From assembly GCA_011773355.1 (NCBI GenBank), contig WVXT01000068.1:14936-48161 (forward strand): DNA of 33,226 nucleotides, written 5' to 3'. The position numbers and the translations under genes are program-made. Position 1 is the first letter of the stretch, and the number at the start of each line of letters is the position of its first letter. Shown here piece after piece: positions 1-33,226 of this stretch. Under the pieces are notes generated by a model, which saw only the letters and a list, made by a program, of their open reading frames with translations, made no database searches and had not been told where the DNA came from. Source of the DNA: a bacterium. GTDB lineage: Bacteria > UBA6262 > WVXT01.

Positions 1-470
1 GAAATGGCCTTGACACTAGTTTCGCTGAATCCTGGGGAGAGGTATTCAGCAAGAATCAGACCGAATTTTTTCTGGGACTCAGTGTAAGTAGGCCCTTGGG
101 TAATCGCTATGCAAAATCTGAATTGGAGGAAACAGAGCTCCGCAAAGAACAATTGTTACTATCATTAAAACAGATAGAGAGATTCATACTGAAAGAGGTG
201 CATAACAGAGTTAATGAAGTTAACACTCTGAGAAGTAACTTAGAAAAATCTTATGATATTCTAAAGTTACAGAGGGCAAAATTGGAGGAGGAAAAAAGGC
301 GTTTGAGATACGCGCGCACAAGCTCGGATATACTGGTGCGCTATGAGGAAGACCTATTGAATGCGCAGATTTCTCTCGCCCTGGCATTGTTCAATTACAG
401 ACATAGTGTAGTCAATCTTGATTTGACAAAGAATACGCTACTGGGCAAGTATTGGAAAGGCCCGCTATGA
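1..470 (+). CDS. TolC-family outer membrane efflux protein, C-terminal part (5' truncated by window)
   Basis: The reading frame is open from base 3 to the stop at 468-470, so only the C-terminal part of about 155 residues is present. It reads LGLSVSRPLGNRYAKSEL, typical of the strand-to-helix transition in TolC/OEP repeats, then a long charged coiled-coil helix (LRKEQLLLSLKQIERFILKE). A second helix ends with YEEDLLNAQISLALALFNY, the usual C-terminal OEP repeat pattern. Family members form the trimeric outer-membrane exit duct of RND or ABC exporters. The stop overlaps the ATG of the RND pump gene (ATGA), so the two are translationally coupled and probably form one tripartite system; the periplasmic adaptor is presumably upstream. 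The internal TTG at 96 is not the true start because homology continues upstream of it. Confidence 0.85.
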   Translation, partial: NGLDTSFAESWGEVFSKNQTEFFLGLSVSRPLGNRYAKSELEETELRKEQLLLSLKQIERFILKEVHNRVNEVNTLRSNLEKSYDILKLQRAKLEEEKRRLRYARTSSDILVRYEEDLLNAQISLALALFNYRHSVVNLDLTKNTLLGKYWKGPL

Positions 471-3400
471 AAATTGCTCAATTCTCTGTAAAAAATTCAC
501 TTTTTGTTAATCTTTTGTCAGTGGCTATCATCGTGTTTGGTTTCTTTTCCCTGTTCAATCTCAGAAGAGAAGCATTCCCACCCATTGCGCTCAATATTGT
601 AACAGTTGTAACCCCATTTAGAGGCACTTCTGCAGAAAAAGTAGAAAAGTTGGTTACCGTTCCTCTGGAGAAAGAGCTAAAAGAAGTGGAAAATATTGAA
701 GAGATTCTCTCTTCGTCTGACGATGGGTTATCCACAATTTTGATAAAGGTAGAAAGTGACGTCAGGAATATGCAGAAAGTAGTGAATGATATTCAGCGGG
801 CTGTGGACAGGGTCACCGACCTTCCCCAGGACGTTACTGATAGGCCAATAGTTACAGAAATAACAATGGCAAAAATGCCAGTAATTAAGATATCCTTAAG
901 TGGGGATGTTGAAGAGAGTACTTTGCGCCAATATGCTGACGAACTTCGGGATGTACTTTCTGATATTGAAGGAGTCTCTACTGTCGCCAGGTCTGGATGG
1001 CGGGACGAAGAGTTCTGGGTAGAACCAGACATAGAAAATATGCGGGAGTACAATATTTCGTTTTCTGAAATGGCAGAAAGCCTAAGGCTTCAGAATGTCG
1101 ACATACCGGGGGGAAAATTTAAGTACCGGGGGAAGGAATATCTGGTAAAAGTAAAAGGTGAATTGGAAACAAAAGAAAATATTGAAAACACGGTAATAAG
1201 ATCGGACGATCTGGGGAACTTGGTGAGAGTAAAAGATGTGGCTAGAGTGAAAGGAGCATTTTCCGAAGAAGAGACGATTACCAAAGTTTTTGGAATGCGT
1301 TCAATAGTTTTGACCGTGATAAAAAGAGAAACCGGAGACATAATCAAGATTGTTGACGCCGTGCGTAAAGAGATCAAGCAGTTCGAAAAGGAAATTCCTG
1401 AAAATCTTCGTATAGCAGTTTTCAACGATATCTCCTACTATGTTAATAGACGATTAAGTGTTTTGTCTACAAATGGAATTATTGGATTTATTTTTGTGAT
1501 GATTCTATTATTTCTTTTCCTGAAGCCCGCATCTGCCCTTATGACAGCTCTGGGCATACCCATCTCATTCTTAATTACCTTTATGGTTATGAGTTATTTT
1601 GGCCTGACGATCAATCTGCTGACGCTTATGGGATTGATAATTGTTCTGGGCATCGTTGTCGATGACGGGATAATTATTGCGGAAAACAGTTATCGCTACA
1701 TTGAACAGGGAATCCATCCCCGGGAAGCAGTGGTTAAGGGAGCGGGAGAAGTGGCGCGTCCGGTCATTGCCACAGTTCTAACTTCCATCGTTGCCTTTTC
1801 TCCGCTGCTTTTTATGAGAGGAATGATAGGGAATTTTGCAAAATACGTTCCCCTTATTATAATAATTGCTCTGGCAGCTTCTATTACGGAAGCTTTTATA
1901 ATATTACCTTCTCATCTTGCAGATTTTGCACGGCCGGTTAGACAACATTCAGGAAAAGAAAAGGGTAAGTGGTTCAAATGGGTCCTTAACAAATATACCG
2001 TTATTTTGAGAAAAGCAATAAATAACCGTTACAAGGTTCTTTTATCCGTTATAATACTTTTAATAGGCTCTTTCCTTTTAGCCAGATTCTTCATCCCTTT
2101 AATACTTTTTCCTGCAACGGCTGATGAAGTTTTTATGATTCGGCTGGAAGCCAGGACAGATGTTTCCCTGGAAAAAACAAATATCTTAATAGGAAACGTA
2201 GAAAAAATTGTAGATGGAATTCCTATCACATGTCTTGATGCATATGAGACTTTTGTGGGCAAGATTGGAGAGGAAGGAGCGTATGATCCCGCTGCAAAAA
2301 ATGGCAGTAACTTTGCGCAAATTAATGTTTATTTAACTTCGGCTTGCACCAGAAAAGAAACGGTTCAGAATATTATAGAAGGATTAAGACCCAAAATAGA
2401 ATCTCTTACGGAAGAACTAAAACCACAAGGAGTGGAAAAAATATATTTTGAGCGTTTGACCAGCGGACCACCGGTGGGGAGTGCTATTGACGCCAGGGTC
2501 GTGGGAGAGGAATTTGGCACTTTGAAGAAAATAACAGATAGGATAAAAACATTCATTTCAAAAATAGACGGCGTGGTTGATGTCGCTGACAATTATAATC
2601 TTGGGGCTGAGGAAATTCAGGTAATCATAGACGAGAAGCAAGCACAGAGGGCGTTTTTGACCAATTCCCAGATTGCATTTGCAATAAGGGCTGCTTTCTC
2701 GGGAGTTGTTGCCACTACTATAAAAAGGGAAACGGCAGAAAAGGAGATTCGGGTGCTGGTGAGACTTCCTGAGGAGCAGAAGTCTGACCCGAGCATCTTT
2801 GACAAAATTGTCGTTGCCAATAGATTTAATAACCTCATACCTCTCAAAAAAGTGGCAAAATTAAACTATACTCAAAGATTACGTTCTATTAAACATGTTG
2901 ACGGAAAAAGATTCATATCAGTAACGGCAGATGTGGATACGAAAAATATTACCTCACTGGAGGCAAATAAAAGGGTAGATGAAGAGTTTAAGGATATACC
3001 TGTCCAGTATCCCGGGAATAGTCTCGCTTTCAGTGGTGAACGCAAGGAAACTATGGATTCTGTGAGAAGCCTGTTCAAAGCGTTCCTGATAGCTGCAATT
3101 CTTATCTATTTGATCCTGGCCACGCAATTTAACTCCCTGATTCAACCTTTTGTGGTTATGTTTACGATTCCTTTCGGTTTGATTGGTGTGCTCATAGCGC
3201 TAGTTATACATAGTGAGCCGCTCAGTTTTCTTGCTATGGTAGGTTTTATCGGTTTGTCCGGCGTTGTGGTAAATGATTCTATTGTTCTTGTTGATTTTGT
3301 GAATAAAAGGCGTGGAAGAATGTCTATCCAGGACGCTGTCATAGAAGCAGCAAGGCTTCGTTTCCGGCCTATTATGCTTACTACACTTACCACAGTTTGT

Positions 3401-3568
3401 GGTATCGCTACAGTCGCCTATGGTATTGGGGGATTGGACCCATTTTTAAGACCTATGGCGCTTGCTATTGGCTGGGGCCTGATGTTTTCCACCGGTCTTA
3501 CACTGATTGTGATTCCTTGCTTCTATTTCATTTCCCAGGATATTAAAAGAATAAAAAAGTCAGAGTAA
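467..3568 (+). CDS. RND-family efflux transporter (AcrB/HAE-1-like inner-membrane pump)
   Basis: The product is a 1033-residue proton-driven exporter of the inner membrane, the normal length for an AcrB-type pump. TM1 lies at about residues 10-30, followed by the first periplasmic porter domain (VTPFRGTSAEKVEKLVTVPLE). Next comes a TM bundle holding GIVVDDGIII with the paired aspartates D399/D400 expected of the proton relay. A second porter domain and a second TM bundle ending near GWGLMFSTGLTL follow. I chose ATG 467 over an in-frame TTG at 452, because it overlaps the upstream TolC stop and starts directly with the conserved N-terminal helix. The substrate cannot be told from sequence; lipids, drugs or metals are all possible. 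The pairing with a TolC-like protein supports an export role. Confidence 0.93.
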   Translation: MKIAQFSVKNSLFVNLLSVAIIVFGFFSLFNLRREAFPPIALNIVTVVTPFRGTSAEKVEKLVTVPLEKELKEVENIEEILSSSDDGLSTILIKVESDVRNMQKVVNDIQRAVDRVTDLPQDVTDRPIVTEITMAKMPVIKISLSGDVEESTLRQYADELRDVLSDIEGVSTVARSGWRDEEFWVEPDIENMREYNISFSEMAESLRLQNVDIPGGKFKYRGKEYLVKVKGELETKENIENTVIRSDDLGNLVRVKDVARVKGAFSEEETITKVFGMRSIVLTVIKRETGDIIKIVDAVRKEIKQFEKEIPENLRIAVFNDISYYVNRRLSVLSTNGIIGFIFVMILLFLFLKPASALMTALGIPISFLITFMVMSYFGLTINLLTLMGLIIVLGIVVDDGIIIAENSYRYIEQGIHPREAVVKGAGEVARPVIATVLTSIVAFSPLLFMRGMIGNFAKYVPLIIIIALAASITEAFIILPSHLADFARPVRQHSGKEKGKWFKWVLNKYTVILRKAINNRYKVLLSVIILLIGSFLLARFFIPLILFPATADEVFMIRLEARTDVSLEKTNILIGNVEKIVDGIPITCLDAYETFVGKIGEEGAYDPAAKNGSNFAQINVYLTSACTRKETVQNIIEGLRPKIESLTEELKPQGVEKIYFERLTSGPPVGSAIDARVVGEEFGTLKKITDRIKTFISKIDGVVDVADNYNLGAEEIQVIIDEKQAQRAFLTNSQIAFAIRAAFSGVVATTIKRETAEKEIRVLVRLPEEQKSDPSIFDKIVVANRFNNLIPLKKVAKLNYTQRLRSIKHVDGKRFISVTADVDTKNITSLEANKRVDEEFKDIPVQYPGNSLAFSGERKETMDSVRSLFKAFLIAAILIYLILATQFNSLIQPFVVMFTIPFGLIGVLIALVIHSEPLSFLAMVGFIGLSGVVVNDSIVLVDFVNKRRGRMSIQDAVIEAARLRFRPIMLTTLTTVCGIATVAYGIGGLDPFLRPMALAIGWGLMFSTGLTLIVIPCFYFISQDIKRIKKSE

Positions 3569-3608
3569 CCATTTTTATATGTGAATCTGAGATAGGGAGA
3601 GGTAAAAT

Positions 3609-4676
3609 ATGCCTAAAAAACTAATTAAGAAAACTTCTAAAAGCGCGGGCCTTGCTCCGGGGACGCCGGTGTTTATAGGAGATATGAAGGCGGAGAAAGT
3701 GAAAATTACCGTGATTGATTATGACGAAAGCCAGTTCCAGGAAAAATATTTGAAAACAATTGAGGAGTGTTTTCCTCTTAAGGATAAACCCACAGTAACC
3801 TGGATAAACATAGACGGTGTTCACGATATAGAAATCATAGAAAAGCTGGGCAAAAGGTTTGACTTGCATCCGCTTATTTTGGAAGACATTGTAAATACAG
3901 GGCAACGTCCCAAGATGGAGGATTTTGGAAGTTACATTTTTGTTGTGTTAAAAATGCTTTATTATGATGAGAAAAAGAAAGAGATAGAAGGGGAGCAGGT
4001 CAGTTTAATATTGGGTTCCAATTTTGTTATTTCTTTCCAGGAAAGAGAGGGAGATGTGTTCAATCCTATAAGAGACAGAATCAGGAATGCAAAAGGCAAA
4101 ATAAGGAAGATGGGTGCAGACTACCTGGCCTACGGTCTGATAGATGCGACTGTTGATAGCTACTTCTTGATTCTGGAGAAAATCGGAGAAAAGATAGAAG
4201 GAATGGAAGAAGAGCTAGTGACGAAACCGACGCCTGAGACCTTACAGACAATCCACAATTTGAAAAGAGACACAATTTTTTTGCGCAAATCAGTGTGGCC
4301 TTTGAGAGAAGTAGTCAGTGGTTTACAGCGTGGAGATTCTGCGCTGATTGGAGAGTCTACACGCGTTTTCTTGCGAGATGTTTACGACCACACTATTCAG
4401 GTGATTGACACTATAGAGACGTTCAGGGACATGGTCTCGGGAATGCTCGATATTTATCTTTCCAGCATTAGCAATAGAATGAACGAAGTGATGAAGCTTT
4501 TGACAATAATAGCCACCATATTTATTCCCTTGACTTTTTTGGCAGGAATTTATGGAATGAATTTCAAATATATGCCGGAACTTGGATGGCGCTGGGGCTA
4601 TTTTGTCGCTTTGTCCCTTATGGTTTTTGTTGGCATATCTATGTTTATATATTTCAGAAGAAAGAGATGGCTCTAG
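3609..4676 (+). CDS. corA: CorA-type magnesium/cobalt transporter
   Basis: This 355-residue protein matches the length and layout of CorA pentameric divalent-cation channels. It has a cytoplasmic alpha/beta domain up to about residue 200, a long stalk helix, and two C-terminal TM helices. The signature loop YGMNF follows TM1 (near residue 316) and forms the selectivity filter. The acidic/aromatic periplasmic loop (MPELGWRWGY) and a basic C-terminus (YFRRKRWL) follow. A purine-rich stretch (agggagagg, 3594-3602) precedes the ATG. The next gene starts 17 bp after the stop with a strong ribosome-binding site, so the two are likely cotranscribed. Mg2+ is the usual substrate; Co2+ or Ni2+ are possible. 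Confidence 0.95.
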   Translation: MPKKLIKKTSKSAGLAPGTPVFIGDMKAEKVKITVIDYDESQFQEKYLKTIEECFPLKDKPTVTWINIDGVHDIEIIEKLGKRFDLHPLILEDIVNTGQRPKMEDFGSYIFVVLKMLYYDEKKKEIEGEQVSLILGSNFVISFQEREGDVFNPIRDRIRNAKGKIRKMGADYLAYGLIDATVDSYFLILEKIGEKIEGMEEELVTKPTPETLQTIHNLKRDTIFLRKSVWPLREVVSGLQRGDSALIGESTRVFLRDVYDHTIQVIDTIETFRDMVSGMLDIYLSSISNRMNEVMKLLTIIATIFIPLTFLAGIYGMNFKYMPELGWRWGYFVALSLMVFVGISMFIYFRRKRWL

Positions 4677-4693
4677 AGCAAAAGGAGGTAGGC

Positions 4694-5416
4694 ATGAATT
4701 TACTGTTATTTATTATTGTGCTTATTGTGTCATTCATAGTAGTAAGAATAGGTGCTATTGCATTTCAATTAACGGGTCTGGAATGGTCTTTAGCTAAATT
4801 TCAGGCTCTTTCCTGCTTTACGGCAACGGGATTTACCACAAAAGAAGCGGAATTGATCACTGGCCACCCTCAAAGACGCCGTATCGCCTCGACGCTTATT
4901 GTGCTTGGTCATGCGGGTCTGGTTACTTTGATTGCCACATTTGCTAATTCATTAAGACCGGTCACTACTATGCCTAAATTTGCCATTCCTTTCTTACATA
5001 CTCTTATTCCATCGAGCTCGTTGCCCTGGATAAATTTCGTAATTATAATATTTGCTGTTTATACCATTTATAAGATTTCTACTCGCTCAAGATTTGCCGC
5101 AAAATTGACATTATTTTTGAAAACGCGTATGATAACCAAAGAAATTGTTAAACCTGTCTCTTTCCAGGAGCTTTTAGTGGCTACCGGTGGCTACGGTGTG
5201 TCCAGTATCGAAGTCTGTAAAGGTAGTCCTGTATTGGACAAAACACTTCTTGATTCAGAATTAAGACATCAGGATATTCTGGTTCTGGCTGTGGAGAGAA
5301 AAGGAGAGACAATTCCTAACCCTCCGGCAGATACAAATATTATTTTAGGCGATAGGCTTGTCTGCTTCGGGAAGTTGGAAAATATGAGGAAGGAATTATG
5401 CCCAGCTTCGGAGTAG
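4694..5416 (+). CDS. Small membrane protein with C-terminal TrkA-C (RCK_C)-like domain
   Basis: The product is 240 residues. The N-terminal half is hydrophobic: TM1 at about 2-22, a segment containing SCFTATGFTTKEAEL, then TM at about 68-85 and 105-122. The C-terminal part (about 158-235) resembles an RCK_C/TrkA-C ligand-binding domain: GVSSIEVCKGSPVLDKTLLD, DILVLAVER, GDRLVCFGK. There is no Rossmann RCK_N domain, so this is not a standard TrkA subunit. The TATGFTT motif recalls selectivity-type loops of Trk/Ktr proteins, but the protein is too short to be a full transporter. A K+ or other ion-related regulatory role is inference. ATG 4694 is chosen because AAGGAGGT (4682-4689) lies at ideal spacing; longer in-frame starts would overlap corA by about 90 bp. 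Confidence 0.7.
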   Translation: MNLLLFIIVLIVSFIVVRIGAIAFQLTGLEWSLAKFQALSCFTATGFTTKEAELITGHPQRRRIASTLIVLGHAGLVTLIATFANSLRPVTTMPKFAIPFLHTLIPSSSLPWINFVIIIFAVYTIYKISTRSRFAAKLTLFLKTRMITKEIVKPVSFQELLVATGGYGVSSIEVCKGSPVLDKTLLDSELRHQDILVLAVERKGETIPNPPADTNIILGDRLVCFGKLENMRKELCPASE

Positions 5417-5463
5417 CGCATTGACTAGGAAGGTAAAATTTTCTTTATTTTGTTTTCTTGAAT

Positions 5464-5472
5464 TGGTATAAT
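5464..5472 (+). promoter_or_regulatory. Extended -10 promoter for the permease-EIIA gene
   Basis: TGGTATAAT is a perfect TATAAT with the TGn extension, 39 bp upstream of the ATG at 5511. No good -35 lies at 17 bp spacing (only a T-rich hexamer around 5444-5449), which fits an extended -10 promoter. It lies in the only sizeable gap between the ion-transport genes and this gene. Confidence 0.5.
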
Positions 5473-5510
5473 ATGTTCCCATTTTAATAACAGGAGTTAC
5501 TTAATAAATT

Positions 5511-7385
5511 ATGGAAGAAAAATTGGCAAGGAAACTCGGTCTACTCGATGTCTTCTCTATTGCTTCGGGAGCAATGATTAGTTCGGGATTATTTATTTTG
5601 CCCGCTCTGGCATTTGCCAAGACCGGGCCCGCTGTAGTCTTCTCTTATATTTTAGCAGGGATTCTCGTCTTGCCAGCCATGCTTGCCAAGGCGGAACTGA
5701 TTACCGCTATGCCCAAGGCAGGAGGAGTCTATTTCTTTATTGAGAGAAGTATGGGAGCCCCCATAGGCACTGTGGGGGGACTTGCCAGTTGGTTTTCCTT
5801 AAGTTTCAAAAGCGCCTTTGCCCTTATGGGAATGGGCATATTTGCCACGCTGGTTTACCCCGCTGTAACAGGAACACAAATAAAACTTATTGCTGTAGGA
5901 TGCTGTCTCTTCTTTATGTTTGTCAATATCATCGGGGTCAGAGAGACAGGCAGATTACAGATAGCATTGGTCCTCTCTCTTATCGGTATACTCCTCTTAT
6001 ATGTCTTTCGTGGCCTTCTATTTATTCATCCACAGCGATATGCTCCGTTCATACCTTTTGGTTGGGCTTCGGTTTTCGCTACTGCCGGTCTTGTTTTTGT
6101 TTCCTTTGGAGGTTTAACAAAGATATGCAGTGTTGCCGAAGAGGTAAAAAATCCGGGGCGCAATATCCCCTTAGGAATGTTTCTTGCCTTTACCATTGTG
6201 ATGATTCTTTACGCTCTGGTTGTGTTTATAACAGTAGGACTGATCACTTCTTCAGAGCTTTCCCATTCTCTTACTCCCGTTTCCCTTGGCGCCAGCACTT
6301 TTATGGGAAATTTAGGGAGCGTGGTACTGGCCTTTGCTGCCTTTTTGGCCTTCGTCTCCACGGCCAATGCTGGTATCTTAACCGCCTCCCGGAATTCTAT
6401 GGCTATGAGCAGGGATTACCTGTTACCTAAATTTTTTCAGAGGATGAGTGCCAGGTTTAAAACCCCCCATCTTTCCATAATTTTTACTACTACTTTTATG
6501 ATTATAGTTATCTTATTCTTAAGTCTGGAAGATTTGGTCAAGACAGCATCTACGCTAAAAATTCTATTGTTTATGTTTGTAAATTTATCCCTTATTGTTA
6601 TGCGAGAAAGCAAGATACAGAGTTATCGGCCAAAATTTCGTTCTCCTCTCTACCCCTGGATTCAGATAATAGGAATTGTGGGATATGGATTTCTTATTTT
6701 TGAAATGGGCAGGGTTCCTCTTTCCATAACTGGAATTTTTATCGTTTGCGGACTGGTATGGTACCTAGTTTACGCTAGAAACAGAGTAAGTCGTCAAGCG
6801 GCACTGGTGCATGTTATTGAGCGAGTTACTGCCAGAGAGTTAGTTGACGCCACCTTACCGGAGGAGTTAAAAGAGATTATAGTTGAGCGGGATGAAATTG
6901 TGGAAGATAGATTTGACCGCCTCATAAGGAGATGTGAAGTTTTGGACTACGACCCAGCTGCCACTGAAAAATTTATGGCTGAAGACATGTTTAAAATAGT
7001 GGCAAATGTTCTATCCAGGCGATTACAGATAGACGAAAAAACCCTATTCAATCTTTTTATGAAAAGAGAAAGACAATCGAGCACGGTAGTTGCTCCCGGA
7101 CTGGCGCTCCCCCACGTCGTTGTCAAAGGTAGCGGCAAGTTTGACATCTTAATAGTGCGCTGCAGAAAAGGAATTGTTTTTCCTGATACACAGGAGTTGG
7201 TGTACACTATGTTTGTTCTGGTGGGCTCTTCCGATGAACGAAATTTCCACCTCCGTGCCTTGGCAGCTATTGCCCAGATTGCCCAGGACAAAGATTTTGA
7301 CAAGAACTGGCTAAAAGCGCGGAATATCGAAGAGTTAAAACATATTATTTTATTAGCCGAAAGAAAACGTGTGGGTATACTGTAG
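5511..7385 (+). CDS. APC-superfamily amino acid permease fused to a PTS EIIA-like domain
   Basis: This is a 624-residue fusion. Residues 1 to about 430 form an APC permease with about 12 TM helices. It opens with GLLDVFSIASGAMISSGLF, the unwound TM1 glycine-rich motif for substrate binding, and has SVAEEVKNPGRNIPLG, the conserved loop of amino-acid permeases. After a linker, residues from about 475 to 620 resemble a fructose/mannitol-type (PTS EIIA-2, PtsN-like) domain. APGLALPHVVV places a histidine at residue 535, where the phospho-accepting His sits in GIAIPH motifs of that family. The cytoplasmic domain may link amino-acid uptake to PTS/nitrogen phosphorelay state, but no HPr or EI gene is nearby. 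ATG 5511 follows CAGGAG at 5491-5496. The substrate is unknown. Confidence 0.85.
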   Translation: MEEKLARKLGLLDVFSIASGAMISSGLFILPALAFAKTGPAVVFSYILAGILVLPAMLAKAELITAMPKAGGVYFFIERSMGAPIGTVGGLASWFSLSFKSAFALMGMGIFATLVYPAVTGTQIKLIAVGCCLFFMFVNIIGVRETGRLQIALVLSLIGILLLYVFRGLLFIHPQRYAPFIPFGWASVFATAGLVFVSFGGLTKICSVAEEVKNPGRNIPLGMFLAFTIVMILYALVVFITVGLITSSELSHSLTPVSLGASTFMGNLGSVVLAFAAFLAFVSTANAGILTASRNSMAMSRDYLLPKFFQRMSARFKTPHLSIIFTTTFMIIVILFLSLEDLVKTASTLKILLFMFVNLSLIVMRESKIQSYRPKFRSPLYPWIQIIGIVGYGFLIFEMGRVPLSITGIFIVCGLVWYLVYARNRVSRQAALVHVIERVTARELVDATLPEELKEIIVERDEIVEDRFDRLIRRCEVLDYDPAATEKFMAEDMFKIVANVLSRRLQIDEKTLFNLFMKRERQSSTVVAPGLALPHVVVKGSGKFDILIVRCRKGIVFPDTQELVYTMFVLVGSSDERNFHLRALAAIAQIAQDKDFDKNWLKARNIEELKHIILLAERKRVGIL

Positions 7386-7450
7386 ATGCCATCAAAGAAT
7401 CTTTCCCCACCCCATTCTTCTCCCACAGAAAGAGCATGATGAAAATAGGT

Positions 7451-7480
7451 GAATCCTCCCAAGGAATATTTCATCTAAAT
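7451..7480 (+). promoter_or_regulatory. Putative ECF-sigma autoregulatory promoter (GAATC-N16-CATCTAAAT)
   Basis: GAATC at 7451-7455 and CATCTAAAT at 7472-7480 are separated by 16 bp, just upstream of the ECF sigma gene at 7494. The identical pair at identical spacing occurs before both hsp20 genes (8421-8450 and 13454-13483). The layout fits ECF promoters, which have a GAA-type -35 and a TCTAA-like -10. The inferred start of transcription leaves a very short leader. Autoregulation by the downstream sigma factor is inferred. Confidence 0.65.
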
Positions 7481-7493
7481 AAGCGAGGGATTG

Positions 7494-8090
7494 ATGCTGG
7501 TTTCGGATGAGATTTTAGTCAAAAAATCCCAAAAAGGCGATTACCCATCTTTTGAGGAACTTGTCAAGAGATATGAGAAGAAGATTTATAATCTTGCTTA
7601 TCGCATAATGGGCAATAAGGAAGATGCCAGCGATGTCCTTCAGGAAACATTCTTGCAGGCTTTTAGAAAACTTGCAGGTTTTAAAGGTAAAGCTAAATTC
7701 TCTACCTGGCTTTATCGTATTGCCGTGAATATCTGTTTAATGAAAAAACGCAAGGGAAAAAGGATAGAGACGGTCTCTCTGGATATACCTATTTTAACTA
7801 AAGAAGAAGATGAAATAAAAAGAGAACTTCGCGACGATTGGTCAGAGAGTCCTCTGGCAACGTTAGAAAACGAAGAAGTTAAGAAGAATTTATCAAAGGC
7901 AATAGATTCACTTCCCGAGGAATATAAAACGGTTTTTCTCTTAAGAGGACTTAATGGTCTGTCCAATGAAGAGGTGGCTAATGTGCTGAAAATTTCTCTG
8001 CCTGCAGTGAAATCACGCTTGCACCGGGCGCGTCTGTTTTTAAGAGACAAACTTTCTCAATATTTCCAGGGATACGGGAGCAGAGGATGA
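7494..8090 (+). CDS. ECF-type RNA polymerase sigma factor (group IV sigma-70)
   Basis: The product is a 198-residue alternative sigma factor. Region 2 (about 15-90) contains NKEDASDVLQETFLQAFRKL and FKGKAKFSTWLYRIAVN, the core-binding and -10-melting helices of RpoE-like factors. Region 4 (about 130-190) holds LPEEYKTVFLLRGLNGLSNE and LKISLPAVKSRLHRARL, the -35-reading helix-turn-helix. An acidic/basic linker separates the two. I take ATG 7494; a TTG one codon earlier (7491) is an alternative. GCGAGGG at 7483-7489 serves as ribosome-binding site. Its stop overlaps the start of the next gene, a putative anti-sigma factor. A repeated promoter motif before this gene and both hsp20 genes suggests it controls a protein-folding stress regulon. 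Confidence 0.93.
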   Translation: MLVSDEILVKKSQKGDYPSFEELVKRYEKKIYNLAYRIMGNKEDASDVLQETFLQAFRKLAGFKGKAKFSTWLYRIAVNICLMKKRKGKRIETVSLDIPILTKEEDEIKRELRDDWSESPLATLENEEVKKNLSKAIDSLPEEYKTVFLLRGLNGLSNEEVANVLKISLPAVKSRLHRARLFLRDKLSQYFQGYGSRG

Positions 8091-8338
8091 TGGATTTCAA
8101 GAAGCTTTGCCAACTTTTAACCGATTATTTTGACGAAGAATTGGAATCTGATATTTGCGCTGAAATTGATGAACTGGTGAGTGAAGATTTTGGCTGTAAG
8201 GTTCTGTTTAATACATTTAACAGGACTCTTCAGTTATGCAAAGAAATGGAAGAAGAAGAAATTGAAGTTCCTGAAGAGGTACATATAAGATTATATGAAT
8301 TTTTGGAAATAGAATTAAGAAAAGAGGAAGAAATATAA
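8087..8338 (+). CDS. Putative small soluble anti-sigma factor (degenerate zf-HC2-like)
   Basis: This acidic 83-residue protein overlaps the sigma gene by four bases (ATGA). The N-terminus (FKKLCQLLTDYFDEELESDI, then CAEIDELV) follows the pattern of zinc-binding anti-sigma domains, where a Cys-containing helix and a YxDxEL segment are followed by HxxxCxxC. Here the His and first Cys of HxxxCxxC are absent; only the final Cys (FGCK) remains. The rest is a Glu-rich helix with no TM segment, so it would be cytosolic. The position directly behind an ECF sigma gene is the strongest argument for the role. I am fairly sure it is a real gene and less sure of the function. An alternative ATG is at 8090. 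Confidence 0.65.
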   Translation: MMDFKKLCQLLTDYFDEELESDICAEIDELVSEDFGCKVLFNTFNRTLQLCKEMEEEEIEVPEEVHIRLYEFLEIELRKEEEI

Positions 8339-8420
8339 CCCACCTTAAAAGTCAATCCACTTTTCTTCAACGGTACTCCTCCCTGCGGCGTTTTTCTAGA
8401 CTGAGCTTGCCCCAAAAGTA

Positions 8421-8450
8421 GAATCTTTTTTTAAAAATCTGCATCTAAAT
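8421..8450 (+). promoter_or_regulatory. Putative ECF promoter of hsp20 (GAATC-N16-CATCTAAAT)
   Basis: GAATC 8421-8425 and CATCTAAAT 8442-8450 are 16 bp apart. The element matches that before the ECF sigma gene (7451-7480) and the second hsp20 (13454-13483). The spacer differs among all three while both hexamer-like blocks are unchanged. The leader to the ATG at 8501 would be about 45 nt. Confidence 0.65.
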
Positions 8451-8500
8451 TAGTGAAGGCAAAAAAATTGTTGAAAGATTCACAGTAGGAGGTGGTAACC

Positions 8501-8950
8501 ATGGCAAACTTAATACCTTGGGAGCCTTTTAGAGAGCTATCAGATATCGGCAGTATTTTTGACCGATTCTTTGGCAGGATGGCACGGCGAAGACCGGCCC
8601 TGGGTCTTTTTGGAGAAAGATTTTGGTCTCCAGCGATAGATGTCTATGACCAGAAGGAGCGCATTGTAGTTAAGGTTGAACTTCCTGGAATAGACAAGAA
8701 AAACGTTAAGGTGAGTGTTGATGGTGACGTTTTGAGCATCAGAGGGGAGACTAAGAAGGCACAGGAAGTAAAGGAAAAGGACTACTACTATAGCGAAAGG
8801 GCCTATGGAAGTTTCTATAGAACTCTTCCGTTACCTGTAGCAGTGCAAAAAGAAAAGGTCAAGGCTTCTTATAAGGACGGCATTCTAACGATTGAATTGC
8901 CCAAGACGAAAGAAGCTACATCAAAAGAGACCGATATCCAGATAGAATAA
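8501..8950 (+). CDS. Small heat shock protein, Hsp20/alpha-crystallin family
   Basis: This 149-residue ATP-independent holdase chaperone has an N-terminal arm (ANLIPWEPFRELSDIGSIFD) and an alpha-crystallin domain from about residue 45 to 140. The domain shows VVKVELPGIDKKNVKVSVDG, LSIRGE, YGSFYRTLPLP and the conserved YKDGILTIELPK strand. ATG 8501 is chosen because TAGGAGGTG (8486-8494) precedes it at good spacing; a GTG nine bases earlier is less likely. The gene is monocistronic: its own promoter lies upstream and a strong terminator is at 8991-9027. A paralogue missing the middle of the crystallin domain lies at 13525-13794. Confidence 0.96.
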   Translation: MANLIPWEPFRELSDIGSIFDRFFGRMARRRPALGLFGERFWSPAIDVYDQKERIVVKVELPGIDKKNVKVSVDGDVLSIRGETKKAQEVKEKDYYYSERAYGSFYRTLPLPVAVQKEKVKASYKDGILTIELPKTKEATSKETDIQIE

Positions 8951-8990
8951 CAGAAGAAAGTTTACCTCCGTAAACGAATTTCATGTATTA

Positions 8991-9027
8991 AAGGTTGGCT
9001 TTCGTTAACCGAAAGCCAACCTTTTTT
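8991..9027 (+). terminator. Rho-independent terminator after hsp20
   Basis: A perfect stem GGTTGGCTTTCG / CGAAAGCCAACC with a short TTAAC loop is followed by six T. It sits about 40 bp past the hsp20 stop. The terminator behind the truncated hsp20 copy (13837-13870) keeps the outer GGTTGG/CCAACC pairs but has a different inner stem. Confidence 0.93.
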
Positions 9028-9066
9028 GTTATATCGCCCTTTGTTTTTTGTGTAACTTAAGAGTTG

Positions 9067-9100
9067 AGCGGGATGGGCAAGGGGTTGACCCATTCCCGCT
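9067..9100. terminator. Hairpin between convergent genes
   Basis: AGCGGGATGGG (9067-9077) pairs with CCCATTCCCGCT (9089-9100), with one bulged base and an 11-base loop. It lies just beyond the end of the minus-strand secreted-protein gene (9120). No T-run follows on either strand, so it may stabilise the 3' end or terminate weakly. Confidence 0.45.
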
Positions 9101-9119
9101 TGTATATCCTGCGGGTAGC

Positions 9120-9422
9120 TTATCGATACCGATCACCGCATCCATGGTTGTAACCATAGCGGTGTTGACCATATGCATGTGGATGGTGGTGGCCGCCATA
9201 CCGGGAGATATCCCTATACCATCTGCCATTCTCCTGGATATCCTTGGCTATCTCAGGATCGTCTGAGGTTATTGTAATCTGTATGCCCTTGTCGATGTTT
9301 TTAATATCGGTTTTGACGTCCTGGTCACCATAATAGCGGGGGGTATGTGCATTTAAGATGACTGTGGTGGCTAAACCAATAGCCACAGCCAGTGCCAAAC
9401 TGATAAGTAGTATCTTTCTCAT
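9120..9422 (-). CDS. Small secreted protein with His-rich C-terminus
   Basis: This 100-residue protein begins with a clear signal peptide (MRKILLISLALAVAIGLATT). The mature part has a predicted strand-helix unit with GIQITITSDDPEIAKDIQEN, a pattern seen in small periplasmic proteins of unknown function. It ends in a tail rich in His, Tyr and Gly (GGHHHPHAYGQHRYGYNHGC). Metal binding by the tail is likely but not shown. The start has a good ribosome-binding site on the minus strand (GGAGGG, 9 bp before the ATG). Its promoter region carries the same GTAAC-N16-CGTCT pair found before the minus-strand ECF sigma gene, so it is probably a target of that factor. No named family recognised. Confidence 0.75.
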   Translation of the reverse strand: MRKILLISLALAVAIGLATTVILNAHTPRYYGDQDVKTDIKNIDKGIQITITSDDPEIAKDIQENGRWYRDISRYGGHHHPHAYGQHRYGYNHGCGDRYR

Positions 9423-9447
9423 CGCTATTGCCCTCCTTTAAATGAAA

Positions 9448-9473
9448 AGACGATGTAGCGCACAAAAAGTTAC
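9448..9473 (-). promoter_or_regulatory. Putative ECF promoter (GTAAC-N16-CGTCT) for the His-rich secreted protein
   Basis: On the minus strand GTAAC (9473-9469) and CGTCT (9452-9448) are 16 bp apart, and a T-run follows GTAAC. The same arrangement lies upstream of the ECF sigma gene at 10842. GTAAC/CGTC is a classical ECF-type promoter shape. Confidence 0.6.
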
Positions 9474-9488
9474 GCAAAATCTTTAAAA

Positions 9489-10283
9489 CTATCTTCGGTC
9501 ACAATGAGGTCCCCATTTGCCTGGCCATACTCCTTTAATTCTCATTCTACTCATCCACTGCGTACGGTTTCCACACAGTCGAATAGCATTTTCTAATTCT
9601 TCTTTTTGCTGGGGTGATGTGACCTTAGGCTTGAGGTTTTCCAGGACGTCCTTTTGATAGGCATTTAAGTATTGTAATCTTGAAAAATAGACAGGTCCTG
9701 CCGGGTCAGGCAATCTGGAGATATGCTCTAAAGCCAAAGTGGCCTCATCAAGCATTGCCTTAAGAAGTTCAGTGTTAAGGTCTCTCCTCTTGTCAAGATG
9801 CCTTACTAACTCCTGCATCCTCTCCTCAGAATATATGAGGCGTAGTTCTACTTTGCCCCCGGGGTTAGCAGTTAAGAAGAACTTTACCTTCTCAGTCATA
9901 AATTTCATAGGGTAGAGAAGATCTCCCGGGAGGCTATTGGCAGAGAGGGTTACCGTCCCCCAGGAAATAAAGATAATTATTACCGCAAAGACCAATGCCT
10001 TTGCCCAGGCAGGGAATGGGAAATAGAGCAATCTAGATATTCTTGCTTTACGGGGCTTTTGCTTCTGTAATTGGAGTGCCTCACCAAGCCTAACAAGACA
10101 AGAAGCCATCCCTATATTGGAAGGCTCAGGCAAAGGAACATCCTTTATCTTTTTTGCGGTTGCCAGTAACTCCTTCAGTTCATCTGCGTAATAAGGATAC
10201 TGGCTCAGGATTTCTTCCACAGGTATGCCTTCCTTTATTTTCTGTAAACAGATATCGAGTAGTTCTTCAATTCGTTTTTTCAT
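9489..10283 (-). CDS. DUF5667-type single-pass membrane protein, probable regulator of the adjacent ECF sigma factor
   Basis: The 264-residue product has a cytoplasmic N-terminal helical part (residues 1-90) with EEILSQYPYYADELKELLAT, common in proteins encoded next to ECF sigma factors. One TM helix follows at about 95-115. The external part begins SANSLPGDLLYPMKFMTEKV, the hallmark of DUF5667 proteins, and is all-helical and charged (about 125-235). The gene begins 7 bp after the sigma gene, so the two are one operon. By position and domain order it may act as a membrane-bound anti-sigma factor, but DUF5667 function is not established. The C-terminus is basic and has two Cys. Confidence 0.8.
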   Translation of the reverse strand: MKKRIEELLDICLQKIKEGIPVEEILSQYPYYADELKELLATAKKIKDVPLPEPSNIGMASCLVRLGEALQLQKQKPRKARISRLLYFPFPAWAKALVFAVIIIFISWGTVTLSANSLPGDLLYPMKFMTEKVKFFLTANPGGKVELRLIYSEERMQELVRHLDKRRDLNTELLKAMLDEATLALEHISRLPDPAGPVYFSRLQYLNAYQKDVLENLKPKVTSPQQKEELENAIRLCGNRTQWMSRMRIKGVWPGKWGPHCDRR

Positions 10284-10290
10284 TCTTTTG

Positions 10291-10842
10291 CTATTGACCT
10301 TCTTTCTTTAAGATATCTCTGAGGGCTGAAAGGGCACGAAATTGAAGGGCCTTGACTGCCCCAATCGATTTATTCATAATCTTAGCGATATCCTTATTAG
10401 AATAGTCCTCCAAGAACTTCAGGGTAATTACCTCTTTTTGCTCATCAGTAAGTAAGTTGAGCATCTTCTTGATATCTTCCGGATGTAAAGTATCTCTCTC
10501 ATATTCATAGGACGCTGGTGATGGTTCAATAGCCATCTGGTCTAGTGATATTTCTTTTAACTTCCCTCTTTTTCTATAATAATCTATTAGCAAATTCTTT
10601 GCTATGCGAAAAAGCCAGGCTACAAAGTCTCCTTTTTGAGTCTCTATTGAACCTACTACTCTAACGAAGACCTCACCGGTCAAATCTTCGGCGTCCTCTC
10701 TGGTTTTTGTGCGATAATGGAAATATCGAAAAATAATCGGGTAATATTCTCGAGCTAAGGTATCCAGAGCAATTTCGTCAAGCCGCCTTGCTTTCTCTAA
10801 AATCTGTTTCAGGTGAGTCTTACCCTTATTGTCTGTTTCCAT
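10291..10842 (-). CDS. Second ECF-type RNA polymerase sigma factor
   Basis: The product is 183 residues. Region 2 (about 25-95) has REYYPIIFRYFHYRTKTRED, LTGEVFVRV and WLFRIAKNLLIDYYRKR. Region 4 (about 125-180) has LLTDEQKEVITLKFLEDYSN, then KDIAKIMNKSIGAVKALQFR, the helix-turn-helix. The start codon lies only 6 bases past the inferred -10 element CGTCT (sequence CGTCTATTATTATG). There is no Shine-Dalgarno motif, and no other usable start before region 2, so the mRNA is probably leaderless when made from that promoter. A possible housekeeping -10 (TATAAT, minus strand, 10899-10894) lies further upstream. The gene is cotranscribed with the DUF5667 membrane gene and diverges from the aldolase gene at 11078. 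Confidence 0.92.
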   Translation of the reverse strand: METDNKGKTHLKQILEKARRLDEIALDTLAREYYPIIFRYFHYRTKTREDAEDLTGEVFVRVVGSIETQKGDFVAWLFRIAKNLLIDYYRKRGKLKEISLDQMAIEPSPASYEYERDTLHPEDIKKMLNLLTDEQKEVITLKFLEDYSNKDIAKIMNKSIGAVKALQFRALSALRDILKKEGQ

Positions 10843-10848
10843 AATAAT

Positions 10849-10874
10849 AGACGAAAGAAAGTGTTAAAAGTTAC
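10849..10874 (-). promoter_or_regulatory. Putative ECF autoregulatory promoter (GTAAC-N16-CGTCT) abutting the sigma start codon
   Basis: On the minus strand GTAAC (10874-10870) and CGTCT (10853-10849) are separated by 16 bp, followed by TTTT after GTAAC as in the copy at 9448-9473. The expected transcription start falls at or within a base or two of the ATG (10842). Confidence 0.65.
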
Positions 10875-10984
10875 CCACGCGCATCCAAAATTTATTATAT
10901 CAAAAAAGTTATGTAAAAGAAATAAAAAATTCTGGCGGGTAGCGCTCGTGGAGGCAGTACCGAGAGAAAGCATAAATTATTTAC

Positions 10985-11013
10985 TTGCAACTGTGGAAAC
11001 TATTTGGTAAAAT
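10985..11013 (+). promoter_or_regulatory. Sigma-70 promoter for the LacD-like aldolase
   Basis: TTGCAA (10985-10990), a 17-bp spacer and TAAAAT (11008-11013) form a good housekeeping promoter 65 bp before the ATG at 11078. AAAGGAGG precedes the start codon. Confidence 0.7.
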
Positions 11014-11077
11014 ACAAAACCGCTGGGTAACTGACCATTTAAGTGTGTAAAATATTTCTATGTAAAGGAGGAAGAAA

Positions 11078-12154
11078 ATGGGTAGTTGGGCGAAATTTCC
11101 TGACGGTGTTGAGGTAGAAGAGTCTATATTTAAGGTATTAGCTAAATACGCACCTTCTGGCACTTTGGACGTTTTTGCTTCCGATCAACATAACTCTTAT
11201 CTCAAGTTAACTACATCTTATCTCAAACACATTGGTGAAAGCAGAAAAGGTACTGATGAGGATGTAAAAGAAGTGTGCCGCAGATTTGCCAAGGCCCTGG
11301 AGGGGCTTCCTACGGCTGCTCTATTCAATCAGATAGCCTTCAGGAGTCCTGGCTTCAGGGAGTTACTGGGGGAGGATGTTCTCCTTATCGGAAGACTGGA
11401 GGACACTAATACCATTCCAGTTGATGGCGGTCGAGGCCAGCTTGCCCAGTTAGCTATCGAGCCAGAGGAATGCAAGGATGAAGTAGATGCTTTTAAGACT
11501 CTGGTTAAGCTTAATCCAGACCACAAAGAGAGCTGGAAAAAGAACCTGGAGTGGTTACAGGGAGTCTTTGAAAGATGTAAAAAGCTCAACAAGCCACTGT
11601 TCAACGAGACGCTGATATTTCAATTGCCAGGTGAATCGAAGGCCGATATGGCCAGAAGGCTGCCCGATGGCGTGGTAAAGATGGCGGAGGATTTCGGCCC
11701 GCTGGGACATTTTTATAAGACGCAAGTGCCGGTTCTCTGGGTGGAAGAGGGCGATAAGATTACCAAAATATGTGATGCAAAAGTTATAAGAGAGGCAGCG
11801 GAAGCAATGGCTAAGATTGTCCCCAGGCCGATGTTACTTTTGAGTGCTGCTGTCGATTTCGAGCAATATTCTTCCCAGTACGGGATAGTAGCAGATCTTT
11901 TCGCAGGACCGATGTGCGGGCGGGCCTATTTTAAAGAATCGTTTACCGACCCTAAGACAAAAGATTGGGACAGTTTACAGATGAGCTTCAGACGCATTGC
12001 TATTCCTCGGATGAAACAGATTAAGAAATTAGCGCAAGTGATGAGTAAGGCGTGGTGGCATAAGTTTTCCTGGATGGCTGATGAAGCAAAGTCTTTACTC
12101 GATTTCGATGCCAAGACAAAGGTTTCCAGCATAAAAGCTGACTACGGTTACTGA
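11078..12154 (+). CDS. LacD-like class I aldolase (tagatose-bisphosphate aldolase family)
   Basis: The product is 358 residues, slightly longer than typical LacD (about 325). Family features include SDQHNSY near residue 32, at the position of the conserved Asp-rich strand, and a long helical insertion. GHFYKTQVPVLW (about 211-222) carries the lysine expected to form the Schiff base. RPMLLLSAAVDFEQY follows, then DLFAGPMCGRAYFKE (about 273-287), matching the phosphate-binding GxxCGRAxWK motif of LacD/YihT aldolases. The substrate cannot be assigned; sugar bisphosphates or sulfosugar-type substrates are all possible. The gene is alone between its own promoter (10985-11013) and terminator (12242-12271). 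No other sugar-catabolic gene is adjacent. Confidence 0.7.
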   Translation: MGSWAKFPDGVEVEESIFKVLAKYAPSGTLDVFASDQHNSYLKLTTSYLKHIGESRKGTDEDVKEVCRRFAKALEGLPTAALFNQIAFRSPGFRELLGEDVLLIGRLEDTNTIPVDGGRGQLAQLAIEPEECKDEVDAFKTLVKLNPDHKESWKKNLEWLQGVFERCKKLNKPLFNETLIFQLPGESKADMARRLPDGVVKMAEDFGPLGHFYKTQVPVLWVEEGDKITKICDAKVIREAAEAMAKIVPRPMLLLSAAVDFEQYSSQYGIVADLFAGPMCGRAYFKESFTDPKTKDWDSLQMSFRRIAIPRMKQIKKLAQVMSKAWWHKFSWMADEAKSLLDFDAKTKVSSIKADYGY

Positions 12155-12241
12155 TATAGTTCAGGAGTAGTGTTTTCTGTTTGAAGGGAGGCAAAGAGTC
12201 TAGTACCTAAGAGTTAATATTAAGGATAAACAAATAATGGA

Positions 12242-12271
12242 GGGGGAGCATAAACTGCTTCCCCTTTTTTT
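12242..12271 (+). terminator. Rho-independent terminator after the aldolase gene
   Basis: GGGGGAGCA (12242-12250) pairs with TGCTTCCCC (12256-12264) with one G-T pair and a 5-base loop, followed by seven T. Confidence 0.92.
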
Positions 12272-12747
12272 ATGATGAGGCCATCCTTAACGATACTTAG
12301 TGGAAGAAAGTCAAAAAAAAGGGGAATTAGCCAATTTACTACCGATTCAGAGTTATGTAATATTATATCGGGAGAATGAAAAATAAGTAATCCAAAGTTG
12401 TCAGTTAGAAGACGAATTTATTACTGACGATAATATTATTGTTGTAATGGGCAAATAATTTATGAAAAAGAAGAAAGGGGGTGATGGCTTTGGTAAAGGA
12501 TCCCATATGCGAATGCATATCGAGGATTAAGAAATGGCTGTCACCCAATGTGGATAAGGGGAGAAGTACTATTTTTGCTGCTTGTGGCGTAAGGAACGGT
12601 CTCTACTGGATGCGGAGCGGTCCTCTAACAATTAGTGAAAATTCTCTCCCTGATATGAGACACATCAGGGTGGCAACGAGATGCTTCTGGTCTGCTTTCA
12701 TAAATGTGACCAGAAAGTTCGAATTAAGAGAAAAGGAGGGTTGAAAA
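12272..12747 (+). other. 476-bp stretch without a confident gene; structured leader or degraded sequence
   Basis: The first 200 bp are AT-rich with no convincing gene or promoter. From about 12475 the sequence is more GC-balanced and can fold. CCCTGAT (12648-12654) pairs with ATCAGGG (12664-12670), and TTCTGGTC (12685-12692) pairs perfectly with GACCAGAA (12708-12715). Between the stems, AGGGTGGCAACGAG (12667-12680) resembles the T-box antiterminator core. A low-confidence ORF (12484-12744) runs through the same bases. The stretch may be the 5' leader of the secreted-protein gene at 12748. Confidence 0.35.
12484..12744 (+). CDS. Hypothetical short ORF, doubtful
   Basis: The open frame of about 86 codons starts at ATG 12484 (or GTG 12481 or TTG 12490) behind AAAGGGGGTG and ends four bases before the next gene's ATG, an operon-like arrangement. 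The composition is odd for a protein (several Trp, Cys and Arg; no recognisable domain), and two perfect hairpins lie inside it. I think RNA structure or decayed sequence is at least as likely as a real protein. Confidence 0.22.
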   Translation: MALVKDPICECISRIKKWLSPNVDKGRSTIFAACGVRNGLYWMRSGPLTISENSLPDMRHIRVATRCFWSAFINVTRKFELREKEG

Positions 12748-13203
12748 ATGAGAAAAGCATTATTTATTTTGGTTCTAATTTTGCCGCTGGCCTTGGCTTT
12801 TTACGGAGGTGAAGCGAGGGCACAGGAACCAGAAGTGGTGTGGCGAGGCGGCCAGCCGATTGCCCACTGCCCCCATTGCGGTAAACCAATGGGCCCTATG
12901 GGCGCCTACTTTGGGATGGGTCCAGGGGTTATGGGTGGCGCAATGATGGGTCCTATGATGATGGGTGCTGGATATCCTTCTTTCGGGCCTGGACATGCAC
13001 CCCTCATAAAGTCCTTGGAAGAGAAAGATGTAAAGGCCATGATGGAAAACTACATACAGGCAACCAGGAATCCCAACCTGAAAATGGGAAAAATCAGGGA
13101 CAAGGATGCATACTTCGAGGTGGAGATTCTGACCAAGAATAATGCACTGGTGGATAAGATCATGGTGGATAAACAGACTGCCTGGACGAGGTCCATATAT
13201 TGA
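12748..13203 (+). CDS. Secreted Met/Gly-rich protein with CxxC and PepSY-like tail
   Basis: The 151-residue product has a signal peptide (MRKALFILVLILPLALAFYG), probably cut after ARA near residue 25. The mature part has HCPHCGKPMGPMG, a CxxC motif. A Met- and Gly-rich stretch (about 50-82) could bind copper or other soft metals. The C-terminal 70 residues contain KDVKAMMENYIQATRNPNLK, MGKIRDKDAYFEVEILTKNN and LVDKIMVDKQTAWTRSIY. This resembles the small repeat-type domain of periplasmic proteins in sediment bacteria, where it is usually unannotated. AAAAGGAGGG lies at ideal distance from ATG 12748. A metal-related periplasmic role is inference, supported by the CopB-like ATPase elsewhere in the window. 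Confidence 0.75.
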   Translation: MRKALFILVLILPLALAFYGGEARAQEPEVVWRGGQPIAHCPHCGKPMGPMGAYFGMGPGVMGGAMMGPMMMGAGYPSFGPGHAPLIKSLEEKDVKAMMENYIQATRNPNLKMGKIRDKDAYFEVEILTKNNALVDKIMVDKQTAWTRSIY

Positions 13204-13208
13204 TTAGT

Positions 13209-13244
13209 AAAGCCCCCAAAGGCTCATTTGCCTTTGGGGGCTTT
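13209..13244. terminator. Strong hairpin after the Met/Gly-rich protein gene
   Basis: A perfect 14-bp stem AAAGCCCCCAAAGG (13209-13222) / CCTTTGGGGGCTTT (13231-13244) with an 8-base loop starts 5 bp past the stop codon. Only CTTT follows in place of a longer T-run; the A-rich and T-rich ends make it usable in both directions. Confidence 0.75.
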
Positions 13245-13453
13245 GGCAGTCCTCTTTCCCCTGGCGGAAAATGTTTGCTCAAATACCCCGGCTATGCGTT
13301 GTGCGTAGGTCTAAGGAGGATGGGTTTGGGGATAGCAGGGGGTGGTGTATCTACAGAATTTTTCTTGGATGAAATAAATAATGGTAGATGACTAATTCGT
13401 GTAAATGAAGATTAAAAATAAAAAAGAAGAAAAAATTTAAATTAGAAAGAACA
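13245..13453. other. Intergenic stretch, nothing assigned
   Basis: Between the hairpin and the second hsp20 promoter I see no gene with homology. A short open frame crossing the hairpin (13200-13391) has no ribosome-binding site or recognisable motif. The last 60 bp are very A-rich. Confidence 0.4.
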
Positions 13454-13483
13454 GAATCAATTTTTGAAAATATCCATCTAAAT
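13454..13483 (+). promoter_or_regulatory. Putative ECF promoter of the deleted hsp20 copy (GAATC-N16-CATCTAAAT)
   Basis: GAATC 13454-13458 and CATCTAAAT 13475-13483 are 16 bp apart. The 16-base string CATCTAAATTAGTGAA (13475-13490) is identical to that before hsp20 at 8442-8457, so the duplication included the promoter. The spacer has diverged while both elements have not. Confidence 0.65.
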
Positions 13484-13524
13484 TAGTGAACAGGAGGAAA
13501 GATTAACAATAGTAGGTGGCGACC

Positions 13525-13794
13525 ATGGCAAACTTAATCCCTCGGGGGCCGTTTACAGAACTGGTAGGTATGGGGAGTATCTTTGACCGATTCTTTGACA
13601 GGACTCTGGCTCGACTAAGACCGCCTCTGGGCCTCTTGGGAGAGGGGTTTCGATTTCCTGCGATGGGTGTCTATGACAGAGAAAGCCATATTGTGGTTAA
13701 GGTCAAGCATTCTTACAAGGATGGGATTCTAACGATTGAATTGCCCAGGAGTAAAGCGGCTATATCAAAAGAGACTGATATCCAGACCGAATGA
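13525..13794 (+). CDS. Internally deleted Hsp20 paralogue
   Basis: The product is 89 residues and clearly paralogous to the 149-residue Hsp20 at 8501. The N-terminal arm (MANLIPRGPFTELVGMGSIF) and the final segment (YKDGILTIELPRSKAAISKE) align closely. The 61 residues that form most of the alpha-crystallin beta-sandwich are missing, including the ELPG, GE and LPLP motifs. The frame is kept. AAGGT occurs at both ends of the missing segment in the intact gene (8672-8676 and 8855-8859) and once at the junction here (13699-13703), so the loss looks like a 183-bp in-frame deletion between short direct repeats. Promoter, ribosome-binding site (GTAGGTGG) and terminator are all retained. It cannot fold as a normal sHSP; it may be a young pseudogene or a tail-only peptide with altered function. 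Confidence 0.85.
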   Translation: MANLIPRGPFTELVGMGSIFDRFFDRTLARLRPPLGLLGEGFRFPAMGVYDRESHIVVKVKHSYKDGILTIELPRSKAAISKETDIQTE

Positions 13795-13836
13795 CAGAAC
13801 AAGATTTACCTCCCTAACTGGCTTCAGTTTCTTTGG

Positions 13837-13870
13837 GGTTGGCCCTAGTAACCTAGGGCCAACCTTTTTT
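13837..13870 (+). terminator. Rho-independent terminator after the deleted hsp20 copy
   Basis: GGTTGGCCCTAG (13837-13848) pairs perfectly with CTAGGGCCAACC (13853-13864), loop TAAC, followed by six T. The outer six pairs and loop are as in the terminator at 8991-9027, while the inner pairs differ on both arms, keeping the stem intact. Confidence 0.93.
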
Positions 13871-13981
13871 GAAAATTATTCTTAGCCTAGCGATTGCAGG
13901 ATCGATATACATAGTCTGGGTAAACTCCCTTGTCAGATTAATGGGACGCTAAAATAAGATATATCTATCATAATAAAACCC

Positions 13982-14010
13982 TTGACAGTCACCAACAAGT
14001 CATATAGAAT
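13982..14010 (+). promoter_or_regulatory. Sigma-70 promoter for the nifU-like/ferredoxin pair
   Basis: A perfect TTGACA (13982-13987), 17-bp spacer and TAGAAT (14005-14010) lie 49 bp before the ATG at 14060. This is the closest match to consensus in the window. Confidence 0.8.
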
Positions 14011-14059
14011 ACTTTTCACCTAAAAACAAGCAATCAAGGGAAAAAACAAGGAGAATACA

Positions 14060-14281
14060 ATGAAAGAAAAAGTGGAAGCTGCTTTAAATAAGATAAGGCC
14101 ATTGCTCCAGGCAGATGGTGGAGACGTAGAACTAATAGAGGTCACTTCTGACGGGGTAGTCAAGGTAAGATTGACCGGTGCCTGTCGGGGATGTCCGTTG
14201 AGCGAGATGACTCTGAAAGCGGGTGTAGAGAAGATAATAAAACAAGAAATTCCGGAAATAAGAGAAGTTGTCGCTTTATGA
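14060..14281 (+). CDS. NifU-like (Nfu) C-terminal domain protein, Fe-S cluster carrier
   Basis: The product is 73 residues, a stand-alone Nfu domain. It shows the family core: ALNKIRPLLQADGGDVELIE, VKVRLTGACRGCPLSEMTLK (CxxC holding a shared [4Fe-4S] cluster between two protomers) and GVEKIIKQEIPEI. Such proteins deliver clusters to apo-proteins. It is followed 31 bp later by a small ferredoxin gene under the same promoter (13982-14010). It is a plausible maturation partner for the many Fe-S proteins encoded downstream. Confidence 0.93.
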   Translation: MKEKVEAALNKIRPLLQADGGDVELIEVTSDGVVKVRLTGACRGCPLSEMTLKAGVEKIIKQEIPEIREVVAL

Positions 14282-14312
14282 AAAATGGGACCGGGAAGAA
14301 AGGAAACAGAAA

Positions 14313-14501
14313 ATGGACGATAAGAAAAAAGTAGTTATTGACCCTGAAAAATGTAAGCTGAGTGGCGAATGTATGAAGGTCTGCCCCGAAAAGGCAATTT
14401 ATGTTAAGGATGGCAAAGCGGTTATTGATTATGATAAATGCACTCTGGATGGAATTTGCATTCCCGCATGTCCCAATGGAGCAATCAGGGAGATAGAATA
14501 G
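14313..14501 (+). CDS. Small 2x[Fe-S] ferredoxin lacking the second Cys in both motifs
   Basis: The product is 62 residues. Its two cluster motifs are CKLSGECMKVCP and CTLDGICIPACP. In the usual CxxCxxCxxxCP pattern the second Cys is replaced by Ser in the first motif and Asp in the second. Asp at this position still ligates a [4Fe-4S] cluster in Pyrococcus furiosus ferredoxin; Ser may do so or leave a [3Fe-4S] cluster. ATG 14313 is chosen because it starts just before the beta strand (KKVVIDPEKC) and follows a GAAAGGAAA stretch; an upstream TTG at 14268 would overlap the nifU-like gene. The protein is a cytosolic electron carrier of unknown partner. Confidence 0.88.
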   Translation: MDDKKKVVIDPEKCKLSGECMKVCPEKAIYVKDGKAVIDYDKCTLDGICIPACPNGAIREIE

Positions 14502-14826
14502 CAAAACTTACTGAATTGCGGTAGAAAAAATATTGTTGAGGGTTAGGGGATCTTATATATTAGATTACCCAACTAGAGAAAATTTACTGACAGGCTTAAG
14601 AGATAATTTAGGCTGGCCTTATTTTGACTGACAAAGAGGTCGAAAGGCCAAGCTACCCCTAACGATAGTTAGGGGTTTTTTTTCGAATATATGTTTTCTA
14701 TAGTGCAAGGCTACTCCTGAGCAATTGGGGCATTTCCGGTGCCACCATGTGGTGCTGGAGAGGACCAAGAAGAAATAGTATCCCATTTTTGGCGGAAAGT
14801 CAGTAGAAGGTTGAAGAGAAAAATTA
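14502..14826 (+). other. 325-bp gap with possible promoter and structured leader before the VIT gene
   Basis: A weak promoter (TTGTTG 14533-14538, 17 bp, TATATT 14556-14561) is followed by a hairpin in which GCTGGCCTT (14612-14620) pairs with AAGGCCAAGC (14644-14653) with a bulge. The terminator at 14656-14683 comes next. GTTAGGGG also occurs at 14542-14549, so CCCCTAAC (14656-14663) has two possible partners. Beyond the terminator, 14684-14826 holds no gene I can support; CACCATGTGGTG (14741-14752) is a near-palindrome. Confidence 0.4.
14656..14683 (+). terminator. Rho-independent terminator upstream of the VIT gene
   Basis: CCCCTAAC (14656-14663), loop GATA, GTTAGGGG (14668-14675) and eight T. 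It may end the ferredoxin transcript or serve as an attenuator for the VIT gene 144 bp downstream. Confidence 0.92.
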
Positions 14827-15414
14827 ATGGCAAAACTAATTAGAAGTCCTTTGGAGGAAAGACTTAAGGCCTGGCATGGAGAGGAATGGCATACAACAAG
14901 GGGTAGAATCATAAGGGATATAGTATATGCCATTGATACAGGGCTTGTTACCACGGTTTCCTTTATTGCCGGGATTTCAGTCTCTCTGGTAATAAGGAAC
15001 AGAGTAATTTTGGCCGGTTTAGTGGAGATAGTAGCCGGCACGCTGGCAATATTTTTTGGCTCTTATATATCAACAAAAGCTCAGAAACATTTCTTTGAGA
15101 ACCAGATTGAGCGAGAAAGAAAAGAGATAGAAGAGGACCCTGAAAAAGAGACCGGGGAGATAAGAGAAATTTTCAATGGCATGGGCTTTACTGAAGAAGA
15201 ACAGGAAATCGCTGTAAAACGGATTACTGCAGATAAGCAAAGATGGCTTGAATTTATGGTTCAGGAAGAGATTGGCATAAGTCCTGGATTGATTGATAAC
15301 CCTTTTGAAATAGGACTCATCTCTGCAGGCTCGTTTCTTTTGGGTGCATTTCCTGCGATTCTCCCATTTTTTCTTTTTAATAGTGTAAGTAAGGCATTAG
15401 TTATTTCTGCTTAG
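14827..15414 (+). pseudogene. VIT1/CCC1-family Fe/Mn transporter, prematurely ended by frameshift
   Basis: The 195-residue product matches the VIT (vacuolar iron transporter/nodulin-21) family. It starts with EEWHTTRGRIIRDIVYAIDT, followed by GLVTTVSFIAGISVS (TM1), an AGTLAIFFGSYISTKAQKHF segment, a Glu-rich cytoplasmic helix (about 95-150) that binds metal in this family, and two further TM segments. It stops after NSVSKALVISA. The missing end of the last TM region is found immediately downstream in another frame (15414-15542). So the gene has suffered a frameshift, apparently with loss of roughly ten codons between the two parts. It may be a pseudogene or reflect a sequencing or assembly error. 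The ribosome-binding site before ATG 14827 is weak. Confidence 0.8.
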
Positions 15415-15542
15415 GAGCAATTAAGACCAAAGTTACAAAAGTTAACTGGCTGGTAAGTGGATTGGAGACATTGTTGATAGGTGCTGTATCCTGTGGTGCA
15501 GGATTCCTTTTGGGAAGGATTGCTGCCGGATATTTCCACTGA
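15414..15542 (+). pseudogene. Out-of-frame C-terminal fragment of the VIT-family transporter
   Basis: The frame starting at 15414 reads GAIKTKVTKVNWLVSGLETL, then LIGAVSCGAGFLLGRI, and a stop at 15540-15542. This is the normal final pair of segments of VIT-family proteins (KT...W...GLE..L.G....G....G). It overlaps the stop of the preceding frame by one base and has no start codon of its own. Confidence 0.8.
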
Positions 15543-15615
15543 AAATAGATGAGTGGTTTGTTATTGGGATTGTTGCAGGAGCAGGTAGAAGTTATTTATA
15601 AAGAAGGAGGTGAAG

Positions 15616-16140
15616 ATGGCTAAAGTAGCAGTTCTTGTTGAAGATAATTATCAGGTTTTAGAAGTCTGGTATCCTTATCTACGTCTAAGGGAAGAAGGCA
15701 TAGAGACTTTCCTCGTAGGAACGGGGAGAAGGAAGGAGTATAAGAGTAAGGAAGGCTACCCCGCAGTGGAAGAACTCCCTATAGAAAAGGCAAGGGTGGC
15801 TGATTTTTCCGCAGTAGTTATCCCTGGAGGATATGCTCCTGACATTTTGAGAAGATACAAAGAAGTAAACAACTTTGTAAGGGAAATGTATAAGAAAAAT
15901 AAGATCGTTGCCGCTATCTGTCATGGGGGCTGGGTTCTGGTATCCGCGGGGATAGTGAAAGGTAAGAAGGTAACCGGCTTTTTCGCTATAAAGGATGACC
16001 TGGTAAATGCTGGCGGAAAGTTTATCGATAAGGAAGTTGTTGTAGATGGGAATCTCGTTACTTCTCGCAAACCTTACGATTTGCCACCATTTTGTAGAGA
16101 GATACTGAGAAAAATCAAAAAATCAAAGGAGAGTAAATGA
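15616..16140 (+). CDS. DJ-1/PfpI family protein (cysteine-type; protease, glyoxalase or chaperone)
   Basis: The 174-residue product has AKVAVLVEDNYQVLEVWYPY, a conserved Glu on strand 1 that pairs with the nucleophile, VVIPGGYAPDILRR, and AAICHGGWVLVSAGIVKGKK with Cys in the nucleophile elbow followed by His. Length and motifs fit the PfpI subfamily. Family members act as deglycases, glyoxalases or intracellular peptidases and are commonly stress-linked. ATG 15616 is chosen with GAAGGAGG at 15603-15610; a GTG at 15610 would be too close. The stop overlaps the next gene by four bases. It is the first gene of the long redox cluster. Confidence 0.9.
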   Translation: MAKVAVLVEDNYQVLEVWYPYLRLREEGIETFLVGTGRRKEYKSKEGYPAVEELPIEKARVADFSAVVIPGGYAPDILRRYKEVNNFVREMYKKNKIVAAICHGGWVLVSAGIVKGKKVTGFFAIKDDLVNAGGKFIDKEVVVDGNLVTSRKPYDLPPFCREILRKIKKSKESK

Positions 16141-16571
16141 AGTCAGGTAATAAGGAAAAATTTATCTGCTACGATTGTTTCAGGCTTCGAGCCTGTAAGG
16201 AGCCGATAACATCCTGGGTATTCTTTTTTCTTGCGCTCATTGCCGTAATTGCCATAAGGGCGGTGAATGTGGTTTTAGATTTTAGCCCTGTACTGGCAAA
16301 AATTTTCTGGTATACAGGAGTAGGGGGATTCTTTGTATATTTTATGTACAAGTTCAGGTACGACAGTATCTTGCATAGAGAATTAGCTAGGACGAAACTT
16401 GTAGATAAACTCCTCAGTCAGGACAGATTATCCCAACACGATTACAATGTCCTGGGGACTATCCTGTGCAAATTAAGTTCAAAGAAAGATAAAATCAATT
16501 ACTTTTTCATATTCTTTTTTTCCGGATTAGCCCTGGGTTTGGCAATATATATGGATTTCTTTAAGGGGTGA
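16137..16571 (+). CDS. Small membrane protein of unknown function with N-terminal Cys motif
   Basis: The product is 144 residues. The cytoplasmic N-terminus has CYDCFRLRAC, possibly a small metal site. Two adjacent TM helices follow at about 26-45 and 50-70 and a third at about 118-138. The middle segment is basic/helical (LARTKLVDKLLSQDRLSQHD). No known family recognised. The start overlaps the PfpI stop (ATGA) and its stop overlaps the LDH upstream region, so it belongs to the same operon. Confidence 0.65.
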   Translation: MKSGNKEKFICYDCFRLRACKEPITSWVFFFLALIAVIAIRAVNVVLDFSPVLAKIFWYTGVGGFFVYFMYKFRYDSILHRELARTKLVDKLLSQDRLSQHDYNVLGTILCKLSSKKDKINYFFIFFFSGLALGLAIYMDFFKG

Positions 16572-16579
16572 GTGAAAAG

Positions 16580-17536
16580 ATGGCCGATTTGAGACCCAAG
16601 ATTTCTATCATTGGTTGCGGTAATGTGGGTACGCGCTACGCCTATGCTTTAATGATGAAAGGGGGAGTGCGTCAACTTGTCCTTGTAGATCTTGACAGGA
16701 AAAGGCTTGAGGGAGAAGTTATGGATCTTTCCCATGGCGCTCCTTATAGCTCACCTGTAGAAATAATTGCCGGAGATTATTCCCAGATAGAAAACTCAGA
16801 TTTAGTTGTAATCACTGCCGGAAAAAAAGGTAAAGCGGATCAAAGCCGACTCGACCTGGCAAAAGATAATGTAGACCTTTACAGAAAAATAATTCCGGAA
16901 ATTGTAAAATACGCCTCCTCTGCCATCTTTCTAATCGTCAGTAACCCCGTGGACATCCTTGCTTACGCTGCTTATAAATTTTCTTCAAAACCCAAAGAAA
17001 AAGTGATCGGTTCAGGGACAGTTTTGGATACAGCGAGATTTAGATTTCTTTTAAGTAAACACTGCAACGTGGACCCTCGAAATATCCACGCCTATATTCT
17101 GGGTGAACACGGAGACAGCGAGTTTGCCGTGTGGAGCAGGGCAATGATTGGCGGAGTTTTGTTTAAGGATTACTGTTGTATTTGCAAAAGAAATGCCACC
17201 TGCCAGCACGACGAGGAACTTAACAAGATTTTTACTGAAGTGAGAGATTCGGCATATGAAATAGTGGAAAGAAAGCAAGAGACGTCTTATGGTATAGGTC
17301 TGGCTCTGGTAAGAATAACCCAGGCAATTATGAATGATGAGAATGCTATTTTACCCGTTTCCTCTTTAGTTGAGGATTACTTGGGAATAAACGATGTGTA
17401 CTTAAGTCTCCCCGCTGTAGTCAATAAAGAAGGCGTAAGAGAAGTTTTGAAGATTGAACTCAATCCCCGGGAACAGAAGCAACTGAAGAAGTCTGCAGAA
17501 GTGATAAAAAAAGTGATAAAGGAATCGGGTTTATAA
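16580..17536 (+). CDS. Lactate/malate dehydrogenase family enzyme, probably L-lactate dehydrogenase-like
   Basis: The product is 318 residues. The NAD-binding motif is IIGCGNVGTRYAYALM, followed by LVDLDRKRLEGEVMDLSHG. VSNPVDILAYAA and ILGEHGDSEFAVWSRA (catalytic His) are LDH-type. The specificity loop reads TAGKKGKADQSRLDL: the residue where LDH has Gln and MDH has Arg appears to be Gly, so the oxo-acid substrate is uncertain. DYCCICKRNATC is a Cys-rich insertion; a similar Cys-containing loop occurs in LDH of Thermotoga. ATG 16580 is preferred over GTG 16568, because AAGGGGTGA (16563-16571) then gives normal spacing. Likely role: reoxidising NADH with pyruvate in fermentation. Confidence 0.88.
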   Translation: MADLRPKISIIGCGNVGTRYAYALMMKGGVRQLVLVDLDRKRLEGEVMDLSHGAPYSSPVEIIAGDYSQIENSDLVVITAGKKGKADQSRLDLAKDNVDLYRKIIPEIVKYASSAIFLIVSNPVDILAYAAYKFSSKPKEKVIGSGTVLDTARFRFLLSKHCNVDPRNIHAYILGEHGDSEFAVWSRAMIGGVLFKDYCCICKRNATCQHDEELNKIFTEVRDSAYEIVERKQETSYGIGLALVRITQAIMNDENAILPVSSLVEDYLGINDVYLSLPAVVNKEGVREVLKIELNPREQKQLKKSAEVIKKVIKESGL

Positions 17537-17562
17537 AAATGGGAGAAAGAAAAGGAGAGGTT

Positions 17563-18162
17563 ATGAAGTCGAAAATTATGGTTCTATATTACAGTATGTT
17601 TGGTAACACGTTTTTGATGGCAAAGGCAGTATGTCAGGGAATCGAACAGGCAGGCGGTCAACCAATTTTGCGAACAGTACCGGAGTTACTGCCCAGGAGC
17701 GTAATTGATAAAGATGAGAGAATCAAGAAAGCAAAAGAGATGCAAAAGGGTGTTGCCGTGGCCAAAATGGAAGAATTAGAAAAAATAGACGGAATAATTT
17801 TGGGCTCACCCGCAAGGTTTGGTAATATGTGCGCGCAGTTGCGAAATTTCTTAGACCAGACAGGTAGTCTTTGGATGAAGGGTAGCCTTATCAATAAACC
17901 GGCAGGAGTCTTCTGTTGCACTGCTTCTTTGCATGGAGGTCAGGAGACAACCCTGATATCCATGATGTTTACTTTGATCCATCATGGAGCAATAATTGTA
18001 GGGGTACCGTATAGTTTAAAAGAATTGGTAGAAACGAAAAGAGGAGGAACTCCCTATGGCCCCACAGCAGTGGTGGGGCAGCTGGCAGACCAACCTCCTA
18101 CAGATATGGATTTGAAGATTGCCAGGGAATTAGGCAAAAGAGTAACCAGGCTCGCCAAATAA
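17563..18162 (+). CDS. wrbA: WrbA-like flavoprotein, NAD(P)H:quinone oxidoreductase type IV
   Basis: This 199-residue flavodoxin-fold protein has YYSMFGNTFLMAKAV (FMN phosphate loop), GSPARFGNMCAQLRNFLDQT (isoalloxazine loop) and the WrbA-typical TASLHGGQETTLISM. A late segment, GGTPYGPTAVVG, is also diagnostic. It performs two-electron reduction of quinones, avoiding semiquinone radicals. ATG 17563 follows AAAGGAGAGG (17551-17560); an earlier in-frame ATG at 17539 lacks such a site. It lies 26 bp after the LDH gene in the redox cluster. Confidence 0.93.
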   Translation: MKSKIMVLYYSMFGNTFLMAKAVCQGIEQAGGQPILRTVPELLPRSVIDKDERIKKAKEMQKGVAVAKMEELEKIDGIILGSPARFGNMCAQLRNFLDQTGSLWMKGSLINKPAGVFCCTASLHGGQETTLISMMFTLIHHGAIIVGVPYSLKELVETKRGGTPYGPTAVVGQLADQPPTDMDLKIARELGKRVTRLAK

Positions 18163-18210
18163 TCTTTGAAATAGATTCATAAATATATTTAATAGAATAG
18201 GAGGTGAAAA

Positions 18211-18546
18211 ATGGCGAAGTTTAAGTGTAGTGTATGTAACTATGTCTTTGACGGCGAAAATGCGCCGGATAAGTGTCCTCGCTGTGGTGCGCCGAAGGAT
18301 AAGTTTGCAAGATTGACAGATGATAAGGCAAAACTTGTTGATAGGGCAAGGTGCTCAAATCAACTCCATATGGGATTGGCGGCTGTTTTAGACCAGGTGC
18401 ATTCTATCGCTGAGGCAGGTATTCAGGATAATCTGGACCCGGGGTGCGTAGCTATATTTACTAGGGCAAGGGATGAGGCGATACTGTTGAGTCAATTCAT
18501 CAAGGCTGAGATAGAAGTCCATATAGGCAAGGGTAAATGGGGATAA
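18211..18546 (+). CDS. Rubredoxin-domain protein with C-terminal helical extension
   Basis: The product is 111 residues. The N-terminal 40 residues form a rubredoxin-type iron site: [20 protein letters not shown] and CGAPKDKF (two CxxC knuckles). The remaining 65 residues ([20 protein letters not shown]) are predicted helical and contain no obvious diiron ExxH motif. Similar two-part proteins occur in anaerobes beside rubrerythrins. It is probably an electron carrier for peroxide-reducing partners downstream. GGAGGTG precedes the ATG. The 48-bp upstream gap is AT-rich and may hold a weak promoter, but none is convincing. Confidence 0.88.
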
Positions 18547-18583
18547 TTAATCGGGTTAGTCTTCAATGAATTTGGGGTGAATT

Positions 18584-19198
18584 ATGGAGGAAAAAAAAGC
18601 GCTGTTAATAGTAGATGTACAGAACGATTTCTGTCCCGGGGGAGCTCTGGCTGTGCCCGAAGGCGATAAAATAGTTCCCATCTTAAATAAATATATGATG
18701 ATTTTCTCTAAGAAAAAGTGGCCAATTTTTGCCTCCCGTGATTGGCATCCTAAGGAGAGTAAGCATTTTAAAAAGTTCGGTGGCCCCTGGCCAGAGCACT
18801 GCATACAGAATACCAAGGGAGCCGGGCTCCATCCAGATTTAAGATTGCCCAAGGAGACAATACTCCTTTCCAAAGGAATGGATCCTGATAAAGATAGCTA
18901 TTCAGCGTTTCAGGCGGTCGATGCTAAGGGAACTGGATTTTTTGAACTGTTAAAGAGTTCCGGGATAAATGGACTCTTCGTTGGTGGTCTGGCTACCGAT
19001 TATTGCGTTAAATCCTCAGTTTTGGACGCCTTGAAGCACGTTTTTAAAGTTAAATTATTGATGGATGCTATCAGGGGCGTTAACATAAACCCTGAAGATT
19101 CTGAACAGGCTATTGAAGAAATGGTACGTGGCGGCGCTGAAAAAATGACTCTGCAAGAGTTATCCCAATACGAAAAAAACAGAAAACCAGGGAGGTAA
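18584..19198 (+). CDS. pncA: Nicotinamidase (pyrazinamidase) of the isochorismatase superfamily
   Basis: The 204-residue product hydrolyses nicotinamide to nicotinate for NAD salvage. ALLIVDVQNDFCPGGALAVP carries the catalytic Asp (D11) and PncA-specific FxxGGxLAV. ASRDWHPKESKHF gives the metal-binding Asp-His-His set. KGMDPDKDSYSAF contains the Lys and YSAF typical of PncA, and GLATDYCVKSSVLDA the nucleophilic Cys. The gene lies 4 bp before the rubrerythrin gene, so it is in the operon. NAD recycling fits a cluster full of NAD(P)H-dependent reductases. Confidence 0.95.
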   Translation: MEEKKALLIVDVQNDFCPGGALAVPEGDKIVPILNKYMMIFSKKKWPIFASRDWHPKESKHFKKFGGPWPEHCIQNTKGAGLHPDLRLPKETILLSKGMDPDKDSYSAFQAVDAKGTGFFELLKSSGINGLFVGGLATDYCVKSSVLDALKHVFKVKLLMDAIRGVNINPEDSEQAIEEMVRGGAEKMTLQELSQYEKNRKPGR

Positions 19199-19202
19199 GA
19201 TT

Positions 19203-19781
19203 ATGGGAAAGTCCTTAAAAGGGACAAAAACAGAGAAAAATTTGCTGGCATCTTTTGCCGGAGAATCGCAGGCAAGAAATCGCTATACTTATTTTGCCAG
19301 CGTGGCAAAAAAGCAAGGCTATGAGCAGATAGGGGCAATATTTTTGGAGACTGCTGATAATGAGAAAGAGCATGCGAAGAGGTTTTTTAAACTTTTAGAA
19401 GGGGGAGACGTAGAGATTACAGCCTCCTATCCCGCCGGGGTGATAGGAGACACAGCATCAAATCTGGAAGCAGCTGCAGCGGGAGAGAACCATGAATGGA
19501 CAAAACTTTACAAAGAGGCAGGAGAGCTAGCGCGCCAGGAAGGGTTTAAAAAGGTAGCCGATCAATTTAAAGAGATAGCAGAAGTAGAAGAACAGCACGA
19601 AATACGATACAGGAAACTGCTTAAGAACGTAAAAGAGGGCAAGGTATTCAAAAAGGATACCGTGGTTAAATGGAAATGTCGTAACTGTGGTTATGTTCAT
19701 GAGGGAGAAGAAGCTCCTAAGGAATGTCCAGCCTGCGCTCATCCGCGAGAATTCTACGAGCTTCTTTGCGAAAATTACTGA
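19203..19781 (+). CDS. rbr: Rubrerythrin
   Basis: The 192-residue, classic-length product has an N-terminal four-helix diiron domain with LLASFAGESQARNRYTYFAS, ETADNEKEHAKRFFKLL and EIAEVEEQHEIRYRKLL, together giving the ExxH and Glu ligands. The C-terminal rubredoxin domain reads WKCRNCGYVHEGEEAPKECP, ending with CAHPREFY. Rubrerythrin reduces hydrogen peroxide to water in anaerobes, with electrons passed through a rubredoxin or NAD(P)H reductase. GGGAGGT lies before the ATG. The neighbouring rubredoxin (18211) and reductase (20552) are likely electron donors. Confidence 0.97.
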   Translation: MGKSLKGTKTEKNLLASFAGESQARNRYTYFASVAKKQGYEQIGAIFLETADNEKEHAKRFFKLLEGGDVEITASYPAGVIGDTASNLEAAAAGENHEWTKLYKEAGELARQEGFKKVADQFKEIAEVEEQHEIRYRKLLKNVKEGKVFKKDTVVKWKCRNCGYVHEGEEAPKECPACAHPREFYELLCENY

Positions 19782-19817
19782 GTCTGGTTAATGTTAATCT
19801 CATAAAGGAAGGAATAA

Positions 19818-20021
19818 ATGGCTAAAAAGAAATTGCCGAAAATACTTGAGGATCTGTGTATCGGGTGTGGCCATTGCATTCTGGCCTGTCACTTGGGAGT
19901 ATTGAAACTGGAGAACAAAAAATCTAAAATAATTAATCCCCAGGCCTGCGATAGCGAAGGAAGATGCATTGCTGCTTGTCCTCAGAAAGCAATACCACAT
20001 TTAGAAGAAAAAGAATATTGA
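19818..20021 (+). CDS. Small ferredoxin with one canonical and one Cys-deficient cluster motif
   Basis: The product is 67 residues. The first motif, CIGCGHCILACH, is complete apart from His in place of the usual Pro. The second, CDSEGRCIAACP, has Glu where the second Cys should be. The expected cofactors are one [4Fe-4S] and one site-differentiated or [3Fe-4S] cluster. A Lys-rich N-terminus and Glu-rich C-terminus flank the core. The gene lies between rubrerythrin and reverse-rubrerythrin genes, 15 bp before the latter. It is likely an electron carrier for the peroxide-reduction chain. Confidence 0.88.
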   Translation: MAKKKLPKILEDLCIGCGHCILACHLGVLKLENKKSKIINPQACDSEGRCIAACPQKAIPHLEEKEY

Positions 20022-20036
20022 AAAGGAGAAGACGAT

Positions 20037-20555
20037 ATGAATGTATATCGCTGTCGAATTTGCGGAGAGGTCTATATAGGAGAAGAGAAGCCCAGGACCT
20101 GTCCTTTTTGTGGAGCCCACGAGAATTTTTTTGTCCTGGCAAAAGAGTGGAAATTGCTACAGAGTGAATCTCTATCAGAGATAAGCAAGGAGAATTTGAG
20201 GAAAGCATTAGACTTGGAAATAGATAATACCAATTTTTATAAAGCAGTATCTGAAAGGAGCAAAGACGTTTATGTTTCCAGCATGTTCAAAGGTTTATCA
20301 AAAGTGGAAAGAGAACACGCCTCGGCAATATGCAAGCATCTAAAGATAGAGAAACCGGATTCAGAAGTAGGGTTGGATAAAGCAGTCGATTCTGACCGGG
20401 CGAACATAGAAGAGGCCAACAGGAGAGAAAAAAGAGCGGTTAAATTTTATGCAGAAGCGAGAAATCAGGCTCCCGAGGAAGAAATAAAGGAATTCTTTAA
20501 GGCTTTAATGGAGGTAGAGTCAGACCATATAGTGCTAACCGAGGAGAGACGATGA
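20037..20555 (+). CDS. Reverse-order rubrerythrin (rubredoxin domain first, then diiron domain)
   Basis: The product is 172 residues. The N-terminal rubredoxin site is YRCRICGEVYIGEEKPRTCP and CGAHENFF, and from about residue 55 there is a ferritin-like four-helix domain. Diiron ligands are visible in LRKALDLEIDNTNFYKAVSE, KVEREHASAICKHL, EEANRREKRAVKFYAEA and MEVESDHIVLTEE. The domain order is that of reverse rubrerythrins of clostridia, which reduce O2 or H2O2 with NADH via a reductase. The stop overlaps the start of the flavin reductase gene (ATGA), which strongly suggests that protein is its electron donor. Confidence 0.92.
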   Translation: MNVYRCRICGEVYIGEEKPRTCPFCGAHENFFVLAKEWKLLQSESLSEISKENLRKALDLEIDNTNFYKAVSERSKDVYVSSMFKGLSKVEREHASAICKHLKIEKPDSEVGLDKAVDSDRANIEEANRREKRAVKFYAEARNQAPEEEIKEFFKALMEVESDHIVLTEERR

Positions 20556-21265
20556 TTGACTTTGAAACAGAAGTATTGGACATAATACAAAGGACTTATA
20601 ATGTAAAAAGCTTCCGCTTTAGAACAGAAGGGGGTGTCGATTTTAAACCAGGACAGTTCTTTTTTGTCACCATAAAAATTGATGGGGTAGAGAAGACGAA
20701 ACATTTTTCTTTTTCCAATTCTCCTACGGAAAAAGGATACGTAGAGTTTACCAAGAGAATAACCGATAGTGAATTTTCCCAAGCCCTGGAAAGATTGAAG
20801 GTCAGGGATTGGGCGAGGTTAAAGATGCCTTATGGCTCTTTCACCTTTGGGGGAGAATATGAGAAGATAGTTTTTCTTTCGGGAGGCATAGGTATAACGC
20901 CTATAAGATCCATATGTAAGTTTGCTACGGATTCAATGTTGCCTACAGACATGGTTTTGCTGTATGGCAATAACAGAGAAGAAGATATCATATTCAGGCA
21001 GGATTTGGATAATATGAAGTCGGTAAATAAGAATCTGCGTATAGTTTATACTTTAACCTCCGCAGACATAGATAGAAAAATCTGGAAGGGAAAAACAGGT
21101 TATATAGATGATACCATGATAAAAGAAGAGATACCAGATTATACAGAAAGAATCTTTTATATCTGTGGACCTCCCAGGATGGTAGAGAGTTTAATAGACA
21201 TTTTAAAAAACAGATTAGGTATTGAAGAAAATAGAATTAAGAGAGAAAATTTTGTTGGATATTAA
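20552..21265 (+). CDS. Ferredoxin-NADP reductase-like FAD/NAD(P)H oxidoreductase
   Basis: The product is 237 residues in two domains. The flavin-binding barrel (1-100) has FKPGQFFFVTI and KHFSFSNSPTEKGYVEFTKR in place of the usual RxYS. The NAD(P) domain has FLSGGIGITPIRSI and YICGPPRMVESL. The C-terminal NFVGY resembles the terminal aromatic of FNR-type enzymes. There is no ferredoxin or other extra domain. It is coupled to the reverse rubrerythrin by a 4-bp overlap and probably passes NAD(P)H electrons to it or to the rubredoxins. Which nucleotide is used cannot be told. Confidence 0.9.
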   Translation: MIDFETEVLDIIQRTYNVKSFRFRTEGGVDFKPGQFFFVTIKIDGVEKTKHFSFSNSPTEKGYVEFTKRITDSEFSQALERLKVRDWARLKMPYGSFTFGGEYEKIVFLSGGIGITPIRSICKFATDSMLPTDMVLLYGNNREEDIIFRQDLDNMKSVNKNLRIVYTLTSADIDRKIWKGKTGYIDDTMIKEEIPDYTERIFYICGPPRMVESLIDILKNRLGIEENRIKRENFVGY

Positions 21266-21276
21266 AGGGAAGCGAT

Positions 21277-23394
21277 ATGCCTAAAGATCCTGTTTGTGGG
21301 ATGGAAGTCAATCCTCAAGATGCGATTAAATTGGAAAGAGATGGAAAAACTTTTTATTTTTGCAGTGAGCACTGTAAGAACGCATTTTTAGGCAAAACCG
21401 CTGCAAAGGTACATCACGAAAAAGGAGGACACGCCGCTCATCACGCTCATATGGTGAAGGATTTCCAAAGAAGGTTCTGGATCTCTTTAATTGCTACTAT
21501 CCCTGTCTTAATTCTCTCTCCCATGATTCAGTCTCTGTTGAGATTCTCGGTGAAATTTCCTGGTGATAGATTCGTTCTCTTTGGAATTTCTACATTTATC
21601 TATTTCTATGGTGGTAAGCCATTTCTTAAAGGGATATTTGATGAGTTTAAGAAAAAACAGCCAGGGATGATGACCCTTATCGCCCTGGCTATTACCGTCG
21701 CTTATGCCTACAGTTCAGGCGCTGTTTTTGGAATCAGGGGAAAGTTTTTCTTCTGGGAGTTAGTTACTCTTATTGACATTATGCTTTTGGGTCACTGGAT
21801 TGAAATGCGCTCAGTGATGGGCGCTTCTCGCGCTCTGGAAGAGTTAGCTAGACTTATGCCCTCCCAGGCTCATCTGGTTCTAAGTGATGGTTCCATAAAA
21901 GATATTAAGCTTGATGAGTTGAACAAGGGCAATAAAGTTCTTGTCAAACCGGGAGAGAAAGTCCCTGCTGATGGCCGGGTAACTGAGGGTGATTCAGAAA
22001 TAAACGAGGCTATGATTACTGGCGAGTCAAAACCAGTGAGTAAGAAGGCGGGCAACAGTGTCATCGGTGGCTCTGTAAACGGAAGCGGCTCTCTAACCAT
22101 AGAGGTAGAAAAGACAGGGAAAGATTCTTATATATCCCAGGTTATTGAACTTGTCAGGACTGCAAGTGAAAGTAAATCCAGGGCCCAGGGTTTTGCTGAT
22201 AAGGCTGCTTTCTGGCTTACGCTTATTGCTATAACAACTGGCACAGCTACACTTATAGCCTGGATTATTCTGGGTAAGGAGTTTGCGTTTGCTCTGGAGC
22301 GTATGGTAACCGTTATGGTTATTACCTGTCCTCATGCCTTAGGTTTAGCCATCCCCCTGGTTATCGCAGTTATTACAGCAATATCCGCTAAAAATGGCCT
22401 ATTGATAAGGAACCGGACTGCTTTTGAGAGCGCTCGCAATTTGCATACGGTTGTATTTGATAAGACGGGAACACTGACAAAAGGGGAATTCGGCGTATCG
22501 GATATAATCAGTTTAGGGAATTGGAGCGAGGATGATTTATTGCGCAAGGTAGCAGCCATAGAGATAAATTCCGAACATACGATAGCAAAAGGCATAGTTA
22601 AAAAAGCCAAAGAGAAAAATCTAAAGATAAGCAAGGCAGAAAAATTTGAAGCCATTGCTGGAAAAGGAGCAAAAGCGCAAGTTGAGGGAGAGGAGATTTT
22701 TGTTGGAAACAAAGGGATATTTGGTGTAGCCAATGTTAAATCACCAGAAGCAGAAAAGAGAATGGAAGAGATTGCGTTGCAGGGCAAGACCACAGTCTTT
22801 GTCATTTCCGACAAAAAAATCCAAGGCATCATCGGCCTTTCTGACATTATCAGAGATGAATCCAAAGAGGCCACGGCGAAGCTGAAAAAACTCGGTTTGC
22901 AGCTGGCGATGATTACCGGCGATAATGATGCTACAGCCAGATACGTGGCTGGTGAACTGGGATTGGATACTTATTTTGCTGAAGTCTTGCCTGACAAAAA
23001 GTCAGAGAAGATAAAAGAACTCCAGATACAAGGCAAAAAAGTGGCAATGGTGGGAGATGGGGTTAATGACGCGCCCGCCCTGGCTCAGGCTGATGTGGGT
23101 ATAGCCATAGGAGCAGGTACTGACGTCGCTGTGGAAACGGCTGATGTTATCCTGGTCAAAAATGACCCGAGAAATGTCGGCGATGTTATCGGTCTCTCCC
23201 TTGCTACGCAGCGAAAGATGGTGCAGAATTTAGCCTGGGCTACGGGATACAATATTTTTGCCATTCCTCTGGCTGCTGGACTACTCTATAAATATGGTAT
23301 AATTTTACCACCTGCGGTTGGTGCCCTGGTAATGTCTTTAAGCACGATTATTGTTGCCATCAATGCCAGGTTGATTACTTATACAAGGACATGA
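21277..23394 (+). CDS. copB: CopB-type copper P1B-ATPase with N-terminal YHS domain
   Basis: The product is 705 residues. Residues 1-40 are a YHS/TRASH-type metal domain (KDPVCGMEVNPQDAI, FCSEHCKNAF), followed by a short His-rich segment (HHEKGGHAAHHAHM). The transmembrane metal motif is CPH (C351-P352-H353), characteristic of P1B-3 (CopB) pumps for Cu+/Cu2+ or Ag+, rather than CPC. Also present are the actuator motif TGES (MITGESKPV), the phosphorylation site DKTGTLTKG (D395), the SEHT (NSEHTIAKG) nucleotide motif and GDGVNDAPALA. It exports copper from the cytosol. It lies 11 bp after the reductase gene and overlaps the HAD gene, linking copper and oxygen stress. Confidence 0.95.
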   Translation: MPKDPVCGMEVNPQDAIKLERDGKTFYFCSEHCKNAFLGKTAAKVHHEKGGHAAHHAHMVKDFQRRFWISLIATIPVLILSPMIQSLLRFSVKFPGDRFVLFGISTFIYFYGGKPFLKGIFDEFKKKQPGMMTLIALAITVAYAYSSGAVFGIRGKFFFWELVTLIDIMLLGHWIEMRSVMGASRALEELARLMPSQAHLVLSDGSIKDIKLDELNKGNKVLVKPGEKVPADGRVTEGDSEINEAMITGESKPVSKKAGNSVIGGSVNGSGSLTIEVEKTGKDSYISQVIELVRTASESKSRAQGFADKAAFWLTLIAITTGTATLIAWIILGKEFAFALERMVTVMVITCPHALGLAIPLVIAVITAISAKNGLLIRNRTAFESARNLHTVVFDKTGTLTKGEFGVSDIISLGNWSEDDLLRKVAAIEINSEHTIAKGIVKKAKEKNLKISKAEKFEAIAGKGAKAQVEGEEIFVGNKGIFGVANVKSPEAEKRMEEIALQGKTTVFVISDKKIQGIIGLSDIIRDESKEATAKLKKLGLQLAMITGDNDATARYVAGELGLDTYFAEVLPDKKSEKIKELQIQGKKVAMVGDGVNDAPALAQADVGIAIGAGTDVAVETADVILVKNDPRNVGDVIGLSLATQRKMVQNLAWATGYNIFAIPLAAGLLYKYGIILPPAVGALVMSLSTIIVAINARLITYTRT

Positions 23395-24035
23395 AATACA
23401 TAGATTTTATTATTTTCGATTTAGACGGCACCCTGGTCGACTCCAGTGAAGACATGGCCAATGCTGTTAATTTTGCTTTGAAAAAAATTGGCCTTAAAGA
23501 GAAAAGTATATCGGAAATAAGTTCTTATATAGGCAAAGGTATAGAGGATTTGATAAGAGGATCGCTGGGCAACAAACAGGAAGCTCTTCTTAAGATGGCC
23601 CTATCTATATTTATAGGATATTATAGAAAACATTCTACGGATAATACTGTTCTCTATCCAAACGTGAAGGAAATTTTGGAATACTTCAGGAATAAGAGAA
23701 AGGCAATTGTGACTAATAGAAATTATGAATTCGCTCTAGTTGCACTGAATAAGTTAGGTATACAGGATTATTTTGAAAATGTTGTAGGGGGAGATGATAT
23801 AGGTTGTATGAAACCTTCTTCATGTCCCTTAGATAGGTCAATGGAGGGGCTTAATGCAAATAAGGAGAAAACTATAATAGTGGGTGATATGGATATAGAC
23901 ATATTAGCCGGTAAGAGGGCTGGCATAATTACCTGTGGCGTCACTTATGGAATAGGCAAGAAAGAAGACGTAATCAAAGCAAAGCCGGATTTCATTATAG
24001 ACGATATAATTGATTTAAAGAATATAATACAGTAG
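23391..24035 (+). CDS. HAD-superfamily phosphatase, phosphoglycolate phosphatase-like
   Basis: The product is 214 residues with all four HAD motifs. DFIIFDLDGTLVDS has the nucleophile and acid/base Asp. VTNR provides the motif II Thr. The motif III Lys is in CMKPSSCPL, and VGDMDIDILAGKRAG is motif IV. A helical C1 cap lies between motifs I and II (about 15-80). By pattern it resembles Gph/PpaX-type enzymes; the exact substrate is unknown. Its ATG overlaps the copB stop. It is the last gene before an 88-bp gap that carries a dispersed-repeat-like element. Confidence 0.88.
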   Translation: MKYIDFIIFDLDGTLVDSSEDMANAVNFALKKIGLKEKSISEISSYIGKGIEDLIRGSLGNKQEALLKMALSIFIGYYRKHSTDNTVLYPNVKEILEYFRNKRKAIVTNRNYEFALVALNKLGIQDYFENVVGGDDIGCMKPSSCPLDRSMEGLNANKEKTIIVGDMDIDILAGKRAGIITCGVTYGIGKKEDVIKAKPDFIIDDIIDLKNIIQ

Positions 24036-24051
24036 AATAAATGGGAAAGAA

Positions 24052-24090
24052 TTTCTCCTCCCCTATAGGGAGGGGATTAAGGTGAGGGGG
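24052..24090. repeat. Copy of a G/C-run dispersed repeat (CTCCCCT...GGGGATTAAGGTGAGGGGG type)
   Basis: The unit holds an imperfect inverted repeat (CTCCCCTATAGGGAGGGG) followed by ATTAAGGTGAGGGGG. On the minus strand it would translate as PPHLNPLPIGE, a spurious peptide I recall from a widespread bacterial intergenic repeat. It is the only copy in the window. Confidence 0.55.
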
Positions 24091-24123
24091 CTTCCCCAAA
24101 ATGGATATGAAAGGAGGTAGCCT

Positions 24124-24249
24124 ATGCCAGTAGAAAGCGTAGGAGAAGAGTACAGATGCAATGTATGCGGTAATGAAGTCTCGGTAACAAAAGTAGGTGG
24201 CGGTGAACTTGTCTGTTGTGGCCAACCCATGGAAAAAATAGAAGGTTAA
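24124..24249 (+). CDS. Desulforedoxin-like protein (stand-alone N-terminal desulfoferrodoxin domain)
   Basis: The product is only 41 residues, with [17 protein letters not shown] and [10 protein letters not shown]: CxxC plus CC, the four ligands of a desulforedoxin FeCys4 centre. The C-terminal superoxide reductase (neelaredoxin) domain of full desulfoferrodoxin is absent. GAAAGGAGG stands before ATG 24124. It is followed 3 bp later by an iron-sulfur flavoprotein gene. Free-standing desulforedoxin forms a dimer and transfers single electrons. Confidence 0.9.
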
Positions 24250-24252
24250 CAA

Positions 24253-24819
24253 GTGAGAGTATTAGGGATTAATGGTAGTCCAAGGATAGGCGGGAATACG
24301 GATATTCTCCTGGACAAGGTTTTAGAGGGAGCCAGAAGTAAAGGAGCCAAAACAGAAAAAGTTGTTTTAAATAATCTTAAATTTTCTCCCTGTCAGGAAT
24401 GTGAAAATTTAAGGGATGACGGCTCCTGCATAATAGAAGATGATATGCAGCCACTTTACAGAAAGATAGAAGAGGCGGATAGGATAATTCTGGCCTCACC
24501 TATATTTTTTGGTAGCCTTAGCGCCCAGACGAAGATGATGATAGATCGCTTCCAGTGCGTTTGGAGGGCAAAGTATATACTGAAAAAAGATATCTTTAAA
24601 AGTAAAAGAAAAGGTGGCTTTATCTCTGTAGAGGGAAGTAATAGGAAAGATTTTTTTGATAACGCGAAAGCAATTGTCAAGAATCTGTTTGCTACGATTG
24701 GTGTGGATTATGAAGAAGAGCTTTTCTGTTCCGGCGTTGACGAAAAAGGAGATATATTGAAACATCCAGAAGTCTTAAAAAAAGCATTTGCATTGGGAGA
24801 AAAGATTGCTCTTGGTTAA
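24253..24819 (+). CDS. Iron-sulfur flavoprotein / NADPH-dependent FMN reductase family
   Basis: The 188-residue flavodoxin-fold protein has VLGINGSPRIGGNTDILLDK, the FMN phosphate loop. The Cys-containing segment SPCQECENLRDDGSCIIEDD is typical of Isf proteins; only three Cys are present here, so a cluster is uncertain. ASPIFFGSLSAQTKMMIDRF is the usual family loop. GTG 24253 is the start because it lies just after the desulforedoxin stop and directly before the first strand. It would transfer electrons between ferredoxin-like donors and oxidants such as O2 or H2O2. Confidence 0.88.
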   Translation: MRVLGINGSPRIGGNTDILLDKVLEGARSKGAKTEKVVLNNLKFSPCQECENLRDDGSCIIEDDMQPLYRKIEEADRIILASPIFFGSLSAQTKMMIDRFQCVWRAKYILKKDIFKSKRKGGFISVEGSNRKDFFDNAKAIVKNLFATIGVDYEEELFCSGVDEKGDILKHPEVLKKAFALGEKIALG

Positions 24820-24846
24820 ACTAATTTTGAGAAAGGGGGGAGTAAT

Positions 24847-25323
24847 TTGGTAAACATATTTGCAGGGAGCGAAATAGTAGAATTGGGAATTCAGATTGAG
24901 AAGAACGGTAGAGATTTCTACAATACATTGGTAAGACAGACTAAAAATCAGGAAACTAAACGCGTCTTCAAATATCTGGCAGAAGAAGAGGAAAAACATA
25001 TAGAGGTTTTTAGCAAGATATTGGATTCGGTGCACAAATACGAGCCGCCAGAGTCTTATCCGGGAGAGTATTTTGCGTATATGAATGCTTTGGCTAGAGA
25101 TTACATATTCACCCAGAAAGATAAAGGTGAGGAAATAGCTAAAAAGACAAAAAGGGACAGAGAAGCTATTGACCTGGGTATAAGATTTGAGAAGGATTCG
25201 ATTCTCTTTTACCAGGGGATGAAGAAAGTGGTCCCGGAATACGACCACAGAGTAGTCGATGGAATTATTGCACAGGAGCAGAGCCATCTTCAGCAGTTGT
25301 CTGATCTAAAGGAAGATTTATAA
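24847..25323 (+). CDS. Ferritin-like (rubrerythrin/erythrin) diiron protein
   Basis: The product is 158 residues, all helical, with no rubredoxin domain. Likely diiron ligands come from ELGIQIEKNGRDFYNTL, YLAEEEEKHIEVFSKIL, AIDLGIRFEKDSILFYQGM and GIIAQEQSHLQQLSDL, giving two ExxH units and bridging Glu in duplicated halves. The start is TTG 24847, with GGGGGGAG (24835-24842) at good spacing and no alternative ATG nearby. Similar proteins are found in anaerobes as peroxide scavengers or iron-binding erythrins. It lies 16 bp before the glutaredoxin gene. Confidence 0.88.
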   Translation: MVNIFAGSEIVELGIQIEKNGRDFYNTLVRQTKNQETKRVFKYLAEEEEKHIEVFSKILDSVHKYEPPESYPGEYFAYMNALARDYIFTQKDKGEEIAKKTKRDREAIDLGIRFEKDSILFYQGMKKVVPEYDHRVVDGIIAQEQSHLQQLSDLKEDL

Positions 25324-25339
25324 TTTAGAAGAGGGTTCT

Positions 25340-25579
25340 ATGGAGAATAGAAAAGTCACAATTTACAGCACCCCAAGTTGTCCATTTTGTATGATGGCCA
25401 AAAGCTTCATGAAGGAAAATAATATAGACTTTGAGGATATCGATGTCTCTGCTGACCACACAAAAGTACAGGAGATGGTCCAGAAATCAGGGCAAATGGC
25501 TGTGCCGGTAATAGACATCGATGGCGAAATTATAGTGGGATTTGATAAGGATAAGATAAGAAAAGCATTGGGGTTATGA
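25340..25579 (+). CDS. Glutaredoxin-like (NrdH/redoxin-type) thiol protein
   Basis: The product is 79 residues with VTIYSTPSCPFCMMAKSFMK (active-site CPFC), a TVPVI-like cis-Pro segment (AVPVIDIDGEIIVGFDKDKI) and a short C-terminal helix. Its size and fold match monomeric glutaredoxin or NrdH-redoxin. It is directly followed by thioredoxin reductase with a 4-bp overlap, so it is probably the reductase's own substrate rather than glutathione-dependent. Confidence 0.93.
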   Translation: MENRKVTIYSTPSCPFCMMAKSFMKENNIDFEDIDVSADHTKVQEMVQKSGQMAVPVIDIDGEIIVGFDKDKIRKALGL

Positions 25580-26481
25580 TGTTCGATTTAATAATTATTG
25601 GAGCGGGGCCGGCAGGTATAACAGCCAGCGTCTATGCTGCCCGGAAGAAAATGACTCTCTTGGTTATTACCCGGGATATCGGCGGGCAGGCAGCGTGGAG
25701 CGGAGATATAGAAAATTACACAGGATATCAATTCATTACCGGTCCTGAGCTGGCGAGTAAGTTTGAGGAACATATGCGGAAATACGGCATTGAATTAAGA
25801 GAAAACGAACAGGTATTAGAACTAAAAAGAAAAAACGAGGCAGTTTGGGTTAAGACCGACAAAGGGACTTACGAAGGAAAAACAGCGATAATTGCCTCTG
25901 GCAAGAGGTCCAGGGAACTGGGCGTGCCCGGAGAGAGGGAATTCAAAAATAGAGGACTTACTTACTGTGCCACTTGCGATGGACCTCTATTTGCGGGAAA
26001 GGATGTAGCAGTTATCGGAGGAGGAAACTCTGCTCTGGACGCAACCCTGCAATTGATTCGGATAGCCAAACATATCTATCTTATTGATATAGCTCCTGAA
26101 CTAACGGGAGATTTAGTAATGAGAGAGAAAGTTGGTGAAAGTAGCAAAGTAACTATTCTAAACAGCACCCGGGTGACCGCTGTTCTGGGAGAAAGGATGG
26201 TTAGTGGAATTAAGATAAGAAGAGAGGATAAAGAAGAGACCCTCGCTGTGGAGGGAGTTTTTGTGGAAATCGGTCTTATTCCCAATTCTGAGTTTGCCAA
26301 AGATTTGGAAAAGAATAGACTGGGTGAAATTAAGGTAAACTCTTACAACGGAACCAATATTCCGGGTATCTTTGCTGCCGGTGATGTTACTGATGTGCCG
26401 GAAAAACAGATTATCGTAGCAGCAGGAGAAGGAGCTAAAGCAGCGCTGAGTGCTTTCAGGTACTTGGCTCAACATAAATAA
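25576..26481 (+). CDS. trxB: Thioredoxin reductase (NADPH/FAD disulfide reductase)
   Basis: The product is 301 residues, the usual TrxB length. [20 protein letters not shown] is the FAD motif, CATCDG the redox disulfide, [15 protein letters not shown] the nucleotide-binding motif, and [10 protein letters not shown] the second FAD motif. ATG 25576 overlaps the glutaredoxin stop; ATG 25579 is equally possible. The residues following GGGNSA are not the usual HRRxxxR set for NADPH (LIDIAPEL occurs at that strand), so the electron donor may not be NADPH. It would reduce the neighbouring CPFC redoxin. Confidence 0.95.
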
Positions 26482-26499
26482 GAATAAAGGGGTAATCAA

Positions 26500-27366
26500 A
26501 TGAAAGATAAAGTCAGAACTGCCCTGGTGCAAATGGAAGTAGCCGGTCTGCAGCCAGAGAAGAACGCTTCCCGAATGAAGGAATTTGTTGACAATATTTT
26601 TGATAAAAGGAAAGTGGAGCTAATACTATTTCCTGAACTTGCCAACACGGGGTATGTTAAGAGCATGGACCAGGACTTCGGCCGGGAGTTCCTGAAGTGT
26701 GCAGAAGCGATTCCCGGATATACCACCAACATTCTGGCTAAGCTGGCTAAAAGACACAAGACTCATATTGTGGTGGGATTAGCCCAGCTTCATCCTCAGA
26801 TACCGGGCACCGTATATAATTCTTCGGTTCTGATGGGGCCCCGGGGAGACATACTGGGCATCCATCACAAATTACATATTCCTGATGAGGAAAAACACTA
26901 CTTCTATCCGGGTAGTACATTGGAAGTTTACCACACGGAGATTGGCACGATCGGAATGAGCGTCTGCTGGGACAACCTGTTTCCTGAACTAGTACGAATA
27001 TTGGCTTTGAAAGGCATGGAGATTCTCTGCTCCAGTTATTCATGGGGAAAGCCAACCTCTCCCCACAAGAGAGTGACTTATATCCCTACTCGCTTCCGAT
27101 GCTTCTCCATGATGTATGCAATATCTAACAGAATATATGCAATGGCATGCAATCCCGTGGGTAAATATAATGGACACGATTTCGATGGGCATAGTGCCAT
27201 AGCCGGACCTGACGGAAAGATTCTTGCCTATTCGGAGAAGGAAGGGGAAGAAGAAGTTCTTTTTGTGGAATTCAGTAATGACCACCTACTGGAAATGAGA
27301 GCCATCTCTCCCATCTTCAGAGACCGCCGACCGGAATTGTATGGTTTACTCACCGAGCCCTTCTAA
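26500..27366 (+). CDS. Carbon-nitrogen hydrolase (nitrilase superfamily)
   Basis: The product is 288 residues with the Glu-Lys-Cys triad: E46 in LFPELANTGY, K124 in HHKLHIPDEEKHYF and C156 in GMSVCWDNLFPE. Superfamily members hydrolyse amides (omega-amidase, N-carbamoyl amidase) or nitriles, often releasing ammonia. FYPGST and the CWDNLFPE loop favour an amidase; the exact substrate is open. AAAGGGG precedes the ATG. It ends the 12-kb run of plus-strand genes; a weak CTAC/GTAG hairpin follows. Confidence 0.9.
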   Translation: MKDKVRTALVQMEVAGLQPEKNASRMKEFVDNIFDKRKVELILFPELANTGYVKSMDQDFGREFLKCAEAIPGYTTNILAKLAKRHKTHIVVGLAQLHPQIPGTVYNSSVLMGPRGDILGIHHKLHIPDEEKHYFYPGSTLEVYHTEIGTIGMSVCWDNLFPELVRILALKGMEILCSSYSWGKPTSPHKRVTYIPTRFRCFSMMYAISNRIYAMACNPVGKYNGHDFDGHSAIAGPDGKILAYSEKEGEEEVLFVEFSNDHLLEMRAISPIFRDRRPELYGLLTEPF

Positions 27367-27400
27367 GATAAACTACCGAAAAGTAGCTTTCAGAAAAAGA

Positions 27401-27429
27401 TTGCCAACCGATAACAAAGATGTTATAAT
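27401..27429 (+). promoter_or_regulatory. Sigma-70 promoter before the small membrane protein gene
   Basis: TTGCCA (27401-27406), 17 bp and a perfect TATAAT (27424-27429), 61 bp before ATG 27490. Confidence 0.8.
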
Positions 27430-27489
27430 AATTCGACCTTTGATTAGTTTTTTCTTGGTTCTAACTCCTGGAGCAAAGGGAGGTAGGTT

Positions 27490-27855
27490 ATGCTCATATT
27501 GGTAAAAATTGTGGGCATAATTTTAGTGGCTATAGGGATTGTTTTTCTCTTAAGTCCAAAGAGGATGAGACAGTGGATGGTCTTCTGTGAAAAAGGGGTA
27601 AGGCCGTACATGATGGGTGCTCTCAGGATTCTCGTGGGCATTGTCTTCCTGTTGGCTGCTCCACAGAGCAGGGTAGTTTGGGTTATGGTTACGATTGGCA
27701 TACTGGCTCTCTTAGGGGGCATTACCATTTTTATCCTGGGACTGGAAAGATTTAAAAGTATGCTCCGGTGGTCGCAGGGAAGATCACTTCCAGTTCTCAG
27801 GCTTATTGCCCTTCTCGCTATAGCCATTGGCGTTCTGATTGTATATTCTACATAG
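27490..27855 (+). CDS. Small integral membrane protein of unknown function
   Basis: The 121-residue product has four predicted TM helices (about 3-20, 42-57, 61-80 and 100-118). Short basic loops include LSPKRMRQW after TM1 and RFKSMLRWSQGRS. A weak resemblance to DUF2065-like small membrane proteins is noted but not claimed. It has its own promoter (27401-27429) and AAAGGGAGG before ATG. Another promoter separates it from carA. Confidence 0.65.
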   Translation: MLILVKIVGIILVAIGIVFLLSPKRMRQWMVFCEKGVRPYMMGALRILVGIVFLLAAPQSRVVWVMVTIGILALLGGITIFILGLERFKSMLRWSQGRSLPVLRLIALLAIAIGVLIVYST

Positions 27856-27925
27856 TACCAGAAGTCTCTGAAATTTATGCTCCGTTTCTTAATCTGAACT
27901 TCCTCTTAAATCTAGTCGAAAATTA

Positions 27926-27934
27926 TGGTATAAT
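27926..27934 (+). promoter_or_regulatory. Extended -10 promoter of the carA-carB-purF-like cluster
   Basis: TGGTATAAT (27926-27934) has a perfect -10 with TGn extension and only a poor -35, 50 bp before the carA ATG. No pyrimidine-type attenuator hairpin was seen between it and carA. Confidence 0.65.
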
Positions 27935-27984
27935 AACCGTATAGTAGTTAGCAGACAAGAGCGGAAAATCAATAGGAGAAGGTT

Positions 27985-29073
27985 ATGACAGGCGTATTAG
28001 TTCTGGAGGATGGAACCTATTTTGAGGGTATCTCTATAGGGAAAGCCGGAGAAAGGATAGGAGAAGTAGTTTTGAATACTGCTGTTGTTGGTTACCAGGA
28101 GATCATGACCGACCCGGCAAATGCAGGCAAGATTCTGGTTTTCACCTATCCCTTGATAGGTAATTACGGTGTAGCCAGGAAATTTTCCGAGTCTAGAAAA
28201 TGTTGGATAGAGGCATTGGTTATAAGAGAAGAAAGCAAAACATATTCCAATTGGCAGGCAGAGGAGACTTTCAATAATTTCCTTAACAAGGAACGTCTGG
28301 TTGCCGTAAGCGAGGTCGATACAAGGACCCTGGCTGTCAGGGTTCGAGATTATGGCGAGATGCTGGGAATAGTTTCCACTGCCGTGCCGCTCGCTGGCAA
28401 GGAGAGAAAGATTGGTGACTTAGTTAAAAGGGTAAAAGATTATAAGAAACACATGAAAAGGAACTTCATAACAAATATCTCCAGAGAGATTACGGAAATT
28501 AAAAGTAATAATTCAGGACCGAAGATAGCTATAATCGATTTGGGAATGTCGAATAGTTTTGTTAAACAATTAAAGACTCTGGGATGCAATCTTACGTTGT
28601 TGCCCTATAATACTGATCAAGAGAAAATTCTGGGATTGAATCCTGATGGATTGATTATTTCTAATGGACCGGAAGAAGATGAAGCAATTTCTGGAATCGT
28701 AGAGGTAGTTAAGAAGCTCATCGGAAAAATTCCCATCTTAGGTATTTCTTTGGGACATGAAATTATGGCTCTCGCCCTGGGAGGCAGACTGAAGAGACTG
28801 AAAATAGGTCATCGCGGTGTAAATTATCCGGTAAAGTCTTCCTCTTCCCATAAAGGTGATATCACGGTGCAGAACCATTCATTTGTCGTGGACGAGGAGT
28901 CAATAAAAGGTAGGGATGACATCAAAATTACACTGCGTAATGTCAATGATGACTCAATTGAAGAGATGGAAAGTGGCCCGCTAAAGTTTATTTCTACCCA
29001 GTACTATCCTGTAAGTCCTGGATTTGATGAGATAAATGTTGTATTCAAAAGATTCTTAGAACTCATGAAATAA
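27985..29073 (+). CDS. carA: Carbamoyl-phosphate synthase small subunit with destroyed glutaminase triad
   Basis: The product is 362 residues, typical CarA length. The N-terminal domain is normal ([48 protein letters not shown]). The class I amidotransferase domain (about 180-362) keeps its framework ([30 protein letters not shown]). However, the nucleophile elbow is GISLGHE: S255 replaces the catalytic Cys, and E259 the glutamine-contacting Gln. The later HPE motif reads QYYPVSPG: Y341 and V343 replace the catalytic His and Glu. Glutaminase activity should be absent, as in ammonia-dependent vertebrate CPS I, which also has Ser for Cys. It lies 10 bp before carB, so the partner can still assemble. 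ATG 27985 follows AGGAGAAGG. Confidence 0.95.
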
Positions 29074-29083
29074 GGAACCTGAC

Positions 29084-32000
29084 ATGCCCAAGCGAAAAGA
29101 TATAAATAAGATATTGATGATCGGCTCCGGCCCCATTGTTATTGGCCAGGCCTGTGAATTTGACTATTCCGGTTCTCAAGCCTGTAAGGCTTTAAGAGAA
29201 GAAGGTTATTTTACTATCCTCGTAAATAGCAATCCCGCTACTATTATGACCGACCCTGGTATGGCAGATGTGACCTACGTTGAGCCACTAACCGTAGAAG
29301 CCTTAACGGAAATAATAAGGAAAGAAAGACCTGACGCTATTCTGCCCACACTGGGTGGACAGACAGGGTTGAACCTGGCTTATTTTCTAATGAAAGAAGG
29401 CGTACTGGAAAAATATGGCGTAGAATCTATAGGAGCCAATGTTGAAGCCATTTCCCGAGCTGAAGATAGAGAGCTATTTAAGAAGGCAATGCAAGAGATA
29501 GGCGTAGATGTTCCCAAAAGTGGAATTGCTACTAATCTGGAAGAGGGCATGAGGATAGGCCTGGAGATAGGATTTCCGTTGATTTTGAGACCAGCGTATT
29601 GTTTAGGAGGGAGCGGTGGTTCTACTGCCTATAATAAGGAAGAACTGGAAGAGTTTCTAATAAAGGGCCTGGAGCTAAGCCCGGTGGGGCAAGTGTTGGT
29701 GGAGCAATCTGTGTTGGGGTGGAAAGAGATAGAGTATGAAGTGATGAGGGATTGCGTGGACAATGTTATTATGATTACTTCCATGGAGAATGTGGACGCC
29801 ATGGGTGTACACACCGGGGATAGTATAGTGGTTGCACCATCGCAGAGCCTTACCGGAGAGGAATACGCACAGTTTGTGAATCTGTCCAAAAAGATTATAA
29901 GAAAGGTGGGCATAACCGGGGGAGGGGCAAATATTCAATTTGCCCAGAATCCGGATAATGGACATATTGTGATTATCGAAGTCAATCCCAGACTTTCCCG
30001 GAGTTCAGCTTTGGCTTCTAAAGCTACAGGTTTTCCCATTGCCAGGGTGGCTACGAAATTGGCTGTGGGCTTAACTCTCCCCGAGGTTCTCAACCAGATT
30101 ACAGGAAAGACAACATCATTCTTTGAACCCACGGTCGATTATTGTGTATTTAAAATTTGTAGATTTACTTTTGAGAAATTTCCCCAGGTGCAAAGAGTCA
30201 TAAATACGTCTATGAAGGCAGTTGGCGAGGCGATGTCTATCGGCAGAAACTTTAAAGAAGCGCTTCAGAAGGGAATAAGGTCTACGGAGACCGGGAGATT
30301 CGGGTTAGGTTCAGATGGCAAGGACAGAATCACCGATGAATCATTAAAATCAGCGTCGGAGGATTTGATTAAGGAAGTAAGAGAAAGAATAAGAATTCCC
30401 AATGATGAGAGACTATTTTTTATCAAGTATGGTCTCAAGCTGGGACTGGCAGTTGATGAGATTTACGAGTTATCAAAAATTGATAAGTGGTTTATTGATA
30501 ATATGAAACAGATTATGGAACTGGAAAGAGAGATAAAGAAATATGAAGGGAAGAATGCAAAAAGTAAGATTAGAATTCCGCCAGAGTTACTTAAGAAAGC
30601 AAAAAAGAATGGTTTCTCGGATATACAGCTTGCCTATCTTCTGAACTCCACAGAGAAAAAAATAAGGTCTTATAGAAAAAAATGTAATATAAAGGCAGTT
30701 TATAAATTAGTAGATACCTGCGGGGGAGAGTTTAAAGCGGAGAAACCTTATTATTATTCTACGTACGAAACCAATAATGAAAGCCAGCCATCGGGGAACA
30801 GGAAGGTTCTTATCCTGGGAGGGGGGCCTAACAGGATCGGGCAGGGCATAGAGTTTGACTACTGTTGTTGTCACGCATCGTACGCTCTGAAAGAAGAGGG
30901 CATTGAAAGCATTATGGTAAATTGCAATCCAGAAACTGTCTCCACTGACTATGATACTTCGGACAAATTGTATTTTGAGCCGTTGACAGTTGAGGATGTA
31001 TTGAATATCGTGGATATTGAAAAGCCGATGGGAATAATAGTACAGTTTGGAGGGCAGACTCCCCTGAACATATCTGTACCATTGGCCAAGGCAGGAGTGA
31101 AAATTTTGGGAACCAGTCCCGATTCTATAGACCGCGCAGAGGATAGAAAAAGGTTCCAGCAGATGCTTAAGAAATTGAAACTCATCCAGCCTGATAACGG
31201 TACAGCTACCTCATTGGAAGGAGCAAAGAAGGTTGCCCAGAGGATAGGATATCCGGTAGTAGTAAGGCCTTCTTATGTTCTCGGTGGTAGAGCAATGGAG
31301 ATAGTCTATGATGAGGAAGGTTTAGGAAATTTTATGGAAAAAGCAGTGGAGGCATCTCCTGAACGGCCGATTCTTATCGACAAGTTCTTAGAAGACGCTA
31401 TAGAAGTCGACGTGGATGCAATAGCCGATGGTAAGAATTGCGTGATAGGTGGGATTATGGAGCACATTGAAATGGCGGGCATCCATTCCGGCGATAGTGC
31501 AATGGTTATTCCGCCTTATACTTTAGGAGAAGACATAATAGAAATAATAAAGAAAAATACCTATGCTTTGGCCAGGGAACTAAATGTGAAAGGACTTTTG
31601 AATATCCAGTACGCTGTTAAGAATAATGTGGTCTATGTCCTGGAGGTAAATCCCCGGGCAAGTAGAACGATTCCCTTTGTGAGTAAGGCCATAGGAGTTC
31701 CTCTGGCAAAGCTGGCAACCAAGATAATGTTGGGAAAGACCCTGCAAGAGTTGGGATTCACCAGGGAAAAGGAGATCAATCACGTAGCGGTAAAAGAGTC
31801 TGTATTTCCTTTTATAAGGTTCCCCGGGGCTGATGCCATCCTGGGTCCGGAGATGAAATCTACAGGAGAGGTTATGGGAATAGATTCCACATTTGGTGTA
31901 GCTTACGCGAAAAGCCAGATAGCTGCCGGACAAAAGTTGCCCAAAAATGGGAATGTATTCATTAGTGTGAAGAACCAGGACAAGAGGAGTATTGTGTTCA

Positions 32001-32356
32001 TTGCCAAAAGACTTGCTGATTTCGGGTTTAAGATTATGGCCACTTCTGGCACAGCAGATACCCTTGTGAGAAGTGACATAGAAGTGGAGACTCTGCCTAA
32101 ACTTCTCGAAGGGAGGCCCAACATTATTGACTTAATAAAAGATGGCAAGGTAGACCTGATAATAAACACTCCCGCAGGGAAAGCAACAAAAGAGGATGAG
32201 GCGAAGATAAGATCCCATGCAATTCTTTATAGCGTGCCTCTTATAACTACTGTGGCTGGTGCTCAGGCATCTGTTAATGGAATCGAAAATTTGATTAAGA
32301 GACCGGAGATGTCTGTAAAGTCATTACAGGAATACCATAAAGAAATAAAACAATAA
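29084..32356 (+). CDS. carB: Carbamoyl-phosphate synthase large subunit
   Basis: The product is 1090 residues, full length. The N-terminal ATP-grasp half (1 to about 400) makes carboxyphosphate: [56 protein letters not shown]. The oligomerisation domain lies at about 400-550, with [20 protein letters not shown] at the junction. The C-terminal ATP-grasp half (about 565-935) phosphorylates carbamate: [50 protein letters not shown]. The MGS-like regulatory domain is C-terminal ([17 protein letters not shown]). No key residue appears lost, so synthesis from bicarbonate, ATP and ammonia should work. It would supply carbamoyl phosphate for pyrimidines or arginine. There is a weak AAGGA before the ATG. 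Confidence 0.97.
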
Positions 32357-32376
32357 TTTATGTCAGGGGGTAAGAT

Positions 32377-33226
32377 ATGAGCGGGATTTTTGGAGTGGTT
32401 TCCAGGAGAGACTGTGCTGAGATTCTTTTCTACGGAACGGATTACCATTCCCACCTGGGAACAGCATATGGAGGTATGGCAATCCTGGGAGAGGATTTCA
32501 CGCGCCAGATACATAACATAAGCCAGGATCAATTTAAGTCAAAATTCTATCAGGATTTCAAGCGTATGAAGGGCAACAAGGGCATCGGCGTTATTAGCGC
32601 CTTTGACGAACAGCCTATTTATTTAAGCTCAAAGTTTGGCCCATTTTGTATAGTCACCAATGGTATCCTGGAAAATATCGAAGAATTGGTAAGCGGGCTT
32701 TTGCAGAAAGGAATAACTTTCAGTGAAGTGAGTAAAGACACGGTTAATGTAACCGAGCTCGTAGCTAAATTAATCAGTCAGGGAAACAATTTGATAGATG
32801 GCATAGAGAAGATGTTCGACGCCATAGATGGTTCCTGTTCACTTTTACTATTGAGTAAAGAAGGAATCTACGCTGCCAGAGACAGATATGGGTATACGCC
32901 CCTGGTAGTGGGAAAACGGGAGGATGCCTGGGCAGTTACTTCTGAAAGTAGTGCCTTTCCCAATATTGAGTTCGAAATTGTTAAATACCTCGAACCCGGA
33001 GAGATAATTTTGATAAATGAGCAGGGCATGGCACAAAGGCGGCCGGGTGGAGGGACTAGTCAAATCTGCGCATTTCTCTGGATATATGCCGGCTTTCCCG
33101 CTTCCTGCTATGACGGGATAAATGTAGAGACAGTAAGGGAAAGATGCGGAAGATTTTTGGCAAAAAGAGACGGGGATATACAAGTAGATGTAGTCTCTGG
33201 AGTTCCCGATTCAGGAATTGCGCATG
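32377..33226 (+). CDS. PurF-like amidophosphoribosyltransferase paralogue lacking the N-terminal Cys (3' end cut by window)
   Basis: The open frame runs from ATG 32377 to the window edge (283 codons), 20 bp after carB and behind CAGGGGG. The family is shown by MSGIFGVV, GTDYHSHLGTAYGGM, NGILENIEEL, YAARDRYGYTPLVVG, YLEPGEI, ICAFLWIYAGFPAS and VVSGVPDSG. These match the Ntn amidotransferase plus start of the phosphoribosyltransferase domain of PurF. The nucleophile Cys at position 2 is Ser, and the Arg of the glutamine-binding RYST motif is gone (GIGVISAFDEQP). I recall a PurF-like group in Clostridia and Bacteroidetes with MGGFFG at the start and the same GTDYHSHLG motif, so Cys loss may be a family trait. 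Function is therefore probably not glutamine-dependent. The PRPP-binding loop lies beyond the edge. Confidence 0.85.
   Translation, partial: MSGIFGVVSRRDCAEILFYGTDYHSHLGTAYGGMAILGEDFTRQIHNISQDQFKSKFYQDFKRMKGNKGIGVISAFDEQPIYLSSKFGPFCIVTNGILENIEELVSGLLQKGITFSEVSKDTVNVTELVAKLISQGNNLIDGIEKMFDAIDGSCSLLLLSKEGIYAARDRYGYTPLVVGKREDAWAVTSESSAFPNIEFEIVKYLEPGEIILINEQGMAQRRPGGGTSQICAFLWIYAGFPASCYDGINVETVRERCGRFLAKRDGDIQVDVVSGVPDSGIAH

Follow-up and report, generated by a model that had tools for sequence, protein, structure and literature searches.

A bacterial CarA subfamily without the glutaminase triad points to a probable ammonia-fed carbamoyl-phosphate synthetase

Introduction

Carbamoyl phosphate is a building block of arginine and of the bases of DNA and RNA. 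An ammonia-dependent carbamoyl-phosphate synthetase (CPS) of the ATP-grasp type is familiar from the urea cycle of animals. The CPS I of tetrapods has no catalytic Cys and takes free ammonia as the nitrogen donor, and the cases of frog and fish CPS indicate that glutamine-binding residues can be lost first (PMC7657897). The E. coli CPS uses ammonia only at very high concentration, which was judged likely to be physiologically irrelevant (PMC6245113). Our literature search, which had partial coverage, returned no paper on a glutaminase-dead CarA in bacteria. Here, we analyze a stretch of 33,226 nucleotides (hereafter, the window) from a bacterial contig, in which a first-pass annotation had reported a CarA deprived of its three catalytic residues and had suggested that the synthetase is fed by free ammonia.

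Results

CarA of the window has lost the glutaminase site

The window carries an open reading frame for the CPS small subunit, directly followed by carB. The following features were located in carA:

27985-29073, forward strand: carA, glutaminase-dead CPS small subunit (open reading frame of 362 residues, family profiles and AF2 model)
28117-28119, forward strand: Ala45, at the position of E. coli Ser47
28672-28674, forward strand: Glu230, at the position of E. coli Gly243, the oxyanion strand SNGPGD having become SNGPEED
28741-28761, forward strand: nucleophile elbow GISLGHE, with Ser255 (codon TCT, 28747-28749) at the position of E. coli Cys269
29005-29013, forward strand: TATCCTGTA (Tyr-Pro-Val), YPV in place of HPE, at the positions of E. 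coli His353 and Glu355
29014-29031, forward strand: SPGFDE in place of E. coli SPGPHD (357-362), with P360 to F and H361 to D (residue table)

In a profile search the protein scored 353 bits on TIGR01368 (cut-off 307), and the Pfam domains CPSase_sm_chain and GATase were both found at full length. The AF2 model (pLDDT 91.6) superimposed on E. coli CarA with a TM score of 0.90 and on human CPS1 with 0.83-0.84. Alignment with E. coli CarA placed Tyr341 at His353 and Val343 at the Glu355 of HPE; a one-residue deletion follows immediately, so that either Val or a gap is placed opposite this Glu according to how the sequences are aligned. The Ser255 codon and the YPV triplet lie, exact to the base, where the first-pass annotation had read them, and the reading frame, the profiles and the E. 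coli alignment agree with its claim that Cys, His and Glu are all replaced in a full-length, in-frame CarA. Ser47 of E. coli CarA is a glutamine-binding position, and the SPGPHD loop forms part of the tunnel wall at the CarA-CarB interface. What marks a glutamine-hydrolysing CPS is missing from the window CarA both as regards the Cys-His-Glu triad and as regards the pocket and oxyanion residues S47 and G243.

The triad loss is shared by a large and conserved subfamily

The first-pass annotation had treated this CarA as a single oddity. The loss of the triad stood, but the protein turned out to belong to a widespread subfamily, usually present as a paralogue beside a glutaminase-competent CarA. 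The subfamily (the dead set) was found in about 53 genomes (one genome per species scanned), and no member of it has Cys, His and Glu all intact. The scan patterns NTAVVGYQ and E[IL]MTDP[AS]N favor the dead subfamily, so that the genome count, and likewise the M36/T37 to VV and Y48 to N changes, carry an ascertainment bias. The hosts are mostly Candidatus Omnitrophota, together with Ratteibacteria, RBG_13_61_14 and the small phylum of the window.

The Cys is replaced in every genome of the set except L073, in which His and Glu are gone. Over the 60 rows of the dead set, in which some loci were entered twice and two rows come from a Margulisbacteria contig, position 269 is occupied by Ser in 37, by Ala in 17, by Gln in 3 and by Cys, Gly or Val in 1 each. 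Hence, of the parallel with CPS I drawn before, the Ser of the window holds but a Cys-to-Ser change as such is not the point, many members having Ala, Gln, Gly or Val. Position 47 is Ala in 50/60 rows and Ser in 26/26 intact copies, and position 243 is Glu in 58/60 rows and Gly in all 26 intact copies. Of the 60 rows, 44 have F at P360 and 37 have D or N at H361; the intact copies keep P360 in 25/26 and H361 in 19/26 cases. Across the dead clade the remodelled positions are conserved (E at position 243 and, in most cases, S at 313), and Q273 is often changed. A CarA in which the Cys is retained and HPE reads NPE was seen at L034 (G020).

Three congeners of the window's genome, at 85-86% identity, share the GISLGHE elbow and the same triad loss. 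Within the genus, dN/dS was 0.13-0.18 for carA and 0.06-0.12 for carB, which indicates purifying selection. In a CarA tree (a quick search with SH-aLRT support and no bootstrap, with animal CPS not among the sequences) the 44 dead CarA sequences used formed a single clade with an SH-aLRT of 99, active-site and tunnel columns having been removed. By this tree, the triad was lost in the ancestor of a large clade.

The partner CarB is intact, with changes at the ammonia tunnel

Downstream of carA, the following features were located:

29084-32356, forward strand: carB, full-length large subunit of 1090 residues, with the ATP-site residues retained in both halves
29777-29779, forward strand: CarB Thr232, at the position of E. 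coli Cys232
29873-29878, forward strand: CarB Phe264-Val265, at the position of E. coli Met264-Arg265

Apart from E208 to Q, all the ATP-site residues checked in the two halves are retained. The CarB beside the dead CarA is thus intact, as had been claimed, with the two ATP-grasp active sites that characterize a glutamine-hydrolysing CPS. Cys232 of E. coli CarB lies in the ammonia tunnel, and Met264-Arg265 belongs to the tunnel wall facing CarA. All 47 CarB partners of dead CarA have Thr at 232 and Phe at 264, and 46/47 have Val at 265. C232 is retained in every half-length CarB (see below) and in every CarB partnering an intact CarA in the set, and M264 and R265 are retained in 21/21 half-length and 2/2 full canonical CarB proteins. 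On the CarB side, the proteins paired with dead CarA group together in one clade (SH-aLRT 99) that persists when the tunnel columns are left out, and a full-length CarB adjoins the dead CarA wherever the contig extends far enough. In a study of tunnel-wall perforation, Kim and Raushel in 2004 reportedly mutated P360 and H361 of CarA together with R265 of CarB. The tunnel-facing changes in both subunits suggest to us that the tunnel may now admit ammonia from outside. This entry route, by way of an opened wall where CarA meets CarB, is, however, the least secure step of our proposal, and we advance it as a possibility somewhat short of even odds.

Omnitrophota often carry a second, glutamine-type CPS

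A second CarA was found in 34/49 genomes of the dead set, at 36-45% identity (two were matched in pieces), and its Cys, His and Glu were intact in 26/26 rows checked (a few loci overlap). It usually lies beside a CarB of about 550 residues that corresponds to the N half, with the pre-ATP-grasp, ATP-grasp and oligomerisation domains. This pairing was seen in about 20 genomes (for example, L057:2902-4566, L065:6726-8354 and L044:3962-5614), and a separate gene for the C half was not found in the genomes searched. In a minority (G045, G061, G073, G078 and G095) a longer, canonical CarB adjoins the intact CarA. Each half of the Aquifex CPS catalyzes both ATP-dependent partial reactions (PMC6022934), which makes a homodimer of half-length CarB plausible; possibly, then, the half-length CarB and the intact CarA form a homodimeric CPS. 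Intact and dead CarA share one contig in L057, L062 and L065. The gene order in L057 runs pyrG, intact carA, half-length carB, other genes, dead carA, carB, purF, guaA, purL and purQ; in L065 the dead carAB pair is followed by glnA and gltB.

The dead CarA belongs to the only CPS found in the window's genus

In the four genomes of the window's genus, which are 84-96% complete, we found one full-length CarA, the dead one, and one CarB per genome. One congener, G001, has in addition a CarA fragment of 46 residues at a contig end (93% identity). In the window's own genome a PF00117 search gave only TrpG, CTP synthase (PyrG) and CarA, and no second CarA. The search for another intact carA elsewhere, proposed in the first-pass annotation, thus found none in the four genomes. 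Were a second CarA present in all four, the chance that incompleteness alone hid it each time would be, by our estimate, about 7e-5 (0.16 x 0.08 x 0.04 x 0.14, assuming independence); because the genomes are incomplete metagenome-assembled genomes (MAGs), the case for its absence from the genus is strong without being conclusive. Consumers of carbamoyl phosphate are present: three of the genomes have two OTC/ATC-family genes each and the window's own has one, of the lower-scoring type, which we take as a putative ATC. Glutamine synthetase is also present in the genus. A nitrilase-family gene upstream of carA (26500-27363) was considered as a dedicated ammonia source and rejected, being missing in the congener G003; there (L039), the thioredoxin reductase gene is followed directly by a small membrane gene and carA.

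Other glutamine-dependent steps in the window's genus

The gene that follows carB resembles purF, and its nucleophile is gone as well:

32377-33226, forward strand: PurF-like gene with Cys1 to Ser (MSGIFG), extending beyond the window end

With 225 bits on TIGR01134, against a cut-off of 350, the gene is called PurF-like and not PurF. Relatives with Ser or Ala at Cys1 occur in G001-G004, L054, L067 and G045. Such a gene adjoins carAB in the window and at L041:4574-6046, L169:7542-8942, L067:2986-4416, L133 and L173:7150-8451, beginning with Ser (MSG) or, in G004, with Ala (MAG). In some genomes this subfamily occurs next to a canonical PurF; in the window's genus no canonical PurF was found, only weak GlmS-like matches. 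At the window edge the gene is split by an N and an apparent frame change (33226; G000:C71:48161-48163), likely an assembly join because the congeners carry the gene whole.

PurL is present in all four genomes of the genus, G000-G003 (L195, L193, L194 and L196), and in none of the four was PurQ/GATase_5 found alongside it. Between hisB and hisA, the his operon lacks a hisH (L005:10350-11734 and L048:5055-6445; gene names assigned from the sequences), HisF lies elsewhere (L174:8991-9758), beside purL and pyrG, and HisH is not among the PF00117 matches of the window's own genome. A GuaA paralogue of 311 residues, with the synthetase domain but no GATase, is present in 4/4 genomes of the genus; forms of 311-321 residues are found in G000-G003 and G045 (L204:8183-9115 and L043:11177-12139), and in G045 the gene adjoins the dead carA. 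In G001 and G002 it stands alongside a full GuaA that is intact (GICYGAQ, HPE). Tentatively, the genus may have moved several steps from glutamine to free ammonia, namely CPS, the PurF-like amidophosphoribosyltransferase, FGAM synthase, perhaps IGP synthase and the GATase-less GuaA paralogue, with CTP synthase, TrpG and the canonical GuaA staying intact; we would put this at a little under an even chance.

Discussion

We consider it likely, with a probability of about 0.8, that carAB of the window encodes an ammonia-dependent bacterial CPS in which CarA serves as a structural or gating subunit. Carbamoyl phosphate would be made from free ammonia, bicarbonate and two ATP without hydrolysis of glutamine. 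CarA, which has no nucleophile, general base, acid or glutamine-pocket residues, would keep its fold for a structural or gating role, and ammonia may enter through a tunnel wall opened by P360F/H361D in CarA and C232T/M264F/R265V in CarB. This is the proposal of the first-pass annotation, and it is the reading best supported by the ancestral loss, the purifying selection, the retained catalytic residues of CarB, the sole CPS and the presence of consumers, all of them read from sequence. The pocket and tunnel changes (CarA S47 to A, Gly243 to Glu, P360 to F and H361 to D; CarB C232T, M264F and R265V) and the Cys1 to Ser change of the next gene were absent from that annotation. As the E. coli CPS needs very high ammonia, a large gain in affinity for ammonia must be assumed for the enzyme with the dead CarA.

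It has to be asked whether CarA might do more than hold the complex together. Its GATase domain is whole and under selection, and the conservation of the remodelled positions goes beyond the needs of a mere scaffold, which would suit a pseudo-amidotransferase sensor whose old glutamine pocket binds another metabolite and gates an ammonia-using CarB. We regard such a sensor as rather unlikely; the idea extends the ammonia-fed reading and is no true alternative to it. A supply of ammonia in trans by another glutaminase, such as the second system's intact CarA if it docked onto the full-length CarB, would fit the occurrence of intact CarA in most Omnitrophota, including L057, L062 and L065, where one contig holds both, but the window's genus has no intact CarA that we could find, and the face of CarB towards CarA is altered (R265V, M264F, C232T) at residues that the CarB of the intact CarA retains. 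This makes the in-trans route improbable.

Persistence of an altered glutaminase activity, with Ser255 as the substitute nucleophile, draws on the prevalence of Ser at this position. Ala, Gln, Gly or Val in so many other members argues against it, His and Glu are gone, and S47, G243 and often Q273 are changed; we give this reading very little credence and reject it on the clade data. That the sources are MAGs, and that the PurF-like gene contains an N where the window ends, might suggest a pseudogene, a sequencing error or a misassembly, but the same state recurs in about 53 separate assemblies with open frames and a dN/dS of about 0.15, so that the independent genomes refute an artefact, the chance of which we deem negligible.

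If carAB is indeed fed by ammonia, the dead CarA, the coupled tunnel changes and the glutamine-type copy retained in sister lineages offer a natural test case of how amidotransferases turn into ammonia-using enzymes and of why a dead subunit persists. Because TIGR01368 names the dead CarA 'glutamine-hydrolyzing', metabolic models built on annotation would assign these bacteria the wrong nitrogen donor.

With E. coli CarAB (CPS II) and its C269S mutant (PDB 1C30, the best PDB sequence match of the window CarA) the system shares the two-subunit architecture and the fold. The E. coli enzyme is, however, glutamine-dependent, whereas here the loss is natural, fixed in a clade and joined by changes of tunnel residues. 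The second CarA of Omnitrophota is of the same family and often in the same genome, but its triad is intact and its CarB is usually an N half with R265 and C232. CarA proteins without the Cys were also seen in gut and rumen MAGs (L102-L122, L127-L129) of Rikenellaceae/Alistipes, Clostridia, Acholeplasmatales, Erysipelotrichaceae, Akkermansia and Thermoguttaceae. Unlike the subfamily described here, these lie on separate tree branches, and their partner CarB, where seen, retains C232 and mostly R265; they make up at least one separate clade and probably reflect several losses. The mitochondrial CPS I of animals (CPS1) likewise combines a glutaminase fold without the catalytic Cys with ammonia as the donor (PMC7657897, PMC6022934). 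CPS I consists of a single fused polypeptide and requires N-acetylglutamate, whereas carA and carB are separate reading frames, His and Glu are lost as well and the loss lies within a bacterial CarA clade. By analogy, the coexistence of a dead and a competent CarA in Omnitrophota may represent a division of labor like that between CPS I and CPS II of animals.
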